Shown piece after piece: positions 1 to 61,953 of a stretch of 61,953 bases of DNA (position 1 is its first letter; each line of letters starts with the position of its first letter). The DNA comes from Acidobacteriota bacterium. Its GTDB lineage: Bacteria > Acidobacteriota > Thermoanaerobaculia > Multivoradales > Multivoraceae. The translations under genes were made by a program, and so were the position numbers. Where the stretch lies: the NCBI GenBank assembly GCA_003388555.1, contig QQVD01000061.1, positions 1-61,953 of the forward strand. The letters run 5' to 3'. A model generated the notes under the pieces. That model ran no database searches. It saw nothing but the letters and a program-made list of their open reading frames with translations, and was not told the origin of the DNA.

Positions 1-33
1 CGTGGTCCTGTCGTCGGGTCGTCTGCTGTTCCT

Positions 34-72
34 GGGTCTGAGGGGGTTCCGGGTCTGAGGGGTCTGAGGGGG
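34..72. repeat. Imperfect short tandem repeat
   Basis: Three copies of a unit close to GGGTCTGAGGGG lie at 34-46, 51-60 and 61-72. They are in the non-coding stretch just downstream of the kdsB stop. The rest of bases 1-171 holds nothing I recognise. Confidence 0.6.
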
Positions 73-171
73 CTGGAAGGGGATCGGGTGGGTCGGTGGC
101 GGGTCTCGTCTCTCGGCAGGAGGTCTTTGGGGGGCTTCGCGACGTGAACGTCCTGGTCGGTGTTCGTTGCC

Positions 172-1068
172 TCAGCTCTCGACGCTCGCCGGCACCGCTC
201 CCGCCGGTCGGGAGCGCTGACGCAGCAGCCGCTCGGCCTCGCGCACGTCGGCGGCGGTGTCGACACCGACGGCGGAGTGGTCGCTGCGCAGCACCCTGAT
301 GCGCACCCCGCTCTCGAGCGCACGCAGCTGCTCGAGAGCCTCGCTGCGCTCGAGCGGCGTCGGCGCCAGCGCCGCCAGCTCGAGCAGGGTGTCGCGCCGG
401 TAGCCGTAGATGCCGATGTGCAGCAGCGTCGGTGCGACCTCCTCTCGTCCGGTCGGGTCCGAAGCGTTCGCCGGCGCCGCGTCGCGACGGTGGGGGATCG
501 GCGCGCGCGAGAAGTAGAGAGCATAGCCGCGGCGGTCGAGCACCACCTTGACCCGCGCCGGATCGCTGCGCAGCTCTTCGGCGAGCGGCGCCGCGAGGGT
601 CACCATGGCGTCGCCCGGGAGCTCGCGCAGGTGCTCGGCGACGGCGCTCACCGCGCGGGGATCGATCAACGGTTCGTCGCCCTGCAGGTTGACGATCGCT
701 TCCTCGCTCCAGGAGCGAGCCGCGTGGGCGATGCGGTCGGTGCCGCTGGGGCACTCGACCGGGGTCATCTCGGCTTCGCCGCCGAAGCCACGCACCGCAT
801 CGAGGATGCGCTCGTCGTCGGTCAGCACCACCACCCGATCGACGCCCGTCGCCTCGCCGGCGCGCTCGTAGACGTGCTGGATCATCGGCTTGCCGGCCAG
901 CTCGAGCAGCGGCTTGCCGGGAAGCCGGGTCGATCCCCAGCGCGCCGGAATGGCGCAGACCACCCGCGCCGGCTCGCGGCGCTGTGGCTCGAGCGCCGTC
1001 CGCGCGGGGTCCGCCGGGCTCTCGGAGCGGCGATCCGGGGACTCGGGGTCGGTTCTCGAGGGGTGCAC
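172..1068 (-). CDS. kdsB: 3-deoxy-manno-octulosonate cytidylyltransferase (CMP-Kdo synthetase)
   Basis: This enzyme activates Kdo with CTP to give CMP-Kdo for lipid A-core assembly in the cytoplasm. The nucleotide-binding signature AIPARWGSTRLPGKPL lies near residues 39-54. It is followed by the sugar-binding segments VNLQGDEPLI and FSRAPIP typical of KdsB. The 298-residue reading starts at a GTG and carries about 35 extra Pro/Arg-rich residues compared with the roughly 250-residue family. A second in-frame GTG at 963, directly before the signature, may be the true start. The gene is divergent from the LolA-like gene. Function is secure; the start is not. Confidence 0.93.
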   Translation of the reverse strand: MHPSRTDPESPDRRSESPADPARTALEPQRREPARVVCAIPARWGSTRLPGKPLLELAGKPMIQHVYERAGEATGVDRVVVLTDDERILDAVRGFGGEAEMTPVECPSGTDRIAHAARSWSEEAIVNLQGDEPLIDPRAVSAVAEHLRELPGDAMVTLAAPLAEELRSDPARVKVVLDRRGYALYFSRAPIPHRRDAAPANASDPTGREEVAPTLLHIGIYGYRRDTLLELAALAPTPLERSEALEQLRALESGVRIRVLRSDHSAVGVDTAADVREAERLLRQRSRPAGAVPASVES

Positions 1069-1615
1069 GGCCCAACCTACCGCCAGGGATGCGGACCGTC
1101 AAACCGGTCGGGCGCCGCCTCCGCAGCGGCGCGGTCTCGGGCCGCGGTCGGCCGATCCCGGGTGGGGGGCGGCGGCATCTCCGGTCGGCGTGCCTGCGGT
1201 GGCAGCGGGCAGCGGCGGCCTCCCGGACCTGTGAGCGACGCCGGAGTCTCCCTCGCGGCGACCCCCGGGATGGCGACCTCTCGTCGGAGCAGGCGATCGG
1301 AGGCCGACGGGAAGATCGCCGCCCGGCGCCGCTGTTGCGAGGCCTCGAGGTCGGCCGGGTCTTCCGGCGGTCGCGGGGTCTTTCCGGCGGTCGCGGGGTC
1401 GGTCGCGGGGTAGGGGGCGGCAGGACGCCGCACTTCCCGGTCCCGAGGGCTTCGCCGCCGGGGCTGCCGCGGTCCGATAGGGTCGCCGCAGGACCGCACG
1501 TCGCCTGTCGTGTTCCCGAAGAGAAGGCGCTGAGGCGCGACGCGGCCAGCGCCGCTCCGGAAGCGGCCGCAGAGGCCGCGCGCCGAGAGGATCGGTCGAA
1601 GAGAGGGTCCAGGAG
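1069..1615. other. Intergenic region between divergent kdsB and the lolA-like gene
   Basis: These 547 bases have no credible gene. Long open frames here on both strands have no recognisable domain and are of the kind expected from high GC. The region contains the 19-20 bp repeat at 1360-1410 and must hold the promoters for both flanking genes, but I could not pick a convincing -35/-10 pair. Confidence 0.6.
1360..1410. repeat. Tandem repeat, about 19-20 bp unit, 2.5 copies
   Basis: The unit TCTTCCGGCGGTCGCGGGG occurs at 1360-1378, again with one extra T at 1379-1398, and its last ten bases recur at 1401-1410. It lies in the divergent intergenic region upstream of the lolA-like gene. Confidence 0.75.
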
Positions 1616-2401
1616 ATGACGCCGGAGATGCCCCAGCAGATGGCTCGGCAGGTGCCGCAACGTACGGTCCGGCAGATCTCCCGTACGCCGTCCGCGGGCG
1701 TGCTCCTGCGGCGCGGACTCGGCAGAGCCGCCGCGCTCCGCCTCTCCGGGTGGCTGCCGGCGCTCGTCCTCGCGGGCACCGCCGTAGCGGTGGCCTCCGC
1801 GGCCTCGGGCGCCTCGTCGTCGTCCGATGGCGAGCGTGCCTGGGACGTGCTCGCGTCCCTGCGCACCGCCCTCGAGGTCGACTCGCCGCAGCGCGCCAGC
1901 TTCCGGCAGACGTTCGTGCCGGCCGACTTCGACGAGGGTGAGAGCGAGGAGGGCACCCTGGCGATCGCCCTGCCGCGCTGCATGCGCTGGGACTACACCG
2001 GCGACTTCGCCAAGAGCTACCTGCTGTGCGACGACTGGGCGCACACCTGGAACCCGGGCGAGCCGAAGGGACGTCGTGCCCGGGTCGACGACGAGCTGGC
2101 GCTCGAAGCCCCCGGCCTCGACTTCTTCCTGCTCGGTCTCGAGCAGCTGCGGCGTCGCTACCAGGTGCGCTCGCTCGACGTCGCCGCACCGGGGCTGACG
2201 ATCGAGCTGGTGCCGCGTCAGCCGACACCGGAGGTCGCCTCGCTGCGGGTGGTGCTCGATCCGCAGGGCCGGCGGGTGCTGGTTCTCGAGTACCTCGACG
2301 AAGAGGGCAGCCGCACCACCTTCGAGCTCGACGGCTACACCCCGGGCGTCGAGCCCGGAACCTTCGCGCCGCCTGCCGGCATCGAGTGGGAGGACTCCTG
2401 A
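1616..2401 (+). CDS. LolA-like outer-membrane lipoprotein carrier protein
   Basis: This is a probable periplasmic lipoprotein chaperone, which would carry lipoproteins from LolCDE to the outer membrane. A basic N-terminus and a hydrophobic stretch ending near SAASGA look like a signal peptide within the first 65 or so residues. The mature part shows the LolA pattern: an early RASFRQTFV segment, a GTLAIALPRCMRWDY strand pair, a mid segment on residual structure (LGLEQLRRRYQV), then LRVVLDPQGRRVLVLEY and a final strand. At 261 residues it is longer than E. coli LolA. The next gene starts one base after its stop, with GGAGG inside this gene, so the two are probably co-transcribed. A LolA-fold protein with another role is possible. 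Confidence 0.72.
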   Translation: MTPEMPQQMARQVPQRTVRQISRTPSAGVLLRRGLGRAAALRLSGWLPALVLAGTAVAVASAASGASSSSDGERAWDVLASLRTALEVDSPQRASFRQTFVPADFDEGESEEGTLAIALPRCMRWDYTGDFAKSYLLCDDWAHTWNPGEPKGRRARVDDELALEAPGLDFFLLGLEQLRRRYQVRSLDVAAPGLTIELVPRQPTPEVASLRVVLDPQGRRVLVLEYLDEEGSRTTFELDGYTPGVEPGTFAPPAGIEWEDS

Positions 2402-2402
2402 G

Positions 2403-3158
2403 ATGGCACCAGAGCTCCAGCCGACACCATCGATCGACGCCACCACCGGGCCGGCGGGCGAGAGCCGGCGGCGCCCTCGCGCACGACGCGGCGCGACGGC
2501 CGTCGGCTTCGCGGCGTGCCTGGCCCTGCTGGTCGCCTCCGTCCCCGCCCACTCCCAGTTCTGGAAGCGCGATCCGCAGCGCGCCGAGGGCACCGTGGTC
2601 GAGGTCTCCGGCACCGTCACCGATTCGGCCGGCGCCGCGCTCGAGGGGGTCGAGGTGGTGCTCGAAGGGGCGCGCCGCGCCTTCAGCTACCGCGAGTTCC
2701 GCCGCGCCGACTTCAACCCGGCCCACCGACGCGCCACCACCGATGCTCGCGGCGCCTTCTCGATCGACTGGCCCTGGCACCCCTACTACAACCACTTCCG
2801 CCTCTCGGCGGTGGTGCCGGTGCCGCGGGGCGGCGGCAGCGTCGACCACCACCTGCTCGCCGAGGCCGACCTCGACCGACGCATGAAGCAGGCGGTGAAT
2901 AACGAGGTCCTGGTGCAGCTCACCGTCCAGGACACCGCGGTGCTGCAGGATCTGCGGCGTTTCGAGGCGGCGCTGAGCAGCGACGACGAGCGCCGGGTCT
3001 ACCGCGAGCAGGGCAAGCCCGACCGGGTCGATCGGGTCGACGGCCCGACGCGGGAGCAGACCTGGTGGTACTTCGATCGCGGCGCCGCCTACCGCTTCGA
3101 GGGGGGGCGCTACGTCGAGCTCGACCGCTTCGATCCGGTGGTCGAGCCGGAGGACTGA
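2403..3158 (+). CDS. Exported protein with carboxypeptidase-regulatory-like domain
   Basis: No specific function is recognised. The N-terminus has an arginine-rich stretch and a hydrophobic segment ending at VPAHS, consistent with export. Residues about 65-125 read as a beta-sandwich repeat of the carboxypeptidase regulatory type (VSGTVTDSAGAALEGVEVVL, then TTDARGAFSIDW). The C-terminal half includes a polar helical region and a WWYFDRGAAYRFEGGRYVEL segment. It follows the LolA-like gene by one base, so it may be an envelope factor working with it. That link rests on operon context only. Confidence 0.75.
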   Translation: MAPELQPTPSIDATTGPAGESRRRPRARRGATAVGFAACLALLVASVPAHSQFWKRDPQRAEGTVVEVSGTVTDSAGAALEGVEVVLEGARRAFSYREFRRADFNPAHRRATTDARGAFSIDWPWHPYYNHFRLSAVVPVPRGGGSVDHHLLAEADLDRRMKQAVNNEVLVQLTVQDTAVLQDLRRFEAALSSDDERRVYREQGKPDRVDRVDGPTREQTWWYFDRGAAYRFEGGRYVELDRFDPVVEPED

Positions 3159-3231
3159 GCGTCAGGGCCGCCCGACTCTGAGAGTTGCCAGAAGTGGGAG
3201 CGCCCCGTCGCTTCGCGGGCCAGTCCGACCT

Positions 3232-3252
3232 CCTCCCCCTGCCAGGGGGAGG
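3232..3252. terminator. G/C-rich hairpin between convergent genes
   Basis: A perfect 9-bp inverted repeat (CCTCCCCCT, loop GCC, AGGGGGAGG) sits between the convergent genes ending at 3158 and 3342. There is no clean T-tract, so it may be a bidirectional or Rho-assisted terminator. A related hairpin lies at 29064-29083, also between convergent genes. Confidence 0.5.
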
Positions 3253-3341
3253 AAAGAGGTGGGGGTGTCTCGAGAAGCCAGCGCGCCGCGCTCTGATCCG
3301 GCCACGGCCCGGAGCGGCGAGCCGGAAGGTGCGTCAGTTTC

Positions 3342-4631
3342 CTACCGCCTGCCAGCAGCCTGCTTCGGATGGCCGTTCCCCACCCCGGCGAGCGGCGGTC
3401 CGGTGACGACCAGGCGGGCGCTGGTCGGCAGGGCGCCGCGCAGCACCACCTCGTCGGCGCGCAGCGGTCGCGGCGAGCGCCAGCTGAGCTCTCCCGGCAC
3501 CCGCAGCAGCCGTTTCCAGCCACGGTCCAGGGGCATCGGCGCGGTGGCCTCGAGCGTTTCGGCGCCACGTGCCAGCCAGGTGGGTCCGGAGCCGGGGGCG
3601 AAGAACAGCTCGAGCGACGCCGCCGCGGCGGCGCTGGCGCCGTCGCCGGGAGGCTCGAAGCGCAGACGATGGCGCTCGGCGGGATCGGATCCTGCCGCGG
3701 CGCCGCCGCCGGGAAGCGTGCCGGCCTTCAGCCCCGCGCCGCGGTTCGCTCCACCCGTCGCCGCCGCCGGGTCGCCACCGCCCCTCGACGCGCGATCGCC
3801 CCCGACGCCGTCCGCTCGTGCATCGTCGAGCCGGATCGCGCCCAGCGCCCAGCGGCTGCTCGCCTGGCGCAGGGCGATGCCGACGCCCGCCGGCTCGACG
3901 CCGGTGCGCGGATCGCGGTAGCGGCCGGCGCCGATCGTTCCCCACACGTGGGGCGGCTCGAGCACCGCCTCGGCGCGCTCGAGCTCCAGCCAGCCGGCGC
4001 GCAGCCCCGGCACGGTGCGGCGGGCCACCCGCCAGGCGCCGTCGCTCCACAGTCGCTCGACGACGGGCGCTGCTGCCTCCTCCGCGCCGGCCACTGCGGC
4101 GGCGAGACGCAGCTCGGCGAGCACCGCGCCGGAGCCGTTCTCGCTCGACACCTCGAGGTAGATCCGGTTGCGCCCCGGGCGTAGCGCCACGGCGACGTCG
4201 AAGTGCGCCGTCGGCAGGGGGGCGGGGTCGCTCAGGGCGGCGAGATCGAGGTCGGCGGGGGCGGCGCGGTCGACGCCACCGAGCCAGAGGTCGTTGAGCA
4301 GCACGGTGACCTCGGCGTCGGCCGCCACCAGCAGGCTCGCCTGCTGGTAGGGCGTCGCCAGTGTCCCGGTGCGCGCCGCCCCGTCGTCTCGCGGCGGCAG
4401 CTCGAAGTCACGCACCAGGGCGAAGGCGATCGGCTCGCCGGGCTCGGCGCCCTGCGCCCACAGCCAGGCAGGCGCTCGTTCGGCGGCACCGGAGCGGCGG
4501 TCGACCAGGGTGGCGGCGCCGGCGACCGCGGCCGCCACCACCGCCACGGCCAGCAGCACCGGCCAGGATCGAGACCCGGCCCGGGGAGCCGGCTCTGTGG
4601 CGCCGCGGCGCTCTGCGTCGGTCGCGGTCAT
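3342..4631 (-). CDS. Membrane-anchored protein with galactose-binding-like N-terminal region
   Basis: The function is not known. The 429-residue product starts MTATDAERR, has a single transmembrane segment at about residues 23-45 (WPVLLAVAVVAAAVAGAATL) and is otherwise predicted to be extracytoplasmic. Residues about 55-165 (WLWAQGAEPGEPIAFALVRD, then a strand with VTVLLNDLWLGG) resemble the beta-sandwich found at the N-terminus of some glycosidases; this is a weak resemblance. A Gly/Ala-rich low-complexity linker lies near residues 290-330. It begins 32 bases after the purH stop, so it is likely transcribed with purH. The frame stays open far upstream through purH, but that part is antisense noise. 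Confidence 0.7.
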   Translation of the reverse strand: MTATDAERRGATEPAPRAGSRSWPVLLAVAVVAAAVAGAATLVDRRSGAAERAPAWLWAQGAEPGEPIAFALVRDFELPPRDDGAARTGTLATPYQQASLLVAADAEVTVLLNDLWLGGVDRAAPADLDLAALSDPAPLPTAHFDVAVALRPGRNRIYLEVSSENGSGAVLAELRLAAAVAGAEEAAAPVVERLWSDGAWRVARRTVPGLRAGWLELERAEAVLEPPHVWGTIGAGRYRDPRTGVEPAGVGIALRQASSRWALGAIRLDDARADGVGGDRASRGGGDPAAATGGANRGAGLKAGTLPGGGAAAGSDPAERHRLRFEPPGDGASAAAAASLELFFAPGSGPTWLARGAETLEATAPMPLDRGWKRLLRVPGELSWRSPRPLRADEVVLRGALPTSARLVVTGPPLAGVGNGHPKQAAGRR

Positions 4632-4663
4632 CGCGCGGTGAGTTCCGGTGCCGCCGCCCGCGG

Positions 4664-6211
4664 TCAGTGCTTGAAGTGACGGCGGCCGGTCATCAGCATG
4701 GCGACGCCCGCGGCGTCGGCGGCGGCGACCACCTCGTCGTCGCGCTTGCTGCCGCCGGGCTGCACGATGGCGCTGATCCCCGCGGCGACCAGGGTCTCGA
4801 TCCCGTCGGCGAAGGGGAAGAACGCGTCCGAGGCCGCGACGCATCCGTTGGTCGGCAGACGCGCCTTGTCGATCGCCAGGCGGCACGAGTCGACCCGGCT
4901 CATCTGACCGGCGCCGATGCCCACCGTCTGCTCCGCGTTGCCGATGACGATGGCGTTCGACTTGACGTGCCGCGCCACCCGCCACTGCAGGGTGAGCGCC
5001 TGCAGCTGCTCGTCGCTGGGCCGGGTCTGGGTGGCGCACTGCCAGCTCCCGGGGTCGTCGCGCTCGCTGTCGGGGTTCTGGGCCAGGAAGCCGCCGTCGA
5101 TCGCGCGCAGCTCGATGGCGTCCGGCTCGGCGCGGAAGATCGGTGCCTTGACCAGGCGGAGGTTCTTCTTGCCGCCGTAGCGCTTGCGCGCCGCCGACTC
5201 GAACTCCGGCGCGGTGACCACCTCGACGAACAGCTCGCGCATCGCCTCGGCGAGCTCGCCGCTCGCCTCGCGGTTGATCGCCACGATCGAGCCGAAGGCG
5301 GAGACCGGATCGCACGACAGGGCGCGCTGGTAGGCCTGCACCAGGGTGTCGCCGACGCCGACGCCGCACGGGTTGTTGTGCTTGACGATCACCACCGCCG
5401 GGCGCTCGAACAGCGCCACCAGGCGCCGCGCCGCGTCGGTGTCGAGCAGGTTGTTCCACGACAGCTCCTTGCCCTGCAGCTGCTCGAAGCCGCCGAAGAT
5501 GCCGCCCTTCCCCGACTGGGCGTACACGGCGGCGCCCTGGTGCGGGTTCTCGCCGTAGCGCGGCTCGTGCACCCGCTCGAGATCGACGTGCAGCGCCGCC
5601 GGGAACTCCTCCACCGACCCGGTCTGCTCCTCGAACCAGGTGGCGATCGCGGTGTCGTAGGCCTGGGTGTGGCGGAACGCCTTCAGCGCCAGCCGGCGGC
5701 GGAAGGACTCGGGCACCACGCCATCGTTGGTCTCCAGCGCCGCCAGCACCTGGGCGTAGTCCTCGGGATCGACCACCACCACCACGCCGGCGTGGTTCTT
5801 GGCCGCCGCGCGCAGCATGCAGGGCCCGCCGATGTCGATCATCTCGATCGCCTTCTCGGGGGTCACCGTGGGCTCGGCGATGGTCTGCTCGAAGGGATAG
5901 AGGTTGACCACCACCAGATCGATCGGCTGGATCGAGTGCTCGTGCAGCTCGGCGAGGTGGGAGGCGCGGCTGCGGTCGGCGAGGATGCCGCCGTGGATCG
6001 CGGGGTGCAGCGTCTTCACCCGGCCGCCGAGGATCTCGGGCGAGCCGGTGACCTCGGCCACCGGGGTCACCGCCACCTCGGCTTCCTGCAGGTGCTTCTG
6101 GGTGCCGCCGGTGGAGAGGATCTCGATCCCCAGGCGGTGCAGCTCGCGGGCGAAGTCGGCGATCCCGGTCTTGTCGCTGACCGAGAGGAGGGCGCGTTGG
6201 GCGGGCATCAT
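4664..6211 (-). CDS. purH: Bifunctional AICAR transformylase / IMP cyclohydrolase
   Basis: PurH catalyses the last two steps of de novo IMP synthesis: formylation of AICAR by 10-formyl-THF, then ring closure. The N-terminal MGS-like cyclohydrolase domain (LLSVSDKTGIADFARELHRL, STGGT) is followed by the transformylase domain with RYGENPHQ and the catalytic Lys-His of VIVKHNNPCG. The protein ends RHFKH, as is usual for the family. The length of 515 residues is normal. Two adjacent ATGs at 6211 and 6208 are the natural starts; the upstream extension to 6274 is Arg/Pro-rich and not family-like. Confidence 0.97.
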   Translation of the reverse strand: MMPAQRALLSVSDKTGIADFARELHRLGIEILSTGGTQKHLQEAEVAVTPVAEVTGSPEILGGRVKTLHPAIHGGILADRSRASHLAELHEHSIQPIDLVVVNLYPFEQTIAEPTVTPEKAIEMIDIGGPCMLRAAAKNHAGVVVVVDPEDYAQVLAALETNDGVVPESFRRRLALKAFRHTQAYDTAIATWFEEQTGSVEEFPAALHVDLERVHEPRYGENPHQGAAVYAQSGKGGIFGGFEQLQGKELSWNNLLDTDAARRLVALFERPAVVIVKHNNPCGVGVGDTLVQAYQRALSCDPVSAFGSIVAINREASGELAEAMRELFVEVVTAPEFESAARKRYGGKKNLRLVKAPIFRAEPDAIELRAIDGGFLAQNPDSERDDPGSWQCATQTRPSDEQLQALTLQWRVARHVKSNAIVIGNAEQTVGIGAGQMSRVDSCRLAIDKARLPTNGCVAASDAFFPFADGIETLVAAGISAIVQPGGSKRDDEVVAAADAAGVAMLMTGRRHFKH

Positions 6212-6418
6212 GCGTGGAGGGCTCCGGGGCTCAGGGGCGCGATCGGAAGTGTTCGCGTGGCTTCGGCGCGGCACGGATTCGGGAGCGCCAGCCTAGCTGT
6301 CCAGCCGCCGGCCGGCCACCTCGCGGGCGGCGATCCAGGAGATCGGCGGAGCCGCGGGTGCTGCCGGTGCTGACGACAGGATGGCGGCGCGCCGGTTCGC
6401 AACCCGGGACTCAGCCAC

Positions 6419-7255
6419 TCAGCGGCGGCTCGCCGTCTCCGGTCTCTCGCGGCGCAGCAGGAAGAGCCGTCCCTCGCCCTCGGGCGGCGGCGAGCGCCAG
6501 TCGGCTCCGCCCGCCTGCACCCAGACGTAGCGCAGCGCCAGCGCCGCGGCGGTGATCGCCCGCGAGTGCGCGATGCCGGCCACCCCGAAGGCGCTCGAGC
6601 GGTCGTCGAAGTAGCGGGAGCCGGGCAACTTGCCGATGCGGCGGTACTCCTGGCCGACCAGCGGATAGGTCGAGCGGCAGCGCTCGAGCAGTCGCTCGAC
6701 GAAGCCTTCCACGTCGCCGCGCTCGAGCTCCGGCGACAGGCCGTAGAAGAGGAACTCGAGGCGCGGCGCGGCGCTCTCCAGGTAGCGCGGGAAGTCGGCG
6801 GCGTACTGGTCCTCCCAGCGATCCAGCGTCGAGCAGCCCAAGGGGTAGCTGGCGTCGTTGACGTAGTGCACCAGCACTCCCGCCTGGTAGGCGATCTCGG
6901 CGAACGGCCGGTGCGAGCGGATCGCCGCGATGGTGCGCTCGATCTCGAGCACGATGGCGCGGTGCAGCTGGCCGCTGCCGTCCTGGTTGCGCTCGTGGGC
7001 GCTCGGGTCGACGTCGCGGAACGGGGCGCGCACGCCGTCGAGGAAGCGCGCCTCGTGCTTCTCGAGCTGACGCGCGAAGTCGCGCGGCGTCACCTGCAGA
7101 GTCGCCTCGGCGAGCAGCTCCTGCGATGCCTTCGTCCAGCCGAGCAGCGGCGTCGCGGTGGGGACCACGAGCAGCGCGGCGCCCAGCACCACGGCGCGCC
7201 GACGCGGGGCGCGGCGCGTCGGATCGGCGGTGGTGGTGGCGGTGGCGGCGGACAT
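6419..7255 (-). CDS. Exported protein, possible zinc-dependent phospholipase C / S1-P1 nuclease-like fold
   Basis: A basic N-terminus and the hydrophobic stretch AVVLGAALLVVPTATPLLG form a signal peptide. The mature protein begins GWTKASQELL, is mainly helical, and contains FAEIAYQAGVLVHYVNDASY near residues 121-140. That segment resembles the H-x3-D metal motif of bacterial zinc phospholipase C and P1 nuclease, but other zinc ligands of those enzymes are not obvious, so activity is doubtful. The 278-residue length and C-terminal helix (SRAITAAALALRYVWVQ) also fit the fold. Fold assignment is tentative; reality as an exported protein is fairly sure. Confidence 0.7.
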   Translation of the reverse strand: MSAATATTTADPTRRAPRRRAVVLGAALLVVPTATPLLGWTKASQELLAEATLQVTPRDFARQLEKHEARFLDGVRAPFRDVDPSAHERNQDGSGQLHRAIVLEIERTIAAIRSHRPFAEIAYQAGVLVHYVNDASYPLGCSTLDRWEDQYAADFPRYLESAAPRLEFLFYGLSPELERGDVEGFVERLLERCRSTYPLVGQEYRRIGKLPGSRYFDDRSSAFGVAGIAHSRAITAAALALRYVWVQAGGADWRSPPPEGEGRLFLLRRERPETASRR

Positions 7256-7553
7256 GTTGGGAGTTCGGTCGACGGAAGGGCGGACCTCGTGCCTTCTCTC
7301 CGGAAGAGCGCAGGTCGACGGCTGACCAGCCGACCCACGCTGCCTGCTCGAGGGACTTCAGGCTCGGGGAAGAGTCTCCGATGGCGACAAGTGCCTACTG
7401 CTCAGTACCTTGCAGCGTGTCTTGCCGCCCCGGACTCGTCTCGTGCGCCGGTCCCTCGTCGCCACACCATGCTATCCGCGATGAGCCTTCGCAGGTTCCC
7501 GACTCCGCGGGTTCAGCCGGTCGGCCGCGGGCCCGCAGCGCGCCCGTCCTGAC

Positions 7554-7583
7554 TTGACCCGGCGCTTGCCGCGCAGGCACAAT
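7554..7583 (+). promoter_or_regulatory. Probable sigma-70-type promoter of tRNA-Phe
   Basis: TTGACC at 7554-7559 and CACAAT at 7578-7583 are separated by 18 bases and lie about 25 bases upstream of the mature tRNA 5' end. The remainder of the 7256-7608 intergenic region shows nothing else I can name. Confidence 0.55.
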
Positions 7584-7608
7584 CACCCCTTCGATCGGAC
7601 GAGCTTCT

Positions 7609-7684
7609 GCCCAGATAGCTCAGTTGGTAGAGCACCTGACTGAAAATCAGGGTGTCGGTGGTTCAAATCCGCCTCTGGGCACCA
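7609..7684 (+). tRNA. tRNA-Phe(GAA)
   Basis: A 76-base cloverleaf with acceptor stem GCCCAGA/TCTGGGC, D-arm AGCTCAGTTGGTAGAGC, anticodon loop CTGAAAA giving anticodon GAA, T-arm GTTCAAATCC and an encoded CCA at 7682-7684. Confidence 0.98.
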
Positions 7685-8004
7685 CTCCGTCCGCTCTCGC
7701 CTCAGCGGTTTCCGCCCAGCGTTCGCTGAGCGCCACTGATGGCCGAGGCTTCCCGGGGCACAGTAGGGACACAAGAGGGCCGGACGGCCACCTCTACACC
7801 GAGGACCAGCCGATGCCGTCAGCGCTCGAGCTCGAGGCACTGGACAGAACTCTGGTCCGCCGGCCGAGACGAGGACGGGCACTTCCCTGAGCTGCAGGAA
7901 GCGCCGATGCGATCACTCGGAGACCGAGACCGGATTCCGGGAGTGCGGGCTCAGTGGCTCATCTCCTCGGAGTTCGACGATCTCTGGACGGCGAAGGGAG
8001 GCAT
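7685..8004. other. Gene-free stretch between tRNA-Phe and the next CDS
   Basis: Short open frames exist (for example 7739-8008 on the plus strand) but none has a recognisable domain or a good start. Codon and base use are less GC-biased than the rest of the window. It may contain debris of a lost gene. No copy of the tRNA 3' end was found by eye as an attachment site. Confidence 0.5.
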
Positions 8005-8856
8005 TTGACCAAAGGGATGGTCCCAGCGTTCACGCTGGCGCTGGCCGCTGCATTGACAGGCGCCGGTCAACCAGTCCGTGGGTCTGACGAAGCGCCACTC
8101 CCGGACACTCTGATGACGTTCACGACGCTCGGGAACTCGAGCCATGAGAGCTGGCCCGCCTGGGTTCACGAGCGCGTAGCTGTTGACGGGGATGGCGACT
8201 TGAATACTGAGGTCTTCAGCCCGACGGTGCTCGATGGGTTGCGGAGGTTCCTCGGAAGTCGCGCCGATGGCTCTTGCCGGTTGTACACGAGCGAGAAGAT
8301 CACGCGCCCCGCCTTGCTGGACGACAGCGGAAAGACGATCGGTTACGACCAGATCGTCTTGGCATCAGAGCTTGTTGTCCGAGGACGAGTCTCTGGCCGG
8401 GCCGGGGGGTTCCGTTTCGGCCAGCCGGGGACGCTCTACCGGATCGATGCTTCAGAGTTTCTGAAAGGACTTGCTCCGTTTCGCCAGTTCTACTTCTTTG
8501 TCCACGCCGGCGAAGTGCGGCTCGGAAATCAGCGCATCTGTGTAGTGCCATCTGAAGAAGTTCCGGAGTCGTTGCCTGATGGGGCGGAGGTCATCGTTTC
8601 TGTGCCCCGCTACGACGGTGGCGAGTTTCTAGATCTCTCTGATAGGCACCCGAGCCGGATCGTGGCCGGGGCCGAGGGGAACTTCGTCGGCTTCGCATGG
8701 TCCGGCTACAGAGAGTTCGTTGACGACGGCGGGCGCGGAGTTGACCTCTGGGCTGCCGTGGAGCGGTGGATGAGCGAGGAGCTGCTCATCTACGGAGATC
8801 CGGTGGCGATCGAAGTAGAAGAGCAAGGAATGGAGCGACAGAACGAGAAGGACTGA
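8005..8856 (+). CDS. Exported protein of unknown function
   Basis: No family recognised. Starting at TTG 8005 (AAGGGAGG lies just upstream) the protein has a signal peptide, MTKGMVPAFTLALAAALTGA, and a mature domain of about 260 residues. Two cysteines fall in GSCRLYTSEK and RICVVPSEE, and a segment GTLYRIDASEFLKG is predicted to be beta-rich. It ends in an acidic tail. An alternative ATG at 8017 and an in-frame GTG at 7954 are possible starts. Codon use is visibly less GC3-biased than in neighbouring genes (many TTG, GTT, TCT), and it lies next to a tRNA gene, which hints at acquired DNA. Confidence 0.72.
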   Translation: MTKGMVPAFTLALAAALTGAGQPVRGSDEAPLPDTLMTFTTLGNSSHESWPAWVHERVAVDGDGDLNTEVFSPTVLDGLRRFLGSRADGSCRLYTSEKITRPALLDDSGKTIGYDQIVLASELVVRGRVSGRAGGFRFGQPGTLYRIDASEFLKGLAPFRQFYFFVHAGEVRLGNQRICVVPSEEVPESLPDGAEVIVSVPRYDGGEFLDLSDRHPSRIVAGAEGNFVGFAWSGYREFVDDGGRGVDLWAAVERWMSEELLIYGDPVAIEVEEQGMERQNEKD

Positions 8857-9139
8857 TGCTGCGCGTCGCCGATCCCTTCTCCGGGCGCGAGAGGATCCTG
8901 AAAGCCGGCGTTGCCATCGAACCCGCCCTGACCTCACCAGGCGGTCGAGTGCATGTTCTCCCGTCTGCCCGAAATGGGGGAACCCGAGATCCTTCGCCAG
9001 CTTAGCGAGTTCGACGAGGTCGAGATCGGTCTCGAGCTGGCGATTTGCGTAGTTGGACTTTCAGCGCGATCGCTCTTGCTGCGCCACCTCGAGCGAGCAG
9101 GTGAGGGGGTTGCGGAAGAGCTCGGATTCTGCCCCGTCG

Positions 9140-9943
9140 CTACCGGATCGGCGGCTCCTCGAGATCGATCTGCTTGAGCTCTTCGAGGCGCTGGTACTGG
9201 CGCACGAGGTCGCGCTGCAGGTGTAGCAGGACGTCGGCGGCGAGGCGCTGGTCGGGGGTGGGGTCGGCCTTGCGAAGGCGCTCGAGCAGGCGCTCGGCGA
9301 GGCGCCAGTCTTCGAGGTCGCCGCCAGGGCGCAGCAGGAGCTGTGCGGCGCGCAGGAGGACCCGGGGCGTCTGCGCAGCGCGGCTCTCGGGCGAGTCGGA
9401 AGTCACCAGGGTGCGGTGCAGGCGCGTGGCCTCGTCCCACCGCGCCGCTGCGAAGGCGGCCTCGGCGCGTTCGGCGAGCGAGGGGCGGAGGTCTGGCGCC
9501 TCGGAAGCGGACGGTTCCGCACTGCTCGCCGAGCCCGCTCGCGGCAGGGGCCGCGGCTCGTCGACCACCTCGGCGGGCTCGGGGGCGCGCGATGCTGAGC
9601 AGCCGATCAGGATCGCCGGGCACACGGCGACGAGCAGTGCGGCCGCACGGCATGCGGGCCGTGGTCTCGGCCCGGGTCGCCTCGGGCGGACGGGCGTCTG
9701 TTGCTGGGTCGGCAAGGGAGGCGGCTCTCGGTTGGCTGGTGCTGGAGAGGTCTGTAAGCCCCGGGGGCAAAGGTCGCTTCGGAGGCGTCCGGTGTCACGG
9801 GGCTCCGCGCCGGCCGAGGCCGTGCAGGGAGCTGAGCTGCGGGCGGGGAAGTGCCCCGGGGACTCGTGCAGCCCGGCGTGCCGAGGCGGCTTCGCGCCTC
9901 CCGGCGCTCTCACCCCTGGGAACTGCGGCCGGCGCTCAGGCAC
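9140..9943 (-). CDS. Putative lipoprotein, QseG-like by position
   Basis: A hydrophobic segment ending ILIGCSAS forms a lipobox near residue 115. The mature part has a low-complexity linker, then TPR-like helices (AERAEAAFAAARWDEATRLH) and a long amphipathic helix ending VRQYQRLEELKQIDLEEPP. The gene follows the histidine kinase directly, with GTG 9943 overlapping the kinase stop. This matches the place of QseG, the outer-membrane lipoprotein partner of GlrK/QseE. The N-terminal 90 or so residues before the signal are Pro/Arg-rich and no in-frame ATG, GTG or TTG lies close to the signal, so either the start is unusual or there is an indel upstream. Confidence 0.55.
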   Translation of the reverse strand: MPERRPQFPGVRAPGGAKPPRHAGLHESPGHFPARSSAPCTASAGAEPRDTGRLRSDLCPRGLQTSPAPANREPPPLPTQQQTPVRPRRPGPRPRPACRAAALLVAVCPAILIGCSASRAPEPAEVVDEPRPLPRAGSASSAEPSASEAPDLRPSLAERAEAAFAAARWDEATRLHRTLVTSDSPESRAAQTPRVLLRAAQLLLRPGGDLEDWRLAERLLERLRKADPTPDQRLAADVLLHLQRDLVRQYQRLEELKQIDLEEPPIR

Positions 9944-11486
9944 CGGCTCCTAGCTCGCCCGCTGTCTCACCGCCGCCGGGGTCGGCGGCAGCTCGAGTCG
10001 GCAACTGTACGACGAAGCGGCTGCCTCCGCTCCTGCCTTCGCCGACCTCGATGTCGCCGTCGTGGGCGCGCACGATCGAGAGCGCCAGGGTGAGCCCCAG
10101 GCCGGTGCCGCGCGGGCCGCTGCGCTGGCTCGGCGCGCGGTAGAAACGATCGAAGATCTTGCTCCTCTCCGCGGCGGGCACGCCGGGTCCCTGGTCCTCG
10201 ACGACGAAGCAGACGCGGTCCGGCGAGCTCGGCGGCACCGCAAGGGAGGCGCCGGCGCCCGCCGCCGGGGTGGCGACGCCCTGGGCCTTCACCGCCAGGA
10301 AGACCGTGCCGGCGTCGGGCGAATGCGCCACCGCGTTGCCGATCAGGTTGGCCAGTGCGCCGACGAGCAGCGGACCGTCGCCACACAGCATCACCGGATC
10401 GCGCGCCTCCCAGACGAGACGCAGCTGCTTGCGCTCGATCTCGGTCTGGTGACGCTCGAGCGCGTCCGAGACCAGGTCGGGCGCGAGTACGGGCTGCGAC
10501 TCGAACACCACGGTGCCCGACTCCAGCCGCGCCAGGTCGAGCAGGTCGGCGATCATCCGGCTCAACGCCTCGTTCGAGCGCAGGTTGAGCTCGAGCATGC
10601 GGCGCTGCTTCGCGCTCAGCTCGCCGAGCGAGCCGTCGAGCACCAGCTCGAGCGTGTCGCGCATCGACGCCAGGGGCGACTTGAGGTCGTGCGAGATGGC
10701 GGTGACGAAGTCGCGCTTGAGCTGGTCGAGCTGGCCGAGGCGCTCGGCCATCTGGTTGAAGTCGCTGGCGAGGCGGGCGATCTCCTCGGGGCCCGGATCG
10801 CTGACCCGGTGCCGGAAGTTACCCTGTGCCAGCTCACGGGTGGCGTCGGCGAGGGCGTCGAGCGGACCGGTGATCGAACGCGCCACCACGATGGTCAGCA
10901 CCAGGGCGAGGGCGAGCGCCAGGGTGGTGCCCGCCCAGCTTCCCAGCGCGGCCTCGCGCGCCCGCTCCTCGTTGAGCACGGCCCGCTCGCGGATCGACTG
11001 CACCACGTCGCTGGCCCAGGTGTCGAGCTCCTGGGTGAGCTGCTCGATCTCGCCATCGAGGGCGCGGACCTCGGCGCCGACGTTCTCGCCGTCGAGGACC
11101 CGCTGGTCGAGCGTCGCGGAGCGCACCGCGAGCTCGCTCCAACGCGTGGCGATGAGCTGCGCCCGCTCGCCGAGCTCGGTCGAAGCGGTGAGCTCGGTGA
11201 GACGTCCGAGCAGGGCGTGCACCTCTTCGCGCTGCTGCGCGGCGCGGGTGGCGTACGCCGGATCGCGCTGGACGGCGAAACGGCGCAGCAGGTCGGCGTG
11301 CGAGAGCAGCAGGCGCTCGCCGTCGAGCGCCGAGGCGGTGGCCTCGAGGCGCACCTGGGCGAGCTCGGTCTGCGAGGCGGCGAGGCGCTCGATGACCTGC
11401 AGGTTGTAGGCGACCGCGACGCCGAACAGCGTCACCAGGCCGAGGAAGCCGAGCAGGACGCGGCTGCGCAGACTGAACCTGGTCAA
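9936..11486 (-). CDS. Membrane sensor histidine kinase, GlrK/QseE-like
   Basis: This inner-membrane kinase would phosphorylate the regulator encoded 87 bases upstream (11574-13016). Order of parts in 516 residues: TM1 (LLGFLGLVTLFGVAVAYNL), a periplasmic helical sensor region of about 150 residues, TM2 (GTTLALALALVLTIVVA), HAMP, a dimerisation helix with the phospho-acceptor His in AISHDLKSPLASMRD, and an ATPase domain with N-box LIGNAVAHS and DQGPGVP / GTGLGLTLA. The start is a TTG at 11486. The predicted four-helix periplasmic part and the neighbouring NtrC-type regulator fit the GlrK class. The stop overlaps the lipoprotein start. Confidence 0.9.
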   Translation of the reverse strand: MTRFSLRSRVLLGFLGLVTLFGVAVAYNLQVIERLAASQTELAQVRLEATASALDGERLLLSHADLLRRFAVQRDPAYATRAAQQREEVHALLGRLTELTASTELGERAQLIATRWSELAVRSATLDQRVLDGENVGAEVRALDGEIEQLTQELDTWASDVVQSIRERAVLNEERAREAALGSWAGTTLALALALVLTIVVARSITGPLDALADATRELAQGNFRHRVSDPGPEEIARLASDFNQMAERLGQLDQLKRDFVTAISHDLKSPLASMRDTLELVLDGSLGELSAKQRRMLELNLRSNEALSRMIADLLDLARLESGTVVFESQPVLAPDLVSDALERHQTEIERKQLRLVWEARDPVMLCGDGPLLVGALANLIGNAVAHSPDAGTVFLAVKAQGVATPAAGAGASLAVPPSSPDRVCFVVEDQGPGVPAAERSKIFDRFYRAPSQRSGPRGTGLGLTLALSIVRAHDGDIEVGEGRSGGSRFVVQLPTRAAADPGGGETAGELGAGA

Positions 11487-11573
11487 CTTGGATCACCCTG
11501 TTGCGGGTCACCCGGCTGCGGGAAGCGATTCACGGGCTCCCAGGTCTCCAACGGGTTCCGCGGGCGGCGCCGC

Positions 11574-13016
<1,443 letters not shown>

Positions 13017-13480
13017 GGTGCGGGCTCCTGTGGGAACTGGCGGGATCTGCGAGGGCGCGACGATCGGCTGCTACGCGACGCGTCGCGCGGGCCCCAGGCG
13101 ACGAGGGAAGTCTGGCAGATGCCGCGCCTCCGACACTGCCGCCGAGAGGGCCGCCGTCGGCTCTGCTCGCCCGGTCGCGGCGGCCCGGCCGGCGGAGCCG
13201 CGGGAGCCCACGGAGCTTCCCGCAGGCCGGGCGCCGCGCCGCACCCGCCACTCGCGCCCTCCACTGGTGGCCCGGGTGGGGAACGCGATCTCTCGGCGGG
13301 CGGGACGAGCCCTTCCCGCCGCAATCGCCCGCCGTCGGATCAGCCTGGCGGGTGAACGGCGGGAAGGGATCGGCGCGGCGCCCGGCTCCGCGCTGGCCGC
13401 GGCCTCTCCCTCGGGCGATCGCGGGAGGAAGGCCGCGGCGTCGGTGGAGCTGGACGCTCTCCGCAGCGGGTGGACGGTCG
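13017..13480. other. Intergenic region upstream of the two-component genes
   Basis: These 464 bases separate the Pal-like gene stop from the regulator start, both on the minus strand. No gene, repeat or clear terminator was seen. The regulator's Shine-Dalgarno AGGAG lies at its right-hand end as read here. Confidence 0.5.
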
Positions 13481-14173
13481 TTACTTCAGCACCACCAGCG
13501 ACACGCGGCGGTTCTGGCGGCGACCCTCGCGGGTGTCGTTCGGCGCGATCGGCGAGGTCTCGCCGTAGGAGATCACCTGCATGCGGTGCAGCGGCACCTG
13601 GTGCTCGGCGCGCAGGTGCAGACGCACCGCCTCGGCGCGCTCGAGCCCGAGCTTGCGGTTGTAGGCGGGATCGCCGGAGGAGTCGGTGTGGCCCTGGATC
13701 TCGATGAAGACGTTCTCGTTCTCGGCGTAGAGCTGCTCGGCGAACTCGGCCAGCGCCTGCTTGCCCTTTTCGTCGATCGTCGCGTCCTCGAGCCCGAAGG
13801 TCAGGGCGTCCTGGGTCAGCAGGGTCTCGGAGACGAACTGCCCCTGGGCCAGCTTCCCGGCCTCCTGGGCGCGCTGCAGCGCCTCCTGTGCAGTCTTCGA
13901 CAGCTCCTCGGTGCGGCGATCGAGGCCGTCGATCCGCTGGCCCTGGCGGTCGACCTGCGACTGCACCTCCTCGACCTCGCCCATCACCTCCTGCTGCGAG
14001 GCCTCGATCTGGCGGGTCGTCTCCAGGCGCTCGTCGGCGGCGCTGGAGCGCACGAAGCCGCGGCTGGCGCAGCCGGTGGCGACGATGGCGACGGCCGCGG
14101 CGATGCCGATCGACTGGAGAGCATGGGACAGTCGTGCGGAGCGACTGGCGGTCGGGGTCGGTTGGGTGGTCAT
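13481..14173 (-). CDS. OmpA/Pal-family peptidoglycan-associated lipoprotein
   Basis: This is a lipid-anchored envelope protein expected to tether the outer membrane to peptidoglycan. The 230-residue product starts MTTQPTP, preceded by a GAGGAG ribosome site. A signal peptide ends in the lipobox IVATGCASR (Cys near residue 34). A coiled coil follows (residues about 45-105). The OmpA domain has GHTDSSGDPAYNRKLGLERA and RRQNRRVSLVVLK, including the Asp and Arg that bind diaminopimelate. The longer frame to 14401 has no family support. It is monocistronic by spacing and lies far from tol genes, which are not in the window. Confidence 0.92.
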   Translation of the reverse strand: MTTQPTPTASRSARLSHALQSIGIAAAVAIVATGCASRGFVRSSAADERLETTRQIEASQQEVMGEVEEVQSQVDRQGQRIDGLDRRTEELSKTAQEALQRAQEAGKLAQGQFVSETLLTQDALTFGLEDATIDEKGKQALAEFAEQLYAENENVFIEIQGHTDSSGDPAYNRKLGLERAEAVRLHLRAEHQVPLHRMQVISYGETSPIAPNDTREGRRQNRRVSLVVLK

Positions 14174-14791
14174 CGGACTCCTCCTCGGGTGCCGGTCCTC
14201 CTGCCCGTGGGGGCTGCGGGGCTGCCGGCGTGGTCTTGGTCGGGGGTGCTCTGCGTGAGCGCGTCGGGGATCAGATCGGCCTCCGCCGCGGACGCCGACC
14301 GCAGAGGCGGCGCTGCACGACCGGGGCCGTGCCGACCACCTCTTCAACCCGCGTGCCCGGTCCGCCGCGCAGTGCACAGGCAGTGCATCGAGAGGAGGCA
14401 CCGGGCGGTCGAGGCGCCGCAGCGCGAGCGGCCGAGAGTCTTCGCCGCGGCGACGGAGGCGTCGCCCCGTCCGGTCGGAAACCCCTCGTATGGCAGGGAT
14501 TTACGGCCCCTCGGTTGCGGCTGGCGAATTCGACCCGAATCCCGGGTCTCGGGTCTGCCGCCTGATGCTCTCGGCGTCGCGGAGGTCCGTCAGGCCCAGG
14601 GCGCGTGCGAGTGGCGGCGCGGACCGGCAGGGGCCGGCAGGGAGCGACGCCCGGGCAGGATTCCCTGCAGCAGGGAAGATCGCCCCGGTGGGACGCGGCG
14701 GCGGGCGTGCACCGATCGCGGCGGCCGCCGGCAGTGGCCCCGGGTCAGGCTCGCGAACCGAGGGTGCCGGTGCGGCGCGTATGCTCACCGC
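14174..14791. other. Intergenic region between divergent genes
   Basis: These 618 bases lie between the Pal-like gene (minus) and a lipoprotein gene (plus). Open frames here are GC artefacts without domain content. A small direct repeat CGGGTCT occurs near 14549-14562. No convincing promoter could be chosen. Confidence 0.45.
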
Positions 14792-16141
14792 GTGTCGCCC
14801 GCTCCAACGCAGCTCAGCAGGCCACGGCCCGCCCCGGTGCGGCGCGCGTGGCGCTGCCGCCGCGCAAAAGGCGCCTGGCTCGCGGGCGTCCTGACCGTGT
14901 CGTCGAGCCTGGGTGTGGCCTCGTGCTCCCGCCTCGGCGAGGAGGTCGCATCGCTCGAGCTGGTGGGATCGAAGCCGGACCTGGAGCGGTTGCTGCGGCT
15001 CTGCGCCGCGGTCTCGAAGGGTCCGCTGCCGCGAGCGTGTGGCGAGCTGCTGGCCGCCAGCGAGGGGCTCGCCTGCCCGCGGATCGAGGCCCGCTGTGCG
15101 CCGGGCCGCATGCACTGCGACCTGGCGGCGGCGCTGCGCTGCGCGGTCGACGGTCCGCAAGCGGAGGAGCCAGGACCGGATGAGGACAGTTGGCGGATGT
15201 CCGGCCCGCTCACCACGGAGGGCGGTTCCTGGTCGCTGCGCGGCGGCAGCCTCGAGGGCCAGGCCGACGTGCTGCTCGAGCTGACTCCTCCTGCTGGCAG
15301 CGGCCTGCGCCGCGCCTTCGACTGGCTGCCGCAGACGCCACTGCCCGGGGAGCCTCGCCTCGCTGGCGCCGGCGCCGCGGCGCACCTGCGCTGGCGGCCG
15401 CGCGGCGGCATCGACCTGACGGCTCGCTCGGGCGAACCGTCGATGGCGGACCGTCTCTACGGGCTGCGCAACGAGCTGTTCAGCCAGGCGGTGCTCGACG
15501 GCTCGCTCGAGGCGGTGCTCTATCCGCCGCGGCAGGGAGGCGAGTTCCCGGGGCTCGCGGCGGCCTTGGGAGTGCGCGTTCCGAGCGCCGCGGTGGCGGC
15601 GATGGAGCGCTATCTCGACGACGTGCAGCGGCAGTGGCCGTTCACCCGGCAGCCGTACACCGCTTCCACGGCTCCCTCCGCGAACGACGCGGAGCCGGCG
15701 CGCCGCGGCACCTGTCTGGTGGGGCTGCGGGTGCTGCCCGAGCTGGCGCCGTGTTACGTGCTCGACGACGACGCCCTGGTGCTGGGTTGGAACCGCGACG
15801 TGCTCGAGCGGGCGCTGGCGGTGGCGGACGTCACCGCGACGGCGACGGTGGCAGCCTCGGCCACGGAGCAGGCCTCACCGCTGCTTGCCTCCGGTGAGCT
15901 GGCGCGGCTCGACTTCGCCCTGTGGGAGCTCGCCGACCGCCGTCTGGCCGCGGCGCGCCAGCGCCGCCCCGGGCTGAGCTATCCGCTGCGCGATCTGCGT
16001 GTCTCCCTCGATGGCGCCACGACCGGTTCCCGCGGCGAGGTGCGGCTGCGGCTGCGCCTGGGCGGGCTCTCCGACGCCTCCCCTCCTGCCGGGTCGGCGC
16101 CCGCGGAGACCGCGGCGGCGGCCGCCGGAGGCGGTCGATGA
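14792..16141 (+). CDS. Putative lipoprotein of unknown function, partner of the downstream AlkP-superfamily protein
   Basis: From the GTG at 14792 the product is 449 residues with a basic N-terminus, a hydrophobic stretch and a lipobox LGVASCSR (Cys near residue 45). Six further cysteines lie within the next 75 or so residues, possibly as disulfides. The rest is a mixture of strands and helices, including WRPRGGIDLTARSG and RLYGLRNELFSQAVL; no known domain is recognised. The stop overlaps the start of the next gene (ATGA), so translation is coupled and the two products probably work together at the envelope. No clear ribosome site is visible before the GTG, so the start is provisional. Confidence 0.75.
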   Translation: MSPAPTQLSRPRPAPVRRAWRCRRAKGAWLAGVLTVSSSLGVASCSRLGEEVASLELVGSKPDLERLLRLCAAVSKGPLPRACGELLAASEGLACPRIEARCAPGRMHCDLAAALRCAVDGPQAEEPGPDEDSWRMSGPLTTEGGSWSLRGGSLEGQADVLLELTPPAGSGLRRAFDWLPQTPLPGEPRLAGAGAAAHLRWRPRGGIDLTARSGEPSMADRLYGLRNELFSQAVLDGSLEAVLYPPRQGGEFPGLAAALGVRVPSAAVAAMERYLDDVQRQWPFTRQPYTASTAPSANDAEPARRGTCLVGLRVLPELAPCYVLDDDALVLGWNRDVLERALAVADVTATATVAASATEQASPLLASGELARLDFALWELADRRLAAARQRRPGLSYPLRDLRVSLDGATTGSRGEVRLRLRLGGLSDASPPAGSAPAETAAAAAGGGR

Positions 16142-18525
16142 GCGAGGCGGCCACGAACGATCCATCGCGCGGACGCCTGGTGCTGCGGGTCGTCCTGCTC
16201 GTTCTCCTGCTGGCGGTCGCCGCGGTCCTCGCCGTGCGCGCAGTGCGCCAGGTGCGCACGCTGGCGGCGGTCGACGAAGTCTGCGAGGCGGTGGGTGCCG
16301 CCGACTACGACGCCGCGGTCGAAGCGAGCGGAGAGATGGAGCGTCTGTTCGCCGCCAGCCTGAAGCGCTCGTCGGACGCGGCCTCGCGGCTGGTCGAGTG
16401 CCGTTGCGCGGCGCTGTCGGCGCGCGGTGAGGAGCTGCAGTGCCGGCGGGAGGTGGCGGAGCTGCTGCTGGACGAGCACGGCGTCGGCTGGGCGCCGCAG
16501 CGGCCGCTGCTGGTCACCGGAGTCGACCAGCTGCTCGCCGACGAGCGGCCGCGGGAGGCCTGGCGCGCGATCCAGCGGGCGCGGCAGGCGAGCGGCAGCC
16601 CGGATCTGCTGCGCGAGCTGGAGCTGGTGGCGCGCCTGCGCTTCGAGCCGGAGGAGGTGGCGCGCCAGGTGACCGCGGCGCGCCAGCGTGGCGAGGCCCT
16701 GCCGCCCGAGATCGTGTACACGGTGGTCGCCGAGTCGCTGAGCGGCTCGCGCCCCGAGGAGGCGATCGAGCTGCTGGGTCCGGCGCCGGGCGCCGAGGCG
16801 AGCGCCGAGGTGGTCGACCGCTGGTACGCGCTGCGCAGCGGCGCCGAGGCGCAGCGCGGCTCGCTGCAGGGGGTGGTCGGCGCGCTCGACGCGTGGCGTC
16901 GGCGGGGCCTGGGCGAGGAGGAGTATCGGGCCCGCCTCGGCCTGCTGGCCGGGAACTGGTGGCTCACCTCGAGCGAGCGCCAGATCGAGCTCCTCACCGC
17001 GGCGCTGCCGGGCGAGGAGCGGCTCGAGGATCCGGATCTGGCTGTGCTGGTGCGCTCGCGCCTGGTGCGCATCCTCGCCTCGCAGGGGCAACTCGAGCGT
17101 GCATTGCGCCTCTACGACGACTCGATCGAGCGCCACGGCCGGCTCGTCGGCCTCGATCGCGAGGAGCTGGTGCGGCTGCGCCTCGAGAGTCGCGACGAGC
17201 GAGCGGGCGAGCGGGCGACGTCGAGCGCGACTCTGGTGGTCGACGGCCTGCGCGGCGGCGATCGCCTGAGGCTCAGTCCGCCGCCCGGCGCTGCGGCGGA
17301 CGCGGAGCTCTCCGAGCTGGTGGCGCGCGGTTCCTCGCTCGTGGTCGAGCGCCCGGCCGGGGAGCGCCCGCTGTGGTGGCTGGTGCGCGATGCCGAAAAC
17401 CGCATCGTCGGGCGCGGCACCGTCTGGCTGACGCCAGGGGCACGGAGCACCGTGGTGCTCGAGCGCCGGGACCAGGCGGCTTCCGCGCCTCACACCGAAC
17501 CCGCCGTGCCGGCACGGCCGACGGCCGGCGACGGGCGGCGCCGGGTGGTGCTGGTGCTGCTCGACTCCGCCGACTGGCGGATCGTGCGTTACCTGCTCGC
17601 CGCCGACGAGGTGCCGGTGCTGGCGCGCCTGCTCGAGCTCGGCACCCGGGCGGTGATGCTCAGCGATCCGCCGTACACTGCCGCGGCGCTGGCCAAGCTG
17701 ATCTCGCCCGGCGCCGACACCTTCGGCCTGGTGGAGCTCTTCCACCAGCTCGGCCAGGAGGTCGAGGCGCTCGACTTCGTCGGCCGCAACCCGGTCTCGT
17801 TCCTCGAGGCCCTGCTGCCGGGCAACCAGAATCTGTTCGAGGTGGTCGGCGCCGGCGAGCGTCAGGCGCTCAACCTGCTGCAGGCGGTCGGGGCGGTCTC
17901 CGAAGAGCGCAACGCGACCCTGATCGGGCCGGGCGGTGAGCGCCGCGTGCAGGGCGGTCTGCAGGGGACGAGGCAGCTCACCGCCGAGGAGATCGCGGCG
18001 ATCCCCGGCCTCGAGCGCGATCTGGAGAGCGACAGCGGTCGCCATCTCGGCGAGGCGGCGGGCGAGCTCGACAACGTGCTCGCGGTGCTGCGCGGCGGTG
18101 AGGTCGACCTGATCGCCGCCCGGGTCGCCAGCCTCGACCTGGTGACGCACGCCACCTTCGGACCGCTGGCCGAGGAGGGACAGCACGATGGCGACCTGGC
18201 GCTGCTGCGCTTCTACCGCTACCTCGATCTGCGCCTCGGCGAGGTGCTGCGGGCGATCGACGCCGACGACCTGCTGGTCGTAGCGTCCGACCACGGCGCC
18301 CGCACCTCGTTCGAGCACGACGAGGAGTCGCTTTTCGTCGCCGTCGGACCGGGTCTCGCGGGCGGCGGCAGGGTCGAGGAGGATCTCTCGATCGACGGCA
18401 TGGGGTGGTGGATCGCCCGTGCGCTCGGCTTCGAGCGCGACTGGCCGCGCGGCGGCTTCGAGAGCCTGGCCGGAGCCGCGGCGGCCGAGCTCTCGCGCGG
18501 CGGAGCCGAGCCCTCCGACGGCTGA
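16138..18525 (+). CDS. Membrane-anchored alkaline phosphatase superfamily protein (type I phosphodiesterase-like) with helical repeat region
   Basis: Of 795 residues, 14-36 form one transmembrane segment. Residues about 40-370 are helical and TPR/SEL-like (for example REAWRAIQRARQASGSPDLL), and a small beta-rich linker follows. From about residue 466 the AlkP-superfamily domain begins with VVLVLLDSADWRIVRYL (metal Asp) and PPYTAAALAKLISPG, where the Thr matches the nucleophile position of type I phosphodiesterases. It ends with VVASDHGARTSFEHDEE (metal Asp-His). The likely reaction is hydrolysis or transfer at a phosphodiester or phosphoanhydride; the substrate is unknown. Start at ATG 16138 overlaps the upstream lipoprotein stop. 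Confidence 0.85.
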   Translation: MSEAATNDPSRGRLVLRVVLLVLLLAVAAVLAVRAVRQVRTLAAVDEVCEAVGAADYDAAVEASGEMERLFAASLKRSSDAASRLVECRCAALSARGEELQCRREVAELLLDEHGVGWAPQRPLLVTGVDQLLADERPREAWRAIQRARQASGSPDLLRELELVARLRFEPEEVARQVTAARQRGEALPPEIVYTVVAESLSGSRPEEAIELLGPAPGAEASAEVVDRWYALRSGAEAQRGSLQGVVGALDAWRRRGLGEEEYRARLGLLAGNWWLTSSERQIELLTAALPGEERLEDPDLAVLVRSRLVRILASQGQLERALRLYDDSIERHGRLVGLDREELVRLRLESRDERAGERATSSATLVVDGLRGGDRLRLSPPPGAAADAELSELVARGSSLVVERPAGERPLWWLVRDAENRIVGRGTVWLTPGARSTVVLERRDQAASAPHTEPAVPARPTAGDGRRRVVLVLLDSADWRIVRYLLAADEVPVLARLLELGTRAVMLSDPPYTAAALAKLISPGADTFGLVELFHQLGQEVEALDFVGRNPVSFLEALLPGNQNLFEVVGAGERQALNLLQAVGAVSEERNATLIGPGGERRVQGGLQGTRQLTAEEIAAIPGLERDLESDSGRHLGEAAGELDNVLAVLRGGEVDLIAARVASLDLVTHATFGPLAEEGQHDGDLALLRFYRYLDLRLGEVLRAIDADDLLVVASDHGARTSFEHDEESLFVAVGPGLAGGGRVEEDLSIDGMGWWIARALGFERDWPRGGFESLAGAAAAELSRGGAEPSDG

Positions 18526-18538
18526 GCCGCGCCTTTCC

Positions 18539-19399
18539 TCAGGCGGCAGAGCCGGGTCCCAGCGGCAGCACCAGGCGCACCCGGGCGCCGGCGCCGGCCG
18601 CCGAACGCACCGCGAAACGGGCGTCGAAGAGCTCGGCGCGGTCGCGCATGCCCCTCAGTCCGCTGCCGGACCCGCTGGCGGTGTCGAGCTGGCCTGCGGC
18701 GTCGAAGCCGCGACCGTCGTCCTCGACCCACAGCTCGACCGCCTCCGGCAGCCGGCGCAGGCCGATCTCGATCCGCTGCGCCCGCGAGTGCCTGACGGCG
18801 TTGGCCAGCGCCTCCTGGGCGACGCGGAAGAGCAGCGTCTCGTGCTGCTCCTCGAGGCGCGGCTCGAAGTCGTCGATCCGGGTCTCGATCTCGACCGCCC
18901 CGACGTCGCGGGACGGCGCCGCGCCGGCGCCATGCGACATCGATCGCGCCAGCCAGCGCAGCGCCGGGCCGAGACCGAGGTCGTCGAGGATCGAGGGTCG
19001 CAGCAGGCGCGACAGATCGCGCGTCTCGGCAAGGGTCCGGGCCGCCAGCGCGGCCAGCGCCTCGACTTCGTCGCGGATCTCGTCCGGCAGCGGCGGGTCG
19101 CTCTGCAGCAGCCAGTCGAGCCGGGTCTTGAGCGCGGTCAGGCTCTGCCCGAGGCCGTCGTGCAGCTCACGCGCGACCCTTCGCCGCTCCTGCTCCTGCA
19201 CGTGCCAGACCGAGCGTGCGACGGAGCGGAACCGGCGCTCTCCGTCACTCAGCCTCTCGAGCAGCGCCTCTCCCTGACGCTCGAGCCGGGCGAGCTCGTC
19301 GGCCAGTCGCCGCGGTGCCCCGGCGGCCTCACCACGCCCGTCGGTCGTGCCGTCGACGTTGTCGGCGGTGGCTTCATCCGGCCGCCTGCGTTCGCTCAC
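18539..19399 (-). CDS. Cytoplasmic NarX/DegS-type sensor histidine kinase (HisKA_3)
   Basis: This 286-residue protein has no transmembrane segment. An N-terminal coiled coil (LADELARLERQGEALLERL) leads to the phospho-acceptor motif RRVARELHDGLGQSLTALKT. The ATPase has EALANAVRHSRAQ, VEDDGRGFD and SGLRGMRDRAEL. Such kinases normally phosphorylate NarL/LuxR-type regulators, and one lies 6 kb away at 25715 on the other strand. Its start overlaps the Ser/Thr kinase stop by ATGA, so sensing may reach it through the kinase-TPR protein or the FHA-GAF protein. It has no own sensor domain. Confidence 0.93.
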   Translation of the reverse strand: MSERRRPDEATADNVDGTTDGRGEAAGAPRRLADELARLERQGEALLERLSDGERRFRSVARSVWHVQEQERRRVARELHDGLGQSLTALKTRLDWLLQSDPPLPDEIRDEVEALAALAARTLAETRDLSRLLRPSILDDLGLGPALRWLARSMSHGAGAAPSRDVGAVEIETRIDDFEPRLEEQHETLLFRVAQEALANAVRHSRAQRIEIGLRRLPEAVELWVEDDGRGFDAAGQLDTASGSGSGLRGMRDRAELFDARFAVRSAAGAGARVRLVLPLGPGSAA

Positions 19400-22300
19400 G
19401 GCGCGTTGCCGAGCGCGGCGTCGACCCGCCGTGCCTCCTGCACCACCGTGAGTTGTGCGAAGGAGCTCGCCGCGGCGTCCGGCAGGTTGGCCTCGAGGCG
19501 TCGCAAGGACTCCTCGACCGTCTGTGCCGCGCGCCGCCGCTCGCCCTCGTCGTCGCTGGCGCGATGGAGCATGTGGGCGAGCACGAAGGAGCGCCGCCAG
19601 GGGCCGACACGGTCGGCCAGCACGAGCGTCTGGCGCGCCAGATCCGCCGCCTGAGTGCGTTCGCCGGAGCCGCCGGCCTCGAGCAGTGCCCGGGTCAACA
19701 CCTCGCCGGCGAGCAGGCGCATACGCGCGTGCCCCAGGATGCGGGCCCGCTCGACGAGCTGCCGCGCCGCCTCGGGGTCGATGCGCCGGTCGAGCGAGAT
19801 GGCGCGGTCGAGCTCGGCCTCCAGCGCCGGCCGATCGCTGCCGCTCTCGCGTGCGGCCCGGATCGCCTGTTCGAAGGCGGCGAGTGCAGCGGCGTCGGCT
19901 CCGGCGAGGACCTCGCTGCGTCCGCGCAGCCGACGCAGGAAGCTGATCTGCTCGAGGTTGCCGACCTCCTCGACGCTCGCTGCGGTCTGCTGGAGACCGG
20001 CGAGCAGGCCGTCGAGGTCACCGATCTCGGCGCGGGTCTCGAGCGCCGCCAGCTGGTACTCCGCGACACCTCTCGCGTCGCCGCTCTCGTGGAGCACCTC
20101 GATCGCCTCGCCGAAAGCCTCGAGCGCCGCCGCGAAGCGGCCCTGCTCGAAGGCGAGCCGTCCGAGCTGTCCGTGGGACACTGCGACCACCGTCGCGTCG
20201 CCGAGCTCCCTGCCGAGCTCGAGGGCGCCGAGGTACGAGTTCGTCGCCTCGTCCCAGTCGCCCCTGGCGAGCTGCAGCTGACCGGTCGACTGCAGCGCCA
20301 GCGCCTCGCCCCACGAGTCGTCGTTCTTGCGGTAGAGGTCCAGCGCCTGGCGGCTGTAGGCGAGACCGTTGTCGAAGTCGCCGAGCAGGTAGTAGGTGAA
20401 GCCGATGTTGTTGAGGCTCTGGGCGATCAGCCGCTCGTCGCCGAGGTCGCGCTGCAGGCGCAGCGCCTGGCGGTAGTTCTCCAGCGCCGCCTCGTAGTTG
20501 CCCTGCTCCTCGGCGAGCACGCCGAGGTCGTTGAGGAAGTCCGAACGCAGCGAGCTGGCGCTGTTGCTGTCGAGAGTCTCGAGCAGCTGCAGCCCTTCCT
20601 CGAGACGCGCGCCGGCGCGCTCGAAGTCGCCGCGTAGAGTGGAGATCAGCGCCAGATTGCGCAGCGTCGACGCCGATCCGGACCGGTCGCCCTGCCGGCG
20701 CCGGATCTCGAGCGCCTCGACGTAGCGCTGCTCGGCGCCTTCGAGATCTCCGAGCTGACGCAGCGCCACCCCGAAGGCATTGAGCACTTCGGCCTTGCCG
20801 CGCTCGCTGCGCAGCTTGTTCTGCGTCACCAGGGCGCGCACCAGGTACTCGTCGACGGCGCGCCTGGGATCGCCTGCGAGGATGGTGAACTTGCCCAGCA
20901 GGTACCAGGCGCGCGGATGGTCAGGGGCCGCTTCGACGATCGAGCGCAGCAGCTCGATGGCCCGCGACAGCTCGCCCTGGTCGCCCAGCGCGGTGGCCAG
21001 GAGTACGCCGCTCTCGAGGTCGCTGGGATAGATCGCCACCAGCTCCTCGAGGATTCGGATCGAAGACTGCAGATCTCCCACCACCCGCGCCCGTTGCGCC
21101 CTGGCGAGACGGGCGGTGCGGTCGGAGCGCTCGCCGGCGGTGGCGACCGCGCGTTCCGCGGCTGCGAGGGCGCCGCTCGAGTCGCCGTCCTCGAGCCGCA
21201 CCTCCGAGAGGTGGGTCCAGGCCGCCACCCAGTCGGGATCGATCTCGGTGGCGCGGCCTGCCGCCGCGACCGCCGCCGTCAGGTCGCCGCTCGCGAGCAG
21301 CCGCTGAGACTCGGAGAGCTGGCGCAGCGCCTCGGGATCCCGGCTGCGGCGTGAGCTGGGCCGCACGTCGCGGCGTCGCGCCACCTGGGCGCCATCGAGG
21401 GCCGCATCGGAGAGACGTGAGGCGAGCTCCGCCAGCTCGCCGATCTCGCCCTCGAGCGTCGCCAGCCGGCTGGACTGCTCACTGGAGGCGTCGTAGCGCC
21501 GCAGCTCGACGATCAGACGCCCGTCGCCGTCTCCCGAGGTCACCGAGCCGTAGAGCAGCGAGCCGACGTCGAGCAGGTCGCTGGCCTGTGCCAGCTCTGC
21601 GCGCGGCCAGTTGCGGCGGTCGATGCGCAGATCGCGCAGGAGCTGGTTGGTGCGCTCCTCGTCGACGACACGCACGCTGGGCTGTTCGGCGAGAAGGACG
21701 GAAAGCGACTCGGCGAGCGCTTCGCCGGTCCAGTCGAGATCGGGCGAGCTGCCGGGATGGGAGAAGGGCAGCACCGCGAGGGTCGCACTGGCCGCCTGGC
21801 GGAAGTCGGGTGTCGTCGGTGCCACATCGGCGGTTGCGTCGGGAGAGTTCGACCGGCTGAGCAGGTAGAGGCTGGAGATCGCGGCGACGGCGAGAGCCGC
21901 GGCCGCGACGCCGAAGCGGCGTCTCCGCTGCAGCCGTCGAGCCCGGTCGGCGACGATCACCCCGGTGTCCGCCACGATGCGGCGGTCGGCGTCCGGCACG
22001 GCTCGTGCGTCGAGCGCGTCGAGCACGTCCTCGGCGGTCTGGAAACGCTCGTCGGGATCGGTGGCGAGCAGCTTGTCGAGGATCTGGGTCAACCAGGCGG
22101 GCAGATCGGGTGCCGCGACGTGGATCGGGCGGGTCCTGCCGCCGACCCGCTGCGCCATCCGCTCGGTCGCCGTCTTGCCGGTGTACGGAGAGTCGCGGGT
22201 GAGCATCTCGTAGAAGATGAGCCCGAGCGAGAAGAGGTCGCTGCGCGCGTCGACGGGGTCGCCCATCGCCTGCTCCGGCGACAGGTAGTCGAGCGTGCCG

Positions 22301-22887
22301 ACGACGACGCCGGGCGCGGTGAGGCCGGCGTCGTCGACCGAGCGGGCGATGCCGAAGTCGGCGATCCAGGCCCGGCCGTCGTCGTCGACCAGGATGTTCG
22401 CCGGCTTGAGGTCGCGGTGCACGACGTTCTCGGCGTGCGCCGCGGCGATGCCTTCGAGGAGCTGACGGAAGATGTGCAGCGCCTCCTCGACGGGGAGCGC
22501 CCCCCGGCGCAACCGCTCGCGCAGCGAACCGCCGCGTACCAGGTCCATGGTGATGAACATGCGGCGGTCGCTGAAGCCGAGATCGTGGATGCGCACCACG
22601 TTGCGGTGGCTGACCTGCCTGGCCAGCAGCAGCTCGCGACGGAATCGTTCCAGCGTCGCGGGATCGGCGCCGCGTTCGATGTGCAGCAGCTTGACGGCGA
22701 CGTCGATGTCGAGCTCCTCGTCGTGTGCCGCGTAGACGATGCCCATGCCGCCGAGGCCGAGCGAGCTGACGATGCGGTAACGGCCGGCGAGGAACTGCCC
22801 CGGGGCCAGGCCGGGCGGTTCGACCGCCTGGGTCCTCTCGTCGCCGTCGTCGCCGGGCGGCTCCGGCCTGCCGCGATCCTCGCTCAC
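19396..22887 (-). CDS. Ser/Thr protein kinase with one TM segment and long TPR array
   Basis: The GTG at 22887 overlaps the FHA-gene stop (GTGA) and gives 1163 residues. The kinase domain spans about 36-300: glycine loop LGLGGMGIVYAAHD, catalytic Lys in VAVKLLH, HRDLKPANILVDD, ADFGIARS and GTLDYLSPEQ. One transmembrane helix follows near residue 345-365 (FGVAAAALAVAAISSLYLL). Next comes a TolB/FlgO-like domain (ATLAVLPFSHPGS...LAESLSVLLAEQPSVRVVDE), then about a dozen TPRs up to the C-terminus (for example ALENYRQALRLQRDLGDE). The frame upstream of the GTG is the FHA gene in another frame. It likely phosphorylates or recruits through the adjacent FHA protein. Confidence 0.93.
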   Translation of the reverse strand: MSEDRGRPEPPGDDGDERTQAVEPPGLAPGQFLAGRYRIVSSLGLGGMGIVYAAHDEELDIDVAVKLLHIERGADPATLERFRRELLLARQVSHRNVVRIHDLGFSDRRMFITMDLVRGGSLRERLRRGALPVEEALHIFRQLLEGIAAAHAENVVHRDLKPANILVDDDGRAWIADFGIARSVDDAGLTAPGVVVGTLDYLSPEQAMGDPVDARSDLFSLGLIFYEMLTRDSPYTGKTATERMAQRVGGRTRPIHVAAPDLPAWLTQILDKLLATDPDERFQTAEDVLDALDARAVPDADRRIVADTGVIVADRARRLQRRRRFGVAAAALAVAAISSLYLLSRSNSPDATADVAPTTPDFRQAASATLAVLPFSHPGSSPDLDWTGEALAESLSVLLAEQPSVRVVDEERTNQLLRDLRIDRRNWPRAELAQASDLLDVGSLLYGSVTSGDGDGRLIVELRRYDASSEQSSRLATLEGEIGELAELASRLSDAALDGAQVARRRDVRPSSRRSRDPEALRQLSESQRLLASGDLTAAVAAAGRATEIDPDWVAAWTHLSEVRLEDGDSSGALAAAERAVATAGERSDRTARLARAQRARVVGDLQSSIRILEELVAIYPSDLESGVLLATALGDQGELSRAIELLRSIVEAAPDHPRAWYLLGKFTILAGDPRRAVDEYLVRALVTQNKLRSERGKAEVLNAFGVALRQLGDLEGAEQRYVEALEIRRRQGDRSGSASTLRNLALISTLRGDFERAGARLEEGLQLLETLDSNSASSLRSDFLNDLGVLAEEQGNYEAALENYRQALRLQRDLGDERLIAQSLNNIGFTYYLLGDFDNGLAYSRQALDLYRKNDDSWGEALALQSTGQLQLARGDWDEATNSYLGALELGRELGDATVVAVSHGQLGRLAFEQGRFAAALEAFGEAIEVLHESGDARGVAEYQLAALETRAEIGDLDGLLAGLQQTAASVEEVGNLEQISFLRRLRGRSEVLAGADAAALAAFEQAIRAARESGSDRPALEAELDRAISLDRRIDPEAARQLVERARILGHARMRLLAGEVLTRALLEAGGSGERTQAADLARQTLVLADRVGPWRRSFVLAHMLHRASDDEGERRRAAQTVEESLRRLEANLPDAAASSFAQLTVVQEARRVDAALGNAP

Positions 22888-23873
22888 CGGGACGGCGCTC
22901 GTTCGGCGTCCACCGGCGGCGGCGTCAGGCTCCGCCGCGACGACGCTCCGGGCGGTAGGTGCGGATCGTCTTGCCTCGCGCGGACCTCGAGCGAGGCGAG
23001 CTCGGCGCGCAGCCGATGCACCTCGAGGGCCAGGGCGGCGTGGCTCGCGATCGACTCGAGCATCTCGACGTCGAGCGCGTCGAATACCCGACCGGTCTGT
23101 CGACTGTCGAGGTAGACCACACCTTCGACCGTGTCGTCGAGGCGCAGCGGTAGGCAGACGAGACACCGGATGCCGCCTCGCGCGACGCTATGGTGGTGGG
23201 CCAGAGAAGAGACGCAGCTGGCGTCGGCGGTGACCACGGCGCGGCGCTCGCTCACCGCACGCCGAACGGCGCTGGTGCTACCGGTGAAGTTGGGCTCGCC
23301 GATCTCGTCGGGTTCGATGCCCGAGGTGGCGACGAGCTCGAGCGCCTGTGGATCGGAGCCGAGCATGACGAAGCCTCGACTGGCGCCGCAGACCCGACGG
23401 CAGCTCTCCAGCAGACGCCCCAGCAACTCCTTCACCGAGCCGGCGTCGTCGAAGCGCAGGCGGCCGAGGCCGGTACGCAGGCCGGAGACTCTCTCCAGCT
23501 CCTCGGCCCGCAGGGTCGCGGCGTCGACCGGCTCGGCGACGATGGTGACGGTGTGGCCGAGCCGGATCTCGGTGGACCGGTGGATCGCTGCCTGCTCGAC
23601 CCGCAGCCCGTCGACCACGATGCCGTTGGTGCTGCCGGCGTCGACGATCGACCAGCCCGAGGAGTCGTGGAGCAGGCGGGCGTGCTCACGTGACAGCTGC
23701 GGGTCGTCGATGACGAGGTCACACAGCCGGCCACGGCCCACGGTGACGACCGGATCGGTCTCCCAGACGGCCTCGCATCGGGGGGCGCCGACGCTGTGGA
23801 GGATCGTGAGTCGTAGGGGCACCTGGAACCCGGCTGCCCGCGTGGTGACGACGCGGGGAGTGAACGACTGCAC
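22884..23873 (-). CDS. FHA-GAF signalling protein
   Basis: This 329-residue protein combines a phosphothreonine-binding FHA domain (residues about 45-105; VGRGRLCDLVIDDPQLSREH and GSTNGIVVDG) with a GAF domain (about 150-295; LLESCRRVCGASRGFVMLG, LVCLPLRLDDTVEGVVYLD). A C-terminal coiled coil (LALEVHRLRAELASLEVRAR) and a Pro/Ser tail follow. It is the first gene of an overlapping three-gene unit with the Ser/Thr kinase and NarX-like kinase, so it probably docks on a phosphorylated site of that kinase and adds a small-molecule or redox input. The GTG start at 23873 has no visible ribosome site; GTG near residue 19 (VPLRLTI) is an alternative. Confidence 0.9.
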   Translation of the reverse strand: MQSFTPRVVTTRAAGFQVPLRLTILHSVGAPRCEAVWETDPVVTVGRGRLCDLVIDDPQLSREHARLLHDSSGWSIVDAGSTNGIVVDGLRVEQAAIHRSTEIRLGHTVTIVAEPVDAATLRAEELERVSGLRTGLGRLRFDDAGSVKELLGRLLESCRRVCGASRGFVMLGSDPQALELVATSGIEPDEIGEPNFTGSTSAVRRAVSERRAVVTADASCVSSLAHHHSVARGGIRCLVCLPLRLDDTVEGVVYLDSRQTGRVFDALDVEMLESIASHAALALEVHRLRAELASLEVRARQDDPHLPPGASSRRSLTPPPVDAERAPSR

Positions 23874-24010
23874 TCTAGCAAGCGATCGGCGGCCCCTCGC
23901 CCGCGCCGGGCGCTGCTCCGGCGGCTGCGATCAGGCGTGGCATGGCCGTCGCTCCGGCGCCGACCGGAATCGGGCAGACGGCGCCAGCGGGCCGGAGAAC
24001 GCGGCTGGCG

Positions 24011-24856
24011 TCAGGGTGCGAGGCCGAGGCTGAAGCGCAGGGTGCGTGCCGCCGCCACAAGCTCGCCGGCGACGTTGACCAGGTCCTGGCTCGAGCGCCA
24101 GACGTTCGGGATGCCGGTTCCCCCGGCGTTGTCTTCGACCACGTCGATGAAGTCGTCGAGCTCGTCGATCGCCAGATCGAGATCTCCGGTGCCGTAGCCG
24201 CCCAGCTCGGACGCGTCGAGGTGGTTCTGCAGCGTCGTCGCGACGGCGGCGGGGATCGAGTCGGCGTGGTCGTCGAGGAGGTCGTGGAGGGCGCCGTACT
24301 TGTCCTCGATCACCGCGCTCGGGCTGCGGCCCTCGACGCCGATCAGGAAGACGGAGAAGCCGCCCGACGTCCCGCGCACCCGGTAGCTCCCGGAGCCCAT
24401 GAAGTCGGTGATGTCGTAGAAGTCGCCGAGTCCGGTGGCTTTCAGCAGGCGCAGGGGAGATCCCTGGGTGTAGTGGAGGTTGCGGGTGTAGAGCTCGACC
24501 TCGACGACACCGCTGAAGGAAAGACCTCCGCTCGCCGGCGGCGAGATGGTCAGGAGCATCGGCAGACCGCCGGCGAGGCCGCCGAGCTCCGGCAGGCGCG
24601 CCAGCAGACGGGGGTTGAGGACACCGATGCGGCTGAGCGAGAGCCCGAGCGAGCTCTCCGACAGTCCGACGACCTCTTCGAAGCGGATCGTGAGGTCGGC
24701 TGCGGCGAGACCGAGCGGCAGCACCAGCCGGGCGGTCACGACATTGTCGTCGATCTCGAGATCGACGATCCTCTGGGCGGCTGCCGGTTGCTGCGAGGCG
24801 GCGAGGAGCAGCGCACCGGCGAGGAGCACGGGCATCGAGGCGAGGGCATGTTTCAT
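24011..24856 (-). CDS. Secreted protein of unknown function
   Basis: The 281-residue product has a classical signal peptide (MKHALASMPVLLAGALLLAA, cleavage after AAAQ). The mature part has strands (RIVDLEIDDNVVTARLVLPL, VVEVELYTRNLHY) and then helices (IEDKYGALHDLLDDHADS and a final VAGELVAAARTLRFSLG). No catalytic motif or named family is recognised. GGGGAG six bases before ATG 24856 supports the start. A sigma-70-like promoter at 25029-25058 would give a leader of about 165 bases. The gene is probably monocistronic; the downstream FHA gene begins 138 bases further on. Confidence 0.85.
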   Translation of the reverse strand: MKHALASMPVLLAGALLLAASQQPAAAQRIVDLEIDDNVVTARLVLPLGLAAADLTIRFEEVVGLSESSLGLSLSRIGVLNPRLLARLPELGGLAGGLPMLLTISPPASGGLSFSGVVEVELYTRNLHYTQGSPLRLLKATGLGDFYDITDFMGSGSYRVRGTSGGFSVFLIGVEGRSPSAVIEDKYGALHDLLDDHADSIPAAVATTLQNHLDASELGGYGTGDLDLAIDELDDFIDVVEDNAGGTGIPNVWRSSQDLVNVAGELVAAARTLRFSLGLAP

Positions 24857-25028
24857 TGGAAGCTCCCCTGGAGGTACGGTCCGGAAGCGAGGCGGGCGTC
24901 GACGACGGCGAGGGCCGATCGCCTTGCGCCCTGATGCGTGGCGCGCTTCGCTGGTGCTCGGGCCGACGTGGTTTCGTCGTCGCCGGCACGCGGGAGCGGC
25001 GCCGCGGGCGAGAGAATCAAGGACCTGT

Positions 25029-25058
25029 AGTGTAGAAGATGGGGCATCGTGATCTCAA
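25029..25058 (-). promoter_or_regulatory. Sigma-70-type promoter reading left toward the secreted protein gene
   Basis: On the minus strand TTGAGA (25058-25053) and TACACT (25034-25029) are 18 bases apart. Transcription would begin near 25021, leaving a leader of about 165 bases before ATG 24856. Confidence 0.6.
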
Positions 25059-25260
25059 CGGTGCGATCTCCGCGTGGTCTCCGCATCGGCTCTTGGGAGT
25101 CCGGGGGACGGGGCTTTCCGCGAAGGCTGTTCCCACACTGCCAGCCGCGCCAGAGCCTGGCCATGGGGGAAGGACCCCAGATTGCGGCGGCGCGATCACC
25201 CAGGCGTTTTCACGCAGGGCAGCCGCCGGTCTGGCGGCGCAGGTGGAGCTGGTTTTGTGT

Positions 25261-25288
25261 GCGCACCACCTCGCCTGAGGTGGTGCGC
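25261..25288. repeat. Perfect 12-bp inverted repeat
   Basis: GCGCACCACCTC at 25261-25272 pairs with GAGGTGGTGCGC at 25277-25288 around a 4-base loop. It lacks a T-tract. It may be an RNA hairpin inside the candidate non-coding RNA, or a dyad operator. Confidence 0.75.
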
Positions 25289-25601
25289 GGCGAGCAGCAG
25301 GCGCGCACCGCGCGTCCCCGACGGCGAAGCCGGAGGCCGGCCGCCGCGAGCGGCCCAGGTCCCAGATCGCCGCGGTCCACTGGGGGGGCTCACCGTCACC
25401 CCCTGGGTGAATCTCCCCATGGCGCCGGCAGCACGCTCCGCCCGAGACTGCTCGGGCAGGCCGGGGGCACACGTCGCCGAGGACCCGACGCGTGCCGGCT
25501 CTCGTTCTGCGGGGAAGTCACACGGAGGCTCCAGTCGCGGGCCGGCCAGTCGCAGCGGCGGAAGCTCCCGTCGCCGCGGCGGAGTGGTGAACCCAGGGAA
25601 A

Positions 25602-25635
25602 GCGGTCCCGGCACAGCTCCGGGACCGCGCTTTTT
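25602..25635 (+). terminator. Intrinsic terminator, plus strand
   Basis: A perfect 10-bp stem (GCGGTCCCGG / CCGGGACCGC, 25602-25611 and 25619-25628) with a 7-base loop is followed by GC and five T at 25631-25635. It is the clearest Rho-independent terminator in the window, yet has no protein gene on its 5' side. Confidence 0.85.
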
Positions 25636-25661
25636 CCCGTCCTCTCTGAGGCTGCTAGGTT
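25633..25661 (+). promoter_or_regulatory. Possible promoter of the NarL-type regulator
   Basis: TTTCCC (25633-25638) and TAGGTT (25656-25661) are 17 bases apart. The -35 would start in the T-tract of the preceding terminator. The same GCTAGGTT block occurs upstream of rplU with similar spacing. Confidence 0.4.
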
Positions 25662-25714
25662 CCCTCCGTGTCCCTAAGCTGGAGCCTCACGGCCTCCTCC
25701 AGAGGTCCTGTTCC

Positions 25715-26353
25715 GTGATCCGGGTCCTGCTCGCCGACGACCACACCCTGGTGCGCGAGGGGCTGGCCCGCATCCTCTCCGAGAGTGGCGAGTGCGTCGT
25801 GGTGGCGCAGGCGGTCGACGGCCTCGACGCCGTCGAGCAGGCGGCGACGCACCGTCCCGACGTGGCGGTGGTCGACGTCGACATGCCGCGAATGGGCGGC
25901 GTCGAGGCGGCGCGTCGCATCCGCGCCGAGCTGCCGCGCACCCGGGTGCTGGTGGTCACCGTGCACGACGAGCAGGAGTACGTGTTGCACATGGTGCAGG
26001 CCGGCGTCTCGGGATACGTGGTCAAGGACGCCGCTGTCGCCGAGCTGGTGCAGGCGATCCGCACCGTGCACCAGGGACGGTCGTACTTCGGACCGGCGGC
26101 CAGCGACGCGATGGCGAAGCAGATCCAGAACCCCGGTCGCCCGCTCGAGGACCCCTACGAGGGGCTCACTCCTCGCGAACGCGAGGTCTTCCAGCTCGTC
26201 GTCGAGGGTCACACCACCAAGGAGGTCGCCGGTCAGCTCGGCATCCGGGTCAAGACGGCCGAGAACCACCGCGCCAACATGATGGAGAAGCTCGACCTGC
26301 ACAGCGTGGCCGCTCTGGTGCGCTACGCCGCTCGTCGAGGTCTGCTGCGTTGA
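25715..26353 (+). CDS. NarL/LuxR-type response regulator
   Basis: The 212-residue regulator starts at GTG 25715, with AGAGG ten bases upstream. The receiver domain (IRVLLADDHTLVREGL; phospho-Asp in VAVVDVDMPRMGG; Lys in YVVKDAA) is followed by a LuxR helix-turn-helix (LTPREREVFQLVVEGHTTKE, GIRVKTAENHRANMMEKL). It has no linked kinase on its own strand. The NarX-type kinase at 18539-19399 is the natural partner candidate because HisKA_3 kinases pair with this regulator class. The much longer upstream open frame is not coding. Confidence 0.95.
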   Translation: MIRVLLADDHTLVREGLARILSESGECVVVAQAVDGLDAVEQAATHRPDVAVVDVDMPRMGGVEAARRIRAELPRTRVLVVTVHDEQEYVLHMVQAGVSGYVVKDAAVAELVQAIRTVHQGRSYFGPAASDAMAKQIQNPGRPLEDPYEGLTPREREVFQLVVEGHTTKEVAGQLGIRVKTAENHRANMMEKLDLHSVAALVRYAARRGLLR

Positions 26354-26413
26354 GCGAAGGGGTGCGGTCGCAGCGACCGGACTCGCCTTCCACTCGCTTG
26401 GGGTAGGGGCCGG

Positions 26414-27100
26414 TCAGTCGGCTCGTGACGAGGCTGCCCGCCGCCCGCCCGGCCGCTCGAACGACGCCCTCGCCCGTTCGACCCGCGACCTCGCGGTGCA
26501 GCCCTCGAGGTGGTCGTTGACCACTCCCATCGACTGCAGGAAGGCGTACATGGTGGTGGGGCCGACGAACTTCCAGCCGCGCCGCTTGAGCTCCCTGCTC
26601 AGGGCGCGCGAGGCCGGCGTCTCGGTGAGCTGTCGGGCCGCCGCATGGGAGATCGTCGCCGGCCGTTCGTCAGGTCGCGGCTCGAAGCTCCAGACGAAGC
26701 GCGCCAGCGACCCTTCGCTCTCCACCAGCTCGCAGCACCGCGCGGCGTTGTGGATCGCCGCGTCGATCTTGCCGCGATGGCGCACGATCCCGGCGTCGGC
26801 GAGCAGGCGCTGGCGGTCGCGGTCGCCGAAACGGGCGACGCGCTCGAAGTCGAAGCCGGCGAAGGCGCGGCGGAAGTTCTCGCGCTTGCGCAGGATCGTC
26901 AGCCAGCTCAGCCCGGCCTGGAAGCCCTCGAGACAGATCTTCTCGAACAGACGTCTGTCGTCGGCCACCGGCACTCCCCACTCGTCGTCGTGGTAGGCGA
27001 CGTAGAGAGGGTCGTCGCGGCACCACCAGCAGCGCACCGCGCCGTCGGCGCCGTGCTGCAGCCCGGGTGAAAGGTCCTTGGCCCGGTCGGAATCGCTCAC
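26414..27100 (-). CDS. tag: DNA-3-methyladenine glycosylase I
   Basis: Tag excises 3-methyladenine from alkylated DNA by hydrolysis of the N-glycosidic bond. The N-terminal CWWCRDDPLYVAYHDDEWGV block, the catalytic-Glu region FEKICLEGFQAGLSWLTIL, WKFVGPTTMYAFLQSMGVVN and the zinc ligands in NDHLEGC match the family. Starting at GTG 27100 gives 228 residues, with about 20 extra residues before the Cys-containing N-terminus and a basic C-terminal extension beyond the zinc site. The frame continues to 27370, but that part overlaps the SDR gene and is Arg/Pro-rich. No strong ribosome site is visible, so the start is provisional. Confidence 0.93.
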   Translation of the reverse strand: MSDSDRAKDLSPGLQHGADGAVRCWWCRDDPLYVAYHDDEWGVPVADDRRLFEKICLEGFQAGLSWLTILRKRENFRRAFAGFDFERVARFGDRDRQRLLADAGIVRHRGKIDAAIHNAARCCELVESEGSLARFVWSFEPRPDERPATISHAAARQLTETPASRALSRELKRRGWKFVGPTTMYAFLQSMGVVNDHLEGCTARSRVERARASFERPGGRRAASSRAD

Positions 27101-27266
27101 CGAAGCAGTTTGACAGAGGCGCGGATGCGCCGGAGAGACCGCGGCAGATCCGCCGCGGGTCGCTGGACCCGGATCGCGGCTCGCCGGCGCGCTACGATCA
27201 CGCCGCCCGACCGGGCGAGAAGATCGATTGTGCCCGCCGCTGCGTCGGGCCTTAGGGAGGGAACCG

Positions 27267-28046
27267 ATGCACAACCTGTTCGATGTCTCCGGCAAAGTGG
27301 CGCTGGTCACCGGTGGCTCACGTGGGATCGGTCTGATGATCGCCCGCGGCTTCGTCAGCAACGGGGTCAAGGTCTACATCTCTTCGCGCAGCGCCGAGGC
27401 CTGCGCCGAGGCGGCGGAGGAGCTCTCTGCGATCGAGGGCGCCGGCTCCTGCATCGCGCTGCCGGCGGACCTGTCGACCGTCGAGGGCTGCAGCGCGCTC
27501 GCCGAGCAGCTCGCCGGGCTCGAGTCGCAGCTCGACATCCTGGTCAACAACGCCGGCGCCACCTGGGGCGCCTCGCTGGAGGAGTTCCCCGAGAAGGGCT
27601 GGGACAAGGTGATGGACATCAACCTCAAGGGGCCCTTCTTCCTCACCCAGAAGTTGCTGCCGCTGCTGCGCGCCTCGGCGAGCTACGACGCGCCGGCGCG
27701 GGTGATCAACATCGCCTCGATCGACGGCTACAAGAACAACCCGATCGAGACCTACTCCTACGCCGCGAGCAAGGCCGGCATGGTGCACCTGACCCGGCAC
27801 ATGGCGCGCAACCTGGTGCGCGAGAACATCCTGGTCAACGCGATCGCGCCGGGTCCGTTCGAGAGCAAGATGATGGCGCACACCCTGGAGACCCGCGGCG
27901 ACGAGATCCGTAACGCGAATCCGCGCCGGCGCATCGGCCGCGACGAGGACATGGCGGCGACGGCGATCTTCCTCGCCTCGCCGGCGAGCGACTACATCGT
28001 CGGCGAGACGATCAAGGTCGACGGCGGCATCGTCAACTGTTCCTGA
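27267..28046 (+). CDS. Short-chain dehydrogenase/reductase (SDR)
   Basis: The 259-residue protein has the Rossmann glycine motif TGGSRGIG (residues about 16-23), NNAGA, the catalytic Ser in NIASIDGY and the YAASK active site. This is the classical SDR layout, with NAD(P)H binding and a ketone or alcohol substrate. The C-terminus (DYIVGETIKVDGG) is typical of the FabG-like group. GGGAGG six bases before ATG 27267 sets the start. It is followed 60 bases later by a PlsC-like acyltransferase, so a role in lipid or acyl metabolism is plausible but not shown. Confidence 0.92.
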   Translation: MHNLFDVSGKVALVTGGSRGIGLMIARGFVSNGVKVYISSRSAEACAEAAEELSAIEGAGSCIALPADLSTVEGCSALAEQLAGLESQLDILVNNAGATWGASLEEFPEKGWDKVMDINLKGPFFLTQKLLPLLRASASYDAPARVINIASIDGYKNNPIETYSYAASKAGMVHLTRHMARNLVRENILVNAIAPGPFESKMMAHTLETRGDEIRNANPRRRIGRDEDMAATAIFLASPASDYIVGETIKVDGGIVNCS

Positions 28047-28106
28047 GCTGCGGCTGAGGATCGACGGCCGGGCGCTGCCCGGCGCACCGGTCTGTGAGGG
28101 CCCGGA

Positions 28107-28814
28107 ATGAGCCAGAGCACGGAAGCCGGGAGCACGAAAGCCTGGACGCAGGCTTCGGGGCGCGGCCACGAGCTCCGGCCGACGCTGCTCACCACCCCGG
28201 GGGTGGGCCTCCTGGTGCGCTGGATCTCGCGGCTGCTGCTGCGGCTGCTCGGCTGGCGTGTCGTCGGCAGCGCGCCGACGACGCCGCGCTACGTGCTGGT
28301 GGCCGCGCCGCACACCTCGAACTGGGACGCCTTCTACCTGGTGATGATGGCCAGTGTGCTGCGCATCCCGATCCGCTGGCTCGGCAAGCACACGCTGTTC
28401 CGGTTCCCCTTCGGCGGCCTCATGCGCTGGTTCGGCGGCATCGCCGTCGACCGGCGCCGTCGCGGCGGCCAGGTGGCGCGTGCCGCCAGGCTGTTCGAGC
28501 GCTTCGACCACCTGGTGATCGTGGTGCCGCCGGAAGGCACCCGCGCCCGCAACGACCGCTGGAAGACGGGCTTCTACTACATCGCCACCACGGCGGAGGT
28601 GCCGGTCGCGCTCGGTTTCCTCGACTACGCGAGCAAGACCGGCGGCGTCGGGCCGCTGTTCCTGCCGAGCGGCGACCTCGACGCCGACCTGCCGCGCATC
28701 CGGGAGTTCTACGCCGACAAGACGGGCCTGCGGCAGGCGATGTTCGGCAACGCGGCCTCGGACGAGAGCTCGGAGGCCGTGCGTGAGCCGGGGCCGGGGC
28801 AGGAGTCACGGTGA
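28107..28814 (+). CDS. Lysophospholipid acyltransferase family protein (PlsC-like)
   Basis: This is a probable membrane-associated acyltransferase that would transfer an acyl chain to lysophosphatidic acid or a related acceptor. Motif I is HTSNWDAF (H-x4-D, near residues 74-79), a Phe/Gly motif II region follows (LFRFPFGGLMRWFGGI), and motif III is PPEGTRAR. Residues about 30-48 (VGLLVRWISRLLLRLLGW) form an amphipathic or membrane segment. At 235 residues it has a normal length with an extra charged C-terminal tail. It likely shares a transcript with the upstream SDR gene. Confidence 0.9.
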   Translation: MSQSTEAGSTKAWTQASGRGHELRPTLLTTPGVGLLVRWISRLLLRLLGWRVVGSAPTTPRYVLVAAPHTSNWDAFYLVMMASVLRIPIRWLGKHTLFRFPFGGLMRWFGGIAVDRRRRGGQVARAARLFERFDHLVIVVPPEGTRARNDRWKTGFYYIATTAEVPVALGFLDYASKTGGVGPLFLPSGDLDADLPRIREFYADKTGLRQAMFGNAASDESSEAVREPGPGQESR

Positions 28815-29135
28815 CTCGGCGGGAAGTCGTCCGGCGGGGCCGGCGATCTCGCGCCAGCGAGCCGTCGCGCCGCGAGAGGCTTGGCTGCAGAGCCGCAGGA
28901 GCGGAAGCCGGAGCCAGCGAACACGGACGCTCGTTCCTCGGTCCTCGCCATGAAGGGCGTGTTCGCTTCACGAGACACCCCCGGTGCCGAAGCGAGCGGC
29001 AGCGAGCTGAGCCGCACGAGCAGCGGGGTGAGCCGGCGAACCCCGGAAGCTCGTTCCTCGGTGCTCCCCCTGGAGGGGGGGAGGGCGGATGTTCGCGTCG
29101 GCGGGCGACCCCCTCTCACCGACGCGACCACGCCC
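28815..29135. other. Intergenic region between convergent genes, with degenerate repeats
   Basis: These 321 bases hold no gene. The 13-base block GCTCGTTCCTCGG occurs twice (about 28931 and 29050), each time preceded by Gly/Pro-codon-like GC-rich sequence. A hairpin lies at 29064-29083. Frames are open on both strands but have no domain content. Confidence 0.5.
29064..29083. terminator. G/C-run hairpin between convergent genes
   Basis: CTCCCCC (29064-29070) pairs with GGGGGAG (29077-29083) around a 6-base loop. It resembles the hairpin at 3232-3252 and, like it, separates convergent genes. No T-tract follows. Confidence 0.4.
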
Positions 29136-30755
29136 CTACTCCTGTTTGCTCCACTCCGCCAGGTTGAAGAACTCGTTGAGCAGGTTCGGCTCGACGTCGG
29201 TCAGGCCGTTGCGGGTGGCGACGAAGCTGCGCGGCTCCCAGAGGAAGAGGACCGGCTGGTCCTGGTTGAGGATCTCCTGGATGCGCAGCAGGTTGGGCAG
29301 CATCTGCGCCAGGTCGGTGTAGCTGGCGTTCTCCTCCAGCAGCCGGTCGACCTCGGCGTTGCGGTAGCTGCCGAAGTTGTAGCCGTTGTCGATCGCGTCG
29401 CTGCTGAAGGCGTAGGAGAGATCGAGCGAGGTGTCCATGGCGAAGGCGACCACCGTCGCATCGTAGTCGTGGGCCAGGTTCTGCGCGTTGAGGGTGTTGA
29501 ACTCGATCTGCCGCAGCTCGGCGCGCACCCCGACCTCGGCGAGCTGGGCCTGGATCAGCTGCATCGCGTCCCAGCGGGTCTCGTTGCCCGGATTGGTGGT
29601 CAGCTCGAAGCGGAAGTCGACGCCATCGCGCTCGCGCACGCCGTCGCCGTCGGAGTCCCTCCAGCCGGCCTCGTCGAGCAGGCGCCGGGCGGCGGCGGGA
29701 TCGTGCCGTGGCACCTCGAGAGCGTCGTTGTGGGCCCAGAACCACGAGACCACCGGCGAATCGGAGACCGTCGCGTAGCCGAACCAGAGCGTGTCGACGA
29801 TCGCCTGGCGGTCGACCGCGTGCACCAGGGCGCGACGGGCGCGTGGATCGTCGAACCAGGGGCGCTCCAGGTTCCACGAGATGAAAGTGTACTGCCGGTT
29901 CGGGTAGTCGACGAGCTCGACTCCCGGTTCCTGACGCAGGCGTGGCACGTCGCCGGGACGGATGCCGTAGATCATGTCGACCTCGCCGGCGACGAACTGG
30001 GTGAACAGACTGCTCTCGTCCGGCACGAAACGGAACAGCACCCGCTCGCTGCGCGGCAGCCCGGGCTCGAAGTAGCCGGGATTGCGGCGCAGCACCAGCC
30101 GCTGCTGTCTCTCCCAACCGTCGAGCAGGAAGGGGCCGCTGGTCACCAGATTGTCGAGGAACCAGTCGGGCCTGGCGCGCCACTGCTCGAACGGCAGCAC
30201 CGACCAGGCGTGGCGCGGCAGCACCACGCCCTCGTTGGCGTCGAGAAGCTGTGAGGCACTGCGGCGGGCGAAGGTGTAGCGGACCGAGTGGGGCCCCAGC
30301 GCCTCCACCGAGGTGATGTCCTCTTTGACCGCGGCGAACATCCAGCCGATCTGCGGCGACGTCTGGGCCTGGTGCGAGAAGACGACGTCGTCGGCGGTGA
30401 GCGGCGTGCCGTCGCTCCAGACGACGTCGTCTCGCAGCTCGAAGACGAGTTGCAGCCCGTCCTCCGAGAAGCTCCACGAGCTCGCCAGCTCGGGCTCCAT
30501 CGGGATCGGGCGCTCGGCGCTGTACTCGGGCACCTCGCGCAGCAGCTGCCCGAACAGCTGACGGACGATGGTGTGGTTGAACTGACTTCCGCGGGCGATC
30601 AGGTCGTTCGGGGTCTCGAAGCTGGCGATGGTGCCGACCCGGATGGTCGCCGGGTCGGTCGTGTCGCGGCGCGACACGCACCCCGTGATCGCCGCGACCA
30701 GGACGAGGGCGAAGAGCAGGCTGACGCGGCGCGGTGAGCGGTTCGTCGGGGGCAT
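29136..30755 (-). CDS. Peptide/nickel-type ABC transporter substrate-binding lipoprotein (SBP_bac_5)
   Basis: This is a lipid-anchored periplasmic binding protein of the DppA/OppA class. The 539-residue product starts at ATG 30755, with GGAGG eight bases upstream. The signal peptide ends in the lipobox AAITGCVSR. The mature protein has the family pattern PMEPELASSWSFSEDGLQLV, FELRDDVVWSDGTPLTADDV, then RRALVHAVDRQAIVDTLWFG and a C-terminal LNQDQPVLFLWEP. No permease or ATPase genes are adjacent, so it is an orphan binding protein. The divergent neighbour is a membrane histidine kinase, which allows a sensing role. Confidence 0.95.
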   Translation of the reverse strand: MPPTNRSPRRVSLLFALVLVAAITGCVSRRDTTDPATIRVGTIASFETPNDLIARGSQFNHTIVRQLFGQLLREVPEYSAERPIPMEPELASSWSFSEDGLQLVFELRDDVVWSDGTPLTADDVVFSHQAQTSPQIGWMFAAVKEDITSVEALGPHSVRYTFARRSASQLLDANEGVVLPRHAWSVLPFEQWRARPDWFLDNLVTSGPFLLDGWERQQRLVLRRNPGYFEPGLPRSERVLFRFVPDESSLFTQFVAGEVDMIYGIRPGDVPRLRQEPGVELVDYPNRQYTFISWNLERPWFDDPRARRALVHAVDRQAIVDTLWFGYATVSDSPVVSWFWAHNDALEVPRHDPAAARRLLDEAGWRDSDGDGVRERDGVDFRFELTTNPGNETRWDAMQLIQAQLAEVGVRAELRQIEFNTLNAQNLAHDYDATVVAFAMDTSLDLSYAFSSDAIDNGYNFGSYRNAEVDRLLEENASYTDLAQMLPNLLRIQEILNQDQPVLFLWEPRSFVATRNGLTDVEPNLLNEFFNLAEWSKQE

Positions 30756-31163
30756 GGCGGTGGGCCTCCGCACGAGGCCTCGGGGGTCGGCGGCCGGATC
30801 GCGGCAGCGGCGCAGGGAGATCCAGGAGAAGGGAGGAGAAGGCGACCGGCAGGAAAACCGGTGTTCGCGACGCGCCGGTTCGAGACCGGCGTCGGCCGCC
30901 GACACCGCTGCCGACGAGCGTATCCCAGCCGTCCGCCCCCCAGCGCGCCGCGGCCGCGGTCCGCCGAGGGCCGTCGGCCAACGGTCCCGCGCAACGGAAG
31001 AAAGGCGCCCGGTGCCCGGTTGCGCTTCGGGGCTCGCGCGCGACGGGCGCGACGGGAGCGCAACGGCAACTGCGACGACGCGGCGATCGCCGGCTGCGTC
31101 CGACAGCCGCGGTCTTTCCCAAGGCCCTCGCCACCTCAGCAACCCTCGAATCGAGACCAGCCC
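30756..31163. other. Divergent intergenic region, binding-protein gene and histidine kinase
   Basis: These 408 bases lie between the left-reading binding-protein gene and the right-reading kinase gene. Frames are open on both strands without recognisable domains. Shared regulatory sites would be expected here; I could not define them. Confidence 0.45.
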
Positions 31164-32576
31164 TTGTCCTCGCGACGCATCGTGCTCGCCGTCATCGCGC
31201 TCGGCGTCTTCGTGCTGGTCGACCTGGCGCTCTTCGGCTGGCTCATCTTCCGCACCCTGTCGCAACGGGAGATCGACCGCATCGTGCTGGAGACACGTGC
31301 CGAGGCGGAGGTGGTGGCCGACCAGATCGCCCGCGACGTCGCCCAGGGCAACCAGGACCTGGTGATGGCGATGGCGACCAGCTCCGAGACCCGTACCTAC
31401 ATCGACTCGATGCTGGAGAAGCGCGAGGAGGTGCAGATGGTCCGGGTCCTCGATCGCGAGGGCCGCACCGTCTACATGGATGCCCGGGTGGAGCGCTTCG
31501 GCCGTCCCGACGGGGACGAGGCCGGTACCAGCTCTCCGGGCACGGAGGGCCTGGGTGACGGCAGGCTCAGCCTGCCCGGCGACCTCGAGCGCGAGGACCT
31601 GGCATCGGTGTCCGAGTTCCCTCGCGTCGTCACCCAGCACATCGAGGAGAACGTGCCCTACGAGATGGTGCGGGTGCCGGTCGGTGACGTCGGATCGGTG
31701 ATCGTCGGCCTGCGCCGCGAGGAGATCGAAGAGCGCCTCGAGGAGCTGCGCACCGAGCTGGTGGCGCAGGCGGGATCGATCGGCGCGCTCACGGTGCTGG
31801 TCTTCGCCGGCGCGGCGCTGCTGCTCTGGGTGCTCTTCCGGCGCTCTCGGGTGCTCGAGGAGACGGCCCGCGAGGCCGAACGCATGGCGTACGTCGGCAC
31901 CCTCGCGTCGGGGCTGGCGCACGAGATCCGTTCGCCGCTGAACTCGCTGAACCTGAACATGCAGCTGCTCGAGGAGGACCTCGGCCGCGGCGCTCCCGCG
32001 GTGGGGGCTGCGGCCGGCGTCGCAGGCTCGGGACGGTTGCTCGAGATCACCCGTTCGGAGATCACCCGCCTCGAGCACCTGGTCTCCGACTTCCTGCGCT
32101 ATGCCAGGCCTCGCCAGCTCGACCTGCAGAAGGTCAGCTGCAGCGAGCTGCTGCAGCACGTGCGATCGGTGCTGAGGGGCCAGGCGATCCGCACCGGAGC
32201 GCAGATCGACGTGCTCGACGCCACGGCCGGCGCCAGCGTCAGGGTCGACCGCGAGCAGTTCCAGCAGCTGCTGCTCAATCTGTGCGAGAACGGGTTGCAG
32301 GCGGCTCGCGAGGGCGAGGCGCCCCACCTGCAGCTGCTCGCCGAGCGACGCGGCGAGGACCGCGTGGCGTTGGGGGTGCGCGACGACGGTGTCGGCATGA
32401 GCGAGGAGGAGATCCGCCGCGCGACGGAGCTGTTCTTCTCGCAGCGCCGCGGCGGCACGGGCCTCGGCCTGGCGATCGTCGAGAGGATCGCCAAGGCGCA
32501 CGGCGGCACGCTGCAGTTCGAGAGCACCCTGGGCGAGGGGACGACCGTCTGGGTCGAGCTCCAGTCGCGGTGGTGA
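31164..32576 (+). CDS. Membrane sensor histidine kinase (NtrB/ZraS-like)
   Basis: The 470-residue kinase has TM1 (IVLAVIALGVFVLVDLALFG), a periplasmic sensor region of about 180 residues carrying an acidic, Gly/Ser-rich insert near residues 115-145, and TM2 (GSIGALTVLVFAGAALLLWVL). The dimerisation helix has GLAHEIRSPLNSLNLNMQLL and the ATPase has LLNLCENGLQAA, GVRDDGVGMSEEE and GGTGLGLAIVERIAKAHGG. The usual start codon is lacking; TTG 31164, just before SSRRIVLAV, is my choice. No response regulator is adjacent; the next gene is a convergent zinc ribbon. Confidence 0.9.
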   Translation: MSSRRIVLAVIALGVFVLVDLALFGWLIFRTLSQREIDRIVLETRAEAEVVADQIARDVAQGNQDLVMAMATSSETRTYIDSMLEKREEVQMVRVLDREGRTVYMDARVERFGRPDGDEAGTSSPGTEGLGDGRLSLPGDLEREDLASVSEFPRVVTQHIEENVPYEMVRVPVGDVGSVIVGLRREEIEERLEELRTELVAQAGSIGALTVLVFAGAALLLWVLFRRSRVLEETAREAERMAYVGTLASGLAHEIRSPLNSLNLNMQLLEEDLGRGAPAVGAAAGVAGSGRLLEITRSEITRLEHLVSDFLRYARPRQLDLQKVSCSELLQHVRSVLRGQAIRTGAQIDVLDATAGASVRVDREQFQQLLLNLCENGLQAAREGEAPHLQLLAERRGEDRVALGVRDDGVGMSEEEIRRATELFFSQRRGGTGLGLAIVERIAKAHGGTLQFESTLGEGTTVWVELQSRW

Positions 32577-32607
32577 AGCCACGGCGGCATGGGCCGGCGG
32601 TCGTCCC

Positions 32608-32778
32608 TCAGCGGTCGTCGCCCTCCAGCGCGTCGACCTCGTCGGGGGTCAGGAAGCGGTCGATCTCCTCGTTGCCGCAGATCGGGCAGATGATCGCGCT
32701 CAGCTTGTCCTTCTCCCACTCGAAGTCGTAGCAGGGCGTCTCGCAATCGAGGCAGACGAAGTAGTCGGGGGCTGACAT
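32608..32778 (-). CDS. Small zinc-ribbon protein, 56 residues
   Basis: Reading from ATG 32778 (GGGAGA five bases upstream) to TGA at 32608 gives MSAPDYFVCLDCETPCYDFE...AIICPICGNEEIDRFLTPDE. Two CxxC pairs (residues 9/12 and 31/34) form a probable rubredoxin-like zinc ribbon, with one extra Cys at 16. It ends in an acidic tail. Function unknown; it could bind zinc or iron, or act as an adaptor. It is divergent from rplU and convergent with the histidine kinase gene. Confidence 0.82.
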   Translation of the reverse strand: MSAPDYFVCLDCETPCYDFEWEKDKLSAIICPICGNEEIDRFLTPDEVDALEGDDR

Positions 32779-32807
32779 CGGGTTCTCCCGCGCGCGGTCC
32801 GGACCCG

Positions 32808-32836
32808 TTGCCCGGGGCTCGCGGCTGTGCTAGGTT
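32808..32836 (+). promoter_or_regulatory. Possible promoter of rplU-rpmA
   Basis: TTGCCC (32808-32813) and TAGGTT (32831-32836) have a 17-base spacer and precede ATG 32883 by about 45 bases. Confidence 0.4.
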
Positions 32837-32882
32837 CTCCGGCTCACGCCCGTTCCTCGGGCGCTCGACAGGAGTGTGTTCA

Positions 32883-33200
32883 ATGTTTGCGGTAATCGAA
32901 ACCGGTGGCAAGCAGTACCGGGTCGAAGAGGGTGATCTGCTCGACGTCGAGCGGCTTCCCGGCGACCTCGAGGCGGGCTCGAACTTCGAGTTCGATCGCG
33001 TGCTCATGGTCGGCGGCAGCGGCGAGCCGAAGCTCGGCACTCCGCTGGTCGACGGTGCGAAGGTCGAGGCCTCGCTCGTCGATGCCGTGCGCGGCAAGAA
33101 GATCATCGTCTTCAAGAAGAAGCGACGCAAGGGCTACCGCCGCACGCGGGGCCATCGACAGGATCTGCACCGGGTGCGGATCGACTCGATCAGCGCCTGA
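32883..33200 (+). CDS. rplU: 50S ribosomal protein L21
   Basis: L21 binds 23S rRNA in the large subunit. The start [18 protein letters not shown] and the C-terminal segment [29 protein letters not shown] are canonical. At 105 residues it has the usual length. AGGAG lies about eight bases before ATG 32883. It is the first gene of the rplU-rpmA-obg-nadD-rsfS block. Confidence 0.98.
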
Positions 33201-33321
33201 CCGGCGCCGATCGGAACTCCTGCGGCCGCGGCTCGGGCGCTCGACGCCCCCGCCCGCGAGCCGCGACACGGATTCTCGGACGTCGCGTCGAGGCCGGCGC
33301 GACGCAATAGGAAGCAGCACG

Positions 33322-33579
33322 ATGGCTCACAAGAAAGGCCAGGGCTCGAGCCGCAACGGCCGGGACTCCAACCCCAGCAACCTCGGCGTCAAGCGCTACG
33401 GCGGTCAGAAGGTGACCGGCGGCACGATCATCGTGCGCCAGCGCGGCACCAAGTTCTTCCCCGGCGAGAACGTCGGCCGTGGCAGCGACGACACGCTCTT
33501 CGCGCTCAGCGACGGAGTGGTCGAGTTTCGCAATCGCGGCCGCATGGGCACCTACGTCAACGTGAACTCGGCGGAGTAG
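33322..33579 (+). CDS. rpmA: 50S ribosomal protein L27
   Basis: L27 lies near the peptidyl transferase centre. The start [19 protein letters not shown] and the motif [20 protein letters not shown] match the family; length is 85 residues. It carries no N-terminal pre-sequence of the Firmicute type. It lies 121 bases after rplU and 48 bases before obg. Confidence 0.98.
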
Positions 33580-35513
<1,934 letters not shown>

Positions 35514-35579
35514 GCTGTGCGCAATCGGCGCAGCCCGACCGGACGAGGCCCGGATCGGGAGAGGAGAGCGAGACGCAGC

Positions 35580-36077
35580 GTGAGTGTTCATGAAGCGGCC
35601 GGAGCCGCAACCAGCCGGGCGCGGCGACCGCGGCCGCGGGACGATGACTCCACCGCACCCCTGCCGCCGGCGCCGGCCTGGCTCGACGTCGCGGTGGATG
35701 CAGCGGCCGACCGCAAGGCCATCGACCTCAAGCTCCTCGATCTGCGCGGCAAGTGTGACTACACCGACTTCTTCCTGATCTGTTCCGGCCGCTCCGATCG
35801 CCAGGTGGCGGCGATCGCCGAGTCGATCGACGAGCGTCTGCGCGGAGAGGGCCAGAAGCCGCTGCACATCGAGGGCATGGGCCAGGGGCGCTGGGTCCTC
35901 CTCGACTACGCCGACCTGGTGGTGCACGTGTTCGATCCGCCGACGCGCGACTTCTACCGTCTCGAGCGGTTGTGGAGCGACGCTCCGGTGCTGCGCGAGA
36001 TCGAGGGCGACGGCTCCTCGCCCGCCCAGGCCGGCGTCGGCGGCGCGGCCGAGGCTGCAGAGGACGGCGCCGGCTGA
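35580..36077 (+). CDS. rsfS: Ribosome silencing factor
   Basis: RsfS (Iojap) binds L14 and blocks subunit joining when nutrients are low. The core has AVDAAADRKAIDLKLLDLRG, CDYTDFFLICSGRSDRQVAAIA and GRWVLLDYADLVVHVFDP, and ends YRLERLWSDAP. From GTG 35580 it is 165 residues, with an N-terminal low-complexity leader of about 35 residues and an Ala/Gly tail. It is 66 bases after nadD, the usual partner. The start is not certain. Confidence 0.95.
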   Translation: MSVHEAAGAATSRARRPRPRDDDSTAPLPPAPAWLDVAVDAAADRKAIDLKLLDLRGKCDYTDFFLICSGRSDRQVAAIAESIDERLRGEGQKPLHIEGMGQGRWVLLDYADLVVHVFDPPTRDFYRLERLWSDAPVLREIEGDGSSPAQAGVGGAAEAAEDGAG

Positions 36078-36104
36078 GACACCGGGGCCGGATGGGGGAT
36101 CCGG

Positions 36105-37007
36105 GTGGACTTCGGTGAGTCTCTCGAGCTGGTCGGTCTCTCCCACCTCGCCGACGATCTGGCGCGGGCGGCGCGCAGCCCGGCGCCGCTGCTGCTGATC
36201 GGATCGGCCGGGAGCGGCAGGACCTGGCTGGCTCGTCGGCTGCACGAACAGTCGCCACGCGCCGGCGGGCCGCTGGTCGAAGTCGACCCGCTGCTGGTCC
36301 CGAGCGCCCTCTTCGACTCCGAACTCTTCGGCCACCGGCGCGGCGCCTTCACCGGAGCGGTCGAAGACCGCAAGGGGCGGGTGGCCCTGGCGGAGGGCGG
36401 CAGCCTGCTGGTCGACCGGCTGGAGGAGCTGCCGAGCGAGGTCCAGGTCAAACTGCTGCGACTGATCGCCGAGGGCGAGTACACGCCGCTCGGCGGCCGC
36501 CAGCGCAGGGCCGACGTGCGCTTCCTCGCGGCGGCGTCGCCGCAGCTGCACGATCGGGTGCGCCGTGGCCTGTTCCGTCGCGACCTCCTCTACCGTCTGG
36601 AGGTGCTGGTCTTCGAGCTGCCCGAGCTCGGCGCGAGAGCGCTCGACTGGGAGCGGCTGGCGCGGGCGCTGCTCGCCGAGGCCGGCGAGCGCCTCGGCCT
36701 CGAGGTGCCCGAGACGCGCAGCGACACCCTGCGCTCTCTCGGCGCCCGCGCCTGGCCCGGCAACCTGACCCAGCTGCGCAGCGTGCTGGACCGCGCTCTG
36801 CTGCAGCACGAGGGCCCGGGCCCGCTGCGGCTGCCGCTCGGCGAACGGCACGAGGAGCCCCGGCCCCGCTCGCTGCGGCAGGCCGAGCACGAGGCGATCC
36901 TGCGTGCGCTGGCCTATGCGCGCGGCAACCAGACGCAGGCGGCGGAGATCCTCGGGATCTCGCGCAAGTCGCTGTGGGAGCGCCGCAAGCGACTCGGCAT
37001 CCCCTGA
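36105..37007 (+). CDS. Sigma-54-activator-like AAA+ protein with altered ATPase motifs and Fis HTH
   Basis: The 300-residue protein has an AAA+ domain without a receiver, then a Fis-type helix-turn-helix (ILRALAYARGNQTQAAEILG, ISRKSLWERRKRLG). The sigma-54 contact loop GAFTGA and the arginine-finger region FRRDLLYRLEV are kept. The Walker A reads GSAGSGRT, with Arg at the usual Lys. Walker B reads SLLVDRLEEL, with Arg where the Glu of DE is expected, and the sensor Asn (AATN) is replaced by AAASP. ATP hydrolysis is therefore doubtful; it may act as a DNA-binding regulator or partner. GTG 36105 has GGGGG nine bases upstream; the gene is 27 bases after rsfS. Confidence 0.88.
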   Translation: MDFGESLELVGLSHLADDLARAARSPAPLLLIGSAGSGRTWLARRLHEQSPRAGGPLVEVDPLLVPSALFDSELFGHRRGAFTGAVEDRKGRVALAEGGSLLVDRLEELPSEVQVKLLRLIAEGEYTPLGGRQRRADVRFLAAASPQLHDRVRRGLFRRDLLYRLEVLVFELPELGARALDWERLARALLAEAGERLGLEVPETRSDTLRSLGARAWPGNLTQLRSVLDRALLQHEGPGPLRLPLGERHEEPRPRSLRQAEHEAILRALAYARGNQTQAAEILGISRKSLWERRKRLGIP

Positions 37008-37106
37008 CCTCCCACCGCGCTCCTTGCGCTCCAGCGCGCTGCCTTGCGCTCCGCCGCGACGCCCTGACGCCCTGTTCGCCTCTCGGCGCCGCGCAGGGGC
37101 GTCGGT

Positions 37107-37907
37107 TCAGCGGCCCTTCCAGGACGGCTTGCGCTTGGCGAGGAAGGCCTGCACTCCCTCGACCTTGTCCTCGGTGGAGAAGGCGAGAGCGAAGAGATCG
37201 CGTTCGTAGACCAGGCCGTCGCCCAGCGGCAGACGTTCGGCCGCCCTTGTCGCCTCCTTGGCCAGCCGCAGCGCCACCGGCGACTTGGAGGCGATCTCGC
37301 TGGCGAGCTCGAGGCAGCGCGCCTCGAGCTGCTCGGGCTCGACCACCTCGTCGACCAGGCCGATGCGCAGGGCTTCGGCGGCGTCGATCATGGCGCCGGT
37401 GAGGATCAGCTTCATCGCCTGGCCCATGCCGATGAGGCGCGGCAGTCGTTGCGTGCCGCCGCCCCCCGGCAGCAGGCCGAGATTGATCTCGGGTTGCCCG
37501 AAGCGAGCGCGGCTCGACGCGATGCGCAGGTCGCACGAGCTGGCCAGCTCGCAGCCGCCGCCGAGACAGAAGCCGCCGATCATCGCGACCACCGGCTTCG
37601 GGTAGTCGGCCATGACGTCGAAGACGCGCGGGAACGCCATGGCCTGCCGCTGCTCGAGCGGCGAGCGCCCCTCGAACTCGCCGATGTCGGCACCGGCCAC
37701 GAACGACTTCTCTCCGGCGCCGGTCACCACCAGGCAGCCGACGCCGTCGTCGTCCGCCAGCCGCTCCAGGTGCTCGAGCATGCCGCTCTCGACCGCCTGA
37801 TTCAGTGCGTTGAGCTTGTCGGGGCGGTTGATGGTGAGGATTGCGACGCGGCCCTCGGTGCGACAGAGGACCGCCTGCTCGGAGCTCTGGCTCGGGTCGG
37901 CTGGCAT
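37107..37907 (-). CDS. Enoyl-CoA hydratase/isomerase family protein (crotonase)
   Basis: The 266-residue enzyme probably hydrates 2-enoyl-CoA in fatty acid or amino acid degradation. The oxyanion-hole segments SFVAGADIGEFEG and IGGFCLGGGCELASSCDLRI and both catalytic Glu positions (GGGCE and FGQPEINLGLLPGGGGTQRL) are present, so hydratase activity is likely. The C-terminus ends AFLAKRKPSWKGR, as usual. GGAGA eight bases before ATG 37907 supports the start. It is convergent with the sigma-54-like gene. No other beta-oxidation gene is adjacent. Confidence 0.95.
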   Translation of the reverse strand: MPADPSQSSEQAVLCRTEGRVAILTINRPDKLNALNQAVESGMLEHLERLADDDGVGCLVVTGAGEKSFVAGADIGEFEGRSPLEQRQAMAFPRVFDVMADYPKPVVAMIGGFCLGGGCELASSCDLRIASSRARFGQPEINLGLLPGGGGTQRLPRLIGMGQAMKLILTGAMIDAAEALRIGLVDEVVEPEQLEARCLELASEIASKSPVALRLAKEATRAAERLPLGDGLVYERDLFALAFSTEDKVEGVQAFLAKRKPSWKGR

Positions 37908-38294
37908 CGTACGGTCTCCAGTTCTCGGGGCGATGCGGGAAGCGGTCCGGATCGGAGAGCGGATCCCGTCACTCCAGGTGTCTGTCTCGGTCGGGAGACG
38001 GCTGCGAGTGTGGCACAGGCGGCTGCTTTGCGAGCCCTGCCACCGAAGGTCGCGAGTGCGACCCGGAGTGGCTCGAGCGTACGCGAAACGAAGCTGGCGA
38101 CGGTCTCGTCTTGGGCTAGGATATGGGGCTGCGCAGACGTGCCGCTCGCCGGTGCGTCAGCCCTCGTCGCGAGCGCGATCCTGTTCCGCCGCGACCGTGG
38201 GGGATCCTCCCTTGTGTTCCCATCCTCTGCCGGGCCTCTCCGTCCAGGGCTCAGTCCGTTTCCGATCGGGCACTTCTGTTACGGGCACCACAGA
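37908..38294. other. Intergenic region between divergent genes
   Basis: These 387 bases separate the crotonase gene (minus) from an unknown gene (plus). An AT-richer TAGGATATGG near 38117 could be part of a promoter for the plus-strand gene, but no good -35 is at the right distance. No repeat or small gene was seen. Confidence 0.45.
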
Positions 38295-38969
38295 ATGATC
38301 ACTGGCTACAACACCGACGTGCGCCACGCCGGTCGGTCGTTCCATGTCCAGACCGAGGACAAGGGCGAGTCGAACCCCTACATCGAGAGCCTGATCTACG
38401 TCGGCGGCCAGGTCCTGGCAGCGAAGCGCACCGACTACGCCGAGGCGCTGGCGGACGGCGCCGAGGAGAAGGCGATCACGGAGCTGATGGATCGCCAGCA
38501 CGGCGAGATGATCTCGGCGATCCAGAACGGCGACTACGACGCGCAGGTCGTCGAGCTCTTCGGTGAGGTCAAGCCATCGGCCGGTTCGGCGGAGCCGAAG
38601 GGCGGCGCCGCCGCCGCCTCGGAGCGCACGCTGGACGAGGTGATCCTCGACTACCTCGCCACCGAGGCGGAGTCCGAGCGCATGGTGCTGCAGCTCGAGG
38701 AGGAGGTCGAGATCGTCTTCGGCGTCACGACCGCTCTGCGGGTGCGTACCTGCCTGAGCAAGAGCGGCCTGCCGATCTCGGGCGCCGAGGTGATGATCAA
38801 GATGATCTCCACCCTCACCGAGCCGCGGGTGCTGGCCACGGGCATCACCGACGACGACGGGCTGCTGCAGATCCCGGTTCAATTGCCGGAGCTGGCGCGT
38901 GGAAACTCGGCACTGATCATCACCGCTGGCGCCAACGACGACCGCGCCGAGCTCAAGTACCTGCTGTGA
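38295..38969 (+). CDS. Conserved-looking protein of unknown function
   Basis: The 224-residue product starts MITGYNTDVRHAGRSFHVQT and has no signal peptide or membrane segment. Residues 1-85 are mixed strand and helix (IESLIYVGGQVLAAKRTDYA). A Gly/Ala-rich linker follows at about 95-110, then a domain with a beta-sandwich look (TCLSKSGLPISGAEVMIKM, ITDDDGLLQIPVQLPE). No family name is recognised. Start at ATG 38295 has a weak purine-rich region upstream. The thiS gene follows after 43 bases, so the two may share a transcript. Confidence 0.85.
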   Translation: MITGYNTDVRHAGRSFHVQTEDKGESNPYIESLIYVGGQVLAAKRTDYAEALADGAEEKAITELMDRQHGEMISAIQNGDYDAQVVELFGEVKPSAGSAEPKGGAAAASERTLDEVILDYLATEAESERMVLQLEEEVEIVFGVTTALRVRTCLSKSGLPISGAEVMIKMISTLTEPRVLATGITDDDGLLQIPVQLPELARGNSALIITAGANDDRAELKYLL

Positions 38970-39012
38970 GCCGCGGCCGCGAATCTCGCCCAGCCCCGGC
39001 GAGGAGCACTTG

Positions 39013-39261
39013 GTGAGTGACTCGCGAGACAGCGTCGCCACTCCCGGCGGCGAGGGGGAGCTGGTGCTGCGAGTCAACGGCGAGGAGCGCGCGCTGCCGG
39101 CGGGATTGAGCCTCGCCGGGCTGCTGCAGCGCCTCGACCGTCACCCGCGCACGGTGGCGATCGAGCACAACGGCGAGATCGTCCCACGCGATCGTTTCGC
39201 GCACACTGCGCTGCGCCACGGCGACCGGATCGAGATCGTCCAGTTCGTGCAGGGCGGCTGA
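39013..39261 (+). CDS. thiS: ThiS-type sulfur carrier protein
   Basis: This is a ubiquitin-fold sulfur carrier; its C-terminal thiocarboxylate donates sulfur to the thiazole of thiamine. The 82-residue product has LRVNGEERALPAGLSLAGLL, VAIEHNGEIVPRDRF and the essential C-terminal Gly-Gly in VQFVQGG. GAGGAG six bases before GTG 39013 sets the start. No thiG, thiF or thiazole-synthase gene is nearby, so the partner is elsewhere or the protein serves another sulfur pathway. It has an N-terminal extension of about 15 residues. Confidence 0.9.
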   Translation: MSDSRDSVATPGGEGELVLRVNGEERALPAGLSLAGLLQRLDRHPRTVAIEHNGEIVPRDRFAHTALRHGDRIEIVQFVQGG

Positions 39262-39341
39262 TCCGCTGGACACCGCGATCGGGGGCCGGCGCGGTCGTTT
39301 GCCGGTCTGGGTCGCGGGCGGGACGTCGGCGTGTCGGGACG

Positions 39342-39371
39342 CTGACCGGCGCGACGGTCGCGTGCTATAGT
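39342..39371 (+). promoter_or_regulatory. Probable promoter of tRNA-Lys
   Basis: CTGACC (39342-39347) and TATAGT (39366-39371) are 18 bases apart and end 12 bases before the tRNA 5' end. Confidence 0.6.
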
Positions 39372-39383
39372 GCGCGGCTTCGT

Positions 39384-39459
39384 GGGCCGCTAGCTCAATT
39401 GGCAGAGCAACAGACTCTTAATCTGTGGGTTCTAGGTTCGATTCCTAGGCGGCTCACCA
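39384..39459 (+). tRNA. tRNA-Lys(CTT)
   Basis: A 76-base cloverleaf with acceptor stem GGGCCGC/GCGGCTC (one G-U pair), anticodon stem ACAGA/TCTGT around CTCTTAA giving anticodon CTT, T-arm GGTTCGATTCC and encoded CCA. Confidence 0.97.
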
Positions 39460-39588
39460 CCTCGCCCCACTTCTCCAGGCTTCGAGCGAGTCCTCCAGCC
39501 GAGCGCACTGGACTCGTCGCACGAGGGCGCCGCGCTCCGCTGGCCGGGAGAGCCGTGGAGCCGCGTCAGCGGCCCGAGATCGGCACCG

Positions 39589-39673
39589 GCGAAAGTGGCG
39601 GAACTGGTAGACGCGCCAGACTTAGGATCTGGTCCCGCAAGGGGTGGGGGTTCGAGTCCCCCCTTTCGCACCA
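39589..39673 (+). tRNA. tRNA-Leu(TAG)
   Basis: An 85-base tRNA with a long variable arm. Acceptor stem GCGAAAG/CTTTCGC, anticodon stem CCAGA/TCTGG around CTTAGGA giving anticodon TAG, T-arm GGTTCGAGTCC and encoded CCA. It lies 45 bases upstream of tig. Confidence 0.97.
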
Positions 39674-39718
39674 GCCGCGCCTCGCCGGCGTCGGCTGGGG
39701 CTGTCCGGAGTCAAACCG

Positions 39719-41287
39719 ATGAGTGTCGTTCTCTCCACCGAAGACGTGGGCGCCAGCCGCAAGGCGGTGACCATCGAGGTCCCGTTGCCCGCCGTCGAGG
39801 CCGAGCTGCAGCGGGTGGTCAAGATGTACGCCCAGCAGGTCCGCCTGCCCGGGTTCCGCAAGGGCAAGACGCCGGCGGCGATCGTGCGCAAGCGCTTCCG
39901 CAGCGAGATCGACCAGGAGGTGCTGGAGCGACTGATCCCGCGCTACTGGAAGCAGGCCCAGGCCGAGCAGTCGATCGAGCCGCTGCTGCAGCCCACGGTG
40001 GGCGACGTGCAGCTCAAGGACGGCGAGCCGCTGGTGTTCACCGCCACGGTGGACGTCCGGCCGGAGGTGGAGGTCTCGAGCAATCGGGACTTCGACCTGC
40101 CGGACAGCGAGGTGCTGGTCGGCGACGCCGAGGTCGAGTCCTTCATCGAGCGGTTGCGCGAGCAGCAGGCCGACTGGGACCCGACCGAGCGCCCGGCGGC
40201 GCGGGGTGACCAGGTCCACCTGAAGATCCGCGAGGCGACGTCGGCGCCGTCCGAGACCGCCGAGACCGCCGAAGCGTCCAGGGAGTCGGCAGCCGGGTCC
40301 GGCGCCGAGGAAAGTGGCGACGCCGACGAGGCGGCCAGCGACGACTGGCAGGACCTCACCATCGAGGTCGGTCAGGAAGGCCTCTGGGAAGAGCTGAGCC
40401 TGGCGGTGACCGGATTGGAGAAGGGGCGCACGGCCGGCTTCGAGCGCCAGGAGCCGCAGGCTCCGCAGGCCGAGGGCGCCGAGCCGCAGATGCGCACTCG
40501 CAAGTTCGACCTCGAGGTGCTCGAGGTGCGCGAGCGTCGGCTCGGAGAGCTGGACGACGCGGCGGCGAAGGCGCTGGGCTTCGACACCGTCGCCGAGTTG
40601 CAGAAGCGCGTGCACGACTCGTTGCTCGCCGAGAAGCGCCGCGAGCGCAGCCGCGAACGGGAGCAGAAGATGTTGGAGCAGCTCGTCGAGCGCCATCCGA
40701 TGGAGTTGCCCGAGCGGGTGGTCGAGGCCGAGGTGCAGTCGATGGCCCGGGACTACGCCGAATCGCTGCAACAGCGTGGCGTCGATCTGCAGAACGCCGG
40801 CATCGACTGGAAGGACCTCTTCGAACGTATGAAGCCGCAGGCGGAGCGTCGGGTGCACGCTCGCCTGGCGGTCGACGCGGTTGCCGCTCACGACGGAGTC
40901 GCGGTGAGCGAGGAGGAGCTGGAGCACGCGCTGGCGCAGATCGCCAGGAGCCAGAAGCAGAGCACGGTCGCGGTGCGCGCCGCCCTCGATCGCGACGGAC
41001 GGCTGCAGGAGCTGCGTCAGCAGATGCGTCGCGAGAAGACGGTGCGCCTGCTGCTCGGCGAGGACGCCGACCTGACCCGCGATGACCACACGCACGAGCA
41101 TTCGCACGACCACGACCACGATCACGATCACGATCACGACCACGGTCACCACCACGACCACTCGCACCATCACGATCACTCCGACCACGACCACTCGCAC
41201 GATCACGATGCCGTCCCCCGGGCGGGCGGTGACGAGGCTCAGGTCGAGGAGCCGGCGCGGGCCGACGAGGACCCGTCGACGCCCTGA
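39719..41287 (+). CDS. tig: Trigger factor with a histidine-rich C-terminal tail
   Basis: Trigger factor is the ribosome-bound chaperone and peptidyl-prolyl isomerase. The N-terminal domain has VRLPGFRKGKTPAAIVRKRF, which includes the ribosome-binding GFRxGK-type motif. The PPIase-like domain (about residues 150-285) carries an Ala/Glu/Ser-rich insertion at about 180-210. The helical C-terminal domain follows. The product is 522 residues, about 90 longer than E. coli Tig. The excess comes partly from a tail (nt 41081-41210) with about 22 His alternating with Asp, then an acidic end. GGAG nine bases before ATG 39719 sets the start. Confidence 0.96.
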   Translation: MSVVLSTEDVGASRKAVTIEVPLPAVEAELQRVVKMYAQQVRLPGFRKGKTPAAIVRKRFRSEIDQEVLERLIPRYWKQAQAEQSIEPLLQPTVGDVQLKDGEPLVFTATVDVRPEVEVSSNRDFDLPDSEVLVGDAEVESFIERLREQQADWDPTERPAARGDQVHLKIREATSAPSETAETAEASRESAAGSGAEESGDADEAASDDWQDLTIEVGQEGLWEELSLAVTGLEKGRTAGFERQEPQAPQAEGAEPQMRTRKFDLEVLEVRERRLGELDDAAAKALGFDTVAELQKRVHDSLLAEKRRERSREREQKMLEQLVERHPMELPERVVEAEVQSMARDYAESLQQRGVDLQNAGIDWKDLFERMKPQAERRVHARLAVDAVAAHDGVAVSEEELEHALAQIARSQKQSTVAVRAALDRDGRLQELRQQMRREKTVRLLLGEDADLTRDDHTHEHSHDHDHDHDHDHDHGHHHDHSHHHDHSDHDHSHDHDAVPRAGGDEAQVEEPARADEDPSTP

Positions 41288-41482
41288 CACCGGATCCCTC
41301 AGATCGCGCGGACCCCGCCGACAACCCGCGACAGCCCACCGACAGCCTGCAGTGGAGGCCGGGAGGCGCTGCCGGCGCCCTGGCCCAGAGAGGCATCGCG
41401 GCGCCCGGCCGGTCGACGGGGAATTCGTCCCGGCGCGCGCTGTTCCCACATGGCCCGCATCCAAGGAGGAGCCCAGACAGAC

Positions 41483-42070
41483 ATGTTCATCCCCTACGTG
41501 GTCGAGCAGACCAGCCGCGGCGAGCGGTCCTACGACATCTACTCCCGCCTGCTCAAGGACAACATCATCTTCCTCGGGCGGGCGATCGACGACGATCTGG
41601 CCAACGCGGTGATCGCGCAGATGCTCTTCCTCGAGTCGGAGAACCCCGAGAAGGACATCTTCCTCTACGTGAACTCGCCCGGTGGCTCGGTGACCGCAGG
41701 CTTCGCCATCTACGACACGATGCAGCACGTCAAGCCCGACGTGGCGACACTCTGCGTCGGTCAGGCGGCTTCCTTCGGCGCCGTCCTCCTGGCCGGCGGC
41801 GCCAAGGGCAAGCGCTACATCCTCCCCAACAGCCGGGTGCTGATCCACCAGCCGTGGGTGACCGGGCTCGGCGGGCAGCAGTCGGACATCGACATCCACG
41901 CCCGCGACCTGCTGAGGATGCGCTCGCGGATCGACGAGGTGCTGGCGCAGCACACCGGCAAGTCGATCGAGGAGATCCACGCCGACACTGAGCGCGACAA
42001 GATCCTCGAGGCGACCGCGGCGGTGGAATACGGACTGGTCGACAAGGTGATGGAGCGCGGCGACCGCTGA
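41483..42070 (+). CDS. clpP: ATP-dependent Clp protease proteolytic subunit
   Basis: ClpP forms the tetradecameric serine protease chamber used by ClpX. The start [20 protein letters not shown] is canonical; an ATG at 41450 would add 11 residues not seen in the family. Catalytic Ser is in [11 protein letters not shown], His in [12 protein letters not shown] and Asp in ADTERDKIL. Length is 195 residues. AAGGAGGA lies 12 bases before the ATG. Order tig-clpP-clpX-lon is conserved in many bacteria. Confidence 0.97.
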
Positions 42071-42545
42071 CGACGCTCGGGTGAGTGCAGGGGTCGCGAC
42101 AGTCGGCAGGGCTCTTGCACCGCTTCACGGGGGCAGCTGCCCGGGACGGGCGGTGTTCCGCCCCGATGCGCGGCCAGATCGGAGCGCGAGGCGTCCGGGT
42201 GCGGAGGCCGGGAGCGTTGGAGGGAGCGGGATCGGAGGCGGTTCGACGCAGCGCATCCGGGCGGGGTCGGCGAGTGGCCGGCAGTCTGGAATCCGGACGT
42301 TCCGGAACGGGTTGATCCAGACACCGGACTGCAGGCCCGGCGCGGCGTCTCAAGTTGACACCCCTCGGGCCGGCTCCGTACGATGATCGGAGAGTCGGAA
42401 GGCAGCGAAATCCGCGACAGATCGTGAGTCCACGGCCATTCGGCGGCGAAGTCCGTCGAGTTCCGGTGGCGGCACGATCGGGGGTCGGGAGGCGCGCGAG
42501 GCGTCACCTCCCGGAACACGGCTCCCCGGTGGATCGGAGTAGCGA
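42071..42545. other. clpP-clpX intergenic region
   Basis: These 475 bases hold no gene. The strong promoter at 42355-42384 lies inside, leaving a leader of about 155 bases before clpX. Upstream of it the sequence is GC-rich and featureless to the eye. Confidence 0.55.
42355..42384 (+). promoter_or_regulatory. Strong sigma-70-type promoter upstream of clpX-lon
   Basis: A consensus TTGACA (42355-42360) and TACGAT (42379-42384) are separated by 18 bases. It indicates that clpX and lon have their own transcription start apart from clpP. Confidence 0.7.
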
Positions 42546-43784
<1,239 letters not shown>

Positions 43785-43845
43785 GCCGAGCCGGTCGCCG
43801 CCCCATACGGTCGCCGGCCCGACCACGCACAGCCCCAGGTTCAAC

Positions 43846-46260
43846 ATGACATCGACCCATACCAAGAGCGAGACCCTCAGACTGCCGGTCGTGCCCCTGC
43901 GCGACATGGTGGTCTTCCCCTACATGATGGCGCCGTTCATCGTGGGACGGGAGGGATCCGTGCGCGCGCTCGAGCGCACCCTGACCTCGGCCGACAAGAA
44001 GATCTTCCTGGTCGCCCAGAAGGATCCGAAGGTCGACGACCCGGGACGCGGCGACGTCTTCGACATCGGCGTCGTCGCCCGGGTGGTGCAGAACATCAAG
44101 CTGCCCAACGGCAACGTCAAGGTGATGGTCGAGGGGCTGCGCCGCGGTCGTCTCAGCGAGCTCAGCGAGGGCGACGGCGCCTACGAGAACGACATCGAGG
44201 CCTACACGATCGACTTCCCCGTCGACGAGAAGGTCCAGATGTACATGAGCAAGCTGCTCAACCTCTTCGAGCAGTACGCGAAGATGTCGCACCATCTCGC
44301 CTTCGAGAGCCTGATGTCGACGCTCAAGCTCGACGATCCCGACCGCTTCGCCGACACCCTGGCTTCCCACCTGATGGTGAGCACCCAGGAGAAGCAGAAG
44401 CTGCTCGACTGCTTCAACCCGTACGAGCGCCTGCAGTTGATCCACGACCTGCTCGATGTCGAGGTCGAGAAGATCAACATCGACAAGCGCATCAACGTGC
44501 AGGTCAAGAAGCAGATGGAGAAGGCGCAGAAGGAGTACTACCTCAACGAGAAGATCAAGGCGATCCACCAGGAGCTCGGTCGCAAGGACGACCGCGCCGA
44601 CGAGGTCGCTGAGCTGCGCGAGAAGATCGAGAAGATCGGGCTGCCCAAGGACGCCAAGGAGAAGGCCGAGCAGGAGCTCAAGCGGCTCGAGTCGATGCCG
44701 CCGGTCTCGGCCGAGGCGACGGTCTCACGCAACTTCGTCGAGTGGCTCGTCTCGGTGCCGTGGAAGAAGAAGAGCCGCGAGCTCAAGGACCTCAAGAAGG
44801 CCGAGAAGATCCTGCACGACGGCCACTACGGCCTGGAGAAGATCAAGGAGCGCATCCTCGAGTTCCTCGCCGTGCGCCAGCTCACCGGCAAGACCCAGAG
44901 CTCGATCCTCTGCTTCGTCGGCCCGCCAGGCGTCGGCAAGTCGTCGCTCGCCAAGTCGATCGCCGAGGCCACCGGCCGCAAGTTCGTCCGCCTGTCGCTG
45001 GGCGGAGTGCGCGACGAGGCAGAGATCCGCGGCCACCGGCGCACCTACATCGGCGCCTTCCCTGGCCAGATCATCCAGATGATGAAGAAGGCCGGCACCA
45101 TCAACCCCGTCTTCCTGCTCGACGAGATCGAGAAGATGGCGATGGACTTCCGTGGCGACCCGTCGGCGGCGCTGCTCGAGGTGCTCGACCCGGAGCAGAA
45201 CGACACCTTCGTCGACCACTACCTCGACGTCGAGTACGACCTCTCCAAGGTCATGTTCATCGCCACCGCGAACACGCTGCACACGATCCCCGGTCCGTTG
45301 CGCGATCGCATGGAGGTGATCCAGCTCTCCGGCTACACCCCGAACGAGAAGCTCGAGATCGCCAAGCGCTTCCTGGTGCCGAAGCAGATCGACAGCCACG
45401 GGCTGAAGGGCAAGGAAGTCACCTTCACCGACGATGCGCTGCGCAAGGTGATGGACTCCTACACCCGCGAGGCCGGGGTGCGGAACCTCGAGCGCGAGAT
45501 CGGCTCGATCTGCCGGAAGGTGGTCCGTGGGGTCGTCGAGGGCAAGTACCCCGAGGGGCTGACGGTCGAGGCCGACCTGGTGCCAGAGCTGCTCGGCAAG
45601 CCCAAGTTCCGCCGCCGCGGCAAGCTCGAGGAGTCGGAGGTCGGCGTCGCCACGGGCCTGGCCTGGACCGAGGTCGGCGGCGAGATCCTCGAGAGCGAAG
45701 TCGGCCTGATGAAGGGCAAGGGCAAGCTGATCCTCACCGGCAAGCTCGGCGATGTGATGCAGGAATCGGCACGCGCAGCGCTGTCGTACCTGCGCAGTCG
45801 GGCCGATTCGCTGCAGATCGACCCCGAGTTCTCCGAGCAGAGCGACATCCACATCCACGTGCCCGAAGGGGCGATCCCCAAGGACGGCCCTTCGGCGGGC
45901 ATCACGATGGCCACCGCCCTGGTCTCGGCGCTGAGTGAGCGCCCGGTGCGCAAGGACATCGCGATGACCGGAGAGATCACCCTGCGCGGCAAGGTCCTGC
46001 CGGTCGGCGGCATCAAGGACAAGGCGCTGGCGGCCTTCCGGGCCGGCATCCACGAGGTGATCCTGCCGGAAGAGAACGAGAAGGACGTCGAGGAGATCCC
46101 CAGCGAGATCCGCGACCTGATGGAGATCCACCTCGTCAAGTCGATGGATCAGGTGCTCGAGATCGCGCTCGGCGCCGAGCTGGCGGCCGGCGAGGCTCCC
46201 GCCGAGTTCGAGAAGCCGGCCGAGACGCCGGCGGTCGACCCGGGCTCCCTGGCCCACTGA
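43846..46260 (+). CDS. lon: Lon protease (endopeptidase La)
   Basis: Lon is the ATP-dependent cytoplasmic protease for damaged and regulatory proteins. In order: the N-terminal LAN domain ([16 protein letters not shown]), a coiled coil, the AAA+ domain with [15 protein letters not shown] and [10 protein letters not shown], and the protease domain with Ser in [11 protein letters not shown] and Lys in [15 protein letters not shown]. Length 804 residues, ending in a Pro/Ala/Glu tail. No heat-shock inverted repeat was seen upstream. No strong ribosome site is visible before ATG 43846. Confidence 0.98.
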
Positions 46261-46393
46261 CCCGAGCACGCGGCCGCGGCGCTCGCGCCGACTCACTGGT
46301 CGCTCAGCGGGATCCAGGTGAGCGGCGCCGCGCGCCCTTCCCGGCGTCGGCTCGGCGTTGGCTCAGCGTTCTCCTTGGCGCAGGATTCGGGCG

Positions 46394-46978
46394 ATGAAGA
46401 TCCACAGCGCAGATTTCGTCGGCAGCGCTACCGATTCCGGCCAGTTCGTGCGCGACGACCTGCCCCAGGTCGCCTTCGCGGGTCGCTCGAACGTCGGCAA
46501 GTCGAGCCTGATCAACAAGATGCTGCAGCGCAAGGCGCTGGCCAGGACGAGCTCGAAGCCAGGCCGCACGCGACTGGTGAATTATTTCCTGGTCAATCAG
46601 CGTTGGTACCTGGTGGACCTCCCCGGATACGGATACGCCAAGGCCCCGAAGACCGAGCGCGAGGCTTGGGGACGGTTGGTCGAGTCATACCTGGGCAGCG
46701 TCCGTGGACCTCTCATCCTCGTCCTACTGGTCGATGCGAAGATCTCCGGCACTCCACTCGATGCCCAGGCAGCCGAGTACTTCCGCTCGCTCGACGTGCG
46801 GCTGGTGGTCGCTGCGACGAAGATCGATCGTCTGCCGCGATCGAAGCGGGCGCGGAGCGTGCAGGAGATCTCCGCCCTGGTCCATCGTCGGGCCGACGAA
46901 CCGGTCGTACCGGTGTCGGCGCAGAGCGGCGAAGGCGTCGACGAGCTCTGGCGGGCGCTGCAGCCAGTTCTCGGCTGA
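46394..46978 (+). CDS. engB: Ribosome biogenesis GTP-binding protein EngB/YsxC
   Basis: EngB is a TrmE-Era-like GTPase needed for 50S assembly. G1 GRSNVGKSSLI, G2/G3 KPGRTRLVNYF and VDLPGYGYAKAP, and G4 TKIDRLPRSKR are all present. From ATG 46394 the protein has 194 residues; the frame to 46358 would add 12 unneeded residues. It follows lon by 133 bases, a common order in this gene block. Confidence 0.96.
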   Translation: MKIHSADFVGSATDSGQFVRDDLPQVAFAGRSNVGKSSLINKMLQRKALARTSSKPGRTRLVNYFLVNQRWYLVDLPGYGYAKAPKTEREAWGRLVESYLGSVRGPLILVLLVDAKISGTPLDAQAAEYFRSLDVRLVVAATKIDRLPRSKRARSVQEISALVHRRADEPVVPVSAQSGEGVDELWRALQPVLG

Positions 46979-47240
46979 CGCCGCCGGACCGAGGGAGGCG
47001 CCGGCGATGCCTCGGGCGCCCCGGGGCGCTGCTGCTCCTGTCCCTCCGCATCCGGCGTCCCGCGGCTGAAACCGACCGGCACCCCGGTGCCGAAATCTGC
47101 AAGACCGATTCCCCCCGATCGTGCTCCCCGCGCGATCGATCCACACCCCCCACCGCCGCGCTCCGCGGCAACTCGTCCGGAACAGCGAGACCCATCCTCC
47201 TCCGCGTCCGAGGCGAGCTCGAGAGAAAGGCCCCCCAGCC

Positions 47241-48557
<1,317 letters not shown>

Positions 48558-48651
48558 GGGCCCATTGCGGGACTGGGCCGAGGCGTCGCCGAGCCGTTCA
48601 TGACGGTCGGCGATCGCCCGGCCGCTCGCCGCCCGGGCAGCGGATCCCCCC

Positions 48652-48720
48652 GTTGCCCGTGGCGTCGGCGACCTGACGGCGGCCCCCGGTCCGACGTTGC
48701 GGCTTCCGGCCACGGGCAAC
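48652..48720. repeat. 11-bp inverted repeat downstream of rho
   Basis: GTTGCCCGTGG (48652-48662) is perfectly complementary to CCACGGGCAAC (48710-48720), with 47 bases between. It lies in the convergent region between rho and the aldehyde dehydrogenase gene and could form a long hairpin in the rho 3' end. Confidence 0.65.
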
Positions 48721-48799
48721 TCGGTGGCGGAGCACCGCGGCGCTGCGGGCGGCGGCGATCGACTGGCGGCGACCCGACCGTGCTGCGGATGCTCGGCGG

Positions 48800-50347
48800 C
48801 TAGCCGAGGTCGAACTCGACTCCCTGGGCCAGTGGCAGATCGTCGCCGTAGTTGATTGTGCAGGTCTGGCGGCGCATGTAGGCCTTCCACGAATCGGAGC
48901 CCGCCTCGCGCCCGCCGCCGGTCTCCTTCTCGCCGCCGAAGGCGCCGCCGATCTCGGCTCCCGAGGTGCCGATGTTGACGTTGGCGATGCCGGTGTCGCT
49001 GCCGACCGCGGAGAGGAAGCGCTCCGCCGCCTGGAGGTTGGTGGTGAAGATCGCCGACGAAAGACCCTGCGGCACTGCGTTGTGCTGCGCGATCACCTCG
49101 TCGAGATCGTCGAACTCCATCAGGTAGAGGATCGGCGCGAAGGTCTCCTCACAGACGATCGGCAGGTCGGCGCTGGCCCGCACCAGGGTCGGCTCGACGA
49201 AGAAGCCGCCGCTGCGCTCCACCCGGTTGCCGCCGCAGAGGATCTCGGCGCCCTGCTCGCGGGCCTGCTCGAGGGCGCGCTCCATGCCCTCGACGGCATC
49301 TTCGTCGATCAGCGGTCCGATCAGGGTGCCCTCGGCGAGCGCGTCGCCGATGCTCATCGAGCGGAAGGCGGAAGCGATGCTCTCGGTCAGCGACCCGGCG
49401 ATGCCGCGCTGCAGGAAGAGGCGACGACAGGTGGTGCAGCGCTGGCCGGTGGTGCCGGCCGCTGCGAAGGCGATGGCGCGCAGCGCCAGCGCGGGATCGG
49501 CGTCGTCCATCACGATGATGCCGTTGTTACCGCCGAGCTCGAGCAGGCTGCGGCCGAGGCGCTCGGCGACCAGGGTGCCGACGCGGCGCCCCATGCGCAC
49601 CGAGCCGGTGGCGGAGATGAGTGGGAAGCGTCGATCGCGGACCATCGGCTCTCCCACCTCCTGATCGCTGCCGATCAGCAGGGAGAAGACCGGCGGCGCT
49701 CCGCACTCGCGCAGTACCCTCTCGGCGATCCGGGTCACCGCGACGGCCGTCAGCGGCGACTTGGGTGATGGCTTCCACACCGTGCTGTTGCCGCACACCG
49801 CGGCGACGGTGGAGTTCCAGGCCCAGACGGCGACGGGGAAGTTGAAGGCCGTGATGATTCCGACGGGTCCCAGCGGGTGCCACTGCTCGTACATCCGGTG
49901 CTGCGGCCGCTCCGAGTGCATGGTCTTGCCGTAGAGCTGGCGCGACATGCCGACCGCGAGGTCGGCCATGTCGATCATCTCCTGCACCTCGCCGAGGCCC
50001 TCGCTGGTGATCTTGCCGACCTCGAGGGTGACCAGCCGGCCGAGGGCATCCTTGTGCTCGCGCAGCGCGTTGCCCAGTTGCCGGACCACCTCGCCACGCT
50101 GGGGCGCCGGCCAGGTGCGCCATTCGCGGAAGGCCTCGACCGAGGCCTCGACGACGCGTTCGGCCTGTTCCGCGGTGGCCATGCGCACGCTCGCCAGCAC
50201 TCTCCCGGTCGAAGGATCGACCGATTCGAGGGTCTCGCCGCCGCACTCCAGCCACTCACCGCACCAGGCGCCCTGGTGCCTGTCCTCGACTCCCAGCTGA
50301 CGCAGGATGCGCTGCGCCTCGTCGTTGCGTGCTCTTCCTTCGCTCAT
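48800..50347 (-). CDS. L-aminoadipate-semialdehyde dehydrogenase (ALDH7 family)
   Basis: The enzyme would oxidise alpha-aminoadipate semialdehyde to aminoadipate with NAD(P)+. The long match to the ALDH7/antiquitin group includes YGKTMHSERPQHRMYEQWHP, AFNFPVAVWAWN, the catalytic Glu in LLELGGNNG and the catalytic Cys in GTTGQRCTTCRRLF. Length is 515 residues; ATG 50347 has GGAGAG five bases upstream. The frame to 51016 is antisense to the ligase gene. Lysine 6-aminotransferase lies 2.4 kb upstream on the same strand, which supports the substrate. Confidence 0.93.
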   Translation of the reverse strand: MSEGRARNDEAQRILRQLGVEDRHQGAWCGEWLECGGETLESVDPSTGRVLASVRMATAEQAERVVEASVEAFREWRTWPAPQRGEVVRQLGNALREHKDALGRLVTLEVGKITSEGLGEVQEMIDMADLAVGMSRQLYGKTMHSERPQHRMYEQWHPLGPVGIITAFNFPVAVWAWNSTVAAVCGNSTVWKPSPKSPLTAVAVTRIAERVLRECGAPPVFSLLIGSDQEVGEPMVRDRRFPLISATGSVRMGRRVGTLVAERLGRSLLELGGNNGIIVMDDADPALALRAIAFAAAGTTGQRCTTCRRLFLQRGIAGSLTESIASAFRSMSIGDALAEGTLIGPLIDEDAVEGMERALEQAREQGAEILCGGNRVERSGGFFVEPTLVRASADLPIVCEETFAPILYLMEFDDLDEVIAQHNAVPQGLSSAIFTTNLQAAERFLSAVGSDTGIANVNIGTSGAEIGGAFGGEKETGGGREAGSDSWKAYMRRQTCTINYGDDLPLAQGVEFDLG

Positions 50348-50534
50348 ACTCTCTCCATCGCGGGGCCGACTCGGCGCCAGCCCCGATGAGTGTTTGGTGT
50401 CGGTTCGCTCGGCGGCCCGGCGGGTGCGCCGCGATACGGCGCGGATCGCGCGTCGCGATGCGGCGGACGGGGCCGAGCTGGCGCAGCGGTGCTCGCGGCA
50501 CGTGCGGCTCGGGTGGCAGGAGGATAGCAACAGC

Positions 50535-52664
50535 GTGACGGCCACCGGCTTCGAGCAGCGAGTGACGGCGGGACCGCCCTCTGGCGACCTCGAGCTCCGC
50601 TCACCGAGACCTCTGCGAGTGACCGTGGCGTCGCTGTTGCCCGTCTTTGCTCTGCTGGTCTTCGCCTTCGGGCCCGGCTCCTTTGCTGCCGGCAGGGACG
50701 CCACGGCGCAGGCGCTCGGCTGGGTGGTGTGGATCGCCCTCGCATGGCGGGGACGCGGATCGGTGCTCGATCCCCTCGCCCTGCGCCGGACCACGGGCGC
50801 GGGCGATCGGGGCGGAGCTCGGGTCGCGGCGGCGGCGCTCGGCTGGCTCCCCGCGGCGCTGATCTCGCTCTCGGCTCTGGGCTCGCCGGCGGCGGCCGAC
50901 TGGCGCCTCGCGGGAGGGGCGATCGTCGCCACCCTGGCGGTCGCCGGAGCCCGACGCTGTGCTTTCGAGGCTGCCCCTTCTCCCCGGCTCCTCGCGCGCG
51001 GCCTGGTCGCCGTCATGGCCCTGGTGGCTGCCTTCTCGCTGGTCGAGGCGACGGCTCGGGGCGGCGCGCCCGCACAGCCGCTCGGTCACCACAACCTACT
51101 GGTGCTCTTCCTGCTCGCCCTGGCGCCGGTCGCGGCCATGGCGGCGAGCCGTACGGAGGCCGAGCCGGCGGCCTGGCGCTTCGGCGCCGCCGCCTCGCTC
51201 CTCCTGGCCCTGGCCGCGGTGCTGGCGAGTCGCTCTCTGACTGGCGCGGTCGGGGTGGTACTGGTGGTCGCCGGCGCCGTTGCCTGGGGTCTGCGAGGCG
51301 CGACGCCGACGCGGCGGGCGGTGACGGTGGGCACCGCCCTCCTCGTGGCCGTCTCCGCACTGCTCCTGGTGCCGGCGCTGCGGACGCGGGCGGCGTCAGT
51401 CCTCGCCGGCGAGGACCGCTCGTCCGCCGTGCGGCAGGTCTACGCCTGGGCGGCTCTCGCCGCGATCGCCGACGCACCGCTGCGTGGCTGGGGTCCGGGC
51501 CGCGGCGGTTTCGCGCTCAGCGAACGGCTGGCGGTGGCGCCGGGCGTCGTGGAGCCGGGCCTGCTGGTCAGCGACGCGCACTCGCTCTGGCTCGAGGCGC
51601 CGCTCGAGCTCGGCGTGCCGGGGGCCGTGGCGGTGGGTCTGGTGCTGCTGCTCGCGGCGCGTGCATCGTGGCGCCGTCGTGAGGCGGCGCCCGCCACAGC
51701 CGCCGCGGCGTCGCTGCGCGATGCCGCGGCGGTTTCGCTGGTGCTCTCGGCCCTGCTCGGTCTGGCCGCCGGCTGGTTCGACGTCGGCGCCCTCTGGCTC
51801 CTCCTCGTGGTGCTGCTCGGCGCGGCGCTGGGGCCGTTCGCCGATCAGCAGCCGGCGGGCTGCAGGCTGCATTCGCTCGTCGTCGCGGCGCTGCTCGTCC
51901 TCTCGCTCGCCGCGGCGGTTCCCGACCTGCTCGCCCGCGCGGTGCAGCGGCTCGACCTCGCAGGTCGGGCGAGCCTCGGCCAACTCGAGCGCGCCGCGTC
52001 CTGGGGAGCCTTCGGCGACCGGCTGGCCTTCGGGCTCGCCGATCCGTCGCCTGCGGCGTCGGCGTCACTCGAGGCCGCCGCGGAGGAGTCGCGCCTGTGG
52101 CCGGTCTGGCTGCTCGCCGGCGATGCGCTGGCACGGCGCGGCGACGACGCCGAGGCGCGTCAGGCCTGGCGTGAAGCCTGCGACCTGGCGCCCCTGGCTC
52201 CCTTCGCGGCCCTCCGCCTCGCGGCGCTGGACGACGAAGGCGCGGCGGTGGAGGCGACCGCCCGCGCGCTGATCGCGGAACCACGCATCGCCGGCGCCTC
52301 GCTGCCGCCGGGCCGACTCGACGCCGCGGTCGCCCGCCTCGAGCACGAGCCCGGTCTGCCGCTGGGCTGGCGGGCGGCGCTGGTCGTGGCCCATCGCGCC
52401 GCGGCCTCCCGCTCGGCCTTCGCCGATCCTGCAGCGAGCCCGCGGTCGCTGCTGCGGCTGACGATCGATGGCGAGGGGGAGACCTCGTTGTCGCTCTTCT
52501 TCAGCCGCCGCGCGCCGCGTCCGCTGCAGCTGCCGATCGCCGAGGTCGACGCTGCCGTCGCCGCCGACTTCGACCTGGTGCCGGCGGCGCGACTCGCCGA
52601 GACGGACCCCGGGCTGTGGCAGCCCGGCTGTCGTCTGCGCCCGCAGGGCGCTGGTCCGCCGTGA
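50535..52664 (+). CDS. O-antigen ligase/polymerase-like membrane protein with C-terminal soluble region
   Basis: This 709-residue integral membrane protein has about 10-12 predicted transmembrane helices up to residue 480 or so. The Wzy_C/WaaL signature is present: RQVYAWAALAAIADAPLRGW, then GPGRGGF and SDAHSLWLEAPLELGVPG. The last 220 residues are soluble and Ala/Glu-rich, with a TPR-like LARRGDDAEARQAWREACDL. It would polymerise or ligate a surface glycan. GTG 50535 has AGGAGG 12 bases upstream. No glycosyltransferase cluster is adjacent; it sits alone between the two lysine-catabolism genes. Confidence 0.88.
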   Translation: MTATGFEQRVTAGPPSGDLELRSPRPLRVTVASLLPVFALLVFAFGPGSFAAGRDATAQALGWVVWIALAWRGRGSVLDPLALRRTTGAGDRGGARVAAAALGWLPAALISLSALGSPAAADWRLAGGAIVATLAVAGARRCAFEAAPSPRLLARGLVAVMALVAAFSLVEATARGGAPAQPLGHHNLLVLFLLALAPVAAMAASRTEAEPAAWRFGAAASLLLALAAVLASRSLTGAVGVVLVVAGAVAWGLRGATPTRRAVTVGTALLVAVSALLLVPALRTRAASVLAGEDRSSAVRQVYAWAALAAIADAPLRGWGPGRGGFALSERLAVAPGVVEPGLLVSDAHSLWLEAPLELGVPGAVAVGLVLLLAARASWRRREAAPATAAAASLRDAAAVSLVLSALLGLAAGWFDVGALWLLLVVLLGAALGPFADQQPAGCRLHSLVVAALLVLSLAAAVPDLLARAVQRLDLAGRASLGQLERAASWGAFGDRLAFGLADPSPAASASLEAAAEESRLWPVWLLAGDALARRGDDAEARQAWREACDLAPLAPFAALRLAALDDEGAAVEATARALIAEPRIAGASLPPGRLDAAVARLEHEPGLPLGWRAALVVAHRAAASRSAFADPAASPRSLLRLTIDGEGETSLSLFFSRRAPRPLQLPIAEVDAAVAADFDLVPAARLAETDPGLWQPGCRLRPQGAGPP

Positions 52665-52761
52665 GGTGCGCGCCGAGCGGCATCGGCCTGCCTCCCGGCG
52701 CGCCGCGAGGTGCCTCTCACCCCATCGCTGCCGGCGGCCTCCCGAGGGCCCCCGGGCGGTG

Positions 52762-54135
52762 TCAGTCGAGGACGCGGTGCAGCGCCCGCTCGATCCGCTC
52801 GAGTCCGATCTCGGCCGTCTCGCGGTCGAGGATCAGAGGCGGCCGGAAGCGCACCGAGCGGCGTCCGGAGGCGAGGCCGAGCAGGTCCTGCTCGAGCATC
52901 GCATCGAGGGCCTTGTCGCGGGTCTCACGCGAGGGCAGGTCGAGGGCGAGGAAGAAGCCACGGCCCCGCACATTGGTCACCCGGCCGTCCGAGCTCGCCG
53001 CGATCCGCTCCAGCCCCTGCTTGAGCACCTCGCCGACAGTGCTGACCTGCTCGAGCAGCCCGTCGCGCTCCACCGTCTCGACGATCGCCCGCGAGCGGAT
53101 CATGTCGACCAGGTTGCCGCCCCAGGTCGAGTTGATGCGGCTCGAGACCTCGAACACCGAATCGACCTCGTCGAGTCGGCGCGACGCGGCGATGCCGCAG
53201 ATCTGCGTCTTCTTGCCGAACGCCATGACGTCGGGCACGACGTCGAAGTGCTCGTGACACCACCAGCGGCCGGTGGCGCCGAAGCCGGTCTGCACCTCGT
53301 CGAAGAGGAGCAGGAACTCGCCCTCGTCGGCGAGCTCGCGCAGCTTGCGCAGGTACTCGGCGCGGAAGTGGTTGTCGCCGCCCTCTCCCTGGATCGGCTC
53401 GATCAACAGGCCGGCGATGTCGTGCCGGTGGTCGACCAGCGCCTGTTCGATCTGAGCGATCGACCGTCGCTCGGCTGCTTCGACCTCTTCGAGCACCCGG
53501 TCGGTGACCGGAAAGCTGAGGTGCGGGTTCTCGACTCGCGGCCACTCGAATTTCGGGAAGTACCTCACCTTCGCGGGGTCGGTGTTGGTGACGCTCATCG
53601 TGTAGCCGCTGCGCCCGTGGAAGGCGTCGCGTAGATGGATGATCTGGCGTCCCAGGTGGTCGCCGCGCCCGGCGTCGGCGTTCTTGCGCCGCTTCCAGTC
53701 GAAGGCGGCCTTCATCGCGTTCTCCACCGCCAGGGCGCCGCCGGAGATGAAGAAGAGGTGACCGCTGAGCTGCTCCGGCAGGGTGCGGGCGAAGGCCTCT
53801 ACGAACTGCGCCATGTCGGTCGTGTAGAGGTCCGAGTTGGCCGGCTTGTTGATCGCTGCCCGCAGCAGGCGCTCGCGCAGATCGGGGTCGGAGAAGACCG
53901 GGTGGTTGTAGCCGAGCGGCACGGTCGAGAAGCTGGTGAAGAAGTCGAGCAGCTCACGACCCTCCCTGGCGTCGTGCAGGTAGGGTCCGTGGCTGCGTTC
54001 GAGATCGAGCACGATGTCGTAGCCGTCGACCAGCATGTGGCGCTGCAGCGCACTGTGCACCTCGGAGGGTCGGATCGCGGCGGCGGCTGGCGTCGACGAC
54101 GGCTTGGTGGAGGGAGGCGGTGAGGTGAGCGTCAT
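52762..54135 (-). CDS. lat: L-lysine 6-aminotransferase
   Basis: This PLP enzyme moves the epsilon-amino group of lysine to 2-oxoglutarate, giving aminoadipate semialdehyde. The class III aminotransferase pattern is present: HLFFISGGALAVENAMKAAF, HLRDAFHGRSGYTMSVTNTD, the cofactor-binding LLLFDEVQTGFGATG and the PLP Lys in VMAFGKKTQICG. STWGGNLVDMIRS is typical of the lysine-specific group. Length is 457 residues, with an N-terminal low-complexity leader of about 20; GGAG nine bases before ATG 54135. It pairs functionally with the ALDH7 gene. Confidence 0.92.
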   Translation of the reverse strand: MTLTSPPPSTKPSSTPAAAAIRPSEVHSALQRHMLVDGYDIVLDLERSHGPYLHDAREGRELLDFFTSFSTVPLGYNHPVFSDPDLRERLLRAAINKPANSDLYTTDMAQFVEAFARTLPEQLSGHLFFISGGALAVENAMKAAFDWKRRKNADAGRGDHLGRQIIHLRDAFHGRSGYTMSVTNTDPAKVRYFPKFEWPRVENPHLSFPVTDRVLEEVEAAERRSIAQIEQALVDHRHDIAGLLIEPIQGEGGDNHFRAEYLRKLRELADEGEFLLLFDEVQTGFGATGRWWCHEHFDVVPDVMAFGKKTQICGIAASRRLDEVDSVFEVSSRINSTWGGNLVDMIRSRAIVETVERDGLLEQVSTVGEVLKQGLERIAASSDGRVTNVRGRGFFLALDLPSRETRDKALDAMLEQDLLGLASGRRSVRFRPPLILDRETAEIGLERIERALHRVLD

Positions 54136-54504
54136 GGTGCGGATCTCCAGGCAGTGGCGGCGACGGGGGCGGCGCGGTCGCGGGCGACAAGGCACCCGTC
54201 TTCGTCACCTCGCGGGTGCGAACCGGCTGTGTTTGGCCTCTTCGGTCCACTTCGTCGAGCGTGGACCGGCGCTTCCGGCTTCGCGGCTCCTGGGGAGCCC
54301 TGGCCGCCGTCGTCCGGGGCGGCGCGCGGAACGCTGTTCGGGGAGGCCGGGCGTCTGCGGCACGCAGCGCCTCGTTCAGGGTACCAGCGCCGTTCCCGGA
54401 GGGTCAATCGAGGCGGTCGACACAGCGGCGGCCGCCGCCGGCTGGGCGGATCGCCGGCGTGGTGCTCGGGTGCCAGAGCCGGGGAAACCGGCTCGGAGCA
54501 GCCG
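54136..54504. other. Intergenic region between divergent lat and rsmA
   Basis: These 369 bases hold no credible gene; frames open through the region (including upstream of rsmA) have Arg/Gly/Pro-rich noise composition. No clear promoter could be chosen. Confidence 0.5.
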
Positions 54505-55308
54505 GTGAGCCCTCGCCTCGAACGTTCCCTCGGGCAGCACCACCTGGTGTCCGGAGGCGCCAGCCGCCCTCTGATCGACTGGCTACGCCCGCGGGGCGAA
54601 CGGGTGGTCGAGATAGGACCGGGAGGAGGAGCTCTCACCGCCGAGCTGGTGGGGTCCGGCGCTCGGGTCCTCGCCGTCGAGCTCGACCTCGCCTGGGCCG
54701 TGGAGTGCGTCCGCCGCCTGCCCGAGACCTCGCTCTGGGTCGGCGACGCGGTCCAGGTCGACTGGCGGCGACTGCCCGTCGGCACCCCGGTGGTCGGCAA
54801 CCTGCCCTACAACGTCTCGACGGCGATCATCGAGCGGCTGCTCGACCAGCTCGAGGCGCCCGGTCGGCTCGGTTTCCTCGTCCAGCTGGAGGTCGCCGAG
54901 CGCCTGTGTGCAGCGCCGCGCACGGCGCCGTACGGTTCCTACTCGGTGATCGCGCAGGCGAGGGCGACCTGGCGCCTCCTGGGACGCGTCAGGCCGGGCT
55001 CGTTCCGGCCGCCGCCCAAGGTCCACAGCGCCTTCGCTGGCGCCGAGGTCGCGCACCACCCGATGGGGGCCGAGGAGTGGCCGCGGTTCAAGAGCTTCGT
55101 GCGCGCCTGCTTCGCCCTGCGCCGCAAGACCCTGGTCAACAGCCTGACGAGGAGCGAGATCGAAGCTCCGGGCGGCCGGGCGATGCGACCGTCGCGAGCC
55201 TGGGCGGAGGACGCGCTCGCGGCGATCGGCCGATCGCCCTCGAGCCGGGGCGAAGAGCTGTCGGTCGAGGACTATCTCCAGCTCTGGCAGCAGGTTGCGA
55301 AGATCTGA
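54505..55308 (+). CDS. rsmA: 16S rRNA dimethyladenosine transferase
   Basis: RsmA/KsgA dimethylates A1518 and A1519 of 16S rRNA. The SAM-binding EIGPGGGALTAEL, the VVGNLPYNVSTAII catalytic motif and the C-terminal FRPPPKVHSAF segment are canonical. GTG 54505, with GGAG eight bases upstream, gives 267 residues and begins SPRLERSLGQHHLV, which matches the family N-terminus (usually KK-x-LGQ-hFL). It reads into ftsK and fmt; the rsmA stop is 124 bases before ftsK. Confidence 0.96.
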   Translation: MSPRLERSLGQHHLVSGGASRPLIDWLRPRGERVVEIGPGGGALTAELVGSGARVLAVELDLAWAVECVRRLPETSLWVGDAVQVDWRRLPVGTPVVGNLPYNVSTAIIERLLDQLEAPGRLGFLVQLEVAERLCAAPRTAPYGSYSVIAQARATWRLLGRVRPGSFRPPPKVHSAFAGAEVAHHPMGAEEWPRFKSFVRACFALRRKTLVNSLTRSEIEAPGGRAMRPSRAWAEDALAAIGRSPSSRGEELSVEDYLQLWQQVAKI

Positions 55309-55431
55309 TGGGTCCGCATAGAGGCTCGTTTTGCGCAACAATGGAGGCGCGATGCGGGCTGCCGCACCGGTCGTCGGAGCGGCTCGATCGTGGCATCGCC
55401 GGCTGTACGGCGGTGCGCATCTGGAGAACGA

Positions 55432-56112
55432 ATGGCAGTGTCGGAGAGCTCCCGCAGCACCCCTCGTGGGACGGCAGGGCGACTGCCGCGAGAGAAGGGT
55501 CGGGAACTGCTCGGCATCGCGCTGGTCGTGCTCGGCCTGCTCACCCTGCTGGCGCTGCTGAGCTACGACCCGGGCGACCCGAGCCTGCTGCACCAGACCA
55601 CCGAGGAGAGGTCGCGGTCCAACTGGGTCGGGCCGGTCGGCTCCGAGGTCTCGGCGCTCGGCTTCGGCCTGTTCGGCGTCACCATCCTGCTGCTGCCGCC
55701 GCTGCTGCTGCTCGGCGCCTGGAGGCTGCTGTCGCGTCGGCAGCACGAGGCGATCGTCGGCCGCGGGCTGGGCGCCGTCGTGCTGGTGGCCAGCCTGCCG
55801 CCGCTGGTGCAGCTGATCCTCGGCGATCTCTCCTGGCAGGGTGAGCCGCTCTCCGCCGGCGGCGCGCTCGGTGTGTTCGCGGCGCGCTTCGCCGGCGCCA
55901 AGCTCGGTCTGGTGGGCGCTCTGCTCCTGGTCAGTGGCGCCTTCTTCCTCGGACTCGCACTGCTGGTGCAGCGCAGCCTCGGTCAGGCACTCGGCGATCT
56001 GTGGCGTCGGCTGCGCGACACTCTGGCGGCGTGGCGGCTGGCGATCGAGCGCCGCCGTGAGCGCAAGGACCGCGAGCGCTCGCGCCAGCGGGTGGTCGAG
56101 AAGCACCCGTAG
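55432..56112 (+). CDS. ftsK: FtsK/SpoIIIE N-terminal membrane domain (separated from its motor by an amber codon)
   Basis: FtsK anchors the DNA translocase at the septum. From ATG 55432 (GGAGAA upstream) the product has a basic leader, then four transmembrane helices with the family block ELLGIALVVLGLLTLLALLS-YDPGDPSLLH and NWVGPVGSEVSALGFGLFG. After TM4 it continues in an Arg/Glu-rich linker (RRRERKDRERSRQRVVEKHP) and stops at TAG 56110-56112. The same frame then stays open without another stop to 57918 and encodes the motor. This half alone would be a membrane protein without translocase activity. Confidence 0.85.
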   Translation: MAVSESSRSTPRGTAGRLPREKGRELLGIALVVLGLLTLLALLSYDPGDPSLLHQTTEERSRSNWVGPVGSEVSALGFGLFGVTILLLPPLLLLGAWRLLSRRQHEAIVGRGLGAVVLVASLPPLVQLILGDLSWQGEPLSAGGALGVFAARFAGAKLGLVGALLLVSGAFFLGLALLVQRSLGQALGDLWRRLRDTLAAWRLAIERRRERKDRERSRQRVVEKHP

Positions 56113-56244
56113 CGTGCGCGCCGCCGTGAAGGCGTCGTCAGTGGCCTCGACGACTACGAGATCGACGGCGGCGCGCGGGACGACGTCGGGGGAGCACGTC
56201 CGCCGGCCCGCATCGTCGAGAAGAGCGGTGCCGGCCGCTTCTCG

Positions 56245-57918
56245 GTGCGTCGCCGGTCGCTGGCCGAGCTCGAGCCCGAGGCGGCCATCGCCGGGAGCCC
56301 GTCGCCGCCGGAGTCGACCGGACCCGAGCCGTCGCGGAACCGCCGCCCGAGCGCCCCCGCCAGGCCAGCGGCGACGAAGGCTGAACCGCCGGGTCCGCGC
56401 CAGACCCAGATCGAGGTGCCAGTGACGCCGGCCAGCCTGCCGCCGCTCAATCTGATGAACCTCGAGCAGGCCCCTCAGCCGGTGGCCGAGGACGAGCTGG
56501 TGCGGCTCGGCGAGGTCATCCAGAGCCGCTGCGAGGAGTTCGGCGTCCGCGGCACCGTCGACGGCATCGCGCCGGGTCCGGTGATCACCATCTTCGAGTT
56601 CCAGCCGGCGCCGGGGGTGAAGGTCAGTCAGATCGTCAACCTGCAGGACGATCTCGCCCTGTCGCTCAAGGCGGAGGCGATCCGCATCGACCGCATGGCG
56701 GGGCGCTCGACCCTCGGCATCGAGGTGCCGAACCACGAGCGGGCGATCATCCACCTCGGCCCGCTGCTCGCCGACCCCCGCTTCCAGAAGGCGAAGTCGC
56801 CGCTCACCATGGCGATCGGCAAGACGATGCACGGCGAGCCGTTCTACGGCGACCTGGCCAAGATGCCGCATCTGCTCGTCGCCGGTGCGACCGGCGCCGG
56901 CAAGAGCGTCGGCCTGCAGTCGATGATCACGTCGATCCTGTACAAGGCGACTCGCGAGGACGTGAAGTTCATCTTCATCGACCCCAAGCGCATCGAGCTC
57001 GGCGTCTACGCCGACATCCCCCACCTGAAGACAGAGGTCGTCGTCGAGCCGAAGAAGGCAGCGAACGCGCTGCGTTGGGCGGTGTCCGAGATGGAGAGGC
57101 GGTACAAGCTGCTCGCCGAGGTACACGTGCGCTCGATCGACTTCTACAACCAGGCGATCCGTGACCCCGAGGTGCAGAAGCGACTGGCACTGCGCGACGA
57201 GGACCAGGAGTCCGAGGTCGCCCTCGACGAGCTCAAGCCGCTGCCTTACTACGTGGTGATCATCGACGAGCTGGCGGACCTGATGATGGTCTCCTCGTCC
57301 GAGGTCGAGCAGTCGATCGCCCGCCTGGCGCAGATGGCGCGCGCCGTCGGCATCCATCTGATCGTGGCGACGCAGCGTCCCTCGGTCGACGTGCTCACCG
57401 GCACGATCAAGGCGAACTTCCCCTGCCGCATGTCCTTCGCCACCGCCACCCGCCACGACTCGCGCACCATCCTCGACCAGGTGGGGGCCGAGAAGCTGCT
57501 CGGCAAGGGCGACATGCTCTTCCTGCCTCCCGGCAGCTCGCGCCCCATGCGGCTGCACGGCGCCTACGTCAGCGAGCAGGAGACCGCCGCCCTGATCCGC
57601 TGGCTCAAGCGGCAGGGCAAGCCCGATCTGGACCTCTCGGTGCTCGCGGCGCCGCAGGAGGAGCGCGGCGGAGCAGCCGGCGGCGGCGAGGAACAGGACG
57701 AGCTGTTCGACGAGGCCGCACGCCTGGTGGTCTCCGAGGGCATGGGTTCCGCCAGCTTCCTGCAGCGCCGCATGCGGGTCGGCTTCTCGCGCGCGGCGCG
57801 GCTGATCGACATGCTCGAGCAGGACGGGATCCTCGGGCCGGCGCAGGGCAGCAAGCCGCGCGAGGTGCTGGTGAAGCCGGACTTCTTCGCCGAGATCGAC
57901 GAAGAGGCCGGTCGTTGA
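56245..57918 (+). CDS. ftsK: FtsK/SpoIIIE motor domain (same frame as the upstream membrane part)
   Basis: This is the hexameric dsDNA translocase motor. The alpha/beta RecA-like core has Walker A LLVAGATGAGKSV, FIDPKRIELGVYADIPHL, Walker B YVVIIDELADLMM and ARAVGIHLIVATQRPSVDVLTG. A gamma winged helix at the end (SEGMGSASFLQRRMRVGFSRAARLIDMLEQDG) would read KOPS-like sites. The first in-frame start after the amber codon is GTG 56245, which has no ribosome site. The 132 bases between TAG and GTG are open, G/C3-rich and read as a normal FtsK linker, so this is the C-terminal half of one ancestral gene. Confidence 0.85.
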   Translation: MRRRSLAELEPEAAIAGSPSPPESTGPEPSRNRRPSAPARPAATKAEPPGPRQTQIEVPVTPASLPPLNLMNLEQAPQPVAEDELVRLGEVIQSRCEEFGVRGTVDGIAPGPVITIFEFQPAPGVKVSQIVNLQDDLALSLKAEAIRIDRMAGRSTLGIEVPNHERAIIHLGPLLADPRFQKAKSPLTMAIGKTMHGEPFYGDLAKMPHLLVAGATGAGKSVGLQSMITSILYKATREDVKFIFIDPKRIELGVYADIPHLKTEVVVEPKKAANALRWAVSEMERRYKLLAEVHVRSIDFYNQAIRDPEVQKRLALRDEDQESEVALDELKPLPYYVVIIDELADLMMVSSSEVEQSIARLAQMARAVGIHLIVATQRPSVDVLTGTIKANFPCRMSFATATRHDSRTILDQVGAEKLLGKGDMLFLPPGSSRPMRLHGAYVSEQETAALIRWLKRQGKPDLDLSVLAAPQEERGGAAGGGEEQDELFDEAARLVVSEGMGSASFLQRRMRVGFSRAARLIDMLEQDGILGPAQGSKPREVLVKPDFFAEIDEEAGR

Positions 57919-58961
57919 GCGGCGCCGCCGACGGTGGGCCCACCGCGACCAGCGCCGTGGTCGGCGGACGCCGCGAGGAGATCGAACGCATCGTCTTCTT
58001 CGGCACACCGCAGTTCGCGGTGCCGACCCTGGAGGCGCTCGCGGCGAGCGGCCGGGAGCCGGTGCTGGTGGTCAGCCAGCCGGCCCGCGAGGCGGGTCGC
58101 GGACGCCAGGTGAGGCAGCCGCCGGTGGCGCAGTGGGCGCAGCAGCGCGGCCTCGCGCTGGCGCAGCCACGCCGGGTTCGCGACCCCGACTTCCTCACCG
58201 CGCTACGACGGTTGCAGCCCGACCTGGCGGTCGTCGTCGCCTTCGGCCAGATCTTCCGCCGGTCGCTCCTCGACCTGCCGCGACTCGGCTGCGTCAACGT
58301 GCACGCGTCGCTGCTGCCCGCCTGGCGCGGCGCGTCGCCGATCGCGGCAGCGATCCGGGCGGGCGAGAGCGAGACGGGGGTCACCACGATGCAGATGGAG
58401 GCCGGCCTCGACTCGGGCCCGATCCTGTTGCAGAGGACGGCGTCGATCGGTGCCACCGAGACGTGCGGCGAGCTCACCGAACGGCTGTCCCGGCTCGGCG
58501 CCGAGGTGCTGGTCGAGACCCTGGAAGCCGTCGCCGCCGGCACCGTGGCTCCGCGGCGCCAGGACGATGCGTGCGCCACCTTCGCGCCGCAGCTGAGCCG
58601 CGACGACTCGTGGCTCGATCTCTCGCGGCCGGCGGCGGCGCTCCACGATCAGATCCGCGCCCACGATCCCTGGCCCGGCTCTCGCGTCATGCTCGCGGGG
58701 CGCGAGCTGATGATCCGGCGGGCCGCACCCGGCGAGGCCGGGCCCGGCGGAGACGGCGAGGCGGAGTGCTCCGGCACGTCGTCGGCTTTCGGCGTCGTGG
58801 TCGGTCCGCGGGGCGAAGCTCTGGCGGTGCGCTGCGGCGGCGGTACGATGTTGCTGCTGCTCCGAGTGCAGCGGCCTGGGCGGGCGCCGGTGCGCGGCGT
58901 CGACCTCTGGAACGGCGAGCGTCTTCGGGGCGGCGAGCGCCTCGCGGGACCGACTCCCTGA
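57915..58961 (+). CDS. fmt: Methionyl-tRNA formyltransferase
   Basis: Fmt formylates initiator Met-tRNA using 10-formyl-THF. The core has VFFGTPQFAVPTLEAL, catalytic Asn and His in CVNVHASLLPAWRGASPI, and Asp in MEAGLDSGPILLQ. The C-terminal OB-like domain follows. A TTG at 57915 overlaps the ftsK stop (TTGA) and gives 348 residues, with about 20 extra before the core; a GTG at 57957 is an alternative start. Position after ftsK and before rsmB is sensible, since fmt-rsmB (often with def) is a common pair. Confidence 0.95.
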   Translation: MSGAADGGPTATSAVVGGRREEIERIVFFGTPQFAVPTLEALAASGREPVLVVSQPAREAGRGRQVRQPPVAQWAQQRGLALAQPRRVRDPDFLTALRRLQPDLAVVVAFGQIFRRSLLDLPRLGCVNVHASLLPAWRGASPIAAAIRAGESETGVTTMQMEAGLDSGPILLQRTASIGATETCGELTERLSRLGAEVLVETLEAVAAGTVAPRRQDDACATFAPQLSRDDSWLDLSRPAAALHDQIRAHDPWPGSRVMLAGRELMIRRAAPGEAGPGGDGEAECSGTSSAFGVVVGPRGEALAVRCGGGTMLLLLRVQRPGRAPVRGVDLWNGERLRGGERLAGPTP

Positions 58962-59150
58962 GCCGGATCGGCGTCCGGATGCCGGCGACTCGCAGGGGGC
59001 CGGGGCTCCGCCCGATGGCGGAAGCGAGATCACGCGGTGCGGGGTCGGCCGAGGCGGAACGTCGCCTCGCTCCTCGGTCCCATCGTCGCGGGTCGGTGCG
59101 GGGCGGCCGGAGACGGCGCCGGAAGGCGCCTGGAGCGCAGCGAGATCAAC

Positions 59151-60602
59151 GTGCGAAAGGCGAAACCAAGAGATCTGCTCAGGCCGCGCGGCGCCTACGC
59201 GAAGTCGACGCCGGGTAGAGCGCGCAGCCCGCGCTACGACTCACCCGAGCGCCGCGTCCGCGACAACGCGGTGGCGCTTCTGCAGCGTGCCGAGGACACT
59301 CTGGCGCCGCTCGACGGGCCGTTGGGCCAGGCCCTCGAACAGACCGATCCGCGCGACAGGGCGCTGCTCCAGGAGCTGGTTCTCGGCACGGTGCGCTGGA
59401 GCCGCCGTCTCGACGCGGTTCTCGAGGAGGTGGCGGACCGCGAGCTCGCCGCCATCGATCGCGGTCTGATCTGGCCCTTCCGGGTGGCGCTCTACCAGCT
59501 CTTCTTCCTCGACCGGATGCCGCCGCATCCCATCGTGCACGAGGCGGTCGAGCAGGCGCGTCGGGCGACTCACCGCGGCGGCGCCAGCTTCGTCAACGCG
59601 GTGCTCCGGCGGGTCGCAAAACGGCGCACCCTGGCTGCGTGGCCGGTGCGGACCGAGCAGGGGCTGGAGCGACTGGCGATCGAGACCTCGCACCCGACCT
59701 TCCTGGTCGAACGGTGGTGGCGACGGCACGGTGAGCGGACCACGCGGTGCATTCTCGAGGTCAACAACCGACGCAAGCCGATCCAGCTGCTCGCCTTCCG
59801 TGATCGCGGCGGCCGCGAGCAGCTCGCCGAGCGACTGATCGACGAGGAGATCACGGTCGAGCCCTCGACGCTGGCGCCCTGCGGCCTGGTGGTGCGCTCG
59901 GGACGGCCACTCGAGACCGAGGCGTTCAGCGATGGCGCCTTCTACGTCCAGGACGAGGCGAGTCAGGTGGCGGCGCTGATCCCGCCGCCGCGCGCCGGCG
60001 AGCGGGTGCTGGACGTCGCCGCGGCGCCCGGCGGGAAGAGCTTCGCGCTGTCGGCCTACCAGCCGCTGGTCGACCAGTTCGCGGTCGACATCTCGCTGGC
60101 CCGGCTCGCGACCATGCGGCAGAACGCGCTCAGGCTGCGCCGCGAGTCTCTGCGGCTGGTCGCCGCCGACGCGCGGCAGCGTGTGATCCGTGGGGAGTTC
60201 GATCGCGTCGTGGTCGACGTGCCCTGTTCGGGCACGGGAACCCTGCGCAAGAACCCCGAGCTCAAGTGGCGTCTGCGCGAGTCCGAGATCGTCCGGCTGG
60301 CGCGGCAGGGGGCAGAGATGGCGCGGGCCTCGGCGGCTTGCGTGGCTCCGGGTGGGGTGCTGGTCCTCGTCGCCTGTTCGATCGAAGAGGAGGAGATCGT
60401 GGGACCGATGCAACAGGTGCTCGCCGAGAACGACCAATTCCGGCCCGACGAGCTCGAGTCGTACCCCGAACTCTTCGTCCGCGCCGGCCTCACCGACCGG
60501 CCCGGGATCTGGCAGCTGCTTCCCGACGGCGACCACGATGGCTTCACCGTGGCCGTGCTCCGACGCGTCGAGGACGGGGGTGGGGGCAGAAGGAGTCAAT
60601 GA
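59151..60602 (+). CDS. rsmB: 16S rRNA (cytosine-967-C5)-methyltransferase
   Basis: RsmB methylates C967 of 16S rRNA. The N-terminal NusB-like RNA-binding domain (RDRALLQELVLGTVRWSRRLD, MPPHPIVHEAVEQAR, FVNAVLRRV) is followed by a methyltransferase domain with DVAAAPGGKSF and the catalytic Cys in VVVDVPCSGTGTLRKNPELKW. The second motif reads LVACSIEEEE rather than the common TCS-x4-EN, so Thr and Asn are changed. GTG 59151 gives 483 residues; an earlier GTG at 59037 would add 38 low-complexity residues. The start is uncertain. Confidence 0.93.
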   Translation: MRKAKPRDLLRPRGAYAKSTPGRARSPRYDSPERRVRDNAVALLQRAEDTLAPLDGPLGQALEQTDPRDRALLQELVLGTVRWSRRLDAVLEEVADRELAAIDRGLIWPFRVALYQLFFLDRMPPHPIVHEAVEQARRATHRGGASFVNAVLRRVAKRRTLAAWPVRTEQGLERLAIETSHPTFLVERWWRRHGERTTRCILEVNNRRKPIQLLAFRDRGGREQLAERLIDEEITVEPSTLAPCGLVVRSGRPLETEAFSDGAFYVQDEASQVAALIPPPRAGERVLDVAAAPGGKSFALSAYQPLVDQFAVDISLARLATMRQNALRLRRESLRLVAADARQRVIRGEFDRVVVDVPCSGTGTLRKNPELKWRLRESEIVRLARQGAEMARASAACVAPGGVLVLVACSIEEEEIVGPMQQVLAENDQFRPDELESYPELFVRAGLTDRPGIWQLLPDGDHDGFTVAVLRRVEDGGGGRRSQ

Positions 60603-60620
60603 AGTCAAGGGATTCCTGCG

Positions 60621-60649
60621 TTGACAGGGACACGGTGTTGCCATAGCTT
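60621..60649 (+). promoter_or_regulatory. Probable promoter of the HU gene
   Basis: A consensus TTGACA (60621-60626) is followed after 17 bases by TAGCTT (60644-60649), a weak -10. ATG 60693 lies about 37 bases beyond the expected start of transcription. Confidence 0.55.
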
Positions 60650-60692
60650 CGTCGGCAGGCCTAACTTTCATTGCCAGAAGAAGGAGAAACTC

Positions 60693-60971
60693 ATGGCAGG
60701 TAAGGCAGACATCGTCGACGCGATCGCCGACGGCGTAGAGGGCATCACCAAGAAGCAGGCGGCCGAGGCGTTCGACGCCACCGTCGAGACCATCGCCAAG
60801 ATGCTCAAGAAGGGCGAGCGGGTGCAGATCCCCGGACTGGGTAGCCTCTCGGTCTCCAAGCGGGCCGCCCGCATGGGTCGCAACCCGAAGACCGGTGAGT
60901 CGATCAAGATCAAGGCCTCCAAGGTCGCGAAGTTCAAGATGGGCAAGGAGCTCAAGGAGCGCCTGAACTAG
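60693..60971 (+). CDS. hup: HU family DNA-binding protein
   Basis: HU is a small nucleoid protein that bends DNA as a dimer. The 92-residue product starts MAGKADIVDAIADGVEG, with AAGGAG five to eight bases upstream. The helical body (KKQAAEAFDATVETIAKMLK) and the DNA-arm region with the conserved RxGRNPKTGESIKI core (the key Pro is kept) match the family. It is preceded by its own promoter and followed by two hairpins, so it is probably monocistronic and highly expressed. Confidence 0.97.
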   Translation: MAGKADIVDAIADGVEGITKKQAAEAFDATVETIAKMLKKGERVQIPGLGSLSVSKRAARMGRNPKTGESIKIKASKVAKFKMGKELKERLN

Positions 60972-60982
60972 CCCCTGTTCCG

Positions 60983-61002
60983 CCGGAGCCGGCAGGCTCC
61001 GG
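60983..61002 (+). terminator. Hairpin 1 downstream of hup
   Basis: A perfect 8-bp stem CCGGAGCC / GGCTCCGG with loop GGCA begins 12 bases after the hup stop. No T-tract follows. Confidence 0.5.
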
Positions 61003-61016
61003 ACCGAGGATCCGTG

Positions 61017-61047
61017 AAGGCTCCGTCGCGCATCGCGGCGGAGCCTT
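61017..61047 (+). terminator. Hairpin 2 downstream of hup
   Basis: AAGGCTCCG (61017-61025) pairs with CGGAGCCTT (61039-61047), extended inward by TCGCG/CGCGG around loop CAT, for a stem of about 14 pairs. No T-tract follows. The GGCTCCG core is shared with hairpin 1. Confidence 0.6.
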
Positions 61048-61173
61048 CGTGCGTCTGGCGGGCAGTGTCGCCGCCTCGTTGCCTTCGAAGGGACTGGGCC
61101 GACACCGCGGCGCTCTCTCTGAGTCCAGGATGGACTCCGCGGCGTCTGCTCGCCGCGCTCGCCCCCTGATCCC

Positions 61174-61881
61174 TCAGCGCACGTCGCGATAGAGGGAAGC
61201 GAGCCGCCGCGGCGACACCCCGGCGGCGTAGAGCGCCCAGATCAGCCAGTTCCTCGCCACGGTGCGCAGCGGCCCCCGGCGCTGGAACCGTCGCGCGTCG
61301 GTGATCGCCTCGCAGGGCAGGATCGCCAGCGGCCCGACGCGACGAACGCGCCGGATCAGGTCGACGTCCTCGAGGATCGGCCACGGCTGCATACCGCCGA
61401 TCTCTTCCCATGCGGCGCGCGTGATCCACTGCAGCTGATCGCCCAGAGGCACTTCGAAGGCGCGGGTGCGCCAGTTGACCAGCGGTGCCGCCCAGCGCAG
61501 CACCCCGGGAGCCGGGTCGAAGCGCACCAGGCAGCCGCCACCGACGGCGCCCTGCCGCAGCGCCTGCTCCAGGTGCACCAGGAGATCGAGCGGCGGCCGG
61601 GTGTCGGCGTGCACGATCACCGCGACCTCGCTGCCGGCAGCCCACGCCGCCTCGCAGCCGGCGCGGATCTGCGACCCGCGCCCGCGCGGGGCGAGCACGA
61701 CCGTGGCGCCGGCCTGGCGTGCCAGCTGCGGGCCGCCGTCGACGCTGCCACCGTCGGCGACCACCACCAGCGGCGCCGGCATCGTGCCGGCGGCGGGAGG
61801 CTCGAGGGTGCGCAGCCGCTCGAGCAGCTCCGGCAGGCGGCCGGCCTCGTCGAGGACGGGGATCACGAAGGCGGTCGACAT
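61174..61881 (-). CDS. Family 2 glycosyltransferase, resembling the TIGR04283 group
   Basis: The 235-residue protein is a GT-A glycosyltransferase: MSTAFVIPVLDEAGRLPELL, VVVADGGSVDGG (nucleotide-sugar Asp), LAPRGRGSQIRAGCEAA, the metal motif VIVHADTRPP, and PWPILEDVDLIRRV with the ED acid-base motif. The RGRG-x-Q segment after a GGS-x-DG block is typical of the group some annotate as arsenosugar-related; substrate is not evident here. No signal or membrane helices. It is convergent with hup and reads from the right edge; its upstream neighbour is outside the window. Confidence 0.9.
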   Translation of the reverse strand: MSTAFVIPVLDEAGRLPELLERLRTLEPPAAGTMPAPLVVVADGGSVDGGPQLARQAGATVVLAPRGRGSQIRAGCEAAWAAGSEVAVIVHADTRPPLDLLVHLEQALRQGAVGGGCLVRFDPAPGVLRWAAPLVNWRTRAFEVPLGDQLQWITRAAWEEIGGMQPWPILEDVDLIRRVRRVGPLAILPCEAITDARRFQRRGPLRTVARNWLIWALYAAGVSPRRLASLYRDVR

Positions 61882-61953
61882 CGATCTCTTTCCAACCTCC
61901 GATGGGGTCGCCGCCGCGGCGTCGGCCCGACGGTCGGTGCCTGGCCGCGGTGG

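Follow-up and report, generated by a model that had tools for sequence, protein, structure and literature searches.

Does a run of histidines at the end of a trigger factor (TF) make this chaperone a metal-binding protein, or is it a repeat tolerated in a part of the protein that is free to vary? The question is raised by the tig gene of an Acidobacteriota bacterium, which lies in a contig of 61,953 nt (QQVD01000061.1, the whole of which was analysed and is referred to below as the window). It is addressed here from the gene itself, from the TFs of related genomes, and from the metal proteins and other histidine tracts of the same genome.

The trigger factor and its histidine block

The features of the locus are listed in Table 1. 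The deduced Tig protein passed the full-length family model TIGR00115 with 276.2 bits over residues 14–446 (cut-off 180.2) and contains the Pfam domains Trigger_N (116.5 bits) and Trigger_C (99.7 bits); SurA_N was matched below threshold, and no match to FKBP_C was found in this protein at E 0.1. Its translation reads MSVVLS...LLGEDADLTRDDHTHEHSHDHDHDHDHDHDHGHHHDHSHHHDHSDHDHSHDHDAVPRAGGDEAQVEEPARADEDPSTP to the stop codon. The ATG start is backed by a near-invariant MSVV start among relatives in a 40-row alignment, consisting of the window TF and 39 TFs of the order (39–52% identity). In the same alignment, positions G45, F46, R47, G49, K50 and P52 of GFRKGKTP are invariant, and we take this sequence (GFRxGxxP) to be the ribosome-docking signature. 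An AlphaFold model has a confident body (mean pLDDT 86.0, pTM 0.74), and the first 14 PDB matches obtained with it in Foldseek (E up to 0.001) are all TFs or TF domains, with 2vrh as the best match (E 2.7e-21) and 2vrh and 1w26 (E. coli TF) coming first. The whole-chain TM values against 2vrh are modest (0.51/0.59), perhaps because of domain orientation. The window gene encodes a genuine TF with an intact core, sharing family, domains and fold with E. coli Tig and with its relatives; three named records found, with TFs 48–49% identical to it, are an Acidobacteria gp7, a Thermoanaerobaculia and a Holophagales MAG. The low-complexity insertion in the middle, FKBP-like part is predicted to be disordered (pLDDT <50 at residues 178–185, 187–191 and 193–207).

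Table 1. Coordinates of tig, its parts and its downstream neighbour in the window
Feature	Position	Strand	Basis
tig, trigger factor, 522 aa	39719..41287	+	TIGR00115, Pfam Trigger_N/Trigger_C, alignment, AlphaFold, Foldseek
GFRKGKTP signature, residues 45–52	39851..39874	+	40-row alignment
Low-complexity insertion rich in Ala/Ser/Glu/Asp, about residues 171–210	40229..40348	+	sequence; pLDDT
His block, residues 457–497	41087..41209	+	translation, TRF period 6, pLDDT
TF end, 25 residues past the His block, partly acidic	41210..41284	+	sequence
clpP, usual downstream neighbour of tig	41483..42070	+	ATG 41483 taken as start, downstream of AAGGAGG

Compared with E. coli Tig, the window TF adds a His/Asp block of 41 residues and a further 25 residues past the normal C-terminal domain. 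The block, which comes after a linker following the last body helix, consists of 22 His, 12 Asp, 4 Ser, 1 Thr, 1 Glu and 1 Gly, and is predicted to be disordered (pLDDT <50 at residues 467–498 of the AlphaFold model); no Cys is present in the tail. The first-pass annotation had described a tail of 43 residues with about 22 His at 41081–41210, which is correct to within two residues. In all six frames of the window, this is the most His-rich 43-residue stretch (22 His), the next non-overlapping stretch having 9. The 25 residues past the block resemble the tails of many relatives that lack a His block.

At the DNA level, TRF reported an imperfect array of the hexamer CACGAT at 41105–41209 (period 6, 18 copies, 72% matches), in which exact repetition with period 6 extends over 23 bases at most. 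Since the array is of this kind, slippage probably helped to build the tract.

Three other features of the window were recorded. Genes for tRNA-Lys(CTT) and tRNA-Leu(TAG) lie directly upstream of tig (39384–39673), the Leu gene ending 45 bases before the start codon. Three large gene-like frames (965, 929 and 867 aa) at 10062–18525 are without a Pfam hit at E 1e-5. On the minus strand, positions 19396–23166 encode a protein kinase of 1256 aa with a long TPR region.

Distribution of the tails among trigger factors

Of 60 relatives, 59 have a Trigger_N match, and one TF was read in each of these (n = 59); 58 of these have a complete tail, the TF of G034, the second genome of genus g14, ending at a contig edge. 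At least 5 His are present in 5 of the 58 complete tails of the order, distributed over four genera: 22 in the window genome (G000), 11 in G002, 9 in G058, 8 in G031 and 5 in G047. G002 belongs to another genus of the window's family (f1), G058 and G031 to one genus of family f9, and G047 to family f4. No His was found in 52 of the 58 tails, and one tail has a single His. Within the window's own family, the TFs of all 21 genomes of genus g2 and of G003 of genus g4 have tails without His; the window genus itself is represented by one genome only. Since most tails of the order are devoid of His, the His tail is dispensable for TF.

A profile built from the TF C-terminus and tail matched 70 of 72 genomes of the order and returned His-rich tails in the same five only (25 TFs were read again; G432, G436 and G438 were judged by profile ends alone). 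Across the phylum, the profile matched 362 of 396 genomes, with about 150 places among the matches listed; of 66 TFs from outside the order that were read among these, a single one is His-tailed. Given the score that a long His tail adds, the matches beyond those listed probably do not carry one. The view that such a tail is unusual for TF is thus borne out in both sets. The exception outside the order is the TF of G385 (L133), whose tail, VHENHEHDENCDHEHQHEHPHGD, is of a His/Glu/Asn type and includes a Cys; its gene is AT-rich and uses CAT, GAA, AAT, CAA and TGT codons in the tail, with no hexamer or CAC-GAY repeat. Cys is present in two of the TF tails, those of G002 and G385. Since the G385 tail has no CAC-GAY repeat, the recurrence of His tails on TF is at the protein level and not only by hexamer slippage.

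On a tree of the 59 TF cores with the tails excluded, whose deep branching is weak and in which G002 sits on a long branch, the His-tail character requires at least 3 changes within the order, and G385 adds a fourth occurrence outside it. The two cases in family f1, the window TF and that of G002, may or may not represent one gain. The TFs of G031 and G058, which belong to the same genus, are about 92% identical, and their tails, with 8 and 9 His, differ in sequence; composition has been kept and sequence has changed. These two different tails make it plausible that the tract is prone to length change, as had been proposed from the repeated codons. Tails of the relatives in general vary freely in length and make-up, being acidic, Lys/Ala-rich or nearly absent. 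Another lineage-specific kind was observed in genus g5, where the TFs L024 and L058 (of G024 and G032) end in Lys/Ala-rich tails of 78–85 residues.

As read from these sequences, the His tail is no fixed trait of TF; it is patchy and recurs in separate lineages of the phylum. The first-pass annotation had reasoned that relatives lacking any His tail, with the tract as an isolated repeat expansion, would speak against a metal role, and had suggested an alignment of Tig C-termini across related genomes. The tails read here support one half of this argument, as most relatives are without a His tail, but not the other, as the tract is not isolated.

Two further sources were set aside. The motif HDHDH was matched in 254 of 396 genomes of the phylum; however, most of the 30 loci among the matches listed lie, by eye, in frames unlike genes (each locus being judged on one strand, fourteen on the minus strand and the others on the plus strand), and the figure was not retained as an estimate of tail frequency. 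Among these loci, four frames look real, and we take them to encode a LarC-like protein (L090), a thioredoxin-like protein (L098), a 7TM-HD hydrolase (L079) and an FkbM-type methyltransferase (L101). TFs from a plasmid collection (31 records) were also rejected as evidence, since none covers 80% of the query and several of the records are chromosome-sized.

Metal clients, gene neighbourhood and other histidine tracts

Profile searches of the 60 genomes were used to look for enzymes that a metal-carrying TF might serve. HypA was above the cut-off in 18 genomes, including the tailed G031 and G058, and had no match in the tailed G000 (the window genome), G002 and G047, the last being 82% complete. 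Urease had no match in the window genome, and its matches in 3 of the 60 genomes are all barely above the cut-off. Two FKBP_C matches were found in the window genome, neither with a His tail. Nitrile hydratase was above the cut-off in 29 of the 60 genomes, with 22 strong full-length matches in the window genome and throughout genus g2 (21 genomes), a genus in which the TF tails are free of His. No nitrile hydratase match was found in the tailed G002. Weak partial matches (about 28 bits) were found in two tailed genomes, G031 and G058, as well as in G003, G026, G032, G043, G053 and G055, and G000 has two extra matches of this kind. Since neither HypA nor nitrile hydratase tracks the TF tail, no enzyme client is indicated, and a link of the tail to hydrogenase maturation, urease or nitrile hydratase was rejected. 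With no HypA match and no His-tailed FKBP in the window genome, the route by which SlyD serves hydrogenase has no visible counterpart here. The suggestion that the tail delivers metal, in the sense of a dedicated Ni role, therefore finds no support in the absence of HypA and urease matches and of a His tail on either FKBP.

The gene neighbourhood is equally silent. It had been proposed that TF might sense metal for the clpP-clpX-lon block downstream. Among 59 loci examined, one of which ends at a contig edge, clpP lies downstream of tig in all 58 that could be judged, whether or not the TF has a tail; since clpP accompanies tig in either case, the neighbourhood is uninformative on the tail, and sensing for the clp block is left unsupported.

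To place the tract among others of its kind, the window genome was searched for the patterns H-x-H-x-H-x-H-x-H (31 overlapping sites at 11 places) and HDHDH (8 sites at 4 places, two of them shared with the first set), giving 13 places in total; proteins in which many His residues are spaced differently would escape such a search. Four of the 13 places lie in credible genes: 1) tig itself. 2) A CDF cation exporter, matching TIGR01297 with 299 bits. 3) A NicO-like Ni/Co transporter, matching PF03824 with 30.5 bits, just above the cut-off of 27.7, and falling far short of the thresholds that NCBIfam sets for its transporter models. 4) A nitrile hydratase accessory protein, matching TIGR03889 with 57 bits, whose gene is just downstream of that for the alpha subunit of a nitrile hydratase; this subunit contains the motif CTLCSC and is presumably of the Co type. 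The three credible tract genes besides tig all encode metal proteins, which suggests that such tracts otherwise mark metal proteins in this genome, although the sample is small.

The accessory protein (L066 1126–1557; contig C15, near 127146–128150) ends in HGHDHSGHDHDHLHPHDHRHDERERR. In the four g2 relatives in which it was read (L195–L198) it is also His-tailed, ending in HGHDHRHDRDHHHEHSMENDE, so that the tail of the accessory protein looks conserved.

The remaining places were discarded. In L202, the tract is at residue 58, ahead of the part matched in Pfam as acyl-CoA dehydrogenase (115–501). L065, L067, L208, L209, L211, L224, L228 and L229 have a composition like that of non-coding DNA and no Pfam match (E 0.001); in these eight frames, third-position GC is 0.48–0.77 and lies below first- or second-position GC. 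NCBIfam also gave a match to the zinc-uptake protein ZrgA, which at 18.9 bits is below the cut-off of 185 and was rejected as due to low complexity.

Possible roles of the tail

His-rich metal-binding tails on chaperones are known. Those at the C-terminus of SlyD proteins are 2–50 residues long, contain many His and Cys residues and take up Ni, Zn and Co; the E. coli protein, which has 13 His and 6 Cys, can hold as many as seven Ni (PMC10653786). Like the window TF, SlyD is a cytoplasmic folding factor with a His-rich C-terminal extension of variable length. However, SlyD is an FKBP-type PPIase with an IF chaperone domain, whereas the window protein is a TF with a ribosome-docking domain and Trigger_C; the SlyD tail is rich in both His and Cys, whereas the window tail lacks Cys; and, with HypA unmatched, nothing in the window genome was found to correspond to the part that E. 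coli SlyD plays for hydrogenase. The closest logic is that of the H. pylori GroES (HspA), whose His/Cys tail is described as absent outside Helicobacter and as behaving like a Ni sequestration domain (PMC7840056). Both are general chaperones with a candidate or established metal-sequestering C-terminal extension, that of HspA having been gained in one lineage. HspA differs in being a GroES, in the Cys content of its His-rich tail and in that its Ni role has been studied. The C-terminal region of H. pylori SlyD is reported not to be needed for its nickel effect (PMC7840056); a tail of this kind therefore need not have an obvious role. A His-rich terminal segment serving as a metal store is a further likeness to UreE and HypB. 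These are Ni chaperones with His-rich ends that serve urease or hydrogenase, unlike the situation in the window genome, in which neither urease nor HypA was matched. Among the open-licence PMC articles listed in full-text searches, none describes a His-tailed TF in its title or opening lines.

We consider it somewhat probable that the tail is a disordered metal-binding extension like those of SlyD and HspA, which would act as a buffer of divalent metal near nascent chains. Because TF is plentiful and works where nascent chains leave the ribosome, a buffer in that place is the best reading of a tail on this protein. It is supported by the recurrence of the tails on TF in separate lineages and by the finding that the other credible H-x-H genes of the genome handle metals. 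From its composition and the precedents above, the tail would be expected to bind several Zn, Ni or Co ions; with 22 His, uptake of several divalent ions would follow from chemistry, and the tailed TF could soak up excess metal in the cytosol while keeping metal near nascent chains. It might further be guessed that the metal modulates TF, as Ni does the isomerase of SlyD, or passes to a client. Three points speak against a metal buffer: most relatives lack the tail, no client was seen, and the nickel effect of H. pylori SlyD does not depend on its C-terminal region. Thus, of the original proposal that the TF stores or delivers metal, storage by a SlyD-like tail is retained as the best reading, and neither dedicated delivery nor sensing for the clp genes has support.

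The main rival, to which we would give perhaps one chance in a few, is that a CAC-GAY hexamer grew by slippage in a fast-evolving tail without function, any metal binding being incidental. This would agree with the freely varying tails of the relatives, whether acidic, Lys/Ala-rich as in L024 and L058 or almost absent, and with the imperfect hexamer array of the window tract. It would also agree with codon usage, as GAT encodes 6 of the tail's 12 Asp residues but 12 of 132 when the remainder of tig is pooled with clpP, clpX and lon, which is as expected of copied units or relaxed codon choice. However, TF His tails occur in at least four separate places in the phylum, one of them free of repeats, and the other credible His-tract genes of the genome encode metal proteins. 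His also appears to be kept more than its partner residue. When six tails are read as an alternation of two positions, a residue other than His stands at 7 of 67 His positions and one other than Asp at 34 of 68 partner positions (Fisher p ~6e-7), and in the window tail alone the figures are 0 of 20 and 9 of 21 (p 0.001). Three reservations apply: some of these tails depend on one another, units may have been copied together with their variants, and the alternation was phased on His. The comparison mildly favours selection for His over the partner residue.

Less probable still is a role unrelated to metal, in which protonation of His serves as a pH switch altering the contacts of TF with ribosome or substrate, or the tail merely aids solubility. 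From general chemistry, 22 imidazoles would titrate near neutral pH, the residues after the His block are partly acidic, and several relatives have TF tails with a high charge. However, the H-x-H spacing is also found in the His loops of two metal transporters of the same genome, and Cys is present in the TF tails of G002 and G385, both of which are more in keeping with metal. Finally, that TF is a dedicated metallochaperone passing Co or Ni to one enzyme, such as a Co-type nitrile hydratase, is very improbable: the genome does have a nitrile hydratase with CTLCSC, presumably of the Co type, and a His-tailed accessory protein, but that protein is His-tailed by itself in the four g2 genomes read, where the TFs have no His, G002 has the TF tail and no nitrile hydratase match, and G000 has no HypA or urease match.

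The preferred reading of a metal-buffering tail has a bolder form, namely that TF has repeatedly become a ribosome-docked metal reservoir with Zn, Co or Ni held at the exit tunnel, and to this we attach only a slight chance. It is not settled how new metalloproteins come to be loaded with the correct metal, or whether loading takes place while they are being synthesized. If the tract is a mere tolerated repeat, it would have little significance beyond providing a native IMAC handle for TF and the chains bound to it. If the reservoir reading is true, metalloproteins may be metallated while they are being synthesized, or be kept from the wrong metal. As the tails occur in several lineages, tailed and tail-less TFs would form natural pairs that bear on a possible link between translation and metal buffering.
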